61,633 bases of DNA from an uncultured Alphaproteobacteria bacterium. GTDB lineage: Bacteria; Pseudomonadota; Alphaproteobacteria; Rhodobacterales; Rhodobacteraceae. The notes below the pieces were generated by a model. It did no database searches. It was given only the letters and a program-made list of their open reading frames with translations, and was not told the DNA's origin. Positions 1 to 61,633 of this stretch are shown piece after piece. The position numbers were made by a program, and so were the translations under genes. Each line of letters starts with the position of its first letter. Position 1 is the stretch's first letter. The stretch is from the NCBI GenBank assembly GCA_902560505.1, contig CACELY010000002.1, forward strand, positions 1 through 61,633. The letters run 5' to 3'.

Positions 1-429
1 TATTGCGAGCCCATTAACAAAACCCAACATCACTGGTTGAGGAACCATCCTAATAAATTTTCCTAACTTAAAAACACCAGCAATTATCTGAAGTATACCC
101 ATTAGGATTACAGTCGCAAATAAGTATTGAACACCGTGCTCTGATACAAGGGAAATCATAACTACAGCCAAGGCGCCTGTTGCACCCGAGATCATCCCCG
201 GCCTTCCTCCAAAAAGAGCGGTAACCAAACCAACAATAAAAGCGGCATATAATCCAACCAGAGGTTCTACTCCAGCTACAAAAGCAAATGCAACTGCTTC
301 AGGAACTAATGCTATAGCTACCGTAAGCCCAGCTAGTATCTCAACTCTCAATAGTGAGATCGAAAGCTGGTTACTAAGAGAATTATTTTGATAGCGCTCA
401 GCTAATAACGAAATTGCTGTTTTTATCAC
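1..429 (-). CDS. SulP family anion permease, N-terminal part
   Basis: Partial gene running off the left edge; 143 N-terminal codons are present. The translation has the SulP opening: an amphipathic N-terminus, then a first membrane helix containing [14 protein letters not shown] (the PEA(V/M)AFA signature), [19 protein letters not shown], and a [10 protein letters not shown] segment. SulP proteins are inner-membrane transporters for sulfate, bicarbonate or dicarboxylates; the substrate cannot be told from this part. The start is a GTG at 427-429, chosen because AGAGG lies about 6 bases upstream and the alignment begins there. The family is confident; whether a C-terminal STAS domain is present is unknown because that end is outside the window. 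Confidence 0.85.
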
Positions 430-549
430 TGGCGGCCTCTTTAATGGTTTAAAAAAAAATTGTACCACTTAATATGGACTTTAGAGAAATATGTAAAGGC
501 TGTTTTCTCTATTTAGATAGAAAATAAAACCTTTGTTAGGAATGATTAA

Positions 550-1401
550 ATCACTTGCCAGTTAAAAATACCCTCAATTGATGAGCTAGTTGATAAAAAA
601 ATCCTATCTTCCCTGCTACAAAAAGAGGAGCGTTTTCTACATTTTTGGAATGAAAAAGATTTATCAAAAGTAGATTATATAAGAACACTGGTTACCGTAG
701 CATCTGTTTCAAATAATCTTTCGTGGATTTTTTTCTCTGCTTATCAATGTGCAATTAGATATCATTTCAAGCAAAAAATAAGAGGAACTATTTCTCTAGC
801 AGCTAGAGAAATCTCTGATGCTCCTGTAAAAGCTTCTTTTGATAATAAAAAAAATATATTGTCACTAAGTGGTAAGAAATCTTGGTTGGTTAGCACAAAT
901 GTAGAAATGATACTATTGTTTGTAAGGTTAAAGAAACCTATCGAATTACCACTCAACAACAGCACGCGTTTATTAAAGTCAATTTTAATTCCAATTTATA
1001 AAGAAAAGTCTGCAATTCGTAAAAAGTTCGAGAAAACAAGATTTTTAAAAAATTTAAATCAAGGCAATTTAACGTTAGAACATACACAAATTTTTTCCAA
1101 ACATATTTCTTCTGGGAAAAAAATTCGTGGCTTCGGGGCCTCAGAACAATTTTTTGTTATGCTCTCCTTAGCAATATATTTTGTTCATAAGGTTAAAAGT
1201 CCAAAACTAAAGAGAAGTTTCTATGTTACAGTAAAAGCTTTGATTTTAGATTTCAATGCACGAAAACCACTTAAATTTTTAGTGAAACATCATAAGAAAA
1301 CTCTAATTAAATTGATTAACACTTTTGGACAACTACCAGAAAGAAAAGCGATAATTAATTGGGATACTGATAAAATCATTTTTAAAAACATGTTGAAGTG
1401 A
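550..1401 (+). CDS. Acyl-CoA dehydrogenase-like protein, no canonical start codon
   Basis: An open frame of about 283 codons runs from a stop at 547-549 to 1401. The first ATG/GTG/TTG in frame is the TTG at 859, yet the 300 bases before it read as good protein (for example EERFLHFWNEKDLSKVDYIR). The layout resembles a diverged acyl-CoA dehydrogenase: an N-terminal helical part, a stretch like the ACAD substrate-binding strand, then SLSGKKSWLVSTNVEMILLF, comparable to the 'LNGTKTWITNA' strand, and a helical C-terminus. It is shorter than usual (about 380). AGGA at 538-541 is 8 bases from an ATC at 550, a possible rare start. An out-of-frame ATG at 542 reaches a stop after 7 codons, so a frameshift or decayed gene is the alternative. 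Coding is likely; the function is weakly supported. Confidence 0.5.
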   Translation: MTCQLKIPSIDELVDKKILSSLLQKEERFLHFWNEKDLSKVDYIRTLVTVASVSNNLSWIFFSAYQCAIRYHFKQKIRGTISLAAREISDAPVKASFDNKKNILSLSGKKSWLVSTNVEMILLFVRLKKPIELPLNNSTRLLKSILIPIYKEKSAIRKKFEKTRFLKNLNQGNLTLEHTQIFSKHISSGKKIRGFGASEQFFVMLSLAIYFVHKVKSPKLKRSFYVTVKALILDFNARKPLKFLVKHHKKTLIKLINTFGQLPERKAIINWDTDKIIFKNMLK

Positions 1402-1481
1402 ATCATTACAGTTCAAAAAATAAACCTTTATTTTCATTAAAAATTAAATTATTGTTACAAAATATAATATGGAGATTGATT

Positions 1482-1760
1482 ATGAAGCTCAAAATTTTAT
1501 TAACTGCGGTTGCCTTTAGCTTAAGTTCTGCTTCCTTTGCTGGAGATCTATTAGGATGGAACCATAGTTGTTGGGACAATAAGACAGCATTGTTCACAGA
1601 TAAGATAAATAAAGCAATAGAAGTTGCGTCTCTAGACAGTGAAACTCTATTGAAGGTTGATCAATTGACAACAGAGTGCCATTACAATGTCAATTTAGGC
1701 CTATCTACTTACGAAACAGATACGTGTAAACAAGCATTAGAGATGGTTGGAGTAAACTAG
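1482..1760 (+). CDS. Small secreted protein, unknown function
   Basis: A 92-residue protein with a clear Sec signal peptide (KLKILLTAVAFSLSSASFA, cleavage expected before GDLLG). The mature part of about 72 residues has three cysteines and no domain I recognise. The start at 1482 is preferred over in-frame codons from 1398 because GGAG sits 7 bases upstream and the signal peptide begins there; the longer version would overlap the previous gene. It is probably periplasmic. The odd cysteine count leaves either one free thiol or intermolecular pairing. It looks like a single-gene transcript between an ACAD-like gene and convergent genes on the other strand. Confidence 0.7.
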   Translation: MKLKILLTAVAFSLSSASFAGDLLGWNHSCWDNKTALFTDKINKAIEVASLDSETLLKVDQLTTECHYNVNLGLSTYETDTCKQALEMVGVN

Positions 1761-1788
1761 TAAACTGATATTTTTTCTTGGTCAATTT

Positions 1789-2499
1789 CTACCAATACTC
1801 TCCGTAAGGACGTAACTCTACGCGGAATGACCATGCAGATCTATCTTGCTTTACAACCTTGAAAACCTCCTCAGCTATATGTTTCGGAGAAGCAAAAAAG
1901 TTATCTGGTTTATCTGGGGCAAGTCGCGGTCGGGTTCTGGGTGTGTCAATCAACGCGTCTATAATAATATAAGCCACATGTATTCCTTTTGGCCCAAATT
2001 CTCTGGCCATAGATTCTGCCAGTATCTTTTGAGCTGATTTAGACGCAGCAAAAAAACCCCAACCATCTTTTCCTCTTTCTGCAGCCGTATTACCAGTGAC
2101 AATAATTGTGCCACTCTCTCTTTCTAACATTTTTGGAAGAGCCATCTGTGACAAAATGAGCAATGAGGTTGTGTTAACTCTAAAATTTTTTTCCAAATCT
2201 TCGTAGCTCAAATCAAGGATGGGTCCTCGGGTTCCCAATGGAGCATTATGTATCACCACCTCAGCTGGTCCAAGATCTGTTAGTATTTTATTTATTGTTT
2301 GTTTAAAATCTTTAATATTACCTACATCACAAGGATAAGCGGTCGTATTATTATACTTTTTTTCCAAATTTTTGAGGTTGTCTTCAGTTCGAGCGATCAT
2401 GGCAACGTGGTAGCCATTCTCCGAAAAGTAGCGCGCAATTTCAGCACCAGTACCAGTTTCCGGTCCAACTCCTGTTAATATACATAATTTTCTATTCAT
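1789..2499 (-). CDS. SDR family oxidoreductase with Phe in place of catalytic Tyr
   Basis: A 236-residue Rossmann-fold short-chain dehydrogenase/reductase. The N-terminus has a TGxxxxxGxG dinucleotide loop (TGVGPETGTGAEIA), then CDVGN (adenine-binding Asp) and HNAPLG in place of NNAG. The active site reads FFAASKSAQ where YxxxK is expected, so the general-acid Tyr is Phe while the Lys is kept. Some SDR subfamilies annotated as plain oxidoreductases share an FAxxK version, so this is probably a subfamily trait rather than damage. The start ATG overlaps the end of the upstream GST gene by 8 bases, implying translational coupling. The substrate is unknown. Confidence 0.85.
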   Translation of the reverse strand: MNRKLCILTGVGPETGTGAEIARYFSENGYHVAMIARTEDNLKNLEKKYNNTTAYPCDVGNIKDFKQTINKILTDLGPAEVVIHNAPLGTRGPILDLSYEDLEKNFRVNTTSLLILSQMALPKMLERESGTIIVTGNTAAERGKDGWGFFAASKSAQKILAESMAREFGPKGIHVAYIIIDALIDTPRTRPRLAPDKPDNFFASPKHIAEEVFKVVKQDRSAWSFRVELRPYGEYW

Positions 2500-3124
2500 C
2501 TAACTTGAACCTTCTATCCAGTTTCTCATGCCACGCTTTGACTTCTTTAAATTCATCAAAATTCATTTCAATGGCAATAGCAAGCTGTACTACCTCATAG
2601 CCTGTTATGTCAGCGATGCTTAATGCTTCACCGGCTACGTATGAGGACATATTTAAATGAACATTTAGTCTCTCGAACAATATTCGGCACGAGTCTATCC
2701 CTCTTTTTGCTATTGCAGGAACTTGTGGTAAATCGTTACGCGTTCCGGATAAAACCTTTCCTGCGTATCTCTCAAATTTATTTCTGATGCCATTAATAAG
2801 GGGAATATACCCGTCAATTTCAAGTCGTCTATCCCACATTTCAATGATTGCTCTTTCTTTAGAAGTCTTTCCAAATAACTTTTTTGAAGAGGTAAATGTC
2901 TCTTCTAAAAATCGACAGATTGCCACACTTTCGGAAATTACGGTCCCGTCCTCTAATTCAAGAAAAGGAATGCAATGGAATGGATTAAGCGAATTATAAG
3001 GCTCTTCAAATTGATCCCCATCTCTAACATTAAGTTGCACTATTGGCACCTCAATTCCTGTTTCTTTGAGAAAGAAAGTAACTCTCTTAGAGGCAGGAGC
3101 CAGATCAAATTGATAAAGTTTCAT
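2492..3124 (-). CDS. Glutathione S-transferase family protein
   Basis: A 210-residue GST: an N-terminal thioredoxin-like domain (MKLYQFDLAPASKRV; GSH-binding Glu-Ser in DGTVISESVAICRFLEE around residue 67) followed by the all-helical domain ending with an SIADITGYE motif, which matches the usual N-capping box of GST C-terminal domains. The ATG at 3122-3124 follows AAAGGA by 5-6 bases; upstream codons to 3358 are not gene-like. It is co-transcribed with the SDR, which overlaps its stop. It probably conjugates or reduces an electrophilic substrate in the cytoplasm; pairing with an SDR suggests detoxification or catabolism of a specific compound. The substrate is not known. Confidence 0.9.
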   Translation of the reverse strand: MKLYQFDLAPASKRVTFFLKETGIEVPIVQLNVRDGDQFEEPYNSLNPFHCIPFLELEDGTVISESVAICRFLEETFTSSKKLFGKTSKERAIIEMWDRRLEIDGYIPLINGIRNKFERYAGKVLSGTRNDLPQVPAIAKRGIDSCRILFERLNVHLNMSSYVAGEALSIADITGYEVVQLAIAIEMNFDEFKEVKAWHEKLDRRFKLDE

Positions 3125-3239
3125 TAATTTTCCTTTTGTTTTCAAGAGCAAGCTTAGTTCATATTTTGAATTAAACAAAATATATATATATAAATTCAGT
3201 ATTTTTTGTCGTTTATAGTATTGGGATAATGGGTTTGGT

Positions 3240-4052
3240 ATGTCGTTAACTATAGATAATGGCAGTGCAATTGGATTTGCATTGGTTGCGTTGGGTCGTT
3301 CATCAAGTTTGATGAATGAAGCTATGGAACGTTTGTCCACAGGTAAAAGAATCAACAAGGCATCTGATGATCCTGCCGGAATTCATCAAGTAATGAGACT
3401 GAATGCAGAAATCCAGGGAATAGAGATCGCGTCAAAAAACGCAGCAGACGGACAATCTTTAATAGACACTTTGGAAACAAGCTTATCTGAAGTGCAATCT
3501 ATCTTGCTAAGAATGCGCGAGCTGACTATCCAAGCTATAAGTGATACGAATTCTGCCGCTGATAGATTGGCGTTAGACTCCGAGTTATCGCAACTAGAGC
3601 TGGAAATTACTCGCATCGGTAGCAATACCTCTTTCGGGGGCAAACCAGTATTTGATGGAAACCTGCACTATCTTCAGATTGGACCTCGATCCGGTAACAC
3701 GCTGGAAGTTCAAGCCTATACTCTGAGCACCTCTGCACTGGGTTTAACACAAGATTTAACGACGAGAAACAACGCGGAGAACTATTTGGGCATCATTGAT
3801 ACGGCTATAGAAGATATTAATGAAAAAAGAGGTGCTGCCGGAGCATTATCAAATAGACTGGATTTCATAATGTCCAACCTCGATAATAGTAGAGTAAACT
3901 TGATCAAATCCAGAAGTATTATTGAAGACGCAGATTTTGCCGCGGAGAGTGTGAAATTGGCAAAAGCGAAAATATTGGAACAGGTTGCAATAGCAATGAT
4001 CGCTCAGGCGAATGCTAGAACGCAATGGATACTAAAGCTTTTGGAAAATTGA
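3240..4052 (+). CDS. fliC: Flagellin
   Basis: A 270-residue flagellin with only the conserved D0/D1 regions and a very short centre. The N-terminus has ERLSTGKRINKASDDPAGI, the hallmark SSGLRINSAxDDAAG-like segment, at about residues 30-48. The C-terminus has RSIIEDADFAAESVKLAKAKILEQVAIAMIAQANA, the coiled D0 helix; the expected final 'LLR' is LLEN. It polymerises into the filament after export by the flagellar type III system. It stands alone: no flagellar structural or regulatory gene is nearby. It has no clear Shine-Dalgarno sequence. The first gene downstream is metabolic, so this is probably its own transcription unit. Confidence 0.92.
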   Translation: MSLTIDNGSAIGFALVALGRSSSLMNEAMERLSTGKRINKASDDPAGIHQVMRLNAEIQGIEIASKNAADGQSLIDTLETSLSEVQSILLRMRELTIQAISDTNSAADRLALDSELSQLELEITRIGSNTSFGGKPVFDGNLHYLQIGPRSGNTLEVQAYTLSTSALGLTQDLTTRNNAENYLGIIDTAIEDINEKRGAAGALSNRLDFIMSNLDNSRVNLIKSRSIIEDADFAAESVKLAKAKILEQVAIAMIAQANARTQWILKLLEN

Positions 4053-4074
4053 AAAAAAATGTTAAATAAAGTAC

Positions 4075-4851
4075 ATGAAGTCAAATATCGAAAAAATAAG
4101 TACCTTTCTTTTTGAGGCGCACGAAGCCGGTGATAGATTTGTAAATCTTGAAAAAGATATGAAACCAAAAGATTTCGATGAAGCTTACGAAGTTCAGACG
4201 CAATTGCGGCAAAAGTTACCCCGAGGATCACTTGGAGGATACAAAATTGCTCTATCTTCTAAAATACAACAAGACTATCACAAAATCAGTCACCCAGTTT
4301 ATGGTGGTCTCTTTAAGAATGAAATTTTCAATAGTCCAAAGACAATAGTTCTAAAGAACTACCATAGAATGAGTGTCGAGTTTGAATTAGCTTTTGAACT
4401 ATCTGAACGCATTACAGATCCCTCTATCCAACGGACCCCAGAAAATATTGTTCACGATATTTTAAATGTTTTACCCGCTATCGAGCTTATAGATGATAGG
4501 GGTGCAAATTATGATGGTCTAGATCCACTGTCTCTAGCCTGTGATAATGCGTGGTCCGGTGGTCTAGTTTTAGGAGATCCAATAAATAATTGGCAGGAAA
4601 AAGATTTTCTGGACATACAATCGACCTGTGAATGGAATAATGAACCAAGATTAACAACTGGCGTGCTTGACGCGAAGCCTTTTGAAAATTTGTGCTGGTT
4701 GATCAATGAGCTTCACTCGCGTAAAAGTGAACTAAAACCTGGAATGATTATAATAACGGGAAGTGTCTTTAAAGTAAGACAAGCAAAAGTGGGGGATAAG
4801 ATAAACCATATTCTTTCTGATTATGGGAAAGTCAGCATTGCAGTAATTTAG
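4075..4851 (+). CDS. 2-keto-4-pentenoate hydratase (MhpD-like, FAH fold)
   Basis: A 258-residue member of the MhpD/DmpE family: divalent-metal hydratases or decarboxylases of 2-oxo-4-enoates from meta-cleavage of aromatic rings. Family marks include GGYKIALSSKIQQ (about residue 54; usually GYKVGLTS), PVYGGLF, a VEFELAFEL metal-binding Glu strand near 103-111, a VLPAIELIDDR segment near 140, a DNAWSGGLVLGD loop, and IIITGSVFKVRQAKVGD near the C-terminus (usually 'GslT...v.~GD'). It starts 23 bases after the flagellin stop, probably without functional linkage. Neighbours downstream (ATC-hydrolase-like, alpha/beta hydrolase, FAD monooxygenase) fit a ring-degradation set, but the substrate is unknown. 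Confidence 0.85.
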   Translation: MKSNIEKISTFLFEAHEAGDRFVNLEKDMKPKDFDEAYEVQTQLRQKLPRGSLGGYKIALSSKIQQDYHKISHPVYGGLFKNEIFNSPKTIVLKNYHRMSVEFELAFELSERITDPSIQRTPENIVHDILNVLPAIELIDDRGANYDGLDPLSLACDNAWSGGLVLGDPINNWQEKDFLDIQSTCEWNNEPRLTTGVLDAKPFENLCWLINELHSRKSELKPGMIIITGSVFKVRQAKVGDKINHILSDYGKVSIAVI

Positions 4852-4880
4852 GAAGTAACTGTTTAATTTGGAGATAATAA

Positions 4881-5387
4881 ATGGAAAGCAACACAAAGTT
4901 AAAAGATGAGCTAACGCAAAAGATTGGAGTTTTAACACGGCGCGAAACAGAAGCTAGGATCATCGCACCTTTTGTAGATGCCCTTATAAAAACTTTTGGC
5001 AAAGAAAAAATAATACCGATTTTAGAAAATACAGTTATGGAGCTAGCTCGTAACCAAGGCTCATCTCTGGCAAAAGAATATGGCAATGATGTTTCTGCTT
5101 TTCTTGAAACACTAAAGTTCTGGACCCAAGATGGAGCGCTGGAAATAGACTTGCTGGAGAAAAATGATACAAAATTAGACTTCAATGTAACAAGGTGTAG
5201 ATATGCCGAAATGTATAAGGCGTTAGGAATACAAGACCTTGGGGCTGTTTTGTCTTGCAATAGAGATGCCGCAATGATTGATGGATTCAACCAAGATGCA
5301 AGACTTAATCGAGAAACCACTATCATGAGTGGTGGGAAATGCTGTACTTTTAGATACACGTTTGAGAATCCCAGCGCGCAAGGATAA
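4881..5387 (+). CDS. L-2-amino-thiazoline-4-carboxylic acid hydrolase family protein
   Basis: A 168-residue soluble protein matching the ATC hydrolase family (PF14196 type). It is helical at the N-terminus, with DLGAVLSCNRDAAMIDGFNQDARL and MSGGKCCTFRYTF at the C-terminus, where the conserved 'C..D......~P.i~~....i~~GD~~C~F~~' pattern of the family lies. The founding enzymes open the thiazoline ring to S- or N-carbamoyl-L-cysteine, but most members are uncharacterised and occur in catabolic clusters. The stop is directly followed by the TTG start of the alpha/beta hydrolase with one base between, so the two are translationally coupled. The family is fairly sure; the true reaction is not. Confidence 0.75.
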   Translation: MESNTKLKDELTQKIGVLTRRETEARIIAPFVDALIKTFGKEKIIPILENTVMELARNQGSSLAKEYGNDVSAFLETLKFWTQDGALEIDLLEKNDTKLDFNVTRCRYAEMYKALGIQDLGAVLSCNRDAAMIDGFNQDARLNRETTIMSGGKCCTFRYTFENPSAQG

Positions 5388-5388
5388 G

Positions 5389-6900
5389 TTGTATTTGTTA
5401 AAAAGCTTTAAGAACTCTATATATAAAGTCTTTTGCCTTTTATTGATTTCAATAGCCCTATTTGCGTTTTGGAAACTCGATTTTGCTGAAAGAAATTTGA
5501 CGAGCGTAAGAGAGTTCGTTGATAAAACTCCCGTTACTCTAACGTTCAAAGACAATATAAAAACTAAGGGCATAGTATTTTTAGCACATGGATTTGCTGG
5601 ATCTACTAGTTTTATGAGACCAATAGCTGTAGCTCTTGCAGAGGCTGGCTATTTAACAGTTCGTTTTGATTTTTTAGGGCATGGACGTCATCCTCTACCG
5701 TACTCAGGAGATATTACAACGATTGAGGGAGCGACGCAGAAATTCGTTAATCAAACGAATGAGCTAATCTCTCATTATTTATTAAAATATAGCCCCAGCT
5801 TTTCAATGATAATTGGCCATTCAATGGCATCCGATATAATAATCAGGTCAGCCTCTTTGCATCCTAGTCTTAATAGCGCAGTTGCTATTTCCGCTTATAC
5901 TGACGCTTTAAAAGCAAAAGAACCTAAAAATGTCCTCATTCTTAATGGTCAGTGGGAACCTCAATTGAGATCGAAATCCTTAGAAATTTTACAAAATATT
6001 GGAGTTGATAATCCAAAAGAGGGAAAATTATATGGAGCCCTTGATAATAATACCATAAGAAAAGTAGATTTTATAGAGAACGCCGATCATGTAGGAGTTT
6101 TATATTCTGTTCGCACTCAGAGAGAGCTGGTAGATTGGATTAATTTCCTTGAGAAGGATAAACAAATATTAATTGGCAACAATATTGGAATATGGACAGG
6201 CATTTTATTTTTTAGTATTTTTTTTCTCATTATATTACTGACCAAGTTCCTTCCAAAAAAAGCCTCAGGGAAATATCGGCTCAGCTATACACGGTTCTTT
6301 TCCATAAATATTATCGCTTGTGCACTCCCACCAATTATATTGTATAGCCTTACCTTTAAATTTGTTAATTTCCCTGCCCACAATCATCTCATTAATCAAA
6401 TGATCCTAATATCAATAATCCTTTTTTTCAGTATTCCATCTACCCAGTTTAAAGAGTTATCAAAATCATTTAATTTTCCATTATTTGCCTTTTTATTTAT
6501 TTTGTTTTGTATTGTGTTTGGGTCCATTTTGGATAACTACGTGAGCTCGTTTCTTTTGAGTGGGACCAGAGTACCTTTGTTTTTCTCTTGCTTAATTGGG
6601 TCTATCCCTTTGATGGTGTTGATGCAAATGTATTATGACAATTATGCAAATGGTTGGATAGTGGGAAATATATTTAAATTGTTTCTGATTATCTCCATAT
6701 CAGCTTCAATACTTTTAGATATCTCTCAGTTGTTTATTATGGGATATGCAATAATTTTATTTCTTGCCTTCGCTTTAATATTTGGATTTTTAGCAAATAT
6801 GATAAGTAGAAAGTACAATAACACTCTTTCGGTAGGGTTAGCCAATGGAATAGCATTGGCTTGGACATTTTCCACAGCACTACCAATGTACGTCAATTGA
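5389..6900 (+). CDS. Alpha/beta hydrolase fused to a polytopic membrane domain
   Basis: A protein of about 503 residues. An N-terminal membrane anchor (residues 8-28) is followed by an alpha/beta hydrolase domain with an HGFAGS oxyanion segment (about 66) and the nucleophile elbow GHSMA (about 143, Ser with Ala replacing the last Gly), and a late ADHVG that may carry the catalytic His. From about residue 264 there are roughly seven to eight hydrophobic helices to the end. The TTG start at 5389 is chosen because AAGGA lies 4 bases upstream and the frame before it only overlaps the previous gene. The hydrolase probably works at the membrane or in the periplasm; the function of the membrane half is unknown. 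Confidence 0.8.
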   Translation: MYLLKSFKNSIYKVFCLLLISIALFAFWKLDFAERNLTSVREFVDKTPVTLTFKDNIKTKGIVFLAHGFAGSTSFMRPIAVALAEAGYLTVRFDFLGHGRHPLPYSGDITTIEGATQKFVNQTNELISHYLLKYSPSFSMIIGHSMASDIIIRSASLHPSLNSAVAISAYTDALKAKEPKNVLILNGQWEPQLRSKSLEILQNIGVDNPKEGKLYGALDNNTIRKVDFIENADHVGVLYSVRTQRELVDWINFLEKDKQILIGNNIGIWTGILFFSIFFLIILLTKFLPKKASGKYRLSYTRFFSINIIACALPPIILYSLTFKFVNFPAHNHLINQMILISIILFFSIPSTQFKELSKSFNFPLFAFLFILFCIVFGSILDNYVSSFLLSGTRVPLFFSCLIGSIPLMVLMQMYYDNYANGWIVGNIFKLFLIISISASILLDISQLFIMGYAIILFLAFALIFGFLANMISRKYNNTLSVGLANGIALAWTFSTALPMYVN

Positions 6901-6953
6901 ATGAAGGCTTATTATGGTCCACATATACGTCACTCAAATAGAATTAATTTAAA

Positions 6954-8213
6954 ATGACAGTTCTGATTAGTGGAGCAGGAATAGGTGGTTTATGTTTAGG
7001 GCTATCCCTACAACAACTAAAAATACCATTTCAAATATTTGAGACCTCAGTATCTATTGAACCACTAGGAGTTGGAATCAACCTTCAACCCAATGCCGTG
7101 AGGGAACTTTTTGCATTAGGATTAAAAGATAGTCTGACAAGAATTGGGGTGCAAACTGAAGAATTTGGATTATTTTCAAAAAAAGGTTTGGAAATTTGGA
7201 CTGAATCACGGGGCTTAAAAGCAGGGTATAATGTACCACAATTTTCTGTCCATAGAGGAGAACTCCAAAAGTTACTTTATGATACTCTTATTGGACGTTC
7301 GAAAAAAAGCTATGTTAATTTAGGTATTAGAGCTACTGGCTTCAAAAATTTATCCTCTTCAGTAGAATTGCAATACTTGAATAAGAATACAAAAAAAAAT
7401 GAAACCTTTTACGGCGATATTCTTGTTGCTTGTGATGGGATAAATTCAAATATTCGAAAACAGATATTCCCAGATGAAGGGGATCCTCTATGGAACGGAG
7501 CAATTTTATGGCGTGGGCTAACAGCTGCTACTCCTTTTAGGACTGGTGCTTCTATGGTGATGATTGGACATGATACGCAAAGATTTGTTTCATACCCTAT
7601 AAGTCAAAAAGACAGTCACGGGAATGCAAAAATAAACTGGATAGCGGAACTAAAATTTAATCCTGAAAAAATATATATGAAAAGTGACTGGAGTAAAAAG
7701 GTAGATAAATCAAAATTTATAGGTAGCTTTACAGAGTGGTCCTTTGAATGGATAAATCCTCTAAGCCTTATTTCAGAAGCAAGCTCAATCTATGAATATC
7801 CAATGGTTGACAGAGATCCATTACCAAAATGGACTTTTGGAAGAACAACCTTGTTAGGTGATGCTGCCCACCCAACTTATCCAGTTGGATCAAATGGTGC
7901 CAGCCAAGCTATTATTGATGCTAGAAAACTTGCGTTTCATTTAAAAGTAAATGGACTTAATGAAACAGCTTTATTGCGCTATGAAGAAGAGATGCTTCCC
8001 CTAACTGCCAAAATAACATTAGCAAATAGAAGTTCTGGTCCCGATGCTCTTCTACAAGTAGTTGAAGACCGTTGTGGAGGAACTTTTAATAATATACAGG
8101 AAATCATTAGCCAAAGCGAACTTAAAAATCACTCAGAAAAATACAAATCTGTTGCTGGTCTTAACATTGAGAGACTTAATAATACAGATAGTATTTTGAG
8201 TTCATTAATTTAA
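6954..8213 (+). CDS. FAD-dependent monooxygenase (PhzS / salicylate-hydroxylase type)
   Basis: A 419-residue group A flavoprotein hydroxylase. It has ISGAGIGGLCLGLSL (GxGxxG FAD loop, residues 5-19), GVGINLQPNAVRELFALGL, VACDGINSNIRK (DG motif for FAD/NADPH) near residue 160, and LLGDAAHPTYPVGSNGASQAI (GD motif, about 299-319). These place it with flavin-dependent oxidoreductases of the PhzS and 3-hydroxybenzoate-6-hydroxylase type that hydroxylate aromatic or N-heterocyclic rings. Length is normal. It lies downstream of a hydratase and two hydrolases, which would suit a ring-opening route. Its 3' end overlaps the convergent nuclease gene by 9 bases. Confidence 0.85.
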   Translation: MTVLISGAGIGGLCLGLSLQQLKIPFQIFETSVSIEPLGVGINLQPNAVRELFALGLKDSLTRIGVQTEEFGLFSKKGLEIWTESRGLKAGYNVPQFSVHRGELQKLLYDTLIGRSKKSYVNLGIRATGFKNLSSSVELQYLNKNTKKNETFYGDILVACDGINSNIRKQIFPDEGDPLWNGAILWRGLTAATPFRTGASMVMIGHDTQRFVSYPISQKDSHGNAKINWIAELKFNPEKIYMKSDWSKKVDKSKFIGSFTEWSFEWINPLSLISEASSIYEYPMVDRDPLPKWTFGRTTLLGDAAHPTYPVGSNGASQAIIDARKLAFHLKVNGLNETALLRYEEEMLPLTAKITLANRSSGPDALLQVVEDRCGGTFNNIQEIISQSELKNHSEKYKSVAGLNIERLNNTDSILSSLI

Positions 8214-8975
8214 ACTTTGAGTAAGAAATTTTCCATATTCACAATAGTCTGAATGCAGCGGCCTTTTGCTCTCGTTCAAACACTCGCTAATATCTTGCAA
8301 GGTCGGCTCTATCCAGGTGTCGTTAGTTTTGTAGTCAATTAAAGTTATCTTAAAATTCATAGATGCGGCAGTACTTGATAAAAAATCATAGTCACTGAAT
8401 CTATCCCCGTCGCAATATAGGAAGTAACCCACATCATCAACATGAAAGCCTTTTTTTCTTAAAACCCAGACATAGAGGTCCATTTGCCTTTTATAAGAAG
8501 CTTTCCAGGGATCATCCAATGTAATAGGCCCTTTATCTGATTTTTGCGACGTACTTTTATAATCAACTATATGCAAACAATTAGTGTTAATATTTAACCA
8601 AACGTCATCGAGACCACCACCAACTTTAAGATTTGTTTTAGGGTCCACAAAGTTAAGCCTATCTTTTGCTCCAAAATGTAAGCTTTGCGTCCATAATTCA
8701 AAGTGTTCATGAGAGAAGGGAATGAGAAAGTCTCGTCCTTTGGCAACCAAAAATGGATGAGGCTCTCCAATTTCTCTGTATTTATCAAAATCCCTTTTAA
8801 GCAATATATCAGTAGCCTCATTTATATTGAACCCCGGAATAGAAGGGAACTTTATGCCCTCCACTTGTTCCATATAAAAACAAGCTTTACATTTAACAAA
8901 GTTTTCAATTCTGCTTCTACTTAGTTCATAGGGCTCAACCTTATTTTTATCAAATTTTCCACGATGCCTTGCCAT
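8205..8975 (-). CDS. PD-(D/E)XK nuclease superfamily protein (RecB-like)
   Basis: A 256-residue protein with a RecB-type nuclease core: GGGLDDVW (metal-binding Asp, about residue 120) followed by HIVDYKST (D-x-K, about 136-142) and then a Gln/Tyr helix KRQMDLYVWVL, which matches motif III/QxxxY. The N-terminus SRSRIENFVKCKACFYM and the FNINEATDILLKRDFDKYRE segment are typical of a widespread uncharacterised family of stand-alone nucleases. Four cysteines, CxxC near residue 29 and two near the C-terminus, could hold a metal or Fe-S cluster. No helicase or CRISPR gene is near. It has its own ATG just upstream of the YceI stop on the same strand. Confidence 0.75.
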   Translation of the reverse strand: MARHRGKFDKNKVEPYELSRSRIENFVKCKACFYMEQVEGIKFPSIPGFNINEATDILLKRDFDKYREIGEPHPFLVAKGRDFLIPFSHEHFELWTQSLHFGAKDRLNFVDPKTNLKVGGGLDDVWLNINTNCLHIVDYKSTSQKSDKGPITLDDPWKASYKRQMDLYVWVLRKKGFHVDDVGYFLYCDGDRFSDYDFLSSTAASMNFKITLIDYKTNDTWIEPTLQDISECLNESKRPLHSDYCEYGKFLTQSLN

Positions 8976-8976
8976 A

Positions 8977-9552
8977 TTAATCCCCTCTTTTTAATTCGAT
9001 ACTAGAATTTAATTTAATTTCCTTGCCAACAAGAAAAGGATATCCGTTAGCGCCAAAGTCATATCTGTTAATAGAAGACATTATTTCAAACAAAAGAGTT
9101 TTTGCATTTTTTCTGTATTTGTCTTTGGTAAAAACCATAATAACAATATTTTTCTGTACTCCTTTCAGTTCGAGTAGGCCGCTTACTCGATATCCCTTAT
9201 CTTTTTTAGAAATACTAGTGCTTTTAAACTCCATAAATGGATATTTGTTTGCATTTAAGACACTTGGTCCTAACATGGCGCTGGTAGCCAAAGGAAAACC
9301 TGCGGTACTTTTTCTAATATCTACTTTAATGTAAAACTTAGATTGCCGTTCTTCAGTAAAATCGATAGTAAAATACGATGAGTCTACATGAAACTCACCA
9401 TATAAAGGAACGCCACTCACAAAATAGGTAAATTTAAGCGCTTTTGAATTTGCAATTGTATATCTTTCACTTGCAAAAAGGTTATTTACAAATAAAGGAA
9501 CTGCAAAAAAAATTAATACAATTTCAAATCGCAATAAATTTTTTAAATGCAT
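8977..9552 (-). CDS. YceI family periplasmic protein
   Basis: A protein of about 191 residues with a hydrophobic N-terminal signal (LLRFEIVLIFFAVPLFVNNLFA) and a YceI lipocalin-like beta barrel: KALKFTYFVSGVPLYGEF, DIRKSTAGFPLATSAMLGPSVLNANKYPFMEF, VSGLLELKGVQKNI, and FEIMSSINRYDFGANGYPFLVG. YceI proteins bind isoprenoid or amphiphilic ligands in the periplasm. The ATG at 9552 is taken because AAAGG lies 7 bases before it; a TTG six codons earlier (9570) is possible. One base separates its stop from the next gene on the same strand, so they probably share a transcript. It is divergent from the Old Yellow Enzyme gene. Confidence 0.85.
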   Translation of the reverse strand: MHLKNLLRFEIVLIFFAVPLFVNNLFASERYTIANSKALKFTYFVSGVPLYGEFHVDSSYFTIDFTEERQSKFYIKVDIRKSTAGFPLATSAMLGPSVLNANKYPFMEFKSTSISKKDKGYRVSGLLELKGVQKNIVIMVFTKDKYRKNAKTLLFEIMSSINRYDFGANGYPFLVGKEIKLNSSIELKRGD

Positions 9553-9596
9553 TAATAGACCTTTGATCAAAAGAGAGACTGTTTTAATATATAACT

Positions 9597-10679
9597 ATGG
9601 ATCAATTATTTAAAGAACTCACATTTTCAAATGGTGTAAAAGCAAAAAATAAATTTCTGCTCGCACCACTCACCAATATGCAAAGTCCTGACCAAGGCAG
9701 AATTTCTGATGATGAGTTTATTTGGCTTACAAAAAGGGCCGAAGGAGGTTTTGGGATAATAATGACTTGCGCCATGCCAGTGCTAAAATCTGGAATTGGT
9801 TGGAAAGGGCAACTTGGCATATATGATCCTAAACATGAAGATGGCCACTATCGTTTAAATGAGAGATTACACAATTTAGAGGCACTTTCTATAGCACAAA
9901 TTTTCCATGCAGGGATAAGGGCAGACATTAATTATTCAGGCGATAAAATAGGTCCAAGTATGAATTCAGAAAAGTCTGCGAGAGAGATGTCGATTACAGA
10001 AATTGAAGAAATGAAAGAAGCTTTTGTAGAATGTGCCATTAGAGCACACCAATGTAACTATGATGGCATAGAACTGCATGCTGCTCACGGTTATCTAATT
10101 GGTCAATTTCTTTCTAAAAAGTTTAATAAAAGAGAAGACGCTTATGGAGGTTCTTTCAAAAACAGAGCTAAGTTTCTAATAGATATTATCGATGCAATTA
10201 AAGAAAAGACTTCCTCAAGCTTTCTAATCGGTGTGAGGATTTCTCCAGAAAGGTTTGGTTTAGATACGAACGAAATGATAACACTGTATAAAACGCTTTG
10301 TGGAAATAATAATATTCATTTTATCGATATTTCACTCTGGGATTCATTTAAATTGGTCGATGATGGACCTTTCACAGGTGAGAGCTTGTTAAAACTATTT
10401 ACAACTATCGACAGAGGTTCAAAGTTATTAACCGTAGCAGGAAAGATTTTTTCTTATGAAGATATAGAAATTTTACAAAATAATAATGTCGACTTTTTCT
10501 GTTTAGGGAGAGCTGCAATTTTAGATCATCAATTTCCAAACCGCCTAAAGGCTGAAGGATCAAACTTTCAGCCCTACTCTGCTCCTGTCACAAGGGATCA
10601 TCTTTTGAAAGAAGGTTTATCAGAAACATTTGTTAACTATATGGCTACATGGAAAAATTTTGTAAGTGACCTAGTATGA
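9597..10679 (+). CDS. Old Yellow Enzyme family NAD(P)H:flavin oxidoreductase
   Basis: A 360-residue FMN-dependent TIM-barrel ene-reductase. It has NKFLLAPLTNMQSPDQGRISDDE at the N-terminus, QIFHAGI (about 101), GIELHAAHGYLIGQFLSKKFNKREDAYGGSFKNR (the OYE signature HAAHGYLI..QFLSP..N.RtDeYGGS, about 154-187), and FFCLGRAAILD near the C-terminus, where the phosphate-binding 'GR' motif is expected. It reduces activated C=C bonds with NAD(P)H. It overlaps the P450 gene by 4 bases (ATGA), so the two are co-translated. With the thiolase that follows, it fits stepwise breakdown of a lipid-like or terpenoid substrate. Confidence 0.92.
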   Translation: MDQLFKELTFSNGVKAKNKFLLAPLTNMQSPDQGRISDDEFIWLTKRAEGGFGIIMTCAMPVLKSGIGWKGQLGIYDPKHEDGHYRLNERLHNLEALSIAQIFHAGIRADINYSGDKIGPSMNSEKSAREMSITEIEEMKEAFVECAIRAHQCNYDGIELHAAHGYLIGQFLSKKFNKREDAYGGSFKNRAKFLIDIIDAIKEKTSSSFLIGVRISPERFGLDTNEMITLYKTLCGNNNIHFIDISLWDSFKLVDDGPFTGESLLKLFTTIDRGSKLLTVAGKIFSYEDIEILQNNNVDFFCLGRAAILDHQFPNRLKAEGSNFQPYSAPVTRDHLLKEGLSETFVNYMATWKNFVSDLV

Positions 10680-11881
10680 ACTACGACCCATCTGATCCAA
10701 AAACTTTGGCTAATCCCTATCCCTATTTCTTGGAGCTTAGAAATGACGATCCTATACACTGGCACACAAAATTGAAATCATGGATAATTACTAGATATGA
10801 TGACGTTAGATCTATACTTTCTAGTGATAATATTACTGTTGATAGGTTAAACAACTTTTATAGTAAACTCCCTACCAAGGAAGCAAAGCTATTGGCAGAA
10901 ATTGTAAAATATTTAAATCTATGGGCTGCATTCAGAAATCCTCCTGATCATACTAGAATGAGAAAGATAATGATGGTTGCGTTTACAAGAAAATCTATCA
11001 ACGAAATGCAACCAAAAATAAATGCTATAACGGAAGCCACATTATCTAAAATAAAAAATATGAGGGAAATTGACTTGGTTAATAATTATGCTTCTCCCAT
11101 TCCTGCGCTTACTATAATGCACCTACTAGGCGTTCCAATAGATATGCTAGACGAATTTAAATCATGGTCGGATGATATGTCAAAATTTATTGGCGGCGCT
11201 AGGAATGATAAGCATAAGTATGAGAAAGCGTCTCGTGGATGTAGAAAAATGGTTTCTTTCTTTAGAGAAATTATTGAAGAGCGGAGAGCAAATCCTTCCG
11301 ATGGTTTTCTAATGGATTTGATAAATGCATCTGTTGCAAACGATAAGTTTTCTGATGATGAGTTGATTGCGACTTGTATGTTAATTTTATTTGCTGGTCA
11401 TGAAACCACTACCAATCTTATATCAAACGGGATTCTCACTTTGATTAAAAATCCATTAGAACTATCAAAACTTCTTAAAAACCCCGATCTACTTGATCTT
11501 ACCATAGAAGAAATAATGAGGTATGACGGGCCAACAAACTCGCTCGTAAGAAATGTGGAAAAAGAACATGAACTTCATAATAAAACACTCAAGAAAGGTG
11601 ATAGGGTGTTTGCCATGATTTCTAGTGCAAACAGAGACGAAAATATCTTTGACAAACCAGATGTTTTTAAAATCGATCGTTCACCGAATAGGCATTTAAC
11701 ATTTGGGTATGGTCCTCATCTTTGTATTGGTGCTGCCCTCGCTAGAGAGGAAGGACGTATCGCTATATTTAATTTCTTCAAACAATATCCAAAAACTAGG
11801 CTGAAAGCGGAGAATTCCTTTGAATGGATTGATGCAATGGTGCCCCGTGGTCTTAAAAAGTTGGACGTTAATTTGATCTAA
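10676..11881 (+). CDS. Cytochrome P450
   Basis: A 401-residue soluble bacterial P450 with every hallmark: the I-helix oxygen-binding AGHETTTNL (about 240), the K-helix EIMR (ExxR, about 276), and the heme loop HLTFGYGPHLCIGAALAREEGR with the axial Cys near residue 351. Length is typical of CYP families in alphaproteobacteria that hydroxylate alkanes, terpenes or steroids. No ferredoxin or ferredoxin reductase is encoded next to it, so electrons must come from partners elsewhere. It is translationally coupled to the ene-reductase upstream and followed by a thiolase 14 bases downstream. Confidence 0.95.
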   Translation: MNYDPSDPKTLANPYPYFLELRNDDPIHWHTKLKSWIITRYDDVRSILSSDNITVDRLNNFYSKLPTKEAKLLAEIVKYLNLWAAFRNPPDHTRMRKIMMVAFTRKSINEMQPKINAITEATLSKIKNMREIDLVNNYASPIPALTIMHLLGVPIDMLDEFKSWSDDMSKFIGGARNDKHKYEKASRGCRKMVSFFREIIEERRANPSDGFLMDLINASVANDKFSDDELIATCMLILFAGHETTTNLISNGILTLIKNPLELSKLLKNPDLLDLTIEEIMRYDGPTNSLVRNVEKEHELHNKTLKKGDRVFAMISSANRDENIFDKPDVFKIDRSPNRHLTFGYGPHLCIGAALAREEGRIAIFNFFKQYPKTRLKAENSFEWIDAMVPRGLKKLDVNLI

Positions 11882-11895
11882 AAAAGGAGGATAAA

Positions 11896-13149
11896 TTGGA
11901 AGCCTATCTCATTGCCACCGCATGCACAAAGTTCGAGAAAAAAGAAGATCAGACATTTAAAAGCCTTACGGAGGAAGTTTATTGCGACTTGCTAAAATCA
12001 GCTAAAGTAGAAAATGGTAATATGATTGGACAAGCATGGTTTGGTAATTGTGGAATGGGTACCTTCGGACAAAATAATATTAGAGGTCAAGTTTGCTTTA
12101 CTCCTCTGGTACAAAAAAAACTATTCCCCGAAAGAGTGGGCATTATAAATGTAGAAGGAGGTTGTGCTACAGGGTCAATGGCATTTCATGGAGCTTGGAA
12201 AGATGTTATTTCTGGAACAGAGGACGTGTCTTTAGCAATAGGTGTTGAGAAAATATATCAGCCAAATCAACCGGAGAAAATTCAAGAAATATATGATGGA
12301 GGCATTGATCAATTCGATAGGAATGAGTGGCTAAAATTTTATGAGTCAATTGGTAATGAACTTGGCAAACCTTTTGACCCTGAAAATAAAAAAGGGACAA
12401 TTTTTATGGATACCTATGGCCTTCAAGCCCTCTGGCATATGAAGACCTATGGAACCACTCAAAAGCAAATTGCTTTTGCTGCCTCGAAAAATCATTTTCA
12501 TGGCTCCTTAAATGAAAAAGCTCAATATCAATTTGAAGTAAGCGTAGAGGATGTTTTAAAAGATAGAGAAATTTCATATCCACTAACAAGGGCAATGTGT
12601 GCACCCATTGGAGATGGAGCAGCTGCAGCTCTTATTTGTTCCAAAAAAGGTCTAAAACACTTTCCAACAGAAATTCAACAAAGGGCTATAAAAATTAAGG
12701 CAAGTGTACTTTCTGGTGGAAAGTACCGAACCCCTCAAGAAACAGGATTATCCAGAGTGGCTGCAAAAAAGGCCTATAGACTGGCTGATCTAGAACCAAA
12801 AGATATTAATTTTGTTGAAGTCCATGACGCAACGTCGTTTTGTGAAATATATCAGCTTGAAATGCTTGGTTTTTGTGAGATTGGTACAGGAGGAAAATTC
12901 GTTGAGGAAGGCCATACTCAACTTGGCGGCAAATTACCAGTTAATTTATCAGGGGGATTGGTGTCGAAGGGCCATCCTGTAGGTGCAACTGGATTATCTA
13001 TGATTCATGAACTAGCTGTACAGCTAAAGGGAGAAGCAGGAAAAAGGCAAAGCGAAAGAAATAAGATTGGGCTTGCAGAAAATGGTGGAGGCGTAATTGG
13101 CTTTGAAGAGGCTGCGTGTTCTGTAATAATTTTAGAAGGATCTCACTGA
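11896..13149 (+). CDS. Thiolase family protein (SCP-x-like acyl-CoA acetyltransferase)
   Basis: A 417-residue thiolase-fold enzyme. The nucleophilic Cys is in VEGGCATGSMAFHGAW (about residue 95), the catalytic His in SKGHPVGATGLSMIHELA, and VEVHDATSFCEIYQLEMLG matches SCP-x/nonspecific lipid-transfer thiolases. The usual C-terminal CxGGG is ENGGG here, so the second Cys is absent, as in some SCP-x-type members. It would cleave a 3-oxoacyl-CoA. The TTG start is well supported by AAGGAGG 6-7 bases upstream. It ends in a 7-base overlap with the convergent acyl-CoA ligase gene. Confidence 0.9.
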   Translation: MEAYLIATACTKFEKKEDQTFKSLTEEVYCDLLKSAKVENGNMIGQAWFGNCGMGTFGQNNIRGQVCFTPLVQKKLFPERVGIINVEGGCATGSMAFHGAWKDVISGTEDVSLAIGVEKIYQPNQPEKIQEIYDGGIDQFDRNEWLKFYESIGNELGKPFDPENKKGTIFMDTYGLQALWHMKTYGTTQKQIAFAASKNHFHGSLNEKAQYQFEVSVEDVLKDREISYPLTRAMCAPIGDGAAAALICSKKGLKHFPTEIQQRAIKIKASVLSGGKYRTPQETGLSRVAAKKAYRLADLEPKDINFVEVHDATSFCEIYQLEMLGFCEIGTGGKFVEEGHTQLGGKLPVNLSGGLVSKGHPVGATGLSMIHELAVQLKGEAGKRQSERNKIGLAENGGGVIGFEEAACSVIILEGSH

Positions 13150-14681
13150 GACCAGTAAGGCTCTCTTAAAACTCTTTTCAAGACTTTTCCCAAAGCATTT
13201 CTTGGAAACTCCTCCCTAGTTTCAACCTTATATAATCTCTGATGTTTGGCCAACTTTTCGTTTGACCAATTTTTGATTTCATCACAATCTATTTCTACCC
13301 CATCCCTAGGAATAATAAGTGCTACGCACGTTTCCCCCCATTTTTCATGAGGAATGCCAATGACTGTAACGTCAATAATATCGGGGTGCTTGCCAACCAC
13401 CTCTTCAACGTCTACAGGAAATACGTTTAGGCCTCCCGATATTATCATATCTTTTTTTCTATCCAAGATGGTCAAAAAGCCATCTTCATCCAAGCTACCA
13501 ATATCCCCAGATTTTATGAAACTTCTACCCCTATTATCACTCCAGATAAGGCTATTTGTTAGTTCGACTTCCCTATAGTATTCCTTCATCATTCCTGCTC
13601 CATAACCCGCTATCTCTCCAGCTACATTTGGAGAACACTCATTGCCTTTTTCATCAATAATTTTAATTTCAAACCCTAAGACGGGAGTGCCAACAGAACC
13701 AAATTTTTTCCTCTGATTGTGAGGTTTTAACATTGTAGCGAAACCTTCAGAAAATCCGTATAGCTCAAATAGGTTTTCACTCATATTGTTTAAAATATTT
13801 TCCTTTACATCAAGCCTCAGCGGAGACCCTGCTGACAAGATAGTCTTTAAAGAACTAAAGCTATCTTTTTCTAGGTTTTCTAAAGATAAGATCGCACTAA
13901 ATTGTGGTGGAACAAGGAACGTATGTGTAATTCTTTCTCTCCGGACCAAATCCACAAAAGCTTTCGGATCAAAACCAGCCATAACATGAAGGGTACCTCC
14001 AACAAATAATGTTGGAAGCATCATTAGCCATGTGCCATTTGAATAAAGTGCTGTTGTCGTGAGAGACTTACATTCTGAATTGAATGACATTTCGATCGCA
14101 TTAGATGTTGCCCAATGACTTCTTGCCCTATGCGTTTGAACTATGCCTTTTGGAACACCCGTTGTACCTGATGAATAAATAATATTAAAATTATCTTCCG
14201 GCTTGCAATTATAGTCGAAACTATAATCTTTCTCTTCAGAAGAAATTTTTTCCCAAAAATCAAACTCGCCGCCTAAAAAAAGTAACTTAGTTTCGTCGAT
14301 ATTTTTAAATTGTGATAAATCTGAAGTGACTAAATCTATAAGTTCATTATCTACGATAAATAACTTTGCATCACTATTATTTACTAAAACAGTTATTTGT
14401 TCTTTAGTTAAAAGGCCAGAAAGAGGTACAACACAAGCGCCCATCTTCACTATGCCAAAAATTAGCTCAAGTATTTCGGGCCGATTACCTATTAAGAGCG
14501 AGACGTTATCTCCCTTATGAACACCCATTTTCTTAAAAAAATTTGCTATCTTATTAATATTTTGTCTAAAATCTTTCCACAGTCTTGTTATATCACCACA
14601 ACATATAGCTGGCTTCTCAGGTTGATAAGTACCGTGGGTCTCAATTACATTTAAAATATCGAAATGGGTTTTATCGATCAT
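13143..14681 (-). CDS. AMP-dependent acyl-CoA synthetase/ligase
   Basis: A 512-residue ANL-superfamily ligase. It has YSSGTTGVPKGIVQTH (P-loop-like A3, about residue 166), LYGFSEGFATM (A5), KSGDIGSLDEDGFLTILDRKKDMIISGGLNVFPVDVEEV (A7-A8 hinge, about 400-435), and PRNALGKVLKRVLRE with the A10 catalytic Lys. It activates a carboxylic acid to acyl-AMP and then acyl-CoA; the substrate could be a fatty, aromatic or branched acid. The ATG at 14679-14681 has GGAG 8 bases upstream, favoured over a TTG two codons earlier. It is convergent with the thiolase, and together with P450 and the ene-reductase suggests a CoA-linked catabolic route. Confidence 0.92.
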   Translation of the reverse strand: MIDKTHFDILNVIETHGTYQPEKPAICCGDITRLWKDFRQNINKIANFFKKMGVHKGDNVSLLIGNRPEILELIFGIVKMGACVVPLSGLLTKEQITVLVNNSDAKLFIVDNELIDLVTSDLSQFKNIDETKLLFLGGEFDFWEKISSEEKDYSFDYNCKPEDNFNIIYSSGTTGVPKGIVQTHRARSHWATSNAIEMSFNSECKSLTTTALYSNGTWLMMLPTLFVGGTLHVMAGFDPKAFVDLVRRERITHTFLVPPQFSAILSLENLEKDSFSSLKTILSAGSPLRLDVKENILNNMSENLFELYGFSEGFATMLKPHNQRKKFGSVGTPVLGFEIKIIDEKGNECSPNVAGEIAGYGAGMMKEYYREVELTNSLIWSDNRGRSFIKSGDIGSLDEDGFLTILDRKKDMIISGGLNVFPVDVEEVVGKHPDIIDVTVIGIPHEKWGETCVALIIPRDGVEIDCDEIKNWSNEKLAKHQRLYKVETREEFPRNALGKVLKRVLREPYWSQ

Positions 14682-14774
14682 ATTCAAGACTCCGATTTTA
14701 ATATTAAAAGCAATATTTATAATTTATTATAGGATTTATGATAATAGTGAATTAAAAATTAAAGAAATCAATTT

Positions 14775-15941
14775 ATGACAAAATTATTTGTTTTTACCAC
14801 TTTTCTAATTTGTGTCTGGAGTACAATAGCTCTCGGATTTTCCACTACTGCTAAAACAGCATTGGTTATTGATAATACGACTGGTGAAGTTTTGCTCTCT
14901 AAAGATATTGATCGACCGATTCCCCCAGCTTCAATGTCAAAATTGATGACACTGTGGATGGTGTTTGAAAGTTTGGAGGAAGGCAAAATAGAATTGGATG
15001 ACACTTTCAGAGTATCAAAAAAAGCGTGGAAAAAGGGTGGGTCTAAGATGTTTCTCAGAGAAGGAGAATACGTCACAATTAAAAACCTAATTAAGGGGGT
15101 TATTATCCAATCGGGAAATGATGCATGCATCGTATTAGCCGAAGGAATAGCTGGAACAGAAGCGAATTTTGCAGATCTAATGACCATAAGAGCGAAGGAA
15201 ATTGGGTTGAGAAACTCAAACTTTACAAATTCAACAGGTTGGCCTAACCCTGAACATAAGATGTCTTCGAAAGACCTTGTTACCCTGGCAAATAAAATAA
15301 GAGAAGAATATCCTTCCCATTACAGAATATTTGATGATCTAGAGTTTACCTGGGATAATATTTCTCAAAAAAATAGAAATCCTCTACTTTTCATGAACCT
15401 CGGTGCCGATGGGCTGAAGACCGGATACACCGAGGAGGCTGGTTATGGATTAATTGCTTCAGTAAAACAAAACAAAAGACGAATAACTTTTGTTATTACC
15501 GGTCTTAACTCGGTTGAGCAAAGAGCACGTGAAGCGAAAGGAATAACAACGTGGGCTTTCAAGAAGTTTAAATTGAAAACATATTTTAAAAAGAACTCTA
15601 TCATTTTGGAAGCGCCCGTTTGGAGAGGTAAAAAAGAAAGTGTGAAGATATCTGCGACAAATGATATTCAAACACTTCTTGCTTCTGATGCTAAAGAAAG
15701 TACTGAGATTCAAATTGTATTAAAAGAACCGCTAGTAGCGCCTTTGAAGAAAGGACAAAAAATAAATGGCCACTTGGTAATCAAAACAGCTCCCCTTGTC
15801 AAATCGGATGTCGAGAAGAAACAATTAATTTTTCAAATAGAAGTTGGTGAAGATTTAGAAAGAGGAGGGTTGGCAAATAAACTATCAACTAATCTGGATA
15901 CTTTGAAATCTAAACTTTTCTCTCTTCTCGGATCTAAATAA
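14775..15941 (+). CDS. dacC: D-alanyl-D-alanine carboxypeptidase (PBP5/6 type)
   Basis: A 388-residue peptidase S11. A signal peptide covers about residues 1-21. The catalytic SxxK is in PPASMSKLMTLW (about 53-60), SxN in IIQSGNDACI (about 115), and KTG in GADGLKTGYTEEAGYGL (about 215). The C-terminal beta domain of PBP5/6 type follows (residues 280-370) with a short final helix for membrane association. It trims the terminal D-Ala from peptidoglycan pentapeptides in the periplasm. The stop and the tmk start share a base (TAATG), showing the coupled dacC-tmk-holB order that is common in alphaproteobacteria. Confidence 0.95.
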   Translation: MTKLFVFTTFLICVWSTIALGFSTTAKTALVIDNTTGEVLLSKDIDRPIPPASMSKLMTLWMVFESLEEGKIELDDTFRVSKKAWKKGGSKMFLREGEYVTIKNLIKGVIIQSGNDACIVLAEGIAGTEANFADLMTIRAKEIGLRNSNFTNSTGWPNPEHKMSSKDLVTLANKIREEYPSHYRIFDDLEFTWDNISQKNRNPLLFMNLGADGLKTGYTEEAGYGLIASVKQNKRRITFVITGLNSVEQRAREAKGITTWAFKKFKLKTYFKKNSIILEAPVWRGKKESVKISATNDIQTLLASDAKESTEIQIVLKEPLVAPLKKGQKINGHLVIKTAPLVKSDVEKKQLIFQIEVGEDLERGGLANKLSTNLDTLKSKLFSLLGSK

Positions 15942-16558
15942 TGAAAGGTATTTTTATTAGTTTTGAAGGGATTGATGGTTCTGGAAAATCTACTCAAATA
16001 AGTCTTCTTGCAAAATACTTTTCTAAGCAGAAAAAATCTTTTGTTAGGACCGAGGAACCGGGAGGCACTGAGGGGGCAAATGAGATAAGAAAAATCCTTC
16101 TCAGGGAGAATAATTTTCAGTGGTCAGTCGAGTCAGAAGCATTGCTTTTCATGGCTGCTAGAATTGATCATGTCGCAAAAATTATTAAACCAGCCATTGA
16201 AGACAATAAAATTGTTATATGTGACCGATTCATGGATAGCACAATAGTTTATCAAGGAATGCGTAGCCCTCGGGCAAAAAAATTAAGCCTATTATTATTT
16301 GACCTTATAGGTATTAGTCCAGATATCACATTTCTTATTGATATGGATCCTGAAATCGCTTTAGACCGTGCATTAAGCAGGGCAAATGACGAAGATAGAT
16401 TTGAAAACTATGGAATTAACTTTCAACGCCAACTTCGACAAAACTTTTTAGATATTGCAAACAAACATAGTGACAGAATAAAGATAGTTGATGGAAATCG
16501 ATCACCACAGCAAGTAGCTGCCCAAATAATCAAAAGCGTGGAGACCCTAGTTAAGTGA
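15941..16558 (+). CDS. tmk: Thymidylate kinase
   Basis: A 205-residue dTMP kinase. The P-loop is FEGIDGSGKSTQ (residues 6-17), followed by RTEEPGGTEGANEIRKILL (dTMP-binding motif, about 35-52), the DRFMDSTIVYQG segment (about 91-102) and the LID-like region ALSRANDEDRFE. It makes dTDP from dTMP and ATP in the cytosol. It is overlapped by the dacC stop codon and followed after one base by holB, so it sits in the middle of one operon. Length and motifs are complete. Confidence 0.97.
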   Translation: MKGIFISFEGIDGSGKSTQISLLAKYFSKQKKSFVRTEEPGGTEGANEIRKILLRENNFQWSVESEALLFMAARIDHVAKIIKPAIEDNKIVICDRFMDSTIVYQGMRSPRAKKLSLLLFDLIGISPDITFLIDMDPEIALDRALSRANDEDRFENYGINFQRQLRQNFLDIANKHSDRIKIVDGNRSPQQVAAQIIKSVETLVK

Positions 16559-16559
16559 T

Positions 16560-17621
16560 ATGATAGAAAAAGAAACCCACGAGTTTTCAGGACCGTCTAA
16601 AGTGGATAATCCCATTGTTTTTGGGCATAAAGAACAGATAGCTTTCCTACTTAATTGCATTAGAGCTAACCAAATTCCTAACGCATGGCTTTTTCACGGA
16701 CCAGTGGGGATTGGTAAAGCTTCTCTTGCATTAAATGTGGCAAAAGTATTATCAAATAGTGGCGTATTAAAAGGAGATAATCTGAGTTATCTCTCTGAAA
16801 AAGATCTAAGAAATCCTAATGCTTCTATTCGTGTAAACAATATTTACCTCTGCAAAAGAAAATGGGATGACAAAAAGAAGCTTTTTCAGAAGAATATTTC
16901 TATTGAGGATATACGAGAACTCAGTAGAAAATTGTATTTGTCTTCGACAGACTGCTCTTACAAAGTCTGCATAGTTGATACGACAGAAGATCTAAACATT
17001 TCTGCATCAAATTCCCTATTAAAAATGCTTGAAGAACCGCCAAAAAAAACTCTATTTATTTTGGTGTCAAACAACAAGCAATCTATACTGCCAACTATTC
17101 TTTCGAGATGCCAAAAAATTGGCTTCCAAAAACTAAATGAGGATGACCTTCGGAATATATCTGTGGGCTTATTTGAAGAAAATCAATTTGATCTACTTAA
17201 GAGGGCTGGGGCTCTGACATCTTGCGACGGATCTGTAAAAAAGCTTCTTAACTTATTAGACAAAGACTACATTAAATTTTTTAATAGCATGAAAGAGCTA
17301 TTATTGGATCTACCAAACCTTAATAAACGAAAAGCTATTAAATTATTAACAGGGAAAAAAGAATACCTTGGTAACGACGACCCTGAAAAATCTGCATTTG
17401 GTGTTCTTTTAAAGTTAATCGCGTCTATCGCAAAAAATGAAATCGAATTATTGATTAATAATAAATCCGTTAAAGAAGAGATAAGCCTTATAGCAGCTCA
17501 TTTGTATCCTCAAATTTCACTTTTGAGACATCAATCAATAGAGTACAATGTTGAAGCTAAAAAAGTACTCTTTCTAGCCTTAAACATGATAGAATCGGCC
17601 TTTGAAAAATACAAAAAATAA
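16560..17621 (+). CDS. holB: DNA polymerase III subunit delta'
   Basis: A 353-residue AAA+ clamp-loader subunit. VFGHKEQIAFLLNCIRANQIPNAWLF and GPVGIGKASLA (degenerate Walker A, about 50-60) are typical, as is NSLLKMLEEPPKKTLFILVSNN with SRCQ (sensor/SRC motif, about 143-180). The zinc-finger cysteines of enterobacterial delta' are missing and replaced by a CKRKWDDKKKLF stretch, the form normal in alphaproteobacteria. It is part of the clamp loader that places the beta clamp on DNA. It lies between tmk and tatD and overlaps tatD by 20 bases. Confidence 0.93.
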   Translation: MIEKETHEFSGPSKVDNPIVFGHKEQIAFLLNCIRANQIPNAWLFHGPVGIGKASLALNVAKVLSNSGVLKGDNLSYLSEKDLRNPNASIRVNNIYLCKRKWDDKKKLFQKNISIEDIRELSRKLYLSSTDCSYKVCIVDTTEDLNISASNSLLKMLEEPPKKTLFILVSNNKQSILPTILSRCQKIGFQKLNEDDLRNISVGLFEENQFDLLKRAGALTSCDGSVKKLLNLLDKDYIKFFNSMKELLLDLPNLNKRKAIKLLTGKKEYLGNDDPEKSAFGVLLKLIASIAKNEIELLINNKSVKEEISLIAAHLYPQISLLRHQSIEYNVEAKKVLFLALNMIESAFEKYKK

Positions 17622-18402
17622 TAAATCAGTTTTAATAGATAGCCATTGTCATTTAGACTTCAATAGCTTGAACAACGATTTATTTGGTGTTGTAAGTAGG
17701 GCGAAGTCTGAGGGCGTTCAAAAGATGTTAACTATTGGGACAAACTATAGAGACATAAATGAAACCATTTCTTTAAGCGAAAGATTCGAAGAAATATTTT
17801 TTGCGACGGGGGTACATCCTAACCAGCCATCAGATGATCTAAAATTTAACAGCGACGATTTACTGTCGATTTGCGCACATAAAAAAATGATTGGAGTGGG
17901 TGAAACTGGTTTAGATTTTCACTATTCATCAGATAGTAAAAAAGATCAAATAAAATCATTAATACAACATATTGAAGTAGCGAAAGAAGCAGATCTACCA
18001 GTTATCATTCACGCTAGAAATGCAGATAGAGAGATTGGGAAAATTTTGTCTGAGCAATATCATAAAAGTTCTTTTAAATGTGTTATGCACTGCTTTTCTT
18101 CCGGTTCCTATTTAGCAGAGGAGGTACTTGACTTAGGTTTTTATCTTTCAATGTCAGGCATTATTACTTTTAAAAACTCTCAAAGTCTTAGAGACATATT
18201 TGCAAAGGTGCCCATAGATAAAGTCCTAGTTGAAACTGATAGCCCATATCTAGCCCCGGTTCCACATCGTGGAAAATCTAACGAACCAGCTTTTGTTTCC
18301 TTTATTGCTAAAAAAGGGGCAGAAGTTCTTAATGTTGACGAAGACTTTTTCAGAAATCAAACTACAAAGAATTTTTTTACTCTATTCAAGAAAGCATTTT
18401 AG
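17602..18402 (+). CDS. tatD: TatD family metal-dependent deoxyribonuclease
   Basis: A 266-residue TIM-barrel hydrolase with the TatD metal ligands: DSHCHLDF (HxH, about 13-20), GETGLDFHY (Glu), VIIHARNAD (His), MHCFSSG (His) and VETDSPYLAPVPHRGKSNEPAFV (Asp, about 215-235). TatD proteins are 3'-5' exonucleases linked to DNA repair and turnover. The TTG start at 17602 lies inside holB; no ATG fits before the conserved DSHCHLD motif. In many alphaproteobacteria metG lies between holB and tatD; here holB runs straight into tatD. Confidence 0.92.
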   Translation: MKNTKNNKSVLIDSHCHLDFNSLNNDLFGVVSRAKSEGVQKMLTIGTNYRDINETISLSERFEEIFFATGVHPNQPSDDLKFNSDDLLSICAHKKMIGVGETGLDFHYSSDSKKDQIKSLIQHIEVAKEADLPVIIHARNADREIGKILSEQYHKSSFKCVMHCFSSGSYLAEEVLDLGFYLSMSGIITFKNSQSLRDIFAKVPIDKVLVETDSPYLAPVPHRGKSNEPAFVSFIAKKGAEVLNVDEDFFRNQTTKNFFTLFKKAF

Positions 18403-18404
18403 CT

Positions 18405-19199
18405 GTGTCATATCTATTTAGAATTTTGGGTTGTGGATCATCTGGTGGAGTTCCAAGAGTCGGTTTTGGTTGGGGAAATTGTGATCCAATGAATAAAAAA
18501 AATAGACGCTTAAGGTGCTCTTTGCTTGTAGAAAGAACTATAAGCTCAAAAAAAACGACTGTGCTTATAGATACTGGTCCAGATATGAGGGAACAGCTTT
18601 TACAAGCAAAAGTTACTAATTTAGATGCCGTATTATACACCCACTCACATGCCGACCATGTTCATGGAATAGATGATTTAAGGACACTAGCCTATAGAAA
18701 AAAAGAAAAAATTCCAGTATGGGCAGATAAAATAACAAAGGAAAGATTATTACAAGGTTTCTCATATATTTTTCAAACGCCTATAAACAGTAAGTATCCA
18801 CCTATTTGTAAATTGAACCTAATTAAGACAAAGGATGTAAAAGTTCAGGGTGCTGGAGGCGAAATCACCTTTAAACCTTTATCAGTTAATCATGGTGATA
18901 TAGAGTCTTTAGGTTTCAAAATAGATAAATTGGCATATATTCCTGATGTTCTAAATATACCACTTGCCAGTTGGAAAGAATTAGAAAATCTTGACATTTT
19001 AATAATTGATGCGCTTCGTAGAGATCCTCATCCATCTCATACTCACCTAGAAAAAACACTTCACTGGCTAAAAATGTTGGACCCAAAACGAGCTATTTTA
19101 ACTAACTTACACAATGATCTAGATTATTCTGAACTGAAAAAAGAGCTGCCAAAAAACGTTGAACCAGCATTTGATGGGCTTGAAGTAAAACTGAAATAA
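18405..19199 (+). CDS. MBL-fold metal hydrolase, PhnP-like
   Basis: A 264-residue metallo-beta-lactamase-fold protein. It begins LGCGSSGGVPRVGFGWGNCDP, has the metal motif HSHADHVHGIDDLR (HxHxDH, about 78-91), SVNHGDIESLGFKI, a late IIDALRRDPHPSHTHLE and a TNLHNDLDY end, like PhnP cyclic phosphodiesterases. Most alphaproteobacteria carry this gene next to tatD; its physiological substrate is not settled. The start is a GTG at 18405, two bases after the tatD stop, and its stop shares a base with the AEC transporter start, so it is in the middle of a tight operon. Confidence 0.9.
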   Translation: MSYLFRILGCGSSGGVPRVGFGWGNCDPMNKKNRRLRCSLLVERTISSKKTTVLIDTGPDMREQLLQAKVTNLDAVLYTHSHADHVHGIDDLRTLAYRKKEKIPVWADKITKERLLQGFSYIFQTPINSKYPPICKLNLIKTKDVKVQGAGGEITFKPLSVNHGDIESLGFKIDKLAYIPDVLNIPLASWKELENLDILIIDALRRDPHPSHTHLEKTLHWLKMLDPKRAILTNLHNDLDYSELKKELPKNVEPAFDGLEVKLK

Positions 19200-20140
19200 T
19201 GCTTCTCGAAATAGCTCTTGTAATTCTGCCAGTTTTTATATTAGTAACGATAGGCTTCATTTCTTCTTATATCCAGTTATTGAAAAGGCACTCAGTTGAC
19301 GGCCTAACAAAATTTTGTCAGGATTTTGGCATACCCTTTCTTCTATTTTTCAACTTAGCAATACTTGACCTAGATAAAGCCTTCGATTTCAGAGTCTTAA
19401 TTTGTTTCTACAGCTCAATGGTAATTTCATTTGTTGTTATAAGCTGTGCTAGCTATTTCATATTTGAGCAAACTTACAAGAGTTCCATTATACTTGGATT
19501 TTGTGCGATGTTTTCTAATGGAGTTTTGTTGGGTCTACCAATAAGTGAGCTCGCCTATGGAGCCGACAGTCTTTTTATAAATTATACAATTATAATTGGA
19601 CATGCGCCACTATGCTATTTAGTCGGCATAGCATTTATAGAGGTCGCTAATGCTAATAATAAAAAAAACACATTTCTATTTTCCCTAAAAAGTATTTTCA
19701 AAGCAATTGTTCTCAACAACCTAGCTATTGGAATTTTATTGGGTATAAGTTTTAACTTACTAAAATTAGAATTTCCAACACATACTGAGGATTTATTAAA
19801 AAAAGGAACTGTATGGATTATACCTATTTCACTTTTTACGATGGGAGGCGTTTTATATTATTATAGAATAACCAAATCTTTCAAAATACCTTTTACAATA
19901 ATATCTACCTCTCTGATTATTCAGCCTTCAGTTGTTTATCTAATGGGAGTAAATTTTTGGGATATTGAAATAGAACTGTTAAGAAACGCAGTAGTTATGG
20001 CTGCCATGGCTCCTGGACTAAATGCCTATTTTTTTGCCAATATTTATGGGGAATGTAGGGATGTCGTAGCCTCCACTATTTTGGTTTCAACCGGACTTAC
20101 TATTTTAACTTCATCATTTTGGATCTATTTATTATCTTAG
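19199..20140 (+). CDS. AEC family transporter (auxin-efflux-carrier type)
   Basis: A 313-residue membrane protein with about ten hydrophobic helices in the AEC pattern: an N-terminal five-helix repeat with CQDFGIPFLLFFNLAILDL and NGVLLGLPISELAYG in the crossing segment, and a C-terminal repeat with NAVVMAAMAPGLNAYFFANIYG, the expected counterpart. AEC proteins move small organic anions such as malate or malonate, or other exported metabolites. It is joined to the MBL gene by a shared stop/start base, although it is not normally part of this housekeeping cluster, suggesting a lineage-specific addition. The stop lies one base from a convergent gene. Confidence 0.88.
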   Translation: MLLEIALVILPVFILVTIGFISSYIQLLKRHSVDGLTKFCQDFGIPFLLFFNLAILDLDKAFDFRVLICFYSSMVISFVVISCASYFIFEQTYKSSIILGFCAMFSNGVLLGLPISELAYGADSLFINYTIIIGHAPLCYLVGIAFIEVANANNKKNTFLFSLKSIFKAIVLNNLAIGILLGISFNLLKLEFPTHTEDLLKKGTVWIIPISLFTMGGVLYYYRITKSFKIPFTIISTSLIIQPSVVYLMGVNFWDIEIELLRNAVVMAAMAPGLNAYFFANIYGECRDVVASTILVSTGLTILTSSFWIYLLS

Positions 20141-20141
20141 G

Positions 20142-20357
20142 CTACTTTCGATAGTGGGTTGCAAATGATTGTTCGCATAATTTGTACATAACTCCCTCCT
20201 TATGCACACCATTTGCACCAGCCTTTTGAGCACAATGTGTTTCAACAGCAACTGCCCTGTTTCCACCCACAAAGTCAGAAGGGCTATTGAAATAACTTGG
20301 TCCAGAACAACACGCGAGCACGCTTAGTGTGATCAAACCACAAATTATTTTTTTCAT
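20142..20357 (-). CDS. Small lipoprotein
   Basis: A 71-residue protein: a positively charged start (MKKII), a hydrophobic core and a lipobox LACC at residues 14-17, so lipidation at a Cys near 16-17 is expected. The mature peptide of about 55 residues contains two further cysteines and no known domain. One base separates it from the Sel1 gene upstream on the same strand, so the two are likely co-transcribed and may act together in the envelope. The role is unknown. Confidence 0.75.
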   Translation of the reverse strand: MKKIICGLITLSVLACCSGPSYFNSPSDFVGGNRAVAVETHCAQKAGANGVHKEGVMYKLCEQSFATHYRK

Positions 20358-20358
20358 A

Positions 20359-21126
20359 CTAATGCCTTATGTCCACTTCCAAATAATTCATACACTCTTT
20401 AAATTTTTTTTCAATACATTTTCTAGATAGCTTTTCAGCACTCTTTATTTGGTCCAAAGACATCTTTGTTTCCAGCTCGGTTCTTAACTGAATACTTCTA
20501 CTGATACTTCCAATATCTCTTGAAAGTAAGGTTGCCAAATTACAACTGACGTGGGCAAGAGTTAAGTTTTTGTTTACGCCACGTCCTAAAATAAAGTTTG
20601 TGGCTAGCGCTAAATGTGCCTCTGGATTTCCCAATTGAGCTGATTTTGAAAACCAGAAGTGACTTTCTTTAAAATTTCCAAATTCTTTTTGTAATAAAGA
20701 TGCTAGCCTAAATTGAGCAACATCGTGTTGATTAAATGCCGCTTGCGAATACCAATAAAGAGCTTTTTCTTTATCAATCTTTGTTCCTTCACCTTTTTCA
20801 TATTTCAGTCCGACATTAATTTGTGCCTGTATGTGACCAGAAGAAGCTGCTTTTGTGAAGAAGGACAATGCTTCTTTATCATTCTGCAAAACTCCATCAT
20901 ACAAGAAGCCCAAAAGAAAATCAGCCTCCTCACTACCTACTTCAGAGGCAGATTTCCAGCGTTGCAACGCATCAGCATAGTTTCCTTTATCATAGAAAGT
21001 CAGTCCTTCCCTTATTAAGTTTTTAGCCGAGTCTGCTAGAATAAATCCGCTACACATATAAAGGAAAAAGAACAAGAAGATCGTCTTTATTTTTGAAAAG
21101 TCATTTTTTGCAAATATTTTTGACAT
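20359..21126 (-). CDS. Sel1-repeat (SLR) exported protein
   Basis: A 255-residue protein with an N-terminal signal or anchor segment (residues 13-31) and a run of Sel1-like helical repeats: ADALQRWKSASEVGSEEADFLLGFLYDG, KEALSFFTKAASSGHIQAQINVGLKYEKGEG, KEKALYWYSQAAFNQHDVAQFRLASLL, FKESHFWFSKSAQLGNPEAHLALATNFILGRG. Such repeats form a superhelix for protein contacts, usually in the periplasm. Cysteines near the C-terminus could form a disulfide. It is followed by a tiny lipoprotein one base downstream, a likely partner. The specific role is unknown. Confidence 0.88.
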   Translation of the reverse strand: MSKIFAKNDFSKIKTIFLFFFLYMCSGFILADSAKNLIREGLTFYDKGNYADALQRWKSASEVGSEEADFLLGFLYDGVLQNDKEALSFFTKAASSGHIQAQINVGLKYEKGEGTKIDKEKALYWYSQAAFNQHDVAQFRLASLLQKEFGNFKESHFWFSKSAQLGNPEAHLALATNFILGRGVNKNLTLAHVSCNLATLLSRDIGSISRSIQLRTELETKMSLDQIKSAEKLSRKCIEKKFKECMNYLEVDIRH

Positions 21127-21194
21127 GAATTCGTGTTCTGTAGTGAGTTCTTTAGTTATATAGATAAATGTATATAAATCATATTTTATTTATT

Positions 21195-21235
21195 TTGTCT
21201 TTTATTGAATGTTTTCCATATAATCTGTGGAAAAC
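21195..21235 (+). promoter_or_regulatory. Promoter with an inverted repeat flanking the -10 box
   Basis: TTGTCT at 21195-21200 and TATAAT at 21219-21224 are separated by 18 bases, a credible sigma-70 promoter. The arms GTTTTCCA (21211-21218) and TGGAAAAC (21228-21235) form a perfect 8-base inverted repeat whose 9-base centre holds the TATAAT, an operator-like placement. TGTGGAAAA at 21226-21234 is also a DnaA-box match (TTTTCCACA on the other strand). It would read toward the membrane protein gene at 21384 with a leader of roughly 150 bases. This is inferred from sequence only. Confidence 0.4.
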
Positions 21236-21383
21236 CCTGTGAATTAGTAAGAGAATATTTTACTAAACCTCTGTTCGATAATAACTTCAAGCTATATGCC
21301 TAAAACTTAGGCACCATAAAATTTATACTTGAAAAAGAAAATAATTTTTGTAGTTATTCACTATTTAGATTTGGAGTAGCAAT

Positions 21384-21806
21384 ATGGTCAAAGAAATAGA
21401 GCATGATGAAATGAGTGAAGCAGCAGAATCTGGGAAGATGCACAATATTACTTCAAAAGCTGGAAGACTGGCTATGGAATTAGCAGCAGAAAAAAAGCGT
21501 CTTGCACAAGAACTTGAAGAATTACAGGGAGAATACGATGATATTAAACCCCTGACACCGACAGGAACAAGAGATTGGTATGTAAAGTGGAGCTCGATGA
21601 TTTTAGGAGTTGCAGGAGTATTCCTTATCTCCGCCGAAGTATACCTTTTCGGACAGCTAGCCTACTTGATAAGTGCAATAGGATGGATTTATGTAGGTAT
21701 GCAGTGGGGAGATCGAGCGATTATGATTGGTTCTGCGATAAGTGCTACTGCTGTCGCAATGTTTTTAATAGAGAACCCTTTGCTCTTTAGCCAACTTCTT
21801 GGTTAA
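21384..21806 (+). CDS. Coiled-coil membrane protein, unknown function
   Basis: A 140-residue protein. Residues about 25-55 are a charged helix with heptad character (MELAAEKKRLAQELEELQGEY), then KPLTPTGTRDWYVKW and three hydrophobic segments (about 73-92, 95-110 and 115-135). There is no cleavable signal, so the coiled coil is probably cytoplasmic and the rest is in the inner membrane. GGAG lies 8-9 bases before the ATG. It has a long upstream region of about 257 bases containing a promoter-like element. I do not recognise the family. It is convergent with the SDR gene. Confidence 0.7.
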   Translation: MVKEIEHDEMSEAAESGKMHNITSKAGRLAMELAAEKKRLAQELEELQGEYDDIKPLTPTGTRDWYVKWSSMILGVAGVFLISAEVYLFGQLAYLISAIGWIYVGMQWGDRAIMIGSAISATAVAMFLIENPLLFSQLLG

Positions 21807-21832
21807 AAAACTAATGGGCTTACATATAAAAC

Positions 21833-22675
21833 TTAAATTGATTTCAGAGACATATTAATCTTTTTAAAGGACTCACTTGCCACGTTGAGAGGTCGACCAG
21901 CCAGTAAGCCTCCATCCACTACAAAATCTTGACCAGTAACAAATGTACTTTCATCACTAGCGAGATATATAGCCAAGTTAGCAATATCTTCTGGCAATCC
22001 TGCTCGTGATATTGGTTGAAAATCATTAAAGGCTTCGCTTGATTTAAGATGATCATCACTCAGAGAGAGTTTTTCCCCTGATAATTTCTGACCAACACCA
22101 AATATTTCGGTTATTATTGCTCCGGGAGAAATTGAGTTAACTCGTATATTATATTTCGCTAACTCAAGAGAAGTAACCTTGCTGAAGTGTATAACACCTG
22201 CTTTGGCTGCCGAATAAACGGAACCTCCACAGCCTCCCCAATGGCCTGCAATACTCGCTGTGTTCACAATGCTACCATTATTCTGCTTACTCATAATTTT
22301 TGTCACTTCTCTGGTCCCAATAATTACACTAGTCAGAAGAAGATCAAGGCTATGCTTTATTTTATCGTAAGAAATATCTTCAATATTTCTGACAAAATCT
22401 GGTGCGCCCGCATTATTAAACATAGCATCAATTTTCCCGTAGTGACTAAATACTCCTTCAACGAGTCTGCAGATCTGATCTTCGTATAATACATCACACT
22501 TGATAAATCGGCACCTCTCTCCTAGCTCCATTGCTATTTTTTTTCCTTCATTCTCTCTCCTACCAGAAATCACCACTTCAGCTCCTTGAGAAATTGAATA
22601 TTTTGCTATCTCAAGTCCTATGCCACTTGTTGCTCCTGTAATAACAACAACTTTATCTAGTAATCTCTTTACCAT
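21833..22675 (-). CDS. SDR family oxidoreductase
   Basis: A classical short-chain dehydrogenase of 280 residues: TGATSGIGLEIA (TGxxxGxG, about 12-23), CDV at the adenine site, NNAG, the Ser in VNTASIAGHWGG and the YSAAK catalytic pair (about 155-159), then INVRVNSISPGAIITEIFG-type sequence (NIRVNSISPG). The C-terminus FVVDGGLLAGRP is normal for the family. The ATG at 22673-22675 is preferred because AGGA lies 6 bases before it; another ATG five codons upstream is possible. It is probably an NAD-dependent alcohol dehydrogenase. It is near the aminotransferase gene on the same strand; the substrate is unknown. Confidence 0.9.
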   Translation of the reverse strand: MVKRLLDKVVVITGATSGIGLEIAKYSISQGAEVVISGRRENEGKKIAMELGERCRFIKCDVLYEDQICRLVEGVFSHYGKIDAMFNNAGAPDFVRNIEDISYDKIKHSLDLLLTSVIIGTREVTKIMSKQNNGSIVNTASIAGHWGGCGGSVYSAAKAGVIHFSKVTSLELAKYNIRVNSISPGAIITEIFGVGQKLSGEKLSLSDDHLKSSEAFNDFQPISRAGLPEDIANLAIYLASDESTFVTGQDFVVDGGLLAGRPLNVASESFKKINMSLKSI

Positions 22676-22703
22676 AACCAATCCTATCATTTAGTTTTGT
22701 TTT

Positions 22704-23858
22704 TTATTGAAGATATTTCTTCTCTCTCATAAATATTTTAATTCTCTCTATACCATTTAATATCTCGGGTATACTTCTAGCATAAGATAACCTAATCTTT
22801 GACTTTCCATTTATTGGATCAAAATCTATCCCAGGTGTCATGGCTACTCCTCCAACATCTAACATTTTTTTTACAAATTCGTAGCTATCAGATGAAAATT
22901 CACTGATATCTATATACAAATAAAATGCGCCGTCTGGCGGTGCTATATTATTGAAACCAAATTCAGGTAACGCGTTTAATAAATTCTCTCTATTCTCTCT
23001 GTAAGTCATGAGGTTTTTTTCTAATTCCACTTGACCCTCAAAAGCGCCGATTGCTAAAATTTGACTGGCGTGAGAAGCACATATAAACATATTTTGCTGT
23101 ATTCTTTCGACTATCCTTACATGTTCTTTAGGAACAACAATCCAACCTATTCTCCAGCCTGTCATAGAAAAATATTTTGAAAATGAGTTTATGATATAGC
23201 AGTTATCACTAAACTCTAAAACAGTTGAAGGTTGCATATCGTATTGTATGCCGTGGTATATTTCATCACTTATTAGTGAGATCTTTCTATCTGCACAATA
23301 ATTCACTAAAGCCTCTAAAGGCTCTCTATCAATCATAGAGCCAGTAGGATTTCCTGGTGAGGCAATTAATAAGCCATTAATATCATAACGGCTTAGGTCA
23401 CTCGGAGTTGGTTGAAATTTATTTTTTTCACTAGTATTTATGAGTATCGGATCTAAATTGAGAGTTTTCATAATTTGCCGATAACTTGGATAGCCTGGAT
23501 TAGCTAATCCCACTTTGTCAAGCTTGTCAAAAAGTGCGGTAAAAGCAAGGATAAAACCTGCCGATGAACCACCAGTTATTATAACCCTGTTCCAATCGAC
23601 ATCCAGTCCATACCAATCGCCATATAATTCAGCAATTTTTTTTCGTAAATCAGGCAGTCCTAGAGCTACTGTATAACCCATTGGATTATCTTCCATAGCA
23701 TTCTTTAAGAAATTCTTGGCAGCTTCTGGCGCTGAGGTTCCTGGCTGCCCAACTTCCATATGAACCACTGTTTGTCCTTTTTGCTCAATTGCATTAGCTC
23801 TTTCCATTATATCCATCACAATAAAGGGATTTATTATACTTCTTTTGGAACTTTTCAT
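22704..23858 (-). CDS. Class I/II pyridoxal-phosphate aminotransferase
   Basis: A 384-residue fold-type I aminotransferase of the AspC/aspartate family. It has VHMEVGQPGTSAPEAAKNFL at the N-terminus, GGSSAGFILAF (PLP phosphate), SPGNPTGSMID (about 165-175), SDEIYHGIQYD and the PLP Lys in NSFSKYFSMTGWRIGW (about 220-235), then RLSYARS near the C-terminus with the carboxylate-binding Arg. It transfers an amino group from an amino acid to a 2-oxo acid in the cytosol. Probably in one transcript with the downstream SDR 28 bases away. The amino acid substrate cannot be told from the sequence. Confidence 0.93.
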   Translation of the reverse strand: MKSSKRSIINPFIVMDIMERANAIEQKGQTVVHMEVGQPGTSAPEAAKNFLKNAMEDNPMGYTVALGLPDLRKKIAELYGDWYGLDVDWNRVIITGGSSAGFILAFTALFDKLDKVGLANPGYPSYRQIMKTLNLDPILINTSEKNKFQPTPSDLSRYDINGLLIASPGNPTGSMIDREPLEALVNYCADRKISLISDEIYHGIQYDMQPSTVLEFSDNCYIINSFSKYFSMTGWRIGWIVVPKEHVRIVERIQQNMFICASHASQILAIGAFEGQVELEKNLMTYRENRENLLNALPEFGFNNIAPPDGAFYLYIDISEFSSDSYEFVKKMLDVGGVAMTPGIDFDPINGKSKIRLSYARSIPEILNGIERIKIFMREKKYLQ

Positions 23859-23912
23859 ATTCTTTGATTATTAAAAACCTTCAGTTTCCCCATCATGTAT
23901 TATATAGATCGT

Positions 23913-24359
23913 TCATTCTTTAAGTAATTCACAGTTTTCTAGACCAACAGCAATACAAGCTTCAGCGAGTTCCTTAGATTTATTTATATTAGCCTCAGAA
24001 ATGCCAAACTCATCTTCAATCATTAAATGATAACCTATATCAACTTTATTATCGATTAAAGCTGCAAGATAAAAAAAAGTATGTGCAGCAACTAAGTTAT
24101 TTTTTACCTTTTCATTGTAAGCATAGAGATTCCCTAAAAATTCGAGCGCTGGTAAATAACCAGCTTTTGCAGACAATTTTAAGTAACTGACCCCTCCTAG
24201 AATATCTGTTTCAACAGTCTGATCTATAGGTGAAATAAGCATATTACCTATAAAATAAGTAGCAAATTTATTACCTCTTTGTGCTAGAGGAAATAATACT
24301 TCATAAGTTTCCAAATGACTCTTTGCGTAAAAAAGGGATATGATTTCCTCTTCATTCAT
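23913..24359 (-). CDS. Sel1/TPR-like small protein
   Basis: A 148-residue soluble, helical protein with two degenerate Sel1-type repeats (SYLKLSAKAGYLPALEFLGNLYAYNEKVKNNLVAAHTFFYLAALIDNK). No signal peptide is seen. The C-terminal SKELAEACIAVGLENCEL resembles the end of the larger Sel1 protein in this window (KLSRKCIEKKFKECM), so the two may be related members of a family. It starts 16 bases downstream of the hibernation factor stop on the same strand, so it may be co-transcribed with it. The role is unknown. Confidence 0.75.
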   Translation of the reverse strand: MNEEEIISLFYAKSHLETYEVLFPLAQRGNKFATYFIGNMLISPIDQTVETDILGGVSYLKLSAKAGYLPALEFLGNLYAYNEKVKNNLVAAHTFFYLAALIDNKVDIGYHLMIEDEFGISEANINKSKELAEACIAVGLENCELLKE

Positions 24360-24375
24360 AATGCACTCGTTTTTA

Positions 24376-24999
24376 CTAACTCTCCGGGGAGTTTTGATTT
24401 TTGGTTATGGTTTTCTCTCGACTTCCTCTCGGATCAATCCAACCAATGTTACCATCCTTCCTATAGTAAACTAAATTTAATCCTGAATGCGAAGCATTTC
24501 TGAAAAATATGCAACTTTCATTTTCTAATTCTAGGCGAATAACAGCTTGCTCAACTGTCATTTCCTCTATCTTATAAGATAATTCTGCAATCACAGGCAT
24601 ACTATCGCCACCGTTACCATCTATCTCATCTTCATCTAAATTCAAAACACTTTTATAAATCCTTAATGGTTCATCAGTTGATAAAATATTTTTATTTTCA
24701 ATATTCCTGTGACTTTTCATCCGTCTGTGATAACGCCTCAGTTTTTTTTCTATATGATCTAAGGCATCCTCATAACTGGTATTTGCATCCTTTCCTCTAC
24801 CGGTTGCATCTAATTCAATTTTGTTCTTGAGATATACCTTTAACTTAGCTTTGAAGTTCCCAATTCTTTTTTCTAAAGTGATTTGGGTGCTAACGGCGTC
24901 ATATGAATATTTGTTCAGAACTTCGCCTATCCTAGCACTACTGTAAGCTTGAAACGATTCTCCAAGTTCAATATTTTTACCGACTATTTTTATATTCAA
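24376..24999 (-). CDS. hpf: Ribosome hibernation promoting factor, long form
   Basis: A 207-residue long HPF. The N-terminal beta-alpha-beta domain (residues 1-100) has the MNIKIVGKNIELGESFQAY start, KLKVYLKNKIELDATGRGKDANTSYEDALDHIEKKLRRYHRR, and is followed by a flexible linker and a C-terminal dimerisation domain (about 130-195: IEEMTVEQAVIRLELENESCIFFRNASHSGLNLVYYRKDGNIGWIDPR). Long forms make 100S ribosome dimers in stationary phase or starvation. The start is a TTG at 24997-24999, with TAGGAG 12 bases upstream, a slightly long spacing. The neighbouring Sel1 gene downstream may be co-expressed. Confidence 0.93.
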   Translation of the reverse strand: MNIKIVGKNIELGESFQAYSSARIGEVLNKYSYDAVSTQITLEKRIGNFKAKLKVYLKNKIELDATGRGKDANTSYEDALDHIEKKLRRYHRRMKSHRNIENKNILSTDEPLRIYKSVLNLDEDEIDGNGGDSMPVIAELSYKIEEMTVEQAVIRLELENESCIFFRNASHSGLNLVYYRKDGNIGWIDPRGSREKTITKNQNSPES

Positions 25000-25184
25000 A
25001 TTTAATTCACGCTCCTAAGATTTTATTATATATCAATTCATAAAAAAATATAGCGTTTGTTAAAAATCTAAGGGTGGCGAATACCCTGTCTACGCTATTA
25101 TAATTCTGATCTTCGTAAATAATTTTTCTTTATTTTCAGATTGAAATGGTAAATAAAGAGGCTTAAAACGCCGTGATAAGAAAA

Positions 25185-26399
25185 ATGAAAATCAACATAG
25201 ACACAATAACGCGCGCTAGTAAAGAATTGATAGGTAATGTAATTAGAACACCTACTATTCGATCTCAGCATTTAAGTAGTGAAATCAACGGAGAGGTTTT
25301 TCTCAAACTAGAAAATCTTCAGTATACATCTTCTTTCAAAGTTAGAGGAGCTTACACTTCCATAACACGGTTAAAAGAGGATCAAAAAAAAGTGGGCGTA
25401 ATTGCTATGTCTGCAGGTAACCATGCCCAAGCTGTAGCTTGGTGGGCAAAAAAAGAACGCGTGAACGCGACGATTGTTATGCCAGAGCATGCTCCTTTAT
25501 TCAAAGTAATGAAAACAAAAAGTTTAGGTGCAGACGTTATTCTCAGGGGACGTACTTTAAATGAGTCTCAAACTTATGTTTCCGAATTGGTAAACGATAA
25601 AAAATTGACCCTTATTCATCCATATGACGATTCTAACGTCGTAATTGGACAGGGCACCCTCGGACTAGAGTTTATGGGAGATGTGAAAGATTTAGACCTA
25701 TTAGTCATTCCTATTGGAGGGGGTGGATTGATATCAGGCATATCAATAGTGGCCAAGGCTTTGAACCCCAACATAAAAATATATGGAGTGCAAACTGAAA
25801 AATTCCCCTCGATGTATAATGTGCTTCACCAAAAAGAACTTGCGATTTTAGGGGACACATTAGCCGATGGGATTGCTGTCAAGAAGCCTGGGGAAATTAC
25901 TTCGGAGATAATAAAAGATCATGTTGATGATATTTTGCTCATTAACGAATTTGAGCTTGAAAAAGCAATTAGCTCTTTATTTGAAAACGAAAGGATTGTT
26001 GCTGAAGGAGCGGGCGCTGCTGGAGTAGCGGCAATAATGAAAAATAAGGAAAAATTTTCTGGCAAAAAAGTAGGAACAGTAATCTGTGGAGGAAACATTG
26101 ATGCTAGGCTATTTGCCAGCATATTAAACCGAAAGCTCTTGATGGATGGAAGGATGACAAAAGTACGGATCGATATAATTGATGAGCCCGGAATGTTAGC
26201 TAGAATTTCAAATTTAATCGCTAAATATGGGGGCAACATTATTGAAATCTATCACCAAAGAATGTTTAATGACGTTCCAGTTAAGAATGCAAAAATTGAT
26301 GCTATTATCGAAGCGTTAAGCGTAGAACATATAGCCTCTATCATTAAAGCTCTAAGGGAAGACGGGTTTCAGGTTTCAGAAATAATGGAAAGATCCTAA
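25185..26399 (+). CDS. ilvA: Threonine ammonia-lyase with ACT domain
   Basis: A 404-residue fold-type II PLP enzyme. The PLP Lys is in SSFKVRGAY (about 50), AGNHAQ at about 75, the glycine loop IPIGGGGLISGI at about 178, and an ACT-like C-terminal domain from about 325 (RIDIIDEPGMLARISNLIAKYGGNIIEIYHQRMF). It deaminates threonine to 2-oxobutyrate, the first step to isoleucine, or acts catabolically on serine/threonine. The ATG at 25185 aligns with the usual family start (MKINIDTITRASKELIGNVIRTP); a GTG four codons upstream is less likely. It is divergent from hpf. Confidence 0.93.
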   Translation: MKINIDTITRASKELIGNVIRTPTIRSQHLSSEINGEVFLKLENLQYTSSFKVRGAYTSITRLKEDQKKVGVIAMSAGNHAQAVAWWAKKERVNATIVMPEHAPLFKVMKTKSLGADVILRGRTLNESQTYVSELVNDKKLTLIHPYDDSNVVIGQGTLGLEFMGDVKDLDLLVIPIGGGGLISGISIVAKALNPNIKIYGVQTEKFPSMYNVLHQKELAILGDTLADGIAVKKPGEITSEIIKDHVDDILLINEFELEKAISSLFENERIVAEGAGAAGVAAIMKNKEKFSGKKVGTVICGGNIDARLFASILNRKLLMDGRMTKVRIDIIDEPGMLARISNLIAKYGGNIIEIYHQRMFNDVPVKNAKIDAIIEALSVEHIASIIKALREDGFQVSEIMERS

Positions 26400-26446
26400 A
26401 TTTCTTATTATTTGACATATATCCACTTTTATTTATTTTTTAAGGC

Positions 26447-27184
26447 ATGAAGTTAAAAGATATTGTTTTTAAATCAAAAAAAATAAATAAAGCATTTGCA
26501 TGGGCTGCTCACATTTTTACTGCATCAGGACTAATTTTTGGGTTTTTAGGCTTAATAGCGATTTTAAATGGTGAACAAACTTTTGCTTTTTTATTTATGG
26601 GTTTTGCTTTAGTTATCGACGGCGTCGATGGTACTCTAGCTAGATACGTCAACGTGGAAGAAGCACTTCCAGAAGTAGATGGTAGTACTTTAGACAACGT
26701 TATAGATATGTTTAACTACTCAATACTACCTGTATTGATGATTTACTGGTTTGCAATGGTTCCATATAATCTCGTTTATTTAACCTGCATTTCTATTTTG
26801 CTCGCTAGTTGTTATACTTTTTCTGATAAGAATATGAAAACAACGGATTATTACTTCAAAGGCTTTTCTGCGCTTTGGAATTTACTGGTTTTCTTTCTCT
26901 TTATTTTAGACCTCGGACTTTGGTTTAATTTCGGCGCTATATGCTTATGTTTAATTTTAACGTTTATTCCGATAAAAATCATTCATCCCTTCAGAGTTAA
27001 AGAGCTTCGTAATTCTTCAATAATGATGGTAGGAATATGGTCGATAAGCGCCGTTTTTCTTATACTGCACAAACACAGTTTCTTGTTACATCAATTTCAT
27101 GCGATGATTTTTGGACTCTGGCTCATTAGCACAGCTTATTTTGTGTGGATCTCCCTCAGGAGATCCTTTAAACAAAATACTTAA
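26447..27184 (+). CDS. pcs: Phosphatidylcholine synthase
   Basis: A 245-residue membrane protein of the CDP-alcohol phosphatidyltransferase family. The catalytic segment VIDGVDGTLARYVNVEEALPEVDGSTLDNVID (about 55-87) carries the DGxxAR and DxxxD motifs in the Pcs arrangement, with about seven hydrophobic segments. Pcs joins choline to CDP-diacylglycerol in the inner membrane and is characteristic of many alphaproteobacteria. Its stop lies directly against the stop of the convergent pseudoazurin gene, so the two genes share no 3' spacer and may use overlapping ends. Confidence 0.93.
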   Translation: MKLKDIVFKSKKINKAFAWAAHIFTASGLIFGFLGLIAILNGEQTFAFLFMGFALVIDGVDGTLARYVNVEEALPEVDGSTLDNVIDMFNYSILPVLMIYWFAMVPYNLVYLTCISILLASCYTFSDKNMKTTDYYFKGFSALWNLLVFFLFILDLGLWFNFGAICLCLILTFIPIKIIHPFRVKELRNSSIMMVGIWSISAVFLILHKHSFLLHQFHAMIFGLWLISTAYFVWISLRRSFKQNT

Positions 27185-27625
27185 TTAAGAACCAACTTGA
27201 CTCAAATATTTTTCGAGCCGCTCTTTAGATTTTTTTGGAACTTTTTGTCCTTTAAGAAAATCGGTAGGATCTGCAGAGTCTCCAACTTGAATTAGAGCCA
27301 CCATTCCATTCGCATAATGAGGTGTGCACCGGATTCCGTAAAGTCCTTCAACTTCCACCGTGTAACTAAATTTCTTGTTAATTTTACTCTTGAACTTTTT
27401 TGCCCCCTCGGGGATTAATCCTTTTATGGACGCAGCCATATGCCCTTTATCCGTCGGTAGAAAAATTATGTTGTCGCCTACTTGGGCTTTGATAAATGAA
27501 GGCTCGAATATCATTTTTCCTTCTTCGCCCTTATTTAGCATTTTTACTTCTATGTCAGCTGCGAAAGCAGCTACAGCTACTAAAAAACTAGCCAACAATG
27601 TTACCGTTAATGAAAAAAGTCTCAT
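27185..27625 (-). CDS. Pseudoazurin (type 1 blue copper protein)
   Basis: A 146-residue precursor. The signal peptide is about residues 1-22 (LFSLTVTLLASFLVAVAAFA). The cupredoxin core has the four copper ligands: His in LPTDKGHMAAS (about 63), Cys in YGIRCTPH (about 101), His in the same segment (about 104) and Met in ANGMVAL (about 109). It is a periplasmic electron carrier, in denitrifiers and methylotrophs serving Cu enzymes, and in others a partner of respiratory or amine oxidising enzymes. AGGAGG lies 6 bases before the ATG. No copper reductase or oxidase is nearby, so the partner is unknown. Confidence 0.93.
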   Translation of the reverse strand: MRLFSLTVTLLASFLVAVAAFAADIEVKMLNKGEEGKMIFEPSFIKAQVGDNIIFLPTDKGHMAASIKGLIPEGAKKFKSKINKKFSYTVEVEGLYGIRCTPHYANGMVALIQVGDSADPTDFLKGQKVPKKSKERLEKYLSQVGS

Positions 27626-27721
27626 ATTATCCTCCTATACAATATGTAACCCACAAGCTGTAACATGGAGTAAATTTGGGTGGTGTCAACCAAAAATATA
27701 AAAACCCAAAGAGATTATTTT

Positions 27722-28132
27722 TTAATTAGACTGCAGTTTTTTTTGTCGTCGCACAAATATGAAGCTTTGGACGCAAAAATATATATAAACAAATCCTGTG
27801 ATCAAAAGCATAAGCTTTGATAATCCAGCATAATAATTATTAAACATGCCTCTAAAAAAATCGAGCCCACCTAAAAAAGCGATTATACCTATAACTACTG
27901 CTATATGCATCAAAGCCTTCCTGAGTGTCGGTTTTATCATTGATATAAAGCCAATTAACGCAAGTGGCACCCCGATGAAGGCGGGTATCATAGACGTTAC
28001 AGAAGAACTTCCAGAAACTAATGATATAGAAATACCCCAAATGACCATAAACAACCCATAAAGTGTTGTTAAAAACTCTATAGATAACGAGAAGACCCTA
28101 AAATCTTGTGTATTATTGGTATTTTCAGACAT
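27722..28132 (-). CDS. Four-helix membrane protein, unknown function
   Basis: A 136-residue inner-membrane protein with four hydrophobic helices (about residues 17-37, 45-65, 74-91 and 99-120), a cytoplasmic-looking N-terminus with no signal cleavage, and a basic end (RRQKK). I do not recognise the family, although the layout resembles small DUF4345-type or DoxX-like membrane proteins. The ATG at 28130-28132 directly abuts the stop of the DUF2237 gene upstream on the same strand, so the two form a transcript and possibly a functional pair. No motif points to a function. Confidence 0.7.
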   Translation of the reverse strand: MSENTNNTQDFRVFSLSIEFLTTLYGLFMVIWGISISLVSGSSSVTSMIPAFIGVPLALIGFISMIKPTLRKALMHIAVVIGIIAFLGGLDFFRGMFNNYYAGLSKLMLLITGFVYIYFCVQSFIFVRRQKKLQSN

Positions 28133-28531
28133 CTAATTTCCTCTAGTATGTTTTTTTAAGTGTTCCAAATCGCAAATATCTAGGCATTTGATATTCGTTG
28201 CTTCAAGAACAACTTTAGGTGCTTTACCTGCCACTCTAGCTTCTTCCCACCTTGCTGCACAAAGACACCAACGATCTCCATCCTTCAAACCTTCAAATTG
28301 ATATTCTGGTCTAGGCGTAGATAAGTCATTTCCTCTTTCTTTTGAAAACTCAAGGAACTCTGTTGTCATTATTGCACAAACAGTATGACTCCCTATGTCT
28401 CTAGGATCCCAGCTACAACAACCGTCTCTCAAGAACCCAGTTAATGGGTCACTAGAACAGGGTTCGAGTGTTGTACCTATTACATTTCTTTGTGATTTTC
28501 TTGGGTCAAAGTACTCTTTTTCATCAAACAT
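28133..28531 (-). CDS. DUF2237 family protein
   Basis: A 132-residue protein matching the DUF2237 family: NVIGTTLEPCSSDPLTGFLRDGCCSWDPRDIGSHTVCAIMTTEFLEFSKERGNDLSTPRPEYQFEGLKDGDRWCLCAARWEEA is the family's strongly conserved block (residues about 16-95), including several cysteines and the C-x-C-A-x-R-W. The end, VVLEATNIKCLDICDLEHLKKH, is also typical. The family is widespread in bacteria and has no known function; the conserved cysteines suggest metal or redox chemistry. It abuts the membrane protein gene. Confidence 0.9.
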   Translation of the reverse strand: MFDEKEYFDPRKSQRNVIGTTLEPCSSDPLTGFLRDGCCSWDPRDIGSHTVCAIMTTEFLEFSKERGNDLSTPRPEYQFEGLKDGDRWCLCAARWEEARVAGKAPKVVLEATNIKCLDICDLEHLKKHTRGN

Positions 28532-28607
28532 ATTTCATACTCCTTGAAAACTTTTTAAGCGCTAATTATTGTGACATTTAAATAAATAGACCAATCTATA
28601 ATTATAT

Positions 28608-29189
28608 CTAGCTGAGCGGAATACTATTGTCATTTTTCTTATTTTGGTACTCTTCAGATAAACTCTCATATGTTGACGATATACGCTCTGATATTTTCAA
28701 TAAATTATCTCTACTTGCTGGTTCTAGCGTATTGATCAGCTCTTTTATTGCATAACATTTCCAAAAATAATTTTCTTTACTATATGCTCCATCCGACCTT
28801 CCAAATACTTCCGACAGAATGTCTAAATCATGAGCTATATTGAAAGCCTTTTTTGTATCTTGGTAATTAAAAAAATAGTAAATAGTATTAAACCCGGCCC
28901 AAGTAATAGCTGATAAACACATTGGGCAAGGCTCGTGTGTTGACAAAAATATTAGATCACCTGTGGACTTATTTTTGTTTTCGGCAAAAAATTTGTTTAA
29001 CGTAGATATCTCACCATGAAAGAGCGGGTTTTCAGTTTCTTGATTAACCCCAATAGTCATGGTTGTATAATCACTTTTAGCTAGAATAGCGCCTCCAAAA
29101 ACTTTATTACCTTTCGCAACACCTTTTTTTGTTTCTGGAATTATTTCTTCTTCGATTACCCTCAAAGCTCTTTCTATGAAATTTTTCAT
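28608..29189 (-). CDS. Nucleoside/nucleobase deaminase family protein
   Basis: A 193-residue member of the cytidine-deaminase superfamily. The zinc site is HGEISTLNKFF (His and proton-relay Glu, about 57-62) and EPCPMCLSAITWAGFNTIYYFFN (PCxxC, about 90-96), the layout of guanine deaminase and tRNA adenosine deaminase types. It lacks the helical arrangement of cytidine deaminases, so a base such as guanine or another amino-heterocycle is more probable. It overlaps the pobA stop by 4 bases (start within ATGA), so it is co-translated with a hydroxybenzoate-type hydroxylase, an unusual pairing. Confidence 0.82.
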   Translation of the reverse strand: MKNFIERALRVIEEEIIPETKKGVAKGNKVFGGAILAKSDYTTMTIGVNQETENPLFHGEISTLNKFFAENKNKSTGDLIFLSTHEPCPMCLSAITWAGFNTIYYFFNYQDTKKAFNIAHDLDILSEVFGRSDGAYSKENYFWKCYAIKELINTLEPASRDNLLKISERISSTYESLSEEYQNKKNDNSIPLS

Positions 29190-30367
29190 AATGGTATGCC
29201 TACATAGTTTTCGGCAAAATGCGCTTGTGCAATATTTGAATGAGACAGATATTCTAATTCACTTATTTTTATTTTCCTGTCGAATTCTTTAGTCTCAGGA
29301 AACTCATGCATCAAAGTAGTCATCCACCAACTAAACCTCACCGCTTTCCATATTCTATTCAAAGCCGTTTTAGAGTAGTTAAATAATTTCTTATCTCCCT
29401 CTCCTCTATAAAAGGCTATAAGGCCCTCTGATAAATAGTGCACGTCTGACACCGCTAGGTTCAAGCCCTTAGCTCCGGTTGGAGGCACAATGTGAGCAGC
29501 GTCTCCAACAAGAAAAAGATTGCCGTATTGAAGCGGCTCGACCACGAAACTCCTCAGCGGAGCAATAGATTTCTCAATTGAAGGACCAGTCCTTAAATTA
29601 TCCTTTGAATTCTCGGGTAGTCGTTTAATTAATTCCTTCCAAAAATAATCGTCCGAATAGTCCTCTGCTTTAGTATTTACATCACACTGAAGATAGTATC
29701 TTGAAAGATTATTATTCCTCATGGAGCATAAGGCAAAGCCATCACTAGTGTTGGCATAAATCAACTCATCACTGACAGGAGGAGTTTCAGACAAAATACC
29801 TAACCAGCCGAATGGATATATTCTTTCATACTCTTTTCTTTGGTTTAGAGGGATTCGCTGCCTGCTAACGCCATGAAAGCCATCACAGCCTACAACAAAA
29901 TCAGATACAATTTTAATTTCTTTTCCAATTTCATCTTCAAATATTACCTCCGTCTTTGAACATTTTGGGTCGATTATATTTACGTTTTTTACCTGGAAAA
30001 AAATATTAGCTTCTCTCTCCTCCTGCTTTTGGTATAAATCTTTTGTTACTTCAGTTTGTCCAAAAATTGTAACACTCTTACCAACGGTCTCTGAAAAAGA
30101 AACTCTGAAACCTTTATTTTCTGATGAAAGATAAGTACCTTCATGAACAAAACCATCAATATCTATTCTTTCACCTACACCAGCTTGCTTCAATATTTCT
30201 ACGGTCCCACTCTCCAAAACACCAGCTCTTATTCTTGATAATACGTGGCTTTGAGTGTGTTTTTCCAAAATAATGGTGTCTATACCCTCATTCATAAGCA
30301 ACTGGGATAATAATAGGCCCGATGGACCACCACCTATAATTGTTACTTGTGTTTTAAAATTTACCAT
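29186..30367 (-). CDS. pobA: 4-hydroxybenzoate 3-monooxygenase (PobA-like)
   Basis: A 393-residue flavoprotein hydroxylase, the standard PobA length. TIIGGGPSGLLLSQLL binds FAD (about 9-24), IRAGVLESGTVEILKQAGVG is the PobA-specific stretch, and GDAAHIVPPTGAKGLNLAVSDVHYLSEGL (about 286-314) is nearly diagnostic. It converts 4-hydroxybenzoate to protocatechuate with NADPH and O2. The ATG at 30365-30367 lies only a few bases after the T-tract of a strong terminator, and there is no Shine-Dalgarno sequence in front. Expression therefore needs read-through, a start within the hairpin region or leaderless-like initiation. It overlaps the deaminase. Confidence 0.9.
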   Translation of the reverse strand: MVNFKTQVTIIGGGPSGLLLSQLLMNEGIDTIILEKHTQSHVLSRIRAGVLESGTVEILKQAGVGERIDIDGFVHEGTYLSSENKGFRVSFSETVGKSVTIFGQTEVTKDLYQKQEEREANIFFQVKNVNIIDPKCSKTEVIFEDEIGKEIKIVSDFVVGCDGFHGVSRQRIPLNQRKEYERIYPFGWLGILSETPPVSDELIYANTSDGFALCSMRNNNLSRYYLQCDVNTKAEDYSDDYFWKELIKRLPENSKDNLRTGPSIEKSIAPLRSFVVEPLQYGNLFLVGDAAHIVPPTGAKGLNLAVSDVHYLSEGLIAFYRGEGDKKLFNYSKTALNRIWKAVRFSWWMTTLMHEFPETKEFDRKIKISELEYLSHSNIAQAHFAENYVGIPL

Positions 30368-30380
30368 AATTATAAAAAAG

Positions 30381-30406
30381 CGAAGGAGGCTTAACAGCCT
30401 CCTTCG
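30381..30406 (-). terminator. Rho-independent terminator between the small ORF and pobA
   Basis: CGAAGGAGGC (30381-30390) and GCCTCCTTCG (30397-30406) form a perfect 10-base stem with a 6-base loop. On the minus strand it is followed by CTTTTTTATAATT. It ends transcription of the small ORF at 30425-30505 and lies right before pobA. Its 3' arm (as transcribed) carries CCTCCTT, which can also pair with the AAGGAGG Shine-Dalgarno sequence of the small ORF, so the hairpin could act as an attenuator instead of a simple end. Confidence 0.85.
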
Positions 30407-30424
30407 GTGACTGACGATTTAGTG

Positions 30425-30505
30425 TCAGACCCCTTTTTGCCCCTCGAAAATTTTTGTCGAGAGGGTATCTATGTCTACCACCATCATCGAATAATCACTA
30501 GACAT
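30425..30505 (-). CDS. 26-codon ORF with a near-consensus ribosome binding site
   Basis: Reading the minus strand, AAAGGAGG (30513-30520) lies 7 bases before an ATG at 30503-30505, followed by 26 codons (starts MSSDYSMMVV, ends EGQKGV) and TGA at 30425-30427. A strong terminator follows 18 bases later. The peptide is mixed and mildly acidic in the first half with no run of one amino acid, so it is not an obvious trp- or his-type attenuator leader. An imperfect inverted repeat (CCTCTCGA / TCGAGGGG) lies inside the coding part. It might be a leader peptide controlling pobA, a small protein, or a precursor peptide. It is too short to assign a family. Confidence 0.55.
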   Translation of the reverse strand: MSSDYSMMVVDIDTLSTKIFEGQKGV

Positions 30506-30647
30506 TGGACCACCTCCTTTCAGTTGTTAAACTCTGATTATTAATGTAAGATAATTTGTAATCTTCTCAAACTATAAAATTTACAATTGACTTAAAGATC
30601 AGAAATAACAGTTTAAGAAAACAGCATAGCCCATTGGATAAGTCGAG

Positions 30648-31079
30648 ATGTCTATTGAGAAAGCTCTGATTGACGCAGTTATGAAGGTCTACCAAAGCAA
30701 AGGTGTTGGGAAATTTTTCTCAATAAATTTTTTGGTGGAAACGGATGGCGAATTTGTTTTTGAGGTGTGCTTTCCTCCTGATTGTTTAAACCCTCAAGGA
30801 AATGTTCAGGGTGGAATGATCACTAGCGTACTAGATGATTGCACTGCACTATGTGTTTTGTTTTCTACTAATGGCAAGAGATTTCCCAACACAACGGACT
30901 TCCACACATCATTCCATCGGCCATTGTCTTTAGAGCCTGCAACAATAAAGGCATCCATCTTGAAAATAGGCAAAAATATTGTTTCGGTAGAGGGTAAGAT
31001 TTTTAAGGAAAAGAATAAATTGGTGGCTTCCTGTCTTCATACTGGGTTCCTTTTCGATACGCATGGAATGAAGACATAG
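30648..31079 (+). CDS. PaaI-family hotdog thioesterase
   Basis: A 143-residue hotdog-fold protein of the PaaI type. CLNPQGNVQGGMITSVLDDCTALCVLF (about 47-73) matches 'hnp.G.vHGG.iatLlD.a.g.a', with the catalytic Asp in VLDDC and Gln in place of the usual His of HGG (NVQGGM). TTDFHTSFHRPLSLEPATIKASILKIGKNIVSVEGKIF is the typical strand pair. It would hydrolyse acyl-CoA thioesters, often aromatic ones. It is divergently transcribed from the small ORF/pobA unit. Substrate unknown. Confidence 0.85.
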   Translation: MSIEKALIDAVMKVYQSKGVGKFFSINFLVETDGEFVFEVCFPPDCLNPQGNVQGGMITSVLDDCTALCVLFSTNGKRFPNTTDFHTSFHRPLSLEPATIKASILKIGKNIVSVEGKIFKEKNKLVASCLHTGFLFDTHGMKT

Positions 31080-31090
31080 TTTTTAGTAAT

Positions 31091-31429
31091 CTATTTGGGT
31101 AATGTTATATTTATATTGACGAGAACAACACCAATAATTATTAGAACTAATCCAATCACAGACCAAAAATTGAGAGATTGATTGAAAGCAAAATAAGATA
31201 TTAAGGCCAAAGTAAAAATTCCTAATCCACTCCAAGTAGCATACATTATCGCAATAGGAATGAAGTTCACAACGATTGACAAAAAGTAGAAGGAAACAGC
31301 GTAGAGTAACACTAGAGATATAGTAGCTTTTGCGTTCGTAAAATTTTGAGACGCGGGTAACAAAAGTGTACCACTTACCTCAAAGACTATTGCAGCTAGA
31401 AGGCAGAGATATGCCGTTATTGGTTGAAT
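31091..31429 (-). CDS. SMR family small multidrug transporter, probable ATT start
   Basis: A protein of about 112 residues with four membrane helices. The in-frame region has the full SMR pattern: AYLCLLAAIVFEVSGTLLLPASQNF (helix 1 with the essential Glu, here FEVSGT), VLLYAVSFYFLSIVVNFIPIAIMYATWSGLG (the hallmark AYAIWSGLG) and NFWSVIGLVLIIIGVVLVNI. The first ATG/GTG/TTG in frame is the TTG at 31363, which would delete helix 1. The ATT at 31427-31429, two bases after the upstream TPR stop and 9-10 bases from GGAAAGAG, gives a full-length protein. It exports cationic compounds with proton antiport. A mutated start is the alternative. Confidence 0.7.
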   Translation of the reverse strand: MQPITAYLCLLAAIVFEVSGTLLLPASQNFTNAKATISLVLLYAVSFYFLSIVVNFIPIAIMYATWSGLGIFTLALISYFAFNQSLNFWSVIGLVLIIIGVVLVNINITLPK

Positions 31430-31431
31430 TT

Positions 31432-31998
31432 TTATAAGCTCTTTCCATATAATTTGTTTTCTAGCATAGGCAAAAACCTTTTACCATCCTCATTATGGGG
31501 ATCGATCTCAGTCAGCCTCTTGTAGGACTTATATGCTTCACGAAAATTACTATTGTGAATATGAATAAGGCCAGAACCAGATATTGCTCCGAAATGACGA
31601 GGCTGTCTTTTAAGCACCTCCTCAATATCTTTAAGTGATCCATAGAAATCACCCAATAAAAATTTTACTGTCGCCCTTTTATTCCATCCTTCGACATAAT
31701 CTGGATCTAATTCAATTATTTTGCTGAACGCTATCTTTGCTTGTTCTAGTTTTCCAGCATTGAATAAGTCTAATGCTTCAGCTATCTTGCTCTTGTTTGT
31801 CTTATCGATATACCCTTCTAACCACAAACTCCAAACTTCTCGTCTTATAAGCCCTGAGTTAGAAGGGCTTGGCGAAGACGCTAAGTTATCAAGGAGTAGC
31901 TCTATTCTGTTTTTCTCTTTTGATGAAAGAGAAAGTGATGTGATCGAAAGTGTAAAGCAAATTGTAACGCAGCATATATATATTAATTTTTTTGCCAT
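31432..31998 (-). CDS. TPR-repeat secreted protein
   Basis: A 188-residue protein. A hydrophobic N-terminal segment (KLIYICCVTICFTLSITSLSLS) looks like a signal peptide. Two to three TPR units follow: ALDLFNAGKLEQAKIAFSKIIELDPDYVEGWNKRATVKFLLGDFYGSLKDIEEVLKRQPRHFGAISGSGLIHIHNSNFREAYKSYKRLTEIDP. It is probably a periplasmic scaffold protein, family not recognised. The ATG at 31996-31998 is in a region with no obvious Shine-Dalgarno sequence. Two bases after its stop lies the presumed ATT start of the SMR gene, suggesting translational coupling. Confidence 0.83.
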   Translation of the reverse strand: MAKKLIYICCVTICFTLSITSLSLSSKEKNRIELLLDNLASSPSPSNSGLIRREVWSLWLEGYIDKTNKSKIAEALDLFNAGKLEQAKIAFSKIIELDPDYVEGWNKRATVKFLLGDFYGSLKDIEEVLKRQPRHFGAISGSGLIHIHNSNFREAYKSYKRLTEIDPHNEDGKRFLPMLENKLYGKSL

Positions 31999-32161
31999 TT
32001 ATGTGTAGGTGCAAATTAATCTCTCCCTTATAATTAGCGTTATATTCTTTTTTTCAAGCCAGAATTTAAAAACTCTATCAAATGTTTACATTTAACTTTT
32101 GCTGAGTTAATTGTACCCACTTTCAGAAGCAAAAATAAAAAGGCAACTAACTTTAACGAAA

Positions 32162-33103
32162 ATGAAAAGATCTATCAAAAACATTGTTCTTATAGCAGGT
32201 GGTGTAGGTGGTGCAAAATTAGCAGAGGGACTTAATTCCATAAAAGATATAAATCTTGCTATCATTGGCAATATTGCAGATGATGATGAGTTCCATGGGC
32301 TGAGGGTTTCTCCAGATATAGATACCTTAACATATACACTTTCAGGAATGGTGAACCGAAAGCAAGGATGGGGAGTAAAAAATGACAATTACAACACGCT
32401 CTCAATGTTAAATAAATTAGGGGAAGAAACCTGGATGTCTTTAGGTGATCTCGACTTTGGTCTTCATATATATAGACAGCACAGACTATTAAAAGATCAT
32501 CGTCCGACAATTATTGCCAATGAGATCGCTAAAAAATTGGGTGTAACGGCAGATATAATCTTACCAACTGACGATAAGATTAGAACAGAGGTGCAAACCA
32601 AGTCGGGTTGGATATCATTTCAGGAATATTTTGTCAAAAAACGCTGTTCACCGAAAATTATAAAACTAAAATACACAGGAATTAAATCAGCCAAAATCAC
32701 CAAAGAGGCAAAAAAAGCACTTTTTAATGCTGAACTTATAATTATTGCTCCGTCAAATCCTTTAGTAAGTATAAAACCTATAATTGAAATACCTGGGTTT
32801 AAATCCATAATTCAAAAAAATAATAAAAAGGTGATAGCAATAAGTCCGTTGATTCAAGGAAAGGCTTTAAAAGGTCCTGCATCAAAAATGCTTAAACAAT
32901 TAGGTTTCAAGCCAAATTCTTTTTCTTGTATGCAGTTCTATAAAGATATTTGCAAATCATTTATTCTCGATAGGTCCGATATAGGCTTAAAGAAACAATT
33001 TATTTTACTAAATCAAAAACCTATATTTACGAACACTCTGATGACCTCTCTTGCAGACAAGAGACGGTTGGCTAACTTCATAGTCAACCAACCTATTGAT
33101 TGA
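32162..33103 (+). CDS. cofD: 2-phospho-L-lactate (or enolpyruvyl) transferase CofD
   Basis: A 313-residue CofD/FbiA. It has LIAGGVGGAKLAEGL (about 8-22), GNIADDDEFHGLRVSPDIDTLTYTLSGM (about 37-64, the FO/diphosphate binding region), and IIAPSNPLVSIKPIIEIPGF plus SPLIQGKALKGPASKML, all signature CofD segments. It joins the phospholactyl or enolpyruvyl group to FO, making F420-0 (or dehydro-F420-0). The ATG at 32162 is preferred because the CofD alignment begins here; an upstream TTG at 32111 is not. It is the first gene of an F420 locus; FO synthase and CofC are not in the window. Confidence 0.93.
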   Translation: MKRSIKNIVLIAGGVGGAKLAEGLNSIKDINLAIIGNIADDDEFHGLRVSPDIDTLTYTLSGMVNRKQGWGVKNDNYNTLSMLNKLGEETWMSLGDLDFGLHIYRQHRLLKDHRPTIIANEIAKKLGVTADIILPTDDKIRTEVQTKSGWISFQEYFVKKRCSPKIIKLKYTGIKSAKITKEAKKALFNAELIIIAPSNPLVSIKPIIEIPGFKSIIQKNNKKVIAISPLIQGKALKGPASKMLKQLGFKPNSFSCMQFYKDICKSFILDRSDIGLKKQFILLNQKPIFTNTLMTSLADKRRLANFIVNQPID

Positions 33104-33188
33104 TCTTTTAAAAGACTTTAGAACTTTTTAAAAAAGTTGATTACAGATCGTGATCTATAACTAGCATTATCGCAGATTAAGGTAACCA

Positions 33189-33977
33189 TTGAAGAAAATG
33201 TCAAATTCAACGTTAAATTTAAATATAATTCCGCATATTCCTGACATTGATAACGGTGATAACATTAGAGACATCCTGATTTCTGCTCTCAACAAATCAT
33301 CTATATGTCTGAAAGAATTTGACGTTATTTGTATAGCACATAAAATATTTTCAAAAGCTGAGGGATGTATAATTAATTTAAAAGAAATTTCTCCCTCCAG
33401 AAAAGCAATCGAACTCGGGAAAAGCCTTAACAAGGACCCAAGAAAAGTCGAAGTCGTATTACAAGAAAGTAGTAATATTATTCGCTCTTTTAAAAGAGAG
33501 GAACAAAATGAAGGAACTCTCATTTGTCAGCATAAACTTGGATTTATCTGCGCTAATGCAGGGGTTGACCAGTCTAATATAGAGGGTCAGGAAACTGTAG
33601 TGACCGTTCCAAAAAACCCTGACCGTAGTGTGCAAGTTTTAAGAGATCAACTAAAAAATTACTTTGATTTAGAGAATTTGGGGATAGTTATGAGTGATAC
33701 CTTTGGAAGGCCATGGAGGATTGGACAGGTCAATGTCGCTATTGGTGTCGCAGGAATACCAGCAACAAAAAAAGAGCAGGGAACTACAGACGCTTGGGGA
33801 AATCAATTATACGTGACAGAACCAGCTTTTTGTGATGAAATAGCAGCAGCTTCGGGGTTGCTTATGAGCAAAGCAGGGAAATGTCCTGCAATTTTATTGA
33901 GAGGGCTTAGCTGGAGCGGCAAATATGGCTCTGCAAACGACATTCTACGGAAACAAAATGAGGATATGTTTAGATGA
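33189..33977 (+). CDS. cofE: Coenzyme F420-0:L-glutamate ligase
   Basis: A 262-residue CofE/FbiB N-domain. Signature segments include [30 protein letters not shown] (about 123-150), [24 protein letters not shown] (about 167-190) and [25 protein letters not shown] (about 212-240). It adds glutamates to F420-0. A nitroreductase-like second domain of actinobacterial FbiB is absent. The TTG start has AAGG 6 bases upstream; an ATG three codons later is possible. It is co-oriented with cofD and overlaps the reductase gene by 4 bases. Confidence 0.93.
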
Positions 33978-34642
33978 AATTATCAATTATTGGAGGAACT
34001 GGGCCCCAAGGTAAAGGCCTTGCCCTTAGATTTGCTAAGGCAGGTTTTGAAGTTGCTTTGGGATCACGTAATGAATCCAGAGCTATCGAAGTTGCAGATA
34101 ATTTAATATCAAAAAACCAAAACCTCGTAGGATCAATAACTGGGCTTTCGAATAGCGAAGCAATAGCATTCACGGACAAGTTTGTAATATTTTCAGTACC
34201 TTGGAGTGGTCACAATAATACACTTTCTGAAATCAAAGGGAAGCTAGCGGATAAGGTACTTGTTGATATAGTAGTGCCATTGGAAGACGGAAACCCAAGA
34301 AAAGTAGCTATGCCCCCTGAAGGCTCAGCTACAGAAGCAGCCCAAGCCATATTAGGGCCTGACATACCAGTAGTTGGCGCCCTCCATAATGTTTCCGCGA
34401 ATACACTTAATCACCTAGAGAAAAAAATTAATTGTGATATCTTGGTATGCGGAAACAATTTGGATGCTAGGTTAGATACTATAAAGTTGTTAAAAAACTT
34501 AGAAGTCGAGGCTTACAATGCTGGTGATGCAACATCAGCGAGATGTTTAGAGGCTATAACGCCTATATTGATAAGAATAAATATGTCTAAAGCGGTGCCT
34601 TTTTCACATGCTGGAATAAAAATTTGGCCACCGGAGGAATAA
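33974..34642 (+). CDS. npdG: NADPH-dependent F420 reductase
   Basis: A 222-residue Rossmann protein. [34 protein letters not shown] (residues 3-36) is the NADP-binding start of the Fno/NpdG family (GGTGxQGxGLA, with the SRNE basic position), and [19 protein letters not shown] and [16 protein letters not shown] are further marks. It moves hydride between NADPH and F420 and so links F420H2 to central metabolism. It is overlapped with cofE and is 14 bases upstream of the LLM reductase, making a compact F420 make-and-reduce unit feeding one F420-dependent enzyme. Confidence 0.92.
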
Positions 34643-34656
34643 AAAAGGAGGAAGAT

Positions 34657-35658
34657 ATGGAATTTGCAATTTGTTTTAAAGGGTTTGTTCAACCAGATCG
34701 AGCAAAAGCGCTGGTTAGATTGGCTGAAAGCGCTGGATTCACATATTGCTGGTTCTACGATAGCCACATCCTATGGAGAGAAAGCTTTGCTCAAATGGCT
34801 ATGTGTATGGAACACACACAAAAAATGCGGTTTGGACCATGTGTAACCAATCCCAACACTAGAGACTGGTCTTTAGCAGCATCAATGTTTGGCTCACTAG
34901 CTCTACAATCGAACGGTCGATTTGATATCGGTGTTGGAAGAGGAGACAGCGCTGTTCGCGTAATGGGAAAGAAGCCTGCGAACCTTGCACGAATGGAGGA
35001 ATTTATTTTAAAAGTAAAGGCAATGGTTAAGGGGGAAGAAGTCCAGTATGGTGATGTTCCTAACCCAATTCAATTTCCATGGGCAGAAGGATATGATTTG
35101 CCAGTCTGGGTAGCTGCATATGGGCCAAAGGCTCTTACATCTGCAGGAAAAGTTGGAGATGGTTTAGTGCTTCAAATTGCTTCTCCAACCGTTTGCAAAT
35201 GGCTAAGAGATCAAGCAGTGAAAGCAGGAGAAGAACATGGACGTGATATGTCAGACTACAAGGTAATGGTGGCTGCACCTTCTTACTTTGGAGACAGAGC
35301 AGAAAGTATTGAGAAAGTAAAATGGTTTCCTGCAATGGTTGGAAATCACGTAGCTGACATAGTTGAGAAGTATGGTGAAGATAATAAAGACATTCCTAAC
35401 AGCCTTACAGACTATATCAAAGATCGCCGCGGCTATGATTACTCTAAACATGGCCAGAGCGATAATCCTTATTTAGAATTTATCACAGATGAAATAGTTG
35501 AAGAATTTTGTGTTTTAGGAACCGCTGATCAACACGTAAAAAAGCTTAAAACATTAAAAGATCTCGGAGTAACCCAATTTAATATTTATCTGGATAGCGG
35601 AGACGAAGAGAGAATTATCGCAGAATACGGCGAAAATGTTATACCGGCTTTTTCATAA
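34657..35658 (+). CDS. LLM-class F420-dependent oxidoreductase (CPS_4043-type family)
   Basis: A 333-residue luciferase-like TIM-barrel enzyme, close to Mer/FGD-type F420 oxidoreductases. Marks: GFTYCWFYDSHILW (about 28-41), FGPCVTNPNTRDWSLAASMFGSLALQSNGRFDIGVGRGDSAVRVMG (about 57-103), LPVWVAAYGPKAL and GVTQFNIYLDSG at the end. AAGGAGG precedes the ATG by 6 bases. This family (TIGR03842-like in my recollection) is often the only F420-dependent LLM of proteobacteria and lacks an assigned reaction. It lies directly behind npdG and before hydantoinase-type genes, so it is a candidate for the reductive first step of that route. Confidence 0.88.
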   Translation: MEFAICFKGFVQPDRAKALVRLAESAGFTYCWFYDSHILWRESFAQMAMCMEHTQKMRFGPCVTNPNTRDWSLAASMFGSLALQSNGRFDIGVGRGDSAVRVMGKKPANLARMEEFILKVKAMVKGEEVQYGDVPNPIQFPWAEGYDLPVWVAAYGPKALTSAGKVGDGLVLQIASPTVCKWLRDQAVKAGEEHGRDMSDYKVMVAAPSYFGDRAESIEKVKWFPAMVGNHVADIVEKYGEDNKDIPNSLTDYIKDRRGYDYSKHGQSDNPYLEFITDEIVEEFCVLGTADQHVKKLKTLKDLGVTQFNIYLDSGDEERIIAEYGENVIPAFS

Positions 35659-35756
35659 GTGCCTCAGTTATTGAAAAACAGATTTTTCTTCATTTCTTAA
35701 CTGTAAAAAACTGTATTACAAATATAGTTCAGAAAATTTCTTAGGTTAATCAGCTC

Positions 35757-36668
35757 TTGATAAAAAAAATATCAATGGAGACATCAGAGGTTTGGGGACA
35801 CGGGGCAATGCTCCTTTTCTCCCTTTGTGTATCCGTATCATACATTTTAGGAGCCATAGTAGCAAATGATATAGAGCCAGGAGCCATAACAGCTGCAAGG
35901 TTTTTAATAGGAGCAATTGTACTGGGAACATTACTATTTATTTCAAAAAACCTTAAGAAAGAGGACTTCAAAAAACCATGGCGATTTTTGATACTCGGAT
36001 TGAGTATAGTTATTTATTTTGTATTAATGTTCGAAGCACTAAAAACAGCATCTTCTTTATCACTAGCTGTAGTTTTTACGCTCACCCCTTTTATTGCACT
36101 TTTTTTTGAATATTTTTTAAAGAAAAAAGTGACTCTCAGGGCGTTATTTGCAATTTTTCTTGGAGCAATGGGTGCAATTTGGGTGATTTTTGAAGGCAAT
36201 CTAGAAAACCTTTTAGCATTTAAAATAGGCTATGGCGAACTACTTTTTTTTTGGGGGTGTGTTGGACATGCTTTATATGCTATTTTGATCCCTGCTCTAA
36301 ACGAAGGGGAAAATGCAGCATCGCAAACCTTAGGAACTTTAAGTGCTGGATTTCTACTACTTATTTTAATTTTTACTAATGATGTTGTTGAAACAAATTG
36401 GCTTAACCTCTCTCCATTGGTTTGGATAACTACAATTTACTTGGCAACTATTGCGACAGCTTTTACTTTTTTCTTGATCCAGTTTGCAGCGAAAAGAATA
36501 AGCGCTTCAAAAGTAATGGCATACACCTATGCTGTTCCTTTTTGGGTGGCCTTAGGCGAAATAATTATTAACTCTAGCTTTCCAAATAAAAACATTATTT
36601 TGGGAGGCTTGATAATTGCCTTTGCATTATTAGTGCTAATTAGTGATAATGCAAAAACGAAGATATGA
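35757..36668 (+). CDS. DMT/EamA-family transporter
   Basis: A protein of about 300 residues with ten predicted membrane helices in two EamA repeats (VWGHGAMLLFSLCVSVSYILGAIV, then ITAARFLIGAIVLGTLLF; second repeat from ELLFFWGCVGHALYAILIP, ending WVALGEIIINSSFPNKNIILGGLIIAFALLVLI). It exports or imports small metabolites; substrate unknown. The start could be TTG at 35757 or ATG at 35775; neither has a strong ribosome binding site. Placed between the F420 reductase and the amidohydrolase genes, it may move a pyrimidine, its breakdown product or a related amino acid. Confidence 0.85.
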   Translation: MIKKISMETSEVWGHGAMLLFSLCVSVSYILGAIVANDIEPGAITAARFLIGAIVLGTLLFISKNLKKEDFKKPWRFLILGLSIVIYFVLMFEALKTASSLSLAVVFTLTPFIALFFEYFLKKKVTLRALFAIFLGAMGAIWVIFEGNLENLLAFKIGYGELLFFWGCVGHALYAILIPALNEGENAASQTLGTLSAGFLLLILIFTNDVVETNWLNLSPLVWITTIYLATIATAFTFFLIQFAAKRISASKVMAYTYAVPFWVALGEIIINSSFPNKNIILGGLIIAFALLVLISDNAKTKI

Positions 36669-36687
36669 AATTTCTTAAGAGGATCAA

Positions 36688-37935
36688 ATGTCAACACCAG
36701 CAGCTAATTTAAAAATAAACTCTTCTCGTCTTTGGGACTCTTTAATGGAGATGGCAAAAATAGGCCCTGGTGTCGCAGGTGGCAACAACAGACAAACACT
36801 CACGGACGAAGACGCAGAAGGACGAGAGTTGTTCCAAAAGTGGTGTGATAAGGAAAATTTGGAAATGGGTGTTGACAAAATGGGAACAATGTTTGCTAGA
36901 CGTGAAGGAACAGACCCAAATGCTTTACCTGTTTATGTTGGAAGCCATCTTGATACCCAGCCAACCGGGGGTAAGTATGATGGAGTTTTAGGAGTTCTGG
37001 GAGGTTTAGAAATAATAAGAACACTTAATGAACTTGATATAAGAACAAAGCATCCAATCGTCGTGGTTAATTTTACAAATGAAGAAGGAACTCGATTTGC
37101 TCCTCCAATGATGGCATCAGGAGTTTTTGCAGGAGTACACGAACTGCAATGGGCTTATGATAGAAAGGATGCAGCAGGGAAAACATTTGGAGAAGAAATC
37201 AAGCGCATCGGATGGATTGGTGACGAAGAGGTAGGGTCACGAAAAATGCATGCTTTTTTTGAACTCCATATAGAGCAAGGACCAATATTAGAGGCTGAAA
37301 ATACAGATATTGGCGTTGTGACCCATGGACAAGGGCTAAATTGGATACAAGTAACTCTTAATGGTCGGGAAAGTCATACGGGATCAACCCCCATGCCGAT
37401 GCGTAAAAATGCCGGCCTAGGTATGGCCAGAATTACAGAGCTAGTTCAAGAGATCGCAATGAGTCACCAGCCATCCGCAGTTGGTGGAATAGGTCAATGC
37501 GATGTGTTTCCTAATAGTAGAAACATAATACCTGGGAAAGTGGTATTTACTATAGATTTTAGATCTCCGTCGTTTGGCGTTCAGGATGATATGGAAAAAC
37601 GCTTATATGAAGGAGCAAAAAAAATTGCTTCTGATTTGGAATTGACTGTGGAATTTGAAAAGGTTGGACATTTTGACCCCGTGACTTTCGATGAAGGATG
37701 TGTTGACAAAGTTAGAAGAGCCGCTGAAAGACTAGGGTATTCACATAAAAATATTATATCGGGAGCAGGACATGACGCATGTTGGATTAATAAAGTAGCA
37801 CCAACGGCTATGATAATGTGCCCGTGCGTTGACGGTTTGAGCCACAATGAAGCAGAAGAGATATCTGAAAAGTGGGCTTCAGCAGGTGCAGATGTTTTAT
37901 TGCATGCAGTATTGGAAGCCGCAGAAATAGTTTAA
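36688..37935 (+). CDS. M20 amidase, beta-ureidopropionase / N-carbamoyl-amino-acid hydrolase type
   Basis: A 415-residue Zn-dependent hydrolase of the AmaB/AllC family. It has YVGSHLDTQPTGGKYDGVLGVLGG (first metal His/Asp, about 90-113), NFTNEEGTRFAPPMMASGVFAG (bridging Glu, about 128-149), FELHIEQGPILE (His, about 190-202), the lid-domain segment GRESHTGSTPMPMRKNAG and SGAGHDACWINKVAPTAMIMCPCVDGLSHNEAE at the end. These open N-carbamoyl compounds to amino acid, CO2 and NH3. Next to a dihydropyrimidinase it most likely acts on N-carbamoyl-beta-alanine. Allantoate is a less likely substrate. Confidence 0.92.
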   Translation: MSTPAANLKINSSRLWDSLMEMAKIGPGVAGGNNRQTLTDEDAEGRELFQKWCDKENLEMGVDKMGTMFARREGTDPNALPVYVGSHLDTQPTGGKYDGVLGVLGGLEIIRTLNELDIRTKHPIVVVNFTNEEGTRFAPPMMASGVFAGVHELQWAYDRKDAAGKTFGEEIKRIGWIGDEEVGSRKMHAFFELHIEQGPILEAENTDIGVVTHGQGLNWIQVTLNGRESHTGSTPMPMRKNAGLGMARITELVQEIAMSHQPSAVGGIGQCDVFPNSRNIIPGKVVFTIDFRSPSFGVQDDMEKRLYEGAKKIASDLELTVEFEKVGHFDPVTFDEGCVDKVRRAAERLGYSHKNIISGAGHDACWINKVAPTAMIMCPCVDGLSHNEAEEISEKWASAGADVLLHAVLEAAEIV

Positions 37936-37948
37936 TTGGGAGGGTAAA

Positions 37949-39409
37949 ATGACTAAAGTAATAAAAGGTGGAACCATTGTAACAGCGGACAGAGAGTGGA
38001 AAGCCGATATATTAATAGAAAATGAAAAGATCAAGCAGATTGGGGAAGATCTAAAAGGGGATGAGACCATTGACGCCGAAGGCGCATATGTGATCCCCGG
38101 CGGAATAGACCCACATACGCACCTTGAGATGCCATTTATGGGGACTACCGCTGCTGAGACTTTCGAAACAGGTACCTGGGCAGCTGCAGTTGGCGGAACA
38201 ACGATGTTAGTTGACTTCTGTCTTCCAGGTGAGGATGGAAGTTTGGTAAACGCAGTTAAGGAGTGGCATAGAAAGTCAGATCCTCAAATTTGTTCTGACA
38301 TCGGTTATCATATGGCGGTTACAGGTTGGTCTGAACAGATTTTTGATGATATGCCAAAGGTAGTTGAGATGGGAGTAAATTCATTCAAACATTTTATGGC
38401 TTATAAAGGAGCCCTAATGATTGAAGATGATGAAATGTTTGCTTCCTTTAAAAGATGTGCAGCTATCGGAGCTCTTCCCATGGTTCACGCCGAAAATGGT
38501 GACATTGTTGCAGAGCTTCAACAAAAATACCTTCGAGAAGGAGTAACTGGTCCTGAGGGGCACGCTTACTCAAGACCTCCGGAGGTAGAAGGTGAGGCAG
38601 CTAATAGAGCGATAATGATAGCCGATGCCGCAGGAGTACCGCTTTATGTTGTTCATGTATCTTGTGAGCAGGCTCATGAGGCTATTCGGAGAGCTAGGCA
38701 AAAAGGTATGAGAGTTTTTGGTGAACCCCTAATTCAATTTCTAACGCTAGATGAGAGCGAATACTTTAATAAAGATTGGGAACATGCCGCAAGACGGGTC
38801 ATGTCGCCTCCCTTTAGAGACAAATCGCATCAGGACGGATTATGGGCTGGTCTTCAGTCTGGATCCCTACAGGTTGTCGCTACAGACCATGCCGCGTTTT
38901 CGACGGAACAAAAAAGAATGGGAGTAAATGACTTCACTAAGATTCCAAATGGTAGCAACGGGCTTGAGGAAAGGTTATCCGTTCTTTGGACTGAAGGCGT
39001 GGAAACGGGGCGTTTAACTCGACAGGAGTTTGTCGCAATTACTTCAAGTAATATTGCTAAAATTCTAAACATTTATCCAAAAAAAGGAGCAATTTTAGAA
39101 GGCGCAGATGCAGATATTGTTGTTTGGGACCCAAAGATTTCTAAAACAATTTCGACAAGTACCCACAAATCAATTTTAGACTACAATGTTTTCGAAGGCT
39201 TCAAAGTCACAGCACAACCACGATACACATTGTCTAGGGGAGATGTAATATGGGCATGGGGCAAGAACTCTAGTCCACAACCAGGAAGGGGTAGATTTGT
39301 CCCAAGACCTGCTTTCCCAGCATTGCATAGTGCTGTATCAAAGTGGAAAGCTCTAAACACACCAAGAAAAATAGAACGTGATCCTTTAAATATACCAGCT
39401 GGAGTATAA
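37949..39409 (+). CDS. hydA: Dihydropyrimidinase / hydantoinase
   Basis: A 486-residue amidohydrolase of the D-hydantoinase family. It has PGGIDPHTHLEMPFMGTTAAETFETGT (HxH, about 49-75), the carboxylated Lys in FKHFMAYKGALM (about 146-157), VHAENGD (about 179), VVHVSCEQAHEA (about 235), and QVVATDHAAFS (metal Asp, about 308). It hydrolyses dihydrouracil or dihydrothymine (or hydantoins) to N-carbamoyl amino acids. Fourteen bases from the M20 gene; together the two make the last steps of the reductive pyrimidine pathway. Known dihydropyrimidine dehydrogenase subunits are not encoded here. Confidence 0.95.
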   Translation: MTKVIKGGTIVTADREWKADILIENEKIKQIGEDLKGDETIDAEGAYVIPGGIDPHTHLEMPFMGTTAAETFETGTWAAAVGGTTMLVDFCLPGEDGSLVNAVKEWHRKSDPQICSDIGYHMAVTGWSEQIFDDMPKVVEMGVNSFKHFMAYKGALMIEDDEMFASFKRCAAIGALPMVHAENGDIVAELQQKYLREGVTGPEGHAYSRPPEVEGEAANRAIMIADAAGVPLYVVHVSCEQAHEAIRRARQKGMRVFGEPLIQFLTLDESEYFNKDWEHAARRVMSPPFRDKSHQDGLWAGLQSGSLQVVATDHAAFSTEQKRMGVNDFTKIPNGSNGLEERLSVLWTEGVETGRLTRQEFVAITSSNIAKILNIYPKKGAILEGADADIVVWDPKISKTISTSTHKSILDYNVFEGFKVTAQPRYTLSRGDVIWAWGKNSSPQPGRGRFVPRPAFPALHSAVSKWKALNTPRKIERDPLNIPAGV

Positions 39410-39430
39410 AATCTACACGAAGGAAAACTT

Positions 39431-40204
39431 ATGATAAGCGTATCTGATGTTAACCTAACTTTTGAAACAAATGACGGTCCTGTAAATGCTTTGAAGAATG
39501 TATCTATGGAAGTCAATGAGGGAGATTTTGTATCCTTTATTGGACCATCCGGATGTGGGAAAACAACTCTTCTAAGAGTAATTGCAGCACTTGAGACCCC
39601 TACGGAAGGCAGGGTGACGGTAAATAATATGACACCTGATGAAGCTAGAAAAGCTAGACAATATGGGTATGTGTTTCAGGCAGCAGGCTTATATCCGTGG
39701 AGAACGGTGAGTGGAAACATTAAACTACCCTTGGAAATCATGGGATACTCCACCAGTGAGAAAGAAGACCGAACACGAAAAGTAATAGACTTAGTAGAAT
39801 TAAACGGGTTTGAAAAAAAGTTCCCTTGGCAGCTGTCTGGAGGAATGCAACAACGGGCGTCCATTGCAAGAGCTTTGGCATTTGACGCCAACATCCTATT
39901 AATGGATGAACCTTTCGGAGCTCTGGACGAAATTGTTAGAGATAGATTGAACGGAGAACTTTTAAATTTATGGGCTAGAACAAGAAAAACTATATGTTTT
40001 GTCACGCATTCAATTCCGGAAGCAGTTTTCTTATCAACAAAAATTGTTGTTATGTCTCCGAGACCAGGAAGAATTACTGACATAATAGAAAGTCCACTAC
40101 CAAAAAAACGTGATTTAAATATAAGAGATAGTAGGGAGTTTATAAAAATTGCACAAAGAGTGAGAGAAGGCTTAAAGGCTGGTCAAACCGAAGATGTTTT
40201 TTAG
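39431..40204 (+). CDS. ABC transporter ATP-binding protein (NMT1/ThiZ-type)
   Basis: A 257-residue ATPase of the nitrate/taurine/pyrimidine importer class. Walker [15 protein letters not shown] (about 37-50), signature [15 protein letters not shown] (about 138-152), Walker [14 protein letters not shown] (about 156-168), and an H-loop [11 protein letters not shown]. It powers the two permeases that follow. Six bases before the stop of the hydantoinase-like gene there is no gap; the operon continues with 21 bases of spacing. The likely cargo is a pyrimidine, dihydropyrimidine or hydantoin-like compound, by context. Confidence 0.95.
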
Positions 40205-40218
40205 AAGGATTGATAGAA

Positions 40219-41088
40219 GTGAAAACATCTTATCTTGCAAATAAATTTATTCCCGTTTCTACAATTGTAATCTTAATCGGATTATTTTGGTATCTTGTCG
40301 CGGTTCCAATGAACTCTGATAAGGTTTCAAGACAATTTAAAAACCTTACAGCAAGTGAGCATATACTAAAGTGCTGGAGTTTAAAAAAACCAAAGCTCCC
40401 TACCCCACATCAGATAATTACTGAAATGGTAAATACAACTTTTTTTAAAAAAATCAGTTCAAAGCGTTCTCTTGTTTACCATGGATGGATTACTTTGCAG
40501 GCAACCTTGGCTGGATTTTTCTTGGGAACACTCCTTGGAATTTTACTAGCTTTAGGCATTGTACATAATAGGGCAATGGACCTTAGTGTTATGCCATGGG
40601 TAATTGCAAGTCAAACTATACCCATTCTTGCTATAGCACCAATGATAATAGTTGTGATGAATTCGGTTGGGGTAACAGGTTTGTTACCAAAAGCAATTAT
40701 TTCTATGTATCTCTCTTTTTTTCCAGTTGTTGTAGGAATGGTAAAAGGTTTGAGATCACCAGACCAGATTCAGCTAGATCAAATGAGGACATGGTCTGCA
40801 TCCTCAAGGGAAATCCTATGGTATTTGAGGTTTCCTTCTTCCTTACCCTTTCTTTTTGCTTCATTAAAGGTCGGAGTTGCTGCTTCGCTGGTTGGAGCCA
40901 TAGTTGGAGAACTTCCTTCGGGTGCTATTGCCGGTTTGGGTGCGAGAATGCTAGCAGGCACTTATTATGGTCAGACAATTATGATTTGGAGCGCTTTGTT
41001 TGCTGCTGCTTTTCTTGCTGCATTTTTAGTTTTTACAATAGATTTCTTACAAAAAATCACGCTTAAGAGAATGGCTATAATTAGATGA
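40219..41088 (+). CDS. ABC transporter permease (NMT1-type importer)
   Basis: A 289-residue inner-membrane permease. The EAA loop lies in MRTWSASSREILWYLRFPSSLPFLFASLKVGVAASLVGAIVGE (about 190-240), and the N-terminus has one anchor helix plus a long soluble loop before five more helices, as in ThiX/SsuC-like proteins. GTG at 40219 is preferred over the TTG at 40210, because AAGGA sits 9 bases before the GTG but directly on the TTG. It is overlapped by the second permease (ATGA). Confidence 0.9.
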   Translation: MKTSYLANKFIPVSTIVILIGLFWYLVAVPMNSDKVSRQFKNLTASEHILKCWSLKKPKLPTPHQIITEMVNTTFFKKISSKRSLVYHGWITLQATLAGFFLGTLLGILLALGIVHNRAMDLSVMPWVIASQTIPILAIAPMIIVVMNSVGVTGLLPKAIISMYLSFFPVVVGMVKGLRSPDQIQLDQMRTWSASSREILWYLRFPSSLPFLFASLKVGVAASLVGAIVGELPSGAIAGLGARMLAGTYYGQTIMIWSALFAAAFLAAFLVFTIDFLQKITLKRMAIIR

Positions 41089-41927
41089 ATACTTATCTAA
41101 TTCTTTTTTTAATTATTTGGCTTGGGGGATGGTGGATTAATATGAAAATATCCAACCACAAGGACGCTAATTTGCCTAGATTTATAGTCCCAACTTTATT
41201 CGGGATTGTTATTCTATTAATGTGGGAGTTAGCTGTCATCGGATTACAAATAAATCCTATTTTGTTACCTGCTCCATCGGCAATAGCTTTAAAGTTTTCT
41301 CGTTCTTTAGACATTCTGTGGATTGATTTTGTACAGACCTTGGTAAAAGGTGCTCTGTCTGGTTACATATTGGGTTGTGGCGCAGCTTTTCTTACAGCTA
41401 TTGCGATTGATAAGTTTAATTTTCTTAAACGAGGTCTATTACCTTTAGGTAATTTTATTTCGGCGCTACCAATTGTGGGAATGGCCCCAATTTTTGTAAT
41501 GTGGTTTGGGTTCGATTGGCAATCAAAGTGCGCTATTGTTGTAGTTATGGTTTATTTTCCAATGCTTGTAAATAGCGTGCAAGGATTAGAACTTATAGAT
41601 CCTAGCCGACAAGACCTTATGAGAACATACAGCGCGTCCTACACTCAAACACTAATTAAACTTCGTTTGCCATCTGCATTGCCCTTTATTTTTAATGGAT
41701 TAAAAATATGCTCAACCCTTGCACTAATCGGGGCGATTGTTGCTGAGTTTTTTGGATCTCCTATTAAGGGGATGGGATTTCGAATATCGTCAGAGGTTGG
41801 TCGATTTGCATTGGACATGGTATGGGCGGAAATCTTTGTTGCAGCAATTGCTGGCTGCCTTTTTTATGGCTTAATTGCGTTAATTGAAAAACGCACTACT
41901 TTTTGGCATCCTAGTCAACAAAAATAA
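41085..41927 (+). CDS. ABC transporter permease, second subunit
   Basis: A 280-residue permease with about six membrane helices and an EAA loop in DLMRTYSASYTQTLIKLRLPSALPFIFNGLKICSTLALIGAIVAEFFG (about 180-225). It pairs with the 40219 gene as a heterodimeric channel, as in ThiX-type importers that carry two different permeases. It begins within the stop codon of the first permease (4-base overlap). The DNA after its stop (41928-41987) leads to the binding-protein gene, which has its own ribosome binding site. Confidence 0.9.
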   Translation: MNTYLILFLIIWLGGWWINMKISNHKDANLPRFIVPTLFGIVILLMWELAVIGLQINPILLPAPSAIALKFSRSLDILWIDFVQTLVKGALSGYILGCGAAFLTAIAIDKFNFLKRGLLPLGNFISALPIVGMAPIFVMWFGFDWQSKCAIVVVMVYFPMLVNSVQGLELIDPSRQDLMRTYSASYTQTLIKLRLPSALPFIFNGLKICSTLALIGAIVAEFFGSPIKGMGFRISSEVGRFALDMVWAEIFVAAIAGCLFYGLIALIEKRTTFWHPSQQK

Positions 41928-41987
41928 CATTGCGTATCAATTGAATTTGATTAACAATTAAAGAAACGATTACTAAGAGGGAAAAAA

Positions 41988-42974
41988 ATGAAGAAGATTC
42001 TATCTGTATTGACCTGTGCTTTTATATTAAGTGCATCAGCTGTTTTTTCTGCTGACAAGGTCACAATTCAGTTAAAATGGGTTACTCAAGCTCAATTTGC
42101 TGGATATTATGTAGCAAAAGATAAAGGCTTTTACGACGCTGAAGGCCTAGATGTAACTATTAAACCAGGCGGGCCAGATATTGCTCCAGCACAAGTTTTA
42201 GCGGGTGGTGGGGCCGATGTTATGGTTGACTGGATGCCTTCTGCTCTAGCAGCTAGAGAAAAAGGTCTTCCGCTGGTAAACATAGCACAACCATTTAAAA
42301 GCTCTGGTATGATGCTTACTTGCAGAAAAGATATGGGAGTTAATTCTACCGCTGATCTTAAGGGGAAAACGTTGGGAGTTTGGTTCTATGGAAACGAATA
42401 TCCATTCCTGAGTTGGATGAGCCGACTAGGCTTAAAAACCGACGGTAGTGCAAATGGAGTGACTGTATTAAGACAAGGTTGGGGTGTTGAGCCTTTAACA
42501 GAGGGCCAAGCTGCATGCGTATCTACTATGTCCTATAATGAGTATTGGGTTGTTAGAGATGCTGGCTACTCTCCTGAACAGCTAACAGTTTTCAAATACC
42601 AGTCGGAAGGTGCTGCAACTCTTGAAGATGGGTTATATGTTCACGAGAAAAACCTAAGCGACGCTGCATTCAAAGATAAAATGGTAAGATTTGTTCGAGC
42701 ATCCATGAAAGGTTGGAAGTATGCAGAAGCAAATCCAAAAGAAGCCGCGATGATTATTCTAGATAACGATGATGCGGGTGTGCAAACCGAGAAGCATCAA
42801 GTTAGAATGATGGGCGAAATTGCAAAACTTACAGCTGGATCTAATGGGTCACTTGATCCTGCAGATTACGAAAGAACAGTAAAGGTGCTAATGTCCGGTG
42901 ATTCTGACCCTGTAATAACAAAGAAGCCATCAGGCGCTTGGACTAACGAAATAACAAACGCAGCGCTCAATTAG
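41988..42974 (+). CDS. NMT1/THI5-like periplasmic substrate-binding protein
   Basis: A 328-residue binding protein. Signal peptide about residues 1-21 (ILSVLTCAFILSASAVFS). It then reads VTIQLKWVTQAQFAGYYVAKDKGFYDAEGLDVTIKPGGPDIAPAQVLAGGGADVMVDWMPSALAAREKG, the NMT1 pattern of ThiY-type proteins that bind pyrimidine-like ligands (N-formyl-4-amino-5-aminomethyl-2-methylpyrimidine or thymine precursors). This favours a pyrimidine cargo for the transporter. It is the last gene before a strong terminator. Confidence 0.92.
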   Translation: MKKILSVLTCAFILSASAVFSADKVTIQLKWVTQAQFAGYYVAKDKGFYDAEGLDVTIKPGGPDIAPAQVLAGGGADVMVDWMPSALAAREKGLPLVNIAQPFKSSGMMLTCRKDMGVNSTADLKGKTLGVWFYGNEYPFLSWMSRLGLKTDGSANGVTVLRQGWGVEPLTEGQAACVSTMSYNEYWVVRDAGYSPEQLTVFKYQSEGAATLEDGLYVHEKNLSDAAFKDKMVRFVRASMKGWKYAEANPKEAAMIILDNDDAGVQTEKHQVRMMGEIAKLTAGSNGSLDPADYERTVKVLMSGDSDPVITKKPSGAWTNEITNAALN

Positions 42975-42999
42975 TGTTACTTGAATAAATTAAAATTTG

Positions 43000-43025
43000 A
43001 AAAGGCGGAAATTCCTCCGCCTTTT
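43000..43025 (+). terminator. Rho-independent terminator after the ABC importer operon
   Basis: AAAAGGCGGA (43000-43009) and TCCGCCTTTT (43016-43025) form a perfect 10-base stem with a 6-base loop, followed on the + strand by CTTATAT after the T-rich arm. It lies 26 bases after the binding-protein stop and 18 bases before the class III aminotransferase gene, so that gene may be transcribed separately or by read-through. Confidence 0.85.
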
Positions 43026-43043
43026 CTTATATAGAAGAACATA

Positions 43044-44327
43044 ATGAATAAGAATATTTCTCTAAAAGAGTGGCAAACTCGGGCACAGAAGGTACTTCCA
43101 GGCGCTGGTTTCGGTAATTTCGACCCTAATATCAGTCTAAAAAGAGGTTTAGGTTCACGAGTGTGGGACGAAGATAACAAAGAATATATAGATTTTTTAA
43201 TTGGTTCGGGGCCAATGATACTAGGCCATGGAAATGAAGAAGTATTAGATGCTATACGAGCACAACTCTGTGAAGGTCTTACTTTTTTCACCAATAATTC
43301 AAAGGGAGTTGAGTTAGCTGAAGAAATTTGTAACGCAGTGAAATGTGCCGATCAGATTAGGTTTGTAAGCTCTGGTGGTGAAGCTGATATGTATGCGATG
43401 CGATTGGCAAGAGCACATACAGGTAGAAATAAAATCCTCAAGTTTGAGGGAGGGTATCATGGGATGAGTGGAGACTCACTGATGAGTCTTGCACCTAACA
43501 AAATGGTAAATTTTCCATTAGCAGTGCCGGATTCAGCGGGAATACCTGAAGCCGTTAGAGATGATATCTTAGTAGCACCATTCAACGATCCTCAAGTCGC
43601 TTCGGAAATAATGAATGAGTATATAGATCAAATTGCTGGGGTAATTGTAGAACCACTTCAAAGAATAATTCCGCCTATAAGAGGATTTTTAGAGCATCTA
43701 AGGGCTGAAACAAAAAGAATTGGTGCGCTTTTGATTTTTGACGAAATAGTAACTGGTTTTAGGTTGGCCTACGGAGGTGCACAAGAACTGTACGGCGTAG
43801 TGCCAGATTTATGCACGCTTGGGAAGATCATTGGAGGTGGCTTGCCTCTGGCGGCTATAGCCGGTGAAAAAGAAATTATGAATCATTTTGATAAAAATAT
43901 TGTTGGCGAAGAAAAGTTTACTTTCCAAATTGGTACCCTTAGTGGAAACCCATTGGCAGCAGTAGCTGGTTTAAAAACGATGGAGATACTTAGAAGAGAT
44001 GGTGCTTATAATAGGATAAGAGAAAACGGACAGTTTTTAATCGATAGCGTTACAAAACATCTTAAGAATAACAATATAGAGTTTCAAATTGTTGGTGATC
44101 CAACACTTTTCGATATAATTTTTTCTGAAACACCTGTTATTAATTACCGTGATACAAAGAAAAATAAGGCTGAATATTCAAAAACTTTCAATCAAATAGT
44201 TAGAGAACTCGGAATACTAAAAGCCGATGCCAAACTTTATACACACCTTGCGCTTACCGAAGAAGATCTTCAGAAAACCGATAGCGCATTTAAAAAAGCG
44301 GCTGAGGGCATTGCAGCAATATCCTAG
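43044..44327 (+). CDS. Class III aminotransferase (glutamate-1-semialdehyde aminomutase-like)
   Basis: A 427-residue PLP enzyme. It has GAGFGNFDPNISLKRGLGSRVWDEDNKEYIDFLIGSGPMILGHGNEEV at the N-terminus, VSSGGEADMYAMRLARAHTGRNKILKFEGGYHGMSGD (about 104-146), LLIFDEIVTGFR (Asp, about 230), and the PLP Lys in LCTLGKIIGGGLPLAAI (about 260-276). The GSAM-like start is common to many omega-amino acid:pyruvate transaminases. Given the nearby pyrimidine pathway, beta-alanine or 3-aminoisobutyrate would be natural substrates, but true GSA aminomutase is not excluded from motifs alone. Confidence 0.85.
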   Translation: MNKNISLKEWQTRAQKVLPGAGFGNFDPNISLKRGLGSRVWDEDNKEYIDFLIGSGPMILGHGNEEVLDAIRAQLCEGLTFFTNNSKGVELAEEICNAVKCADQIRFVSSGGEADMYAMRLARAHTGRNKILKFEGGYHGMSGDSLMSLAPNKMVNFPLAVPDSAGIPEAVRDDILVAPFNDPQVASEIMNEYIDQIAGVIVEPLQRIIPPIRGFLEHLRAETKRIGALLIFDEIVTGFRLAYGGAQELYGVVPDLCTLGKIIGGGLPLAAIAGEKEIMNHFDKNIVGEEKFTFQIGTLSGNPLAAVAGLKTMEILRRDGAYNRIRENGQFLIDSVTKHLKNNNIEFQIVGDPTLFDIIFSETPVINYRDTKKNKAEYSKTFNQIVRELGILKADAKLYTHLALTEEDLQKTDSAFKKAAEGIAAIS

Positions 44328-44342
44328 TTTAAACAAGAACAC

Positions 44343-45476
44343 ATGATCCCTTGCCAAAGACATCTTTTTGATATTCCTGAAGACGTCGCATATTTAAACA
44401 CTGCATACATGTCCCCCCTTTTGAACAGCGTTGTCACTGCCATAGATAGCGGAAGTCGTTTAAAAGCCAATCCATGGAAACTCAAGATAAGCAATTTTTT
44501 TGATGATATAGAAGAGGCTCGAAATTTATTTTCGAACCTTATGCATACAGTTGGAACCAATATAGCTATTATTCCCTCTGCTTCTTATGGGGTTCAGACT
44601 GCCGCAAAAAATTTACAGATTTCAGCGGGATCAAAAATACTTGTTCTATCTGATCAGTTTCCATCTAATGTCTATCCGTGGCGGCGTATAGCCAAGCAAA
44701 AAGGTGCTGAGATCAAAACTGTAAATGTCCCTGATGGTGAAGCAGCCACAGATCATATAATCGACGCTTTAGATGAACGGTTTAGCGTTTGCGCAACTGC
44801 TAATGTATTATGGACAAATGGATCATTAATAGATTTAGAAAAAGTGAAAGCAAAATGCTTGGAATGTAACACTGAGCTCGTTGTTGACCTTACCCAATCA
44901 GCAGGCGCTTTTGATATAGACCTTAGTAAAATAGATCCTGCTTTTGCAATTGTAGCAAATTATAAATGGATGCTTGGCCCCTACTCAACTGGATTTCTTT
45001 ATGTTTCCCCTAAATTCCATAATGGGGAGCCACTTGAAGAAGGTTGGATAACAAGAAAAAACAGTAAGGATTTTGCAAATCTCGTCGATTACCAGGATTA
45101 TTATGAACCTGGAGCAATCAGGTATGATATGGGGCAAAGATCAAATTTTTCTCTTATTCCCGGTGTGCTAGAGGCACTCCGTCAAATACAGAAATGGGGT
45201 ATACCCAACATTCAGAACACTCTCTATAACTCTAACCTTAATCTCTGTAAAAAGCTTAGCGATTTGGGGTTGCAAATTCCAAGACCTGAAAATAGAGGGC
45301 CTCATTTTATAGGTGCAAAACTTCCTTATAAAACTCCAAAAAACATTCTAGAAACTTTGGCAGAAAACAAAATATTTGTCTCTGAGAGAGGTGGCAATTT
45401 AAGAATTACACCTCACTTATGGAACAATACTAACGACTTTGAGCGATTTACGGAAATCTTGAGAAAAATATTATGA
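44343..45476 (+). CDS. Class V aminotransferase-fold protein
   Basis: A 377-residue fold-type I enzyme of the class V (cysteine desulfurase / isopenicillin N epimerase) group. LNTAYMSPLLNSVVTAIDSG is the family start, VVDLTQSAGAFDIDLSKIDPAF holds the PLP-binding Asp and Gln (about 180-200), and ANYKWMLGPYSTGFLYVSP has the PLP Lys (about 206-212). No conserved cysteine loop of NifS/IscS is seen, so desulfurase activity is unlikely. It follows the class III gene after 15 bases and probably shares a transcript; their joint role is unclear. Confidence 0.87.
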   Translation: MIPCQRHLFDIPEDVAYLNTAYMSPLLNSVVTAIDSGSRLKANPWKLKISNFFDDIEEARNLFSNLMHTVGTNIAIIPSASYGVQTAAKNLQISAGSKILVLSDQFPSNVYPWRRIAKQKGAEIKTVNVPDGEAATDHIIDALDERFSVCATANVLWTNGSLIDLEKVKAKCLECNTELVVDLTQSAGAFDIDLSKIDPAFAIVANYKWMLGPYSTGFLYVSPKFHNGEPLEEGWITRKNSKDFANLVDYQDYYEPGAIRYDMGQRSNFSLIPGVLEALRQIQKWGIPNIQNTLYNSNLNLCKKLSDLGLQIPRPENRGPHFIGAKLPYKTPKNILETLAENKIFVSERGGNLRITPHLWNNTNDFERFTEILRKIL

Positions 45477-45488
45477 AAATGATTTTGA

Positions 45489-46070
45489 TTACTCTAAATC
45501 GGTTTCCAAAATGCATCTTTGGTCATTATTTATCGGCGAGTTAACATATTTACTGACTGGGTGAGATTTTATTCTTTCCAATAAACTAGATGAGGAAACT
45601 TTTTGTTTATCTTTTAGCCAAAAAGATGTTTCCAGCCGGTCTAAAAACATCGGTTGTCTGTGGTGAATATTAGTCAAGCTTGGATGAGCGTTAATCGTGA
45701 CTATAGCTGCTCCAGAAGCATTTTTAATACCAGCAAAATAAAAAATTTCATTATCAGCATGAATAAATATTGGATGCTTTTCGCCCCTAGAGTTTTTTTG
45801 CCATTCAAACCAGCCATCGGCAATAAAGACGCAGGTTTCATAATCCTTAAAACTGGGTTTAATATCCAAGCTTTCATATTTGGCATTTATTAAATTCATG
45901 GGCTTTTTTGCCCAAATGGGAGAATAGCCCCACTCTAAAAAATCTGGCCTCATCTCCTGATTAAAAATTAATGTAGAGTGTGAGGGAGCAATATTATAAG
46001 ACGGTTCAATTAAAATATTATGAAAGTCTTTAACATCAGTAAAATTTGAAAGTACAAACCTTCCACACAT
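45489..46070 (-). CDS. SRAP-domain protein (YedK/HMCES family)
   Basis: A 193-residue SOS-response-associated peptidase-type protein. It starts MCGRFVLSN with the conserved Cys2 that forms a thiazolidine crosslink with abasic sites, has YNIAPSH (Asn), ADGWFEWQ (catalytic Glu, about 102-108) and the INAHPSLTNIHHRQPMFL segment (His and Arg, about 144-160). It shields abasic sites in single-stranded DNA. It is somewhat shorter than YedK (222). It lies convergent to the class V gene, with 12 bases between stops. Confidence 0.93.
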   Translation of the reverse strand: MCGRFVLSNFTDVKDFHNILIEPSYNIAPSHSTLIFNQEMRPDFLEWGYSPIWAKKPMNLINAKYESLDIKPSFKDYETCVFIADGWFEWQKNSRGEKHPIFIHADNEIFYFAGIKNASGAAIVTINAHPSLTNIHHRQPMFLDRLETSFWLKDKQKVSSSSLLERIKSHPVSKYVNSPINNDQRCILETDLE

Positions 46071-46139
46071 TTTTACCCCTAATATTAATCTTTGACCATT
46101 TGTGTAAAAGAGAATAACAACAAAGCAGAAAGAAAATAA

Positions 46140-47021
46140 ATGAAAAATTTACAGGCAATTTTTTGGATGGTGGTTACTACACTGCTGTTTGCAATTGTTA
46201 CAGGCATAGTAAGATATATCGGCAGTGATATTCCCGCACCTGTAGCTGCATTTATTCGATACATAATTAGTACAATATTCTTTATCCCATTAATAGTAAG
46301 AATGTTCATTTTAGAACGAAATAGAAGGAATAGACGGGTTTATTGGTCTAGAGGTTTAGCTCACGGTTTTGGAGTTATTCTTTGGTTTTTTGCGATGGCA
46401 CGAATCCCAGTCTCTGAGGTTACGGCAATAGGCTATATAACTCCAATTTTTGTTTCAATAGCTGCATTTATTTTTTTAAAGGAAACCTTTTCTATTAGTA
46501 TTATTGGTGCATTAGCTATTTGTATGATAGGCATGATTATAATTATAAGACCTACAACTGGTGGTATAGCGACAGGTCAATTGTCGATGATAATTGCTAC
46601 ACTGTTTTTTGCTGCATCATATATATTGGCAAAAAAATTATCAGAAACAGAGAGCACTTTAGAAATTCTTGTCGCACTGAATTTCGTCGTGACCCTTACA
46701 TTAGCTCCATTTGCAATAGCTTTTTGGGTAACTCCAAGCCTTCAAGAAGTATTATTTTTGGGTGTTGTGGCTTTGTTTGCAACTGCCGGACATTTCACAA
46801 TGACAATTGCCTTAAAGCTGGCTCCTATTACAATTACTCAACCTATCTCCTATGTCCAAATAGTTTGGGCATCCGGTATAGGATTTATTTTCTTTGGAGA
46901 GACAATTAGCTTATGGTTCACTTTGGGCGCTGCGTTAATCATACTATCATCATTGTATGTAACTTACACCTCCTATGGCAGTCAGAATAAGAATTTAAGT
47001 AGCCTTACAGGCAAAAACTAA
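46140..47021 (+). CDS. DMT/EamA-family transporter
   Basis: A 293-residue membrane protein with ten hydrophobic helices. First repeat: AIFWMVVTTLLFAIVTGIVRYIGSDIPAPVAAFIRYIISTIFFIPLIV, with HGFGVILWFFAMARIPVSEVTAIGYITPIFVSIAAFIFLKE at the crossing. Second repeat: GQLSMIIATLFFAASYILAKKLSETE to APITITQPISYVQIVWASGIGFIFFGETIS. It resembles RhaT/RarD-type drug-metabolite carriers. Substrate unknown. It is divergently placed from SRAP across 69 bases with no strong Shine-Dalgarno sequence. Confidence 0.88.
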   Translation: MKNLQAIFWMVVTTLLFAIVTGIVRYIGSDIPAPVAAFIRYIISTIFFIPLIVRMFILERNRRNRRVYWSRGLAHGFGVILWFFAMARIPVSEVTAIGYITPIFVSIAAFIFLKETFSISIIGALAICMIGMIIIIRPTTGGIATGQLSMIIATLFFAASYILAKKLSETESTLEILVALNFVVTLTLAPFAIAFWVTPSLQEVLFLGVVALFATAGHFTMTIALKLAPITITQPISYVQIVWASGIGFIFFGETISLWFTLGAALIILSSLYVTYTSYGSQNKNLSSLTGKN

Positions 47022-47074
47022 ACTTTGTATGAGTTAACATCGCTTTTATCATTAAGACGGGTTATGATTACTTG

Positions 47075-47893
47075 ATGAAAAATTCTAATAAAATTCTTTA
47101 TTCAGTTAGTGGCAACATAGCTATACTCACTATAAATAGACCAGAAAGACGCAATGCTCTTGATGCAGAAACTTTAGAACAGATTAATATTCTACTAGAC
47201 AGAGCAGAAAATGATGAAAAGGTTCGGGTTATATTAATTACCGGTCAAGGCGATACCTTTTCTTCCGGATTTGATTTGAAAGATCAAATGGAAAAAGCTC
47301 CTAAAGGTAAGGAATGGAAGTCAATCCTTGAATTAGACCACCGAACTATCATGCGTTTTTGGAATAGCCCAAAGCCAACAATAGCGGCAGTAAAGGGAGC
47401 ATGTTTGGCCGGCGCATTTGAACTATCTCTTGCTTGTGATTTTACAATTTGTTCGAAAGACTCCTTTTTCGGTGAGCCTGAACTAAAGTTCGGAGCGGGA
47501 ATAGTTACAATGCTATTGCCCTGGGTAATCGGCATGAAAGCAGCAAAAGCAATAATTCTATTAGGGAAAGACGATATATCAGCATCCACAGCTCTAGAAT
47601 TAGGAATTGTTACCGAGATAACCGAAAATGATCAGGTATTGGGAAGGTCGTTGCAAATTGCAAAACATATCTCAGTTATTGATCCCACATTAGTCAAAAG
47701 AACGAAAAAGGCTATTAACCAAAGTTTTGAGACTGCAGGAATTCATGAATCTTTGGAAAATAGTCTTGAGATAGATTACCAGATCGAATCCCAGGGATCG
47801 CCAGACAAAAAAAGTTTTATGGAAATAGCGAGAAGAGAAGGAATGCGAGAAGCTATAAAGTTTAGAGACAAACGTTTTTCGATAAATGAATAA
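47075..47893 (+). CDS. Enoyl-CoA hydratase/isomerase family protein
   Basis: A 272-residue crotonase-fold enzyme. It has LTINRPERRNALDAETLEQI (about 18-37), GQGDTFSSGFDLKDQ (oxyanion strand, about 58-72), KPTIAAVKGACLAGAFELSLACDFTICSKDSFFGEPELKFGAG (about 107-150), where the second segment has a Glu-Pro-Glu that may carry the acid/base residues. Substrate unknown; only a general CoA-ester hydratase or isomerase role is supported. ATG at 47075 chosen over TTG one codon earlier. It overlaps the following MFS gene by 8 bases, linking it to transport. Confidence 0.9.
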   Translation: MKNSNKILYSVSGNIAILTINRPERRNALDAETLEQINILLDRAENDEKVRVILITGQGDTFSSGFDLKDQMEKAPKGKEWKSILELDHRTIMRFWNSPKPTIAAVKGACLAGAFELSLACDFTICSKDSFFGEPELKFGAGIVTMLLPWVIGMKAAKAIILLGKDDISASTALELGIVTEITENDQVLGRSLQIAKHISVIDPTLVKRTKKAINQSFETAGIHESLENSLEIDYQIESQGSPDKKSFMEIARREGMREAIKFRDKRFSINE

Positions 47894-49073
47894 TCCTATT
47901 TTACTAATAGTGGTAGCCCAAATGTTTGGTACTTCGTTATGGTTCAGCACCAATGGTGTATTGAAACAGATCGAACGAATATGGTTGCTTTCAACTAGTG
48001 ATCTAGGTTTGTTAACAAATTCTGTTCAATTTGGTTTTATTGTTGGCACACTACTCTTTTCAGTAACTGGATTCGCAGACAAGTTTAAACCATCACGAAT
48101 TGTAATGCTTTGCTGTTTCTTAGGGGCAACATCCAATGCTTTAATCGTATTTGAAGAAATCTCTTTTACATTAGTTATTTTTTCTCGATTAGTTGTTGGG
48201 GTAGCGCTAGCAGGAATATACCCAATTGGCATGAAACTAATTATTAGTTGGAACCCTCAGAAGGCGCCCAACACGTTAGGGCTCCTTGTAGGCATGTTAG
48301 TCCTAGGTTCATCTTTACCATATCTTATAAGAGCTTTAGGTATTTCATTTGATTGGCAATATTCCGTTATACTTACTTCTGGGCTATGCTACATTGCAGG
48401 AATTACAATATATCTCATGGGTGACGGACCTCATTTAGTAATAAGCAAAAAACCTTCTTTTCGACTATTAGACCAATTCAGCGAGCTGTTAAAAAACAGA
48501 AAATATATAGCTTCTGCAGTTGGCTACTTTGGACACATGTGGGAGTTATATGCTTTTTGGACTTGTGTTCCAATTCTAATAGCGATATCAGTGTCACAGC
48601 ATCAAATTCATAATCAAGAGTTTGTTGTTTCATTGTTAAGCTTCCTAATTATTGGATTAGGTTTTATAAGTTGTGTCTTGGGTGGAATTTTAGCAAAATC
48701 TTTAAATAGCAGCAGAGTTGCCTCACTATCGCTTGCCTTTAGTTTTTCCATATGCTTAATTTATCCACTGCTAGGCAATCATAGCTTTTTTCTTGATCTA
48801 TGTTTACTGATGCTATGGGGATTTTTCGTTATTTCTGACTCACCTCAATTTTCGGCTATTTCTGCAGGTGTTTGTCCGCAACATTTAGTTGGAACCGCTT
48901 TAACTACCCAGAATTGTGTTGGCTTCTCGATCAGTATGATAACCATTTTTCTTACCACTCAATTTCATGAATCTCTTGGCCTGTATTTTGTATGGATCTT
49001 ATTGCCTGGACCGGTCTTAGGTTTAATATTCTTCTCTCGTCAATTTGGATTTTTTAGACTAAAAACGTACTAA
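47886..49073 (+). CDS. MFS transporter
   Basis: A 395-residue protein with about twelve membrane helices. MFGTSLWFSTNGVLKQIERIW and TNSVQFGFIVGTLLFSVTGFADKFKPSRIVML contain the inter-helix 2-3 motif (GxxaDr.. variant, FADKFKPSR) of the major facilitator superfamily; RLVVGVALAGIYPIGMKLIISW is helix 4-5. The start lies inside the enoyl-CoA hydratase stop (overlap of 8 bases). It resembles nitrate/cyanate-type NreB or sugar/acid MFS proteins, cargo unknown. It faces the cyclic-nucleotide-binding gene, with stops 15 bases apart. Confidence 0.9.
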   Translation: MNNPILLIVVAQMFGTSLWFSTNGVLKQIERIWLLSTSDLGLLTNSVQFGFIVGTLLFSVTGFADKFKPSRIVMLCCFLGATSNALIVFEEISFTLVIFSRLVVGVALAGIYPIGMKLIISWNPQKAPNTLGLLVGMLVLGSSLPYLIRALGISFDWQYSVILTSGLCYIAGITIYLMGDGPHLVISKKPSFRLLDQFSELLKNRKYIASAVGYFGHMWELYAFWTCVPILIAISVSQHQIHNQEFVVSLLSFLIIGLGFISCVLGGILAKSLNSSRVASLSLAFSFSICLIYPLLGNHSFFLDLCLLMLWGFFVISDSPQFSAISAGVCPQHLVGTALTTQNCVGFSISMITIFLTTQFHESLGLYFVWILLPGPVLGLIFFSRQFGFFRLKTY

Positions 49074-49088
49074 ATATCTCAAACTCAG

Positions 49089-49466
49089 TCACAGTGAGCC
49101 GAAATTTTCGCTATTAGAAAGTGCTTGCCTAAAAAGCAATCTGATAAAGGGGTCGAGGGTAGACAATTTCTTATCAAGAGTAGCTTTTGGTATAATTAAC
49201 GCGGATGACTTTTCCAAAGCCTTAGCTGTAAATAGTCGTACGTTATTTCCTAATATAGAATTCCAAACCCCAAAGACCTGCATAGCGTTAATAGTTTGTT
49301 TTTCAGCTAGTTTTCCATCGCTAGTATTCTTAAAGAGCTGCACTTTGCCTAGCGACAAAATATACCCATCACCGAGAGGCTCGCCCTCTTCATAGATTAT
49401 CTGGTCTTTTTGGATAGTTATGGAAGAAAGCACGTTTTTTAGTTGTTCAACAGCATTTAAATCCAT
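49089..49466 (-). CDS. Cyclic-nucleotide-binding-domain protein
   Basis: A 125-residue protein consisting of a single cNMP-binding fold: MDLNAVEQLKNVLSSITIQKDQIIYEEGEPLGDGYILSLGKVQLFKNTSDGKLAEKQTINAMQVFGVWNSILGNNVRLFTAKALEKSSALIIPKATL. The phosphate-binding cassette Arg is not clearly kept, so ligand binding is uncertain. No DNA-binding helix-turn-helix follows, so this is not a Crp-type regulator. The ATG at 49466 is preferred; the 21 codons before it are not family-like. It lies 3 bases from the DMT gene stop upstream on the same strand. Confidence 0.8.
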   Translation of the reverse strand: MDLNAVEQLKNVLSSITIQKDQIIYEEGEPLGDGYILSLGKVQLFKNTSDGKLAEKQTINAMQVFGVWNSILGNNVRLFTAKALEKSSALIIPKATLDKKLSTLDPFIRLLFRQALSNSENFGSL

Positions 49467-49531
49467 TTTGGGAGTCCATAAAAATGCAAACGTAGATATT
49501 GTTGTATTTAAAATTTCAAAAGTCAACAAGT

Positions 49532-50479
49532 TTACGTAAGGGAAACTTTTGTACCTATTTTATTTCGTTTATGCTCCCGAAAAAATAAAGCCCATCCTCC
49601 AAGTATTATTAAAATAATCCCTGCTAAAGATAAGTAATCTGGAATATTACCAAAAAAGAAATATCCATTTATTATAGCTAAAATTAACAAAACATACTCC
49701 GTCGGCCCATTGGTAATTGGAGACCCAACTTGGTAAGCATGTATCAACGAGGTCATACCGAGGGTCCCAAAAATTGATAATATAGCTAATGAAATTAAAA
49801 TATTATAGTTATCAAATTTTATCGAACCAAATATAAATCTCCACTCCTGTTTATCCATTATGTCTAACGGAAACACTAAAATAATAGTATAAGTAATAAC
49901 TGAAAGAAGAAGGCTGACAGAATACTGCTGAAATGCTTGAAGAAATGCATTTTCATTTTCTTTGGTATATTTAGAAATCACCATCGCAACAGCATAAGAA
50001 AACGCAGTGAATAAAGGAGCTAACATAAAAAAGCTGAATTCAGATTCCTTAAAAGGCTTCACTATAAGAAAAACCCCAATGAAACCAAGAACTATGATCA
50101 AAACTCTAATAAGGCCTATTCTCTCTGATAAAACTAAAGCAGATAAAATAGTAATGAAAAACGGCGCAGCAAAGAATAGAGCCGTCACCGTGGAAAGTGA
50201 CAGTTTTTCTAAACTTATAAAAAATATAAAGAATCCAAAATGCATTAACACACACCTGATTAATGTTAACTTGGGATAAACTGGGATTACTCCAATTTTA
50301 TAATTTAGACACTTTAGGCAAGTCAAAGTTACCATTACACCAACAAATGCTCGCGTTATAAAGAGCTGAAATATAGTTGTTTCATTAGCTATCATTTTGA
50401 CAGCTAAATCGTGAAAGCTGTAAATTAGCATACCAATAACAATGAAGATCATTCCTATTTGATTATTGTTTGCTCTCAT
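49532..50479 (-). CDS. DMT/EamA-family transporter
   Basis: A 315-residue, ten-helix drug/metabolite transporter. IGMIFIVIGMLIYSFHDLAVKMIANETTIFQLFITRAFVGVMVTL opens the first repeat, LSTVTALFFAAPFFITILSALVLSERIGLIRVLIIVLGFIGVFLIV closes it, and the second ends SPITNGPTEYVLLILAIINGYFFFGNIPDYLSLAGIILIILGGWALFF. Residue pattern is of the S-adenosylmethionine/RarD-like EamA group. The cNMP-binding gene begins 66 bases downstream on the same strand. Substrate unknown. Confidence 0.88.
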   Translation of the reverse strand: MRANNNQIGMIFIVIGMLIYSFHDLAVKMIANETTIFQLFITRAFVGVMVTLTCLKCLNYKIGVIPVYPKLTLIRCVLMHFGFFIFFISLEKLSLSTVTALFFAAPFFITILSALVLSERIGLIRVLIIVLGFIGVFLIVKPFKESEFSFFMLAPLFTAFSYAVAMVISKYTKENENAFLQAFQQYSVSLLLSVITYTIILVFPLDIMDKQEWRFIFGSIKFDNYNILISLAILSIFGTLGMTSLIHAYQVGSPITNGPTEYVLLILAIINGYFFFGNIPDYLSLAGIILIILGGWALFFREHKRNKIGTKVSLT

Positions 50480-50544
50480 ATATGGCCAGTAGTTTTAAAT
50501 GTCCGATTATACGGTTAATGCGACGATAATCTATTCAAAAACGC

Positions 50545-50838
50545 TTATTTTAGTCTAACAGTGTAAGAAAAAGAAAAGTTACTTCCGGAAGTAGTCGGCA
50601 GAGCGGTAGAAGCATTTAATGACGAATTCAACCTGTTTCGTTGGTCTAATTTATTTAAGTCTCTCTTGTTTTCCATACATAATTTATGCGCGTTCGTATC
50701 TAATTGAAACCCCGCTCTCTGGCATTCGGCCGAAAACGTGTTTTCTAACTGTGCATTATATTCTTCGTTGCTCATACACCCTACCATTCCAATAAAGAAC
50801 ATAAGTGCAAGTTGTAATAATATGGCAACTTTAGTCAT
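50545..50838 (-). CDS. Small lipoprotein
   Basis: A 97-residue protein. The N-terminus (MTKVAILLQLALMFFIGMVGC) is a lipoprotein signal with the lipobox MVGC at about 18-21. The mature part of 76 residues has a helical, charged stretch and two further cysteines (SAECQRAG and HKLCMENK), which could be a disulfide, and a serine-rich tail. The ATG is within the 4-base overlap with the upstream methyltransferase stop, so the two are coupled, though not obviously related in function. Family unknown. Confidence 0.72.
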   Translation of the reverse strand: MTKVAILLQLALMFFIGMVGCMSNEEYNAQLENTFSAECQRAGFQLDTNAHKLCMENKRDLNKLDQRNRLNSSLNASTALPTTSGSNFSFSYTVRLK

Positions 50839-51434
50839 CTTATCTTTTCGCAAAAAAAACCCATCCAATTTTCTTTCTCGCCAGCCAAACCAATACTAGC
50901 ACCCTCGGAAAAAGTTTTAGTTCGAAAGCTTGCTTTTTCAAGAAGTTTTTCTACTTCGCCCTTTTCATAGTAGCTGTAAAACCTACCTAACTTGTCACGA
51001 CTTTCGCCCACGCCTCGTTTAAGGCTAAAAAATAGAATTCCCTCTTTTTTGAGAGCAAAAAATAATTGCCTCAAGATATCAATAAAACTATTCTTTTTTA
51101 TATGAAGCAAACTAAAGTTAGCCCAAATTGCATCATAAAAATCATACTCATCTATTTCATCAAAAGATATTTGTTTTGGCTTAATTTTCAATAAGATTTC
51201 TGCCACCTTTACCATCTCGAGAGAAGCATCAACAGGAAAAGGTGTAAAGCCATTTTTCAAAAGCTCAAGTGATGCAGTTCCGGTGCCACAACCAAGATCA
51301 AGTACCTTTCCATCTCTTTCTATCATTTTCATAAAATTATCTAAGTTTGCATCTTTCAGCTCTTTTGATATTAGTTTTTCATATTCCGAAATGCACTTGT
51401 CATATACATCTAAAGTTTCTTGATCAACACTCAT
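50835..51434 (-). CDS. SAM-dependent methyltransferase
   Basis: A 199-residue class I methyltransferase. VLDLGCGTGTASLELLKNGFTPFPVDASLEMVKVAE (about 48-83) is motif I plus the acidic loop; YDAIWANFSLLHIKKNSFIDILRQLFFALKKEGILFFSLKRG is motif II-III. A small size and no extra domains make it a general methyltransferase; the target is unknown. ATG at 51434 chosen; a TTG three codons earlier overlaps the carbonic anhydrase stop (TTGA) and is the alternative. Downstream it overlaps the small lipoprotein gene. Confidence 0.88.
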   Translation of the reverse strand: MSVDQETLDVYDKCISEYEKLISKELKDANLDNFMKMIERDGKVLDLGCGTGTASLELLKNGFTPFPVDASLEMVKVAEILLKIKPKQISFDEIDEYDFYDAIWANFSLLHIKKNSFIDILRQLFFALKKEGILFFSLKRGVGESRDKLGRFYSYYEKGEVEKLLEKASFRTKTFSEGASIGLAGEKENWMGFFCEKIR

Positions 51435-51439
51435 TAAAT

Positions 51440-52081
51440 TCAAAAATCCATGGGTATAAAAGAGTCAGACCCTTGAGCCTTTTTCCATAACATTACTGAT
51501 TTGAAATCTAGCCACCATGCATGGATTTCTAAAGAGTTTCTACTTACTGCATTTTTAAGCCAAGGGTAAGTAAGCAAGTTATTATAGGAATATAGTACGA
51601 CCGCCCTCTCTGAATTAACCTCAATATTTGCGTCATTATGATCAAAGTTTATTTTTGATAAAGCCGGTTTTGCAATATCAACCCAGTTTTTGATTAAATC
51701 GGTCGGATTATCTATAGCCTCCCCTTCTTTATCATTATTAATGCTTTTACATAGGGCTGCAACGCCTCCGCAGTGAGCATGCCCCATTACAATAATATCT
51801 TTTACCCTTAAAATCTTTACAGCGTATTCTAATGCTGAGCCAATGCTTACATTATCTTTTGATGTGAATGGAGGTACCAGATTTGCTACATTTCTAACAA
51901 CAAATAAGTCACCTGGCCCGGTACCAAACAGAATAGATGGTTCTACACGGGAGTCAGAACAGCAAATGACCATCGTTTCGGGTGACTGGCCTTTTTCAGC
52001 TAGCTGTTGAAGAACTTGACTCCTTTTTTCAAAATAGGACTCTCGAAAATTTTTAAACCCATTGACCAGTTCTTTAACCAT
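51440..52081 (-). CDS. Beta-class carbonic anhydrase
   Basis: A 213-residue beta-carbonic anhydrase. The zinc ligands are CCSDSRVEPS (Cys, Asp-Arg pair, about 40-49) and GHAHCGGV (His and Cys, about 100-107); VVRNVANLVPPF is the conserved strand. The end (NSLEIHAWWLDFKSVMLW) is typical. It interconverts CO2 and bicarbonate in the cytosol. It leads the methyltransferase gene in a short operon. The gap upstream (52082-52332, 251 bases) is AT-rich and I see no gene in it, only possible promoter sequence for the divergent pair. Confidence 0.95.
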   Translation of the reverse strand: MVKELVNGFKNFRESYFEKRSQVLQQLAEKGQSPETMVICCSDSRVEPSILFGTGPGDLFVVRNVANLVPPFTSKDNVSIGSALEYAVKILRVKDIIVMGHAHCGGVAALCKSINNDKEGEAIDNPTDLIKNWVDIAKPALSKINFDHNDANIEVNSERAVVLYSYNNLLTYPWLKNAVSRNSLEIHAWWLDFKSVMLWKKAQGSDSFIPMDF

Positions 52082-52332
52082 TTAATAAAAATCTCCTTAT
52101 CCCGCTTCAATTTGTTGAACTCTAATTTTAATTTAAGTTTTATTGGTTTTCTTTATTTGGTGCAATTCTATTTGACATTTATAGATTTTGAAGACATACA
52201 AACTTTCATTATCTAACACGTCGGGAAAAATAAAAAACGAATGATATATAGTAATTTTTCAGTATCCTGAGTTACACGTGACTTTGACTACTTCTGATGA
52301 AATTAAAAATAGTTCACCAAGGGCATGAGTAA

Positions 52333-52947
52333 ATGTTATCCCAAAATCGTAAATTTTTTTATTTATTATTGTTTTCTGGCATCGTAATAATATTTTCTTT
52401 TTCCTACAACATCTATACGCATATATCAGAATCAGGAAGCTGTAATAAATCAACCAATTTTGTCAGTGGATTAGGGGGACCAATAGATTTAATTGATCAG
52501 AATGAAACTACTTTTTCTTTGGAAAAACAAAATGCTTCTCTTTCATTATTATATTTTGGATATAGCTATTGTCCAGATATCTGTCCCTATGATTTAGAAA
52601 GAAATGCCTACGTAAAAGATATTATGGATGAACAGCAATTAGATATTAATTTAGTATTTATCACCCTTGATCCATCTAGAGATACAACAGAGCGTTTGAA
52701 AGATTTTTCAGAGTATATTCATAAATCAATGATTGCTTTGACTGGTTCAAATGATCAAATAGAAGCCCTTAAGAAAGCATATGGTGTTTTTGGAAAATCA
52801 AATAAGGTAGATTACGAAGATCAATCCTATTTATTTGATCACTCAACTTTCTCTTATCTTGTGAACAAGGATGGAAAAGTCTTATCTTATTTTAATAGAA
52901 GAGAGTCTCCTGAAAAAATCTCTGAAAAAATCAAATGTTTTTATTAA
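52333..52947 (+). CDS. SCO1/SenC-family copper chaperone
   Basis: A 204-residue thioredoxin-fold protein with an N-terminal membrane anchor (KFFYLLLFSGIVIIFSFSYN, about 7-26). The copper motif is YFGYSYCPDICPYDLERN (CxxxC, about 79-87), and the required His is in LFDHSTFSYLVNKDGKVLSYF (about 172). It delivers copper to the CuA site of cytochrome c oxidase, or acts as a thiol-disulfide reductase, on the periplasmic side. No oxidase gene is nearby. Start ATG follows a weak Shine-Dalgarno region (AAGGGC). Confidence 0.93.
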   Translation: MLSQNRKFFYLLLFSGIVIIFSFSYNIYTHISESGSCNKSTNFVSGLGGPIDLIDQNETTFSLEKQNASLSLLYFGYSYCPDICPYDLERNAYVKDIMDEQQLDINLVFITLDPSRDTTERLKDFSEYIHKSMIALTGSNDQIEALKKAYGVFGKSNKVDYEDQSYLFDHSTFSYLVNKDGKVLSYFNRRESPEKISEKIKCFY

Positions 52948-53053
52948 ATTTTTTCTTATAAATTGCATAGGTTAGATCGGTTTTTATTGTTCATGTATAG
53001 AAAAATATGCTAACAATGTCTGGAACAACTACCGAGGTAAGGATAATACATAA

Positions 53054-53542
53054 ATGGCTTTACACTGCCCAGGCTGGATACTCTGCATTTTTTGTGCAAA
53101 CGCCGCTAGGGAAACCCTTCTTTACTCAGCCCCTATAAACACAATAGTCAAAAAGTATTCGGTTGCCATAGATGAAAATTATTCCGAAATATCACCTGAT
53201 TTTATACAAGTATGTGCAGAAAAAATGCTTGCATCACTCGTAGAAGTCGATGCAGGAAGCGCAGCGGAAGAGATAATTCGTGGATATATCCATAAGAAAA
53301 TAAAGTCCAAAGATGATGGTTCGGCTAGAAAGTTGTCGGGAATATTCTCGTCGGAATTTAAAGGTGAAAGAACACCCACAGGAACTGAAAAATATATTGT
53401 TACCAACTTTAGAGCTTTTTTGTTTTCAATGAGATCAGGAGCAAAAGGCCTCCCTCCTCCAGGCTGGCAAGTCGATCAGGTTCAAGATTTAGATTGGGTC
53501 GGTGAAGTCATGATGCAAAAAGTTTCCATAATGGATGTATAG
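53054..53542 (+). CDS. Unrecognised protein, tandem paralog A
   Basis: A 162-residue soluble-looking protein related to the next one (53709-54191). Shared marks: an N-terminal CPGWIL box, YSEISPDF, a helix ending KKIKSKDDGSARK, then FKGER, FRAFLFSMRSGAKGLPPPGW and a DLDW near the end. Two N-terminal Cys (CIFC) are extra here. No signal peptide and no known motif are seen. Expressed on its own, with AAGGA about 10 bases before the ATG. Function unknown; a regulatory or stress adaptor role is a guess with no support. Confidence 0.7.
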   Translation: MALHCPGWILCIFCANAARETLLYSAPINTIVKKYSVAIDENYSEISPDFIQVCAEKMLASLVEVDAGSAAEEIIRGYIHKKIKSKDDGSARKLSGIFSSEFKGERTPTGTEKYIVTNFRAFLFSMRSGAKGLPPPGWQVDQVQDLDWVGEVMMQKVSIMDV

Positions 53543-53708
53543 TAATTAGATTTATAATCTCCTTTCAATATTTTTTAGTTCCTTATCAACGAGCTCTCTG
53601 GAAATACCTTTTAAAAAAAATTTAAATACTTTCTCAATATTAATTGGATTATTATTACTATAATGTTAAGTTTTGTCTTCCGAAACTCAAATATTAGGTT
53701 GCTAAGTT

Positions 53709-54191
53709 ATGTCAAACTATTGCCCAGAATGGATATTGAGCGTAGCGGTGGGAGTAATTGTAGGAGACGCTCTTACGGGGAGCACCTCAATTTTAGCTAA
53801 CTCCCAAAAATTTAGTGATGGCTTATCTAAACATTATGAAGAAATTAGTAAGGATTTTTTTAATGATACCGCAAACGACATAATTTCGGAGTTGAATGAT
53901 ATAGGAATTGACGAATTTACTGCTCGATTTGTGAAATCATTTGTATTTAATAGAATAAAATTTAAAGAAAACGGGAGTACAAGACGATTTAATGTATTTT
54001 TTAATCAATTCAAAGGGGAGAAAGTGGCAGTAACCTCTAAAAAACTTGTCAGCTCCTTTAAAGCGTTTGTATTTAGATGTAGGGCCCAAAAGGTATCTTT
54101 AGCGCCAAAGAGTTGGAATATACACCAAGAGGAACAAATTGATTGGCTTTTGACTCTTGTTCAGCAGGACCCACCCAAGTTATCAGGATAA
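53709..54191 (+). CDS. Unrecognised protein, tandem paralog B
   Basis: A 160-residue protein clearly homologous to its neighbour: CPEWIL near the N-terminus, YEEISKDF, NRIKFKENGSTRR, FKGEK, FKAFVFRCRAQKVSLAPKSW, IDW. Identity looks roughly a quarter to a third by eye, so the duplication is old. The 53543-53708 spacer is AT-rich and may hold its own promoter. No known domain; no membrane helix is firmly predicted although the first 35 residues are hydrophobic. Function unknown. Confidence 0.7.
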   Translation: MSNYCPEWILSVAVGVIVGDALTGSTSILANSQKFSDGLSKHYEEISKDFFNDTANDIISELNDIGIDEFTARFVKSFVFNRIKFKENGSTRRFNVFFNQFKGEKVAVTSKKLVSSFKAFVFRCRAQKVSLAPKSWNIHQEEQIDWLLTLVQQDPPKLSG

Positions 54192-54310
54192 ATTTTAAAC
54201 TTTAATGATAGGTATAGCTTGATCTAAGGTTAAGGTAGACATTTAATTAGTAGAATCTCGTCTAAGTGTAGTAACATTTTGTCACATTAAAACAAGTTCA
54301 GGAGAGAATC

Positions 54311-55318
54311 ATGCCTAAATTGATTTTAAACAGGCGAGAGTTCGCCGTTGGAAGTGCTGCTTTGGTTACTGCAATAAGCTCTTTGCCGGTAATGGCAAGC
54401 GGCAAACTTAAGGTAGCTGGTATATATACAGTGCCGACACAACAGAAATGGGTAGCTCGATTGCACCTTGCACTAGATGCAGCAGCAAAGCGCGGTGAAA
54501 TTGAATATGTATATTCGGAAAGCACAGCTAATACAGACTATGTTAGGGTTATGCGTGAATACTGTGACAGTGGCGTAAACATGATTGTTGGAGAAGCCTT
54601 TGGCATCAGTAAAGAGGCCAGAAAAGTCGCTGATGATTATCCAGAAATTGCATTTCTAATGGGAGATCCATTTAAGCCACATGGAAATAATTTTTCAGTT
54701 TTTGATAATTACATACATGAACCTTGCTATTTGATGGGAATTGTCGCTGGCCATATGACAAAAGCTAAAAAGATAGGTATGGTTGGCGGATATGCCATCG
54801 GTGAGGTAAACAGATTATTTCATGCTTTCATGAATGGAGCAAAATCTGTTAAGCCAGACATAAAATTTAAAGTTACCTTTATTGGATCATGGTACGACCC
54901 ACCAAAAGCAAAAGAAGCCGCGTTTGCACAGATTGAGGCTGGCTGCGATATTCTTTACGCGGAAAGAGCAGGTGTAGTTGACGCGTGTAGAGAAAAAGGC
55001 ATTTTAGCGTTTGGTAATGTAAACGATATGAACAAAGAAGAAAATGGTACAGACGTAGTTGTCACCTCAGCCCTTTGGCATATGGAAGGTGCGATTGATC
55101 ATGCTATTGCGAAGGTAAAATCAGGAAACTTTTCTTCAGAAGAATATCACGATTGGACTATGATGGCAAAAGGAGGTGCATCCCTAGCCCCATATTACGA
55201 GTTTGAAAGTAAGATACCTTCTGCAGTAAAAGAACAAGTAGCCACCCTTGCGGATAACATTAAAAAGGGTAAGTTCACGGTAGAAATAAATGACGTCGAA
55301 CCAAAGTCTACCTTCTAA
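54311..55318 (+). CDS. BMP-family (nucleoside/purine) ABC substrate-binding protein
   Basis: A 335-residue BMP/Med-type binding protein. The N-terminus NRREFAVGSAALVTAISSLPVMA carries a twin-arginine-like motif (residues 7-9) and hydrophobic stretch, with no lipobox, so Tat export is plausible; the typical BMP protein is a Sec lipoprotein. Core segments: VAGIYTVPTQQKWVARLHLALDAA, VGEAFGISKEARKVADDYPEIAFLMGDPFKP, KIGMVGGYAIGEVNRLFHAFMNGAK, FIGSWYDPPKAKEAAFAQIEAGCDILYAERAG. The ATG has GGAG 8-9 bases upstream. It is followed by a terminator before the transporter genes. Confidence 0.9.
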   Translation: MPKLILNRREFAVGSAALVTAISSLPVMASGKLKVAGIYTVPTQQKWVARLHLALDAAAKRGEIEYVYSESTANTDYVRVMREYCDSGVNMIVGEAFGISKEARKVADDYPEIAFLMGDPFKPHGNNFSVFDNYIHEPCYLMGIVAGHMTKAKKIGMVGGYAIGEVNRLFHAFMNGAKSVKPDIKFKVTFIGSWYDPPKAKEAAFAQIEAGCDILYAERAGVVDACREKGILAFGNVNDMNKEENGTDVVVTSALWHMEGAIDHAIAKVKSGNFSSEEYHDWTMMAKGGASLAPYYEFESKIPSAVKEQVATLADNIKKGKFTVEINDVEPKSTF

Positions 55319-55325
55319 ATAAAAC

Positions 55326-55355
55326 ACCACTCCCATTTAATAGAGTGGGAGTGGT
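55326..55355 (+). terminator. Intra-operon terminator after the BMP gene
   Basis: ACCACTCCCA (55326-55335) and TGGGAGTGGT (55346-55355) form a perfect 10-base stem with a 10-base loop, followed by ATTTTT. It lies between the binding-protein stop and the ATPase start. Partial termination here would explain making more binding protein than transporter, a common arrangement in importer operons. Confidence 0.8.
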
Positions 55356-55364
55356 ATTTTTCTA

Positions 55365-56873
55365 ATGACTACACTTCTAAAAGTAGAGAAAATAACAAAA
55401 AAATTTGGTGACTTTTATGCCAATGACCAAATTAGCTTTGAAGTAAAAAAGAGCGAAGTATTGGCAATTCTAGGTGAAAATGGAGCAGGTAAAACCACCT
55501 TAATGAATATCCTTTTCGGTCACTATACACCGGATGCTGGAAACGTAAATTTTGAAGGAAATGCAATAGAATTTGGTAATACCAATAATGCTATAAAGCT
55601 TGGAATTGGAATGGTTCATCAGCACTTTACGTTAGCGGAAAATTTGACCGTTTTAGAAAATATTATTATTGGTAGACAATCAATCTTCTCCATGTCTTTA
55701 CCCAAAAGACATGCTAGAGTAAAGATCTTGGAGTTATCGAAAAAATTCGGGCTACCTATTGATCCGGATGAATTGGTAGCAAACTTATCCGTAAGTGAGA
55801 AACAGAGAATAGAGATTTTAAAAACTCTATTTTTAGACTGCAAACTACTAATTTTAGATGAACCTACTGCAGCTCTAACTCCTCAAGAAACAGATGCTTT
55901 ATTCTCAACTATTCGTAGTATGATTGAAACTGGTTTATCGGTAATTTTAATTTCACATAAACTCAATGAAATACTTGCGGTCAGCGACAGAATAATTGTG
56001 TTGAGAAACGGCTCCTCTGTTGGCGAAATCGACGCCCACTCTGCGGATAGAAAAAAAATTGCTGAAATGATAGTTGGAAAAAAAATAGACTATCCTCAGA
56101 AAAAAAAAATACCGAGGAAATCAAAGGTCTTAAGTCTAGTAGATGTTTCATACAATAAAACAGATGCCCCAAATTTAAGCAAAGTCAATTTGGATTTATA
56201 TGGTGGTCAAATACTTGGAATTGCGGGTGTTGCAGGAAACGGTCAAACCACATTAGCAAAAATCCTTTCAGGGCATTTTAAACCAACTCAGGGAAAGATA
56301 GTCTTTAATGAGGCTAAAAGTGTGCTTACATCGCCAAAATCATTTATGGATTTAGGAGTTGCCTACATACCTGAAGATCGCAATAGTGATGGAATAGTTG
56401 GAGATATGGAAATATGGGAAAATGCCATTATGACCGAAATGGATGATCCATACTTGAGGAATAGTCTTGGAATTATAAACAAAAAAACATCGTTTGATAG
56501 AAGTGAAAATCTCTGTGAAACATATGACGTACGAATGCAGTCGATAAAACAACGAAGCAGATTACTATCTGGTGGAAATGTACAAAAGCTTCTTTTAGGA
56601 CGTTGGCTCATGAGAAAACCTAAAATAATAATCGCTTGTCAACCGACCCGTGGACTTGATGAAGGCGCGATAGCTTCTATCCAGAATTTACTTCTTAAAG
56701 CCCAACAGAATGGTTCAGCAATCATTTTAATCTCAGAGGACTTAGATGAATTACTGACTATGTCTGATGACATTTCGGTAATGTATAAAGGTATGTTGTC
56801 TGATCCGACAGAAACTAGTTCTACAGATAAACTTTCTATTGGACTTCGAATGGCAGGTGACGGTTTCCTATGA
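55365..56873 (+). CDS. Sugar/nucleoside-type ABC ATPase with two NBDs
   Basis: A 502-residue protein with two fused ATPase domains, as in RbsA and NupA-like nucleoside importers. First domain: Walker A GENGAGKTTLMN (about 39-50), signature LSVSEKQRIEILK (about 143-155), Walker B LLILDEPTAAL. Second domain: GVAGNGQTTLAK (GQ in place of GK, the usual degenerate site), LSGGNVQKLLLGRWL (about 400), and ACQPTRGLDEGA. It powers the two permeases overlapping its end. The ATG starts 10 bases after the terminator hairpin. Confidence 0.93.
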   Translation: MTTLLKVEKITKKFGDFYANDQISFEVKKSEVLAILGENGAGKTTLMNILFGHYTPDAGNVNFEGNAIEFGNTNNAIKLGIGMVHQHFTLAENLTVLENIIIGRQSIFSMSLPKRHARVKILELSKKFGLPIDPDELVANLSVSEKQRIEILKTLFLDCKLLILDEPTAALTPQETDALFSTIRSMIETGLSVILISHKLNEILAVSDRIIVLRNGSSVGEIDAHSADRKKIAEMIVGKKIDYPQKKKIPRKSKVLSLVDVSYNKTDAPNLSKVNLDLYGGQILGIAGVAGNGQTTLAKILSGHFKPTQGKIVFNEAKSVLTSPKSFMDLGVAYIPEDRNSDGIVGDMEIWENAIMTEMDDPYLRNSLGIINKKTSFDRSENLCETYDVRMQSIKQRSRLLSGGNVQKLLLGRWLMRKPKIIIACQPTRGLDEGAIASIQNLLLKAQQNGSAIILISEDLDELLTMSDDISVMYKGMLSDPTETSSTDKLSIGLRMAGDGFL

Positions 56874-57946
56874 TAAAATTTAGACTTGAAGAAAGAGCTA
56901 AGAGCCCCTATTGGCTAATCATATTATCTCCCTTTATAGCCATATTAGTCGCAATAATATTAGCTGGCATTCTTATTGTTCTCGCAGGAGCAAACCCATT
57001 TGAATCTTATTATCAATTAATTATTGGGGCATTTGGATCAAAAAACTCATTTGCAGAAACGCTTGCTCGAGCAACTCCAATAATTTTAACAGGTCTTGCT
57101 GCTTCAATAGCGTTTAGAGCAAAATTTTGGAATATAGGAGCGGAAGGCCAATTATATTTTGGGGCATTAGCAACAACATTTTTTGGTACTGGATTAGTTG
57201 TTTTACCAAGTATACTTATGATCCCCTTCATGTTTATTATGGGAGCGCTTGCTGGTGGGTTACTCCTTTTACCTTTGGTTCTTTTGAAACTTTATTATAA
57301 AGTTGACGAGGTCGTAACGACTTTACTTTTAAACTTTGTTGTGGTTTTACTTGTAAGTTATTTATTAGAAGGTCCCTGGAAAGACCCCATGTCATTGGGT
57401 TGGCCTCAGGGAAAATCAGTAATTGACGAAGGAGTGTTACCCCAAATTCTTTCCAAAACCAGACTCCACCTTGGTTTCATTATTTCTATTTTTTTTGCTT
57501 TCTCTGTTTGGTTTATTTTGAGTAAAACTGTGATCGGGTATCGAATAAAGTCAGTTGGTTTAAATGCTGCAGCTGCGTCACATGCAGGGGTGCCAATTTT
57601 TAAAACAGTATTGATTGTAGCACTTCTGAGCGGTGGGATGGCTGGAATGGCAGGAGTAACGGAAACCGCAGGGTTGAAAGGTTATCTTACTTTAGACCTA
57701 TCCCCTGGCTTTGGGTACGCAGGAATAGCTGTAGCAATGCTCGCAAATCTCAATCCTATCGGGGTCATATTTTCAGGTGTGTTTTTAGCATCAATTTATG
57801 TCGGAGCGGATGCAATGAGTAGAGCGATGAACGTTCCTACTTATTTGGCAGATGTAATAGTCGCATTAACTGTGCTGTGCATATTATTAAGTCTTGTATT
57901 CGTTAACTACAAAATATTGTTTTTTGGGGTAAAAAAGAATGATTGA
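56870..57946 (+). CDS. BMP-type ABC permease, subunit 1
   Basis: A 358-residue permease with about nine membrane helices, of the BPD_transp_2 family. ETLARATPIILTGLAASIAFRAKFWNIGAEGQLYFGALATT (about 63-103) is a strong family signature, and GYRIKSVGLNAAAASHAGVPIFKTVLIVALLSGGMAGMAGVTE is the conserved cytoplasmic loop. It overlaps the ATPase by 4 bases and the next permease by 8 bases. With the second subunit it moves nucleosides or nucleobases. Confidence 0.93.
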   Translation: MIKFRLEERAKSPYWLIILSPFIAILVAIILAGILIVLAGANPFESYYQLIIGAFGSKNSFAETLARATPIILTGLAASIAFRAKFWNIGAEGQLYFGALATTFFGTGLVVLPSILMIPFMFIMGALAGGLLLLPLVLLKLYYKVDEVVTTLLLNFVVVLLVSYLLEGPWKDPMSLGWPQGKSVIDEGVLPQILSKTRLHLGFIISIFFAFSVWFILSKTVIGYRIKSVGLNAAAASHAGVPIFKTVLIVALLSGGMAGMAGVTETAGLKGYLTLDLSPGFGYAGIAVAMLANLNPIGVIFSGVFLASIYVGADAMSRAMNVPTYLADVIVALTVLCILLSLVFVNYKILFFGVKKND

Positions 57947-58886
57947 ATTTATTGAGATTATTTTTACCGCCGGCTTTTGGGCTGCAACCATAAGAATAGC
58001 CTGCCCTCTAATATTAGCCACAATAGGAGAGGTATTATGTGAACGTGCAGGAGTTTTGAATCTTGGCATAGAGGGAATTATGTCAATAGGAGCAATGGTT
58101 GGATGGATGACAGTGTTTCTTGGAGCGGACCTATATACTGGAATATTGGCTGCTCTTATTATTGGAGGTCTTTTTGGCCTTCTCCATTCTATATTTACTG
58201 TCTATTTGGGTGCTTCCCAGCATGTTACAGGGATTGGAATAACAATGTTGGCATCCTCCCTGGGATTTTTTTGCTTCAAGCTCATTTTGCCTGCGTCTAC
58301 CACGCCCCCAAAAATCAAACCATTCCAACCCATTGATATTCCCTTTTTGTCAGAACTACCATTTTTAGGCCCAGCATTTTTTCAGCATACGTCATTTACT
58401 TATTTAGCAATTTTAGTAGTAATATTTGCATTTTGGTTAATGAACTCCACACCGCTAGGCCTTTCAATAAAAATGGCGGGGGAAAATCCTATGGCACTTG
58501 AAGCTCAGGGAATTGATGTGTTTTTAGTTAGAACGATTGCCGTTGTAGTCGGCAGCGCTTTAATGGCGGTTGGTGGAGCTTACTTAACATTATCTGCATT
58601 TGATGCTTTTTACTTTGGAATGATAAATGGAAGAGGATGGATTGCTATTGCTTTAGTAATATTTGCATCTTGGAAACCTGAACGAGCTCTTTTGGGAGCA
58701 CTTCTTTTTGCTGGACTGGATGCTTATCAAGTTAGAGCTCAACAACTGGCCGGAGCTATTGTTCCTTATCAATTTTTTTTAATGCTTCCTTTTTTGTTGA
58801 GTATTGTTGCAATGGTAATTGCAGCCAAAAGAACACGGTATCCAAAGGCACTCTTGATCCCATTCCGTCGTGGTGAAAGACATTAA
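57939..58886 (+). CDS. BMP-type ABC permease, subunit 2
   Basis: A 315-residue permease of the same family. IRIACPLILATIGEVLCERAGVLNLGIEGIMSIGAMVGWM (about 19-58) is the hallmark, with SIKMAGENPMALEAQGIDVFLVRTIAVVVGSALMAVGGAYLTLS as the conserved loop. It is typically found as the smaller partner of the longer permease. It has an 8-base overlap with its partner and is followed after 16 bases by the deaminase, so uptake and deamination are co-expressed. Confidence 0.93.
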   Translation: MIEFIEIIFTAGFWAATIRIACPLILATIGEVLCERAGVLNLGIEGIMSIGAMVGWMTVFLGADLYTGILAALIIGGLFGLLHSIFTVYLGASQHVTGIGITMLASSLGFFCFKLILPASTTPPKIKPFQPIDIPFLSELPFLGPAFFQHTSFTYLAILVVIFAFWLMNSTPLGLSIKMAGENPMALEAQGIDVFLVRTIAVVVGSALMAVGGAYLTLSAFDAFYFGMINGRGWIAIALVIFASWKPERALLGALLFAGLDAYQVRAQQLAGAIVPYQFFLMLPFLLSIVAMVIAAKRTRYPKALLIPFRRGERH

Positions 58887-58902
58887 GAAAAGGAGGAATT
58901 AC

Positions 58903-60177
58903 ATGACTGGTTTATTAGTAAAAAACTGCTTATTATCGAAAAACAAAGACCCTCAAGACATTTTAATTAAGGAGGGGGTTATTAAAGACATAGCTTCAAA
59001 AATTACAGCAGAAAATATTCCCATCATAGACGCCGATTTTCACTTTGTTACTCCCCCATTTGTTGACAGTCACTTTCATATGGATGCAACACTTAGCTAT
59101 GGCCTTCCCCGCGTGAATAAAAGTGGCACTTTACTTGAAGGCATCAAATTGTGGGGAGAATTGAAACCAAATCTTACTGCTGATGCTATAAAGGAGCGAG
59201 CCTTGAAGTTCTGCAAGTGGGCGATAGCTAGAGGAACCTTGGCAATTCGAAGTCATGTCGATGTATCTGGACAAAACCTTGTGGGCGTTGAAGCACTCCT
59301 AGATGTCAGAGAAACAATGAAAGATTTAATTGATATACAACTGGTTGCTTTTCCACAAGACGGATTACTCAGAGCCAATTGTTTGGACAATTTGAATACA
59401 GCGCTCGATATGGGAGTTGATGTCGTTGGTGGAATCCCTCACTTTGAAAGAACAATGGAGGAGGGTCATGAGTCCATTCGTATACTGTGTGAGATTGCCG
59501 AAAAGCGTGGACTTCTTACAGATTTGCATTGTGATGAAACAGATGACCCAATGTCAAGGCATGTTGAGAAGCTTGCATTGGAAACTACTAGACTTGGTCT
59601 AAAGGGACGTGTAGCCGGTTCTCACCTGACCTCTATGCATTCAATAGATAATTACTATTTCACAAAACTTATCTCGTTGCTCGTTGAGGCTGATCTAAAC
59701 ATTATAGCCAATCCCTTAATTAATATAACGATACAAGGAAGGCAAGATAGTTACCCCAAGAGAAGAGGGTTAACTAGAATACCAGAGCAACTCAATGCAG
59801 GCCTTAAGGTCGCATTTGGACATGATTGCGTTATGGATCCTTGGTATCCACTAGGCTCACATGATATGCTCGAGGTTGCACACATGGCTTTACACTGCTG
59901 TCATATGACTGGCATTGATGAGATGGAATCATGCTTCAATGCAGTTACGGCCCATGCAGCCTCCATACTTCATTTAGATAATTATGGTATAAATAAAGGA
60001 TCAAATGGAGATTTGGTAGTTTTGCAATGTAAAGACCCCATAGAGGCCATAAGACTTAAGCCAGCACGGCTATTTGTTGTTAGACGTGGAAAAATTATCA
60101 GCTCTACCAATCCAGTACACTATGAACTAAACTTAGGTTCAAAAACGGAGAGCGAAGATTTGCTTTTTAAAGGCTAA
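58903..60177 (+). CDS. CodA-like cytosine deaminase / amidohydrolase
   Basis: A 424-residue amidohydrolase. Zinc ligands: VDSHFHMDATLSYG (HxH, about 58-71), LTDLHCDETDDPMSRHVE (His and Glu, about 206-222), GSHLTSMH (about 246) and AFGHDCVMDPWYPLGSHDMLEVAHM (Asp, about 305-330). This is the layout of cytosine/isoguanine deaminase and related N-heterocycle deaminases. AAGGAGG lies 7 bases before the ATG. Behind a nucleoside-type importer it likely deaminates the imported base, giving uracil-type products and NH3. The real base is not determined. Confidence 0.87.
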   Translation: MTGLLVKNCLLSKNKDPQDILIKEGVIKDIASKITAENIPIIDADFHFVTPPFVDSHFHMDATLSYGLPRVNKSGTLLEGIKLWGELKPNLTADAIKERALKFCKWAIARGTLAIRSHVDVSGQNLVGVEALLDVRETMKDLIDIQLVAFPQDGLLRANCLDNLNTALDMGVDVVGGIPHFERTMEEGHESIRILCEIAEKRGLLTDLHCDETDDPMSRHVEKLALETTRLGLKGRVAGSHLTSMHSIDNYYFTKLISLLVEADLNIIANPLINITIQGRQDSYPKRRGLTRIPEQLNAGLKVAFGHDCVMDPWYPLGSHDMLEVAHMALHCCHMTGIDEMESCFNAVTAHAASILHLDNYGINKGSNGDLVVLQCKDPIEAIRLKPARLFVVRRGKIISSTNPVHYELNLGSKTESEDLLFKG

Positions 60178-60191
60178 TCTCCTTTTGTTCA

Positions 60192-61412
60192 ATGAATATT
60201 GGTGTTCTATTTGAGATTTGGCAAACCAGGGCCTTTACAATTTTATTTCTAGCTGGTTTCCTTACAAGCGTTGCCCGATGGTTCGAAGTATTCTTATTTT
60301 CAGTAATTGCATGGAAACTCACCGGGAACGCGTCAATAGCAGCACTTTTAATAATGCTCAGGTTGCTTGGTGTTGCAGGAACTGGGGTAACATTTAGTTT
60401 TGCTGGTGCATTTGTAGTAAAAAAGAAAGTTGTTTTGGGTGCAAGTTTAATTTGTTCTTTATGCTCATTGCTTGTGTTTGTCTACTCACAAACAGGCCAA
60501 AACATAAATGTTTTTTTATTGGGGCTACTATCGATTGTGAGTGGCGCGCTGTGGAGCATCGATTTTTCATTTCGAAGGCCTATGCTTGCTGATGCCCTTC
60601 CCGCTGATTTAATTTCCGCCGGGGTTTCTTTAGATGTTTTATCTAGTCACGCCACAAGAATATTGGGACCCTTATTTGGTGGTATTTTTTTGACATATTT
60701 TGATCTGAATGCAGGTGTTTTTTTTCTGTTTCTTCTCTATGTCCTGTCGGTTTTTTTAGTCTCTACCCAAAAAGAAGATGCTTTAACAACTAATACAAAT
60801 AGCTATACTCAGTCACTTCTAAAAGTAATTGGACAGACAAGAGATAATGTTAATTTGTTATCCGTAATATCTCTTACTTTCGTTTTCAATATTTTTGCGC
60901 TCCCATTCATCGCATTGATAAGTCTATTGCTTATTGAAAAATTTAATCCAAACGAGTTATTTATAGGAATGTTCACATCCTTGGAAGGAATTGGAGCTCT
61001 AATAGGAGGCACTGCTGTAACAGTTATCGCGATCAATAAAAAATTAATTAGCTTTATAGCCTTCCTTGGAATTATTTTGCTATGTATATCTCTATCTGCG
61101 TCAAGTAACTCGATTTACATGTATTCTTTGTCTATATTGATTTTTGGAATGGCTACGGCATGTTATTCGGCATTACAAAGCACCATAATTTACCTTAATT
61201 CCACTCCAGAGCTTCGCACCTCAACTTTCAGTTTGCTTACTATTGCTATTGGCTGTGGCGCACTTGGTTCGTTAAACATTTATTTAATGTCATTTTTCTT
61301 CACAACTGAAGAGATTTCTAACATTATGGCGATCGAAGGATTAATAGTGGGTTTGTTTTTCTTAATTGTAGCCTCAGTACGCTTCCCGATATACAAATTT
61401 TTTGAAAAGTAA
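60192..61412 (+). CDS. MFS transporter (EntS/MdfA-like)
   Basis: A 406-residue twelve-helix major facilitator. FTILFLAGFLTSVARWFEVFLFSVIAWKLTGNASIAALLIMLRLLGVAGTGVTFSFAGAF opens it, and DFSFRRPMLADALPADLISAGVSLDVLSSHATRILGPLFGGIFL is the conserved central region of the EntS-type MFS group. It follows the deaminase stop by 14 bases with no strong ribosome binding site, so it may be the last operon gene. It may export a by-product of base breakdown or serve an unrelated role. Confidence 0.87.
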   Translation: MNIGVLFEIWQTRAFTILFLAGFLTSVARWFEVFLFSVIAWKLTGNASIAALLIMLRLLGVAGTGVTFSFAGAFVVKKKVVLGASLICSLCSLLVFVYSQTGQNINVFLLGLLSIVSGALWSIDFSFRRPMLADALPADLISAGVSLDVLSSHATRILGPLFGGIFLTYFDLNAGVFFLFLLYVLSVFLVSTQKEDALTTNTNSYTQSLLKVIGQTRDNVNLLSVISLTFVFNIFALPFIALISLLLIEKFNPNELFIGMFTSLEGIGALIGGTAVTVIAINKKLISFIAFLGIILLCISLSASSNSIYMYSLSILIFGMATACYSALQSTIIYLNSTPELRTSTFSLLTIAIGCGALGSLNIYLMSFFFTTEEISNIMAIEGLIVGLFFLIVASVRFPIYKFFEK

Positions 61413-61489
61413 AATTGGAAAGACATTATTTTTTATTATGTATTTCGTTGAAAAATGCTGTATTGCATTCTTTTTTGCTGTAACTTTAA

Positions 61490-61633
<144 letters not shown>

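Follow-up and report, generated by a model that had tools for sequence, protein, structure and literature searches.

A putative F420-dependent first step of reductive pyrimidine degradation encoded in a Rhodobacteraceae operon

An operon in the window (the whole stretch of 61,633 nucleotides analysed, from a probably marine bacterium) was found to join genes for the synthesis and reduction of F420 to genes of pyrimidine breakdown. We consider that the operon probably encodes reductive pyrimidine degradation with an F420-using first step, in which an LLM oxidoreductase of the TIGR03842 family would replace PreTA/PydA. The observations behind this reading are the gene content, a complete set of F420 genes, an exchange with preTA beside a shared cassette, co-occurrence across genomes and an F420-type fold. 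From these we infer the substrate of the LLM enzyme, the direction of its reaction, its bound cofactor and the cargo of the importer.

The genes recognised in a sequence-only reading of this DNA (cofD, cofE, an F420 reductase, the LLM gene, a DMT carrier, an M20 hydrolase, a dihydropyrimidinase and a four-gene NMT1-type importer) were all recovered between 32162 and 42974 by listing of open reading frames and profile searches. They lie on the + strand and are tightly spaced, two neighbouring pairs overlapping by 4 bases and the other gaps measuring 5 to 98 bases (Table 1). The match of the M20 protein to the hydantoinase/carbamoylase subfamily holds at the level of the family and not of the substrate. 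The gene for the importer ATPase adjoins hydA in relatives too. For cofD, an alternative TTG start upstream, at 32111, is possible.

Table 1 Features of the operon and of the adjoining genes.
Feature	Coordinates	Strand	Evidence
cofD, 2-phospho-L-lactate (or related) transferase	32162..33103	+	PF01933 131 bits; TIGR01819 253 bits, slightly below cut-off 257
cofE, F420-0:L-glutamate ligase	33189..33977	+	TIGR01916 226 bits, cut-off 181
npdG (fno), NADPH-dependent F420 reductase	33974..34642	+	TIGR01915 171 bits, cut-off 150
LLM oxidoreductase; putative F420H2-dependent dihydropyrimidine dehydrogenase	34657..35658	+	TIGR03842 502 bits, cut-off 295
DMT/EamA-type carrier	35757..36668	+	PF00892 90 bits
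M20 N-carbamoyl amidohydrolase; putative beta-ureidopropionase	36688..37935	+	TIGR01879 393 bits, cut-off 204
hydA, dihydropyrimidinase	37949..39409	+	TIGR02033 590 bits, cut-off 393
ABC importer ATPase	39431..40204	+	Best NCBIfam matches SaoA and taurine-type ABC ATPases, below cut-offs
ABC importer permease 1	40210..41088	+	Open reading frame; kept in relatives
ABC importer permease 2	41085..41927	+	Open reading frame; kept in relatives
NMT1/THI5-type substrate-binding protein	41988..42974	+	PF09084 130 bits
28-base hairpin, possible terminator, between importer and aminotransferase genes	42999..43026		Terminator-like on - strand only
Class-III aminotransferase, glutamate-1-semialdehyde-mutase-like	43044..44327	+	PF00202 193 bits; PRK00062 366 bits, below cut-off 398
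Class-V aminotransferase	44343..45476	+	PF00266 85 bits

Position 42974 may or may not mark the end of the operon, since the + strand tail of the hairpin that follows fails the terminator criterion of the scan and terminator-like sites in the region (14) are in no excess over shuffled sequence (11.4, sd 3.6). Promoter-like sites in the region were likewise no more numerous than in shuffles. The class-III aminotransferase beyond the hairpin is a possible candidate for a beta-alanine aminotransferase.

The sequence-only reading had asked whether FO synthase and CofC are encoded elsewhere in the genome. Both are: cofG, cofH and cofC reside outside the window on another contig of the same genome (C35), with CofH scoring 491 bits against a family cut-off of 374 and with cofG and cofC 64% and 30% identical, respectively, to those of Leisingera (tblastn). 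Thus, with cofD and cofE in the window, the F420 gene set is complete, and absence of FO synthase from the genome is ruled out. Among 80 LLM loci, 46 carry a cof gene, often in the same row. In four genomes of Devosia/Pelagibacterium type lacking a cofH match, genes for CofE and an F420-0 importer adjoin the LLM gene, and three of the four also possess an Fgd-like gene. Twelve Chloroflexota MAGs (L090 and L095-L105) with an LLM gene and a nearby hydA returned no cofH match at E 1e-80, so that F420 dependence of the LLM enzyme is doubtful there.

These MAGs lend some weight to an alternative in which the LLM enzyme of some lineages at least uses FMN, as a reductase or as a RutA-like monooxygenase, while the adjoining proteobacterial F420 genes serve something else. 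RutA, a flavin monooxygenase that attacks uracil oxidatively, does belong to the LLM superfamily. However, the RutA model TIGR03612 is absent from the 21 NCBIfam matches of the window LLM protein, which instead matches TIGR03842 along its full length (positions 1-329 of 329) and well over the cut-off. By sequence and predicted fold, the protein is nearest to F420-dependent LLM dehydrogenases and reductases. A fold search with its AlphaFold model (pLDDT 90) returned F420-dependent enzymes at all of ranks 1-28, the first FMN enzyme appearing at rank 29. The top hit, the F420-dependent methylenetetrahydromethanopterin reductase Mer, is the solved structure closest to it by either measure (23-27% identity, TM about 0.8). 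The window protein is nonetheless distinct from Mer: Mer profile models score it at 117-127 bits, far below their cut-offs of 276 and 349, and the conserved stretch around Y253-H265 aligns poorly with Mer. Use of FMN is further opposed by the frequency of cof genes in the LLM loci, by the F420-0 salvage genes in the four genomes described above and by the requirement of dihydropyrimidinase for a reduced, not an oxygenated, ring. We therefore regard it as improbable.

Linkage of the LLM gene to the pyrimidine genes extends well beyond the window. In 33 of the 80 loci a hydA gene (at least 100 bits) lies less than 10 kb from the LLM gene, and such pairs occur in Pseudomonadota, Chloroflexota, Actinomycetota and Acidobacteriota. 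This is more than chance, since by our rough estimate a gene present about once per 4 Mb genome would be expected there in well under 1% of cases. The co-occurrence of F420, LLM and hydA genes in relatives anticipated by the sequence-only reading was thus borne out, though not universally: F420 genes stand without pyrimidine genes in reach in 16 loci and neither set is nearby in nine, some of these loci being cut by contig ends; the reverse of the former holds in 22. Three outlying LLM loci (L087, L106 and L110) yielded no pyrimidine-pathway gene among the proteins scanned. In Paracoccus denitrificans, where no PreA match was found, there is a cofGHDCE-npdG-LLM row, and hydA lies at a distance of 7 kb from its LLM gene. 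Paracoccus alcaliphilus p402633 carries the same row; an ABC importer comes next, with a binding protein that shares 25% identity with that of the window, and the 46 kb inspected there contain no annotated hydA, the plasmid gene tables being incomplete.

A comparison with loci of the NAD(P)H-dependent PreTA/PydA pathway revealed what occupies the place of the LLM gene elsewhere. In one relative (G143), preT-preA lies beside a TetR gene and the M20-hydA-ABC-NMT1 cassette common to both loci, its M20 and importer genes matching those of the window at 56-75%. The window operon has no TetR gene and carries cofD-cofE-npdG-LLM in the position of preT-preA. A similar pair exists in Gammaproteobacteria, where one genome (G367) has cofGHDCE-npdG-LLM and another (G382) preT-preA, each adjoined by a comparable set of M20, hydA, NMT1 importer and RutR-like genes. 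The dihydropyrimidinases of these two genomes are sisters (100/99), and LLM-linked and PreA-linked gammaproteobacterial enzymes interleave in the tree; the label requires four changes, ruling out a single clade of LLM-linked hydA. Among the alphaproteobacterial sequences, PreA-linked hydA forms a clade of its own (100/99) in which the window hydA is not nested, so the exchange there was not a recent swap.

Co-occurrence was also evident genome-wide. The order of Marinomonas was sampled as 145 genomes (requested completeness 90% or more), in which LLM, PreA and hydA were found in 8, 11 and 18 genomes, respectively. Seven of the eight LLM-positive and eight of the 11 PreA-positive genomes possess hydA, three have hydA without either, and none has LLM and PreA together. 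Fisher tests gave P 1e-6 for LLM with hydA and P 0.004 for mutual exclusion of LLM and PreA among hydA-positive genomes, values that are optimistic because several LLM-positive genomes are close kin. That the F420 and pyrimidine genes merely travel together, as neighbours without a joint function, would account for the loci holding one set without the other. We give this very little credence, given that co-occurrence in this order is far above chance and that the linkage recurs across several phyla in different gene orders.

In the order of the window (Rhodobacterales, by named kin; 196 genomes), PreA accompanies hydA in 178 of 190 hydA-positive genomes. The window genome (G000, 71% complete) and its seven nearest relatives possess hydA and LLM and gave no PreA match (NF006183) at E 1e-30. 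As 11 of 188 LLM-negative, hydA-positive genomes of the order likewise have no PreA, its absence alone does not prove a substitute; nothing convincing as another first-step enzyme emerged in such genomes from ten proteins at five loci among L135-L140. At genus level, PreA occurs in two of nine LLM genera, with genera of MAGs assigned by us, against 80 of 86; with named isolates only, the figures are two of five and 80 of 86 (P 0.006). Strict exclusion of PreA by LLM is ruled out by seven of the 80 LLM genomes, all of Leisingera or Limimaricola type, that carry both, so the two enzymes are not strict alternatives and may differ in substrate. Among 50 LLM genomes, PreA-like matches below cut-off (142-152 bits) appeared in five; we take these to be probably dihydroorotate dehydrogenases.

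The genomes with both enzymes speak for a rival reading, whereby the LLM enzyme is F420-dependent and part of the pathway yet acts on another N-heterocycle (thymine only, a modified pyrimidine, a hydantoin precursor or a xenobiotic) or feeds HydA in some other way, with PreTA handling uracil where both are present. A search for hydA in six of these genomes found two copies in each; that one of the two lies 2.4-3.1 kb from preA counts in turn for the main reading. Additionally, dihydropyrimidinases accept hydantoins, TIGR03842 is only a hypothetical equivalog in NCBIfam, and we know of no member with a tested substrate. Against this, close hydA relatives pair with either LLM or PreA, and related loci contain RutR-like regulators (below the equivalog cut-off), AptA-type omega-aminotransferases (that of Leisingera being AptA over cut-off) and malonate/methylmalonate-semialdehyde dehydrogenase (MMSDH) genes, which point to uracil or thymine and to beta-alanine. 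We consider another substrate unlikely, while according it more weight than the use of FMN. The same genes bear on the catabolism proposed by the sequence-only reading, which had coupled pyrimidines with hydantoins: uracil and thymine are the better supported, hydantoin less so.

Reduction of another N-heterocycle by an F420-type LLM enzyme has been proposed before. Chloroflexota uricolytic clusters are proposed to contain a putative F420-dependent LLM yanthine reductase (PF00296) together with HyuA and SsnA, and the reductive uric acid (yanthine) pathway employs both HyuA, a dihydropyrimidinase homologue, and the M20 enzyme YgeY (PMC12507026). The likeness to our loci, an F420-type LLM enzyme clustered with HyuA or a homologue, raised the question of whether they too encode that pathway. 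However, no protein of the 80 loci or of a Streptomyces locus (L034) had Escherichia coli SsnA, YgfK or YgeW as its top hit, and no SsnA was present among the scanned operon genes of the window. YgeX was matched in a single locus, L053 (60 bits), xdhA in two, L070 and L079, and YgeY weakly in L081, L083 and L100. Genes that fit beta-alanine are present instead at the Chloroflexota, Actinomycetota and Leisingera loci. With SsnA, YgfK and YgeW lacking, we rule out the uric acid pathway for these loci, its likelihood being negligible.

We return to the reading in which the operon degrades pyrimidines with F420. Dihydropyrimidinase and beta-ureidopropionase constitute the last two steps of reductive pyrimidine degradation, and the LLM step is most likely the first, converting uracil or thymine to the dihydropyrimidine with F420H2, as the comparisons among genomes suggest. 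The NMT1-type importer would bring in the pyrimidine base and NpdG would reduce F420 with NADPH. With F420H2 as hydride donor, the LLM enzyme would then reduce uracil (or thymine) at C6, yielding the 5,6-dihydropyrimidine, whose ring dihydropyrimidinase would open before the M20 enzyme strips the carbamoyl group, releasing CO2 and ammonia and leaving beta-alanine (or 3-aminoisobutyrate). The proposal of the sequence-only reading, that pyrimidine catabolism is what the F420 of this locus is made and reduced for, is supported by the F420 gene set and the co-occurrence in relatives. The LLM enzyme would substitute for the unrelated iron-sulfur flavoenzyme PreTA/PydA. A first-step variant with another electron donor has a precedent in clostridial PydAc, described as a ferredoxin-dependent dihydropyrimidine dehydrogenase, a PydA homologue without the FAD domain (PMC7332683); the window enzyme belongs to a different superfamily and would use F420H2. 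A published link between an F420-type LLM enzyme and the first pyrimidine step was not found among the literature matches listed.

More broadly, and with rather less assurance than for the operon itself, we favour the view that TIGR03842 represents a second dihydropyrimidine dehydrogenase, not homologous to PreTA and using F420H2, present in Pseudomonadota, Chloroflexota, Actinomycetota, Acidobacteriota and possibly a haloarchaeon. It and PreTA would have replaced one another next to a shared cassette on more than one occasion; pyrimidine catabolism would rank among the main reasons for F420 synthesis in many Proteobacteria, and certain relatives would import F420-0 to sustain it. If this is true, F420 acquires a defined job in Proteobacteria, the hypothetical equivalog TIGR03842 gains a function and the first step of pyrimidine breakdown an additional, unrelated enzyme. 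It would also explain what F420 does in Paracoccus denitrificans, a tractable species.

The gene set that the sequence-only reading had claimed for this locus was found to be present, with all eleven genes in series on one strand. Two aminotransferase genes lie downstream of the hairpin that follows, and could be transcribed with the operon or separately; terminator-like sites in the region were no more numerous than in shuffles. The closest named records are six uncultured Alphaproteobacteria with AG-... isolate names, probably marine single cells, whose LLM proteins are 97-99% identical to the window's. That of a seventh relative (locus L043) is 88% identical. The DMT/EamA carrier gene holds the same place in six of these seven; in L043, part of it is visible where the contig stops, 0.45 kb past the LLM gene.

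Features of the window operon and of related loci
Feature	Position	Strand	Description
Operon	32162-42974	+	cofD, cofE, npdG, LLM, DMT carrier, M20 amidohydrolase, hydA, ABC ATPase, two permeases, NMT1 binding protein
DMT/EamA carrier	35757-36668		between LLM and M20
Hairpin	42999-43026	terminator-like on - strand only (scan)	GGCGG/CCGCC arms, 3' of NMT1 gene
L081 row	L081:4975-11002		CofE, predicted F420-0 importer, TIGR03842 LLM in single row; likewise L080, L082, L083
Leisingera pntB, pntA	L033:5254-8271		transhydrogenase genes between pyrimidine and F420 genes

The window LLM protein belongs, over its full length, to TIGR03842, which NCBI classes as a "hypothetical equivalog". When a profile built from 51 LLM relatives was compared with solved structures, the best match was to the F420-dependent Mer (9e-48), with FMN enzymes (luciferases) ranked last. 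Furthermore, a Foldseek search with the AlphaFold model (pLDDT 89.9, pTM 0.90) returned F420-dependent chains for its first 28 matches, Mer on top.

A search for cofG, cofH and cofC elsewhere in the genome (1.28 Mb, completeness 71%; the window lies on contig C2) had been proposed as a check, and located all three together on contig C35: cofH by TIGR03551 (491 bits, cut-off 374), with cofG and cofC beside it (tblastn). On its gene content, the organism is able to make F420. Among the window genome and its seven closest relatives, cofH was above cut-off in 6 of 8. The division of the F420 genes in the window clade looks secondary, since L043 keeps cofG-H-D-C-E-npdG-LLM in one row.

cofH was also surveyed (threshold E 1e-80) in 43 LLM genomes, picked mainly for cofG/cofH not seen adjoining LLM; it was above cut-off in 18, with a sub-cut-off match in 4 more. 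No match was obtained in 12 Chloroflexota MAGs (L090, L095-L105), which are the chief evidence against a universal requirement for F420, in five others (L041, L042, L087, L114, L116) or in four Devosia/Pelagibacterium-type genomes (L080-L083). In the latter, CofE and a predicted F420-0 importer (TIGR03868 and TIGR03869 above cut-off in L081; via tblastn in the other three) adjoin LLM, a putative F420-0 salvage island, and three of the four also possess an Fgd-like gene.

The LLM gene appears to exchange with preT-preA, which encode the usual dihydropyrimidine dehydrogenase. Besides its LLM operon, G143 (by its coordinates the same genome as G208) carries a locus (L131) with preT-preA, a TetR regulator, M20, hydA and an NMT1 importer, the M20 and importer genes being 56-75% identical to the window's. 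Three more loci of the window's order (L132-L134) are arranged similarly. The window has this cassette of M20, hydA and importer genes too, placed after cofD-cofE-npdG-LLM and the DMT gene, and no TetR gene is present there. In Gammaproteobacteria, M20, hydA, NMT1 importer and RutR-like genes stand beside cofGHDCE-npdG-LLM in G367 (L143) and beside preT-preA in G382 (L141), and the hydA proteins of these two genomes are sisters (support 100/99, 51-protein tree). In the same tree, the window's hydA clade within Alphaproteobacteria (100/100) is separate from the PreA-linked clade (100/99); the change there would therefore be older, or would have arrived with horizontal cassette transfer. PreA is absent from 11 of 188 hydA-positive, LLM-negative genomes of the window's order. 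The TetR, M20, hydA, NMT1-importer cassette is kept in all six stretches taken from such PreA-negative genomes (L135-L140, from G015, G040, G114, G066, G159 and G010), and no first-step enzyme was recognised among ten proteins scanned from five of them.

Co-occurrence in relatives, another proposed check, was borne out: F420, LLM and hydA genes do occur together in relatives, and hydA accompanies LLM in several phyla and in the Marinomonas order (that of G222, the genome of L063). Across 145 genomes of this order, TIGR03842 was above cut-off in 8, PreA in 11 and hydA in 18. hydA accompanied LLM in 7/8 and PreA in 8/11, and LLM and PreA never coincided; the three hydA-positive genomes with neither have the lowest best hydA scores. 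Fisher tests gave P 1.0e-6 for LLM with hydA (145 genomes) and P 0.004 for LLM/PreA mutual exclusion within hydA-positive genomes; both values are optimistic, since a number of the genomes probably belong to Marinomonas itself. In the window's order (196 genomes), LLM was above cut-off in 2 (the window genome and G143), PreA in 178, every one hydA-positive, and hydA in 190.

PreA was sought in 80 LLM genomes (50 including the window's, then 30; L067 left out) and was above cut-off in seven: G208, G214-G218 and G408, four of Leisingera type and three Limimaricola. hydA was above cut-off in 47 of the 50 searched for it, and the six PreA-positive genomes within those 50 have two hydA genes each, one close to preA. 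LLM may act on something other than uracil or thymine, the main reason being that both systems are retained in some genomes.

Neighbours were counted within 10 kb each side of LLM at ≥100 bits in the best 80 of 583 confirmed candidates from a genome contig scan; this is not a census, contig ends truncate many loci, and some weak matches (e.g. L044-L046, L113) are possibly paralogues. Among these best 80, hydA was near LLM in 33, an M20 or nitrilase-type amidohydrolase in 40, class-III aminotransferase in 30, malonate/methylmalonate-semialdehyde dehydrogenase (MMSDH) in 20, a RutR-like regulator in 26, an NCS1 or NMT1 importer in 29, any cof gene in 46, npdG in 43, and preA or preT in none. F420 genes alongside one or more of hydA, M20, nitrilase or RutR were present at 33 loci, F420 genes only at 16, pyrimidine genes only at 22 and neither at 9. 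In Marinomonas-type loci hydA lies about 11 kb from LLM, slightly beyond this range. The distance is 2.6 kb in L111 (Acidobacteriota), at most 0.1 kb in L112 and L034 (Actinomycetota), and in Chloroflexota 21 bases in L090 and 0.7-2.7 kb in others. A haloarchaeal record (Saliphagus, L113) has a TIGR03842-like gene near M20, aminotransferase and MMSDH-like genes, its hydA match being weak (33%). The record titled Nocardioides marinus DP1N28-1 (L049) looks wrongly named: its LLM and cofG are 99% and 93% identical to those of Leisingera, and it also matches G143, a member of the same family as the window.

Divergent from the Leisingera cof operon are NCS1, hydA, M20, aminotransferase, pntB and pntA genes. 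The aminotransferase passes the AptA model, the regulator scores 198 bits against the RutR model (below the equivalog cut-off of 368), and pntB/pntA are a possible NADPH source for NpdG. Most of the Chloroflexota loci with LLM and hydA (L090, L095-L105) have a nitrilase-type amidase, MMSDH and an NMT1-type importer. In L105 the amidase replaces M20 (TIGR03381 256 bits, below the cut-off of 410) and MMSDH reaches 544 bits (above the cut-off of 448); both have close relatives in most of L095-L104. These downstream genes of Leisingera and L105 fit the pathway from uracil and thymine through beta-alanine and 3-aminoisobutyrate to acyl-CoA.

Judging by gene content and the preTA exchange, NpdG would reduce F420 with NADPH, LLM would then deliver the hydride to the pyrimidine's activated C5=C6 bond, and dihydropyrimidinase and the M20 enzyme would follow.

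The role of F420 in Proteobacteria is put as an open question in PMC8498797. The nearest idea among the papers searched, in PMC12507026, is an F420-dependent LLM proposed as a yanthine reductase in Chloroflexota, whereas the window LLM is proposed to act on uracil or thymine. PMC7332683 describes a ferredoxin-dependent variant of step one of pyrimidine degradation, in contrast to the F420-dependent step proposed here. In the PMC papers searched (subscription journals and preprints lying outside this scope), TIGR03842 and CPS_4043 have no mention, and a link between F420-LLM and pyrimidine catabolism was not found among the matches listed, though it may be in print elsewhere.

The complete F420 genes, the preTA exchange and the co-occurrence support the proposal that F420 serves pyrimidine catabolism. 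The locus most likely encodes reductive pyrimidine catabolism in an F420-dependent form, assembled from ordinary parts in an unusual, coherent combination; the pathway itself has been described before, and the enzyme of its first step appears to be new.
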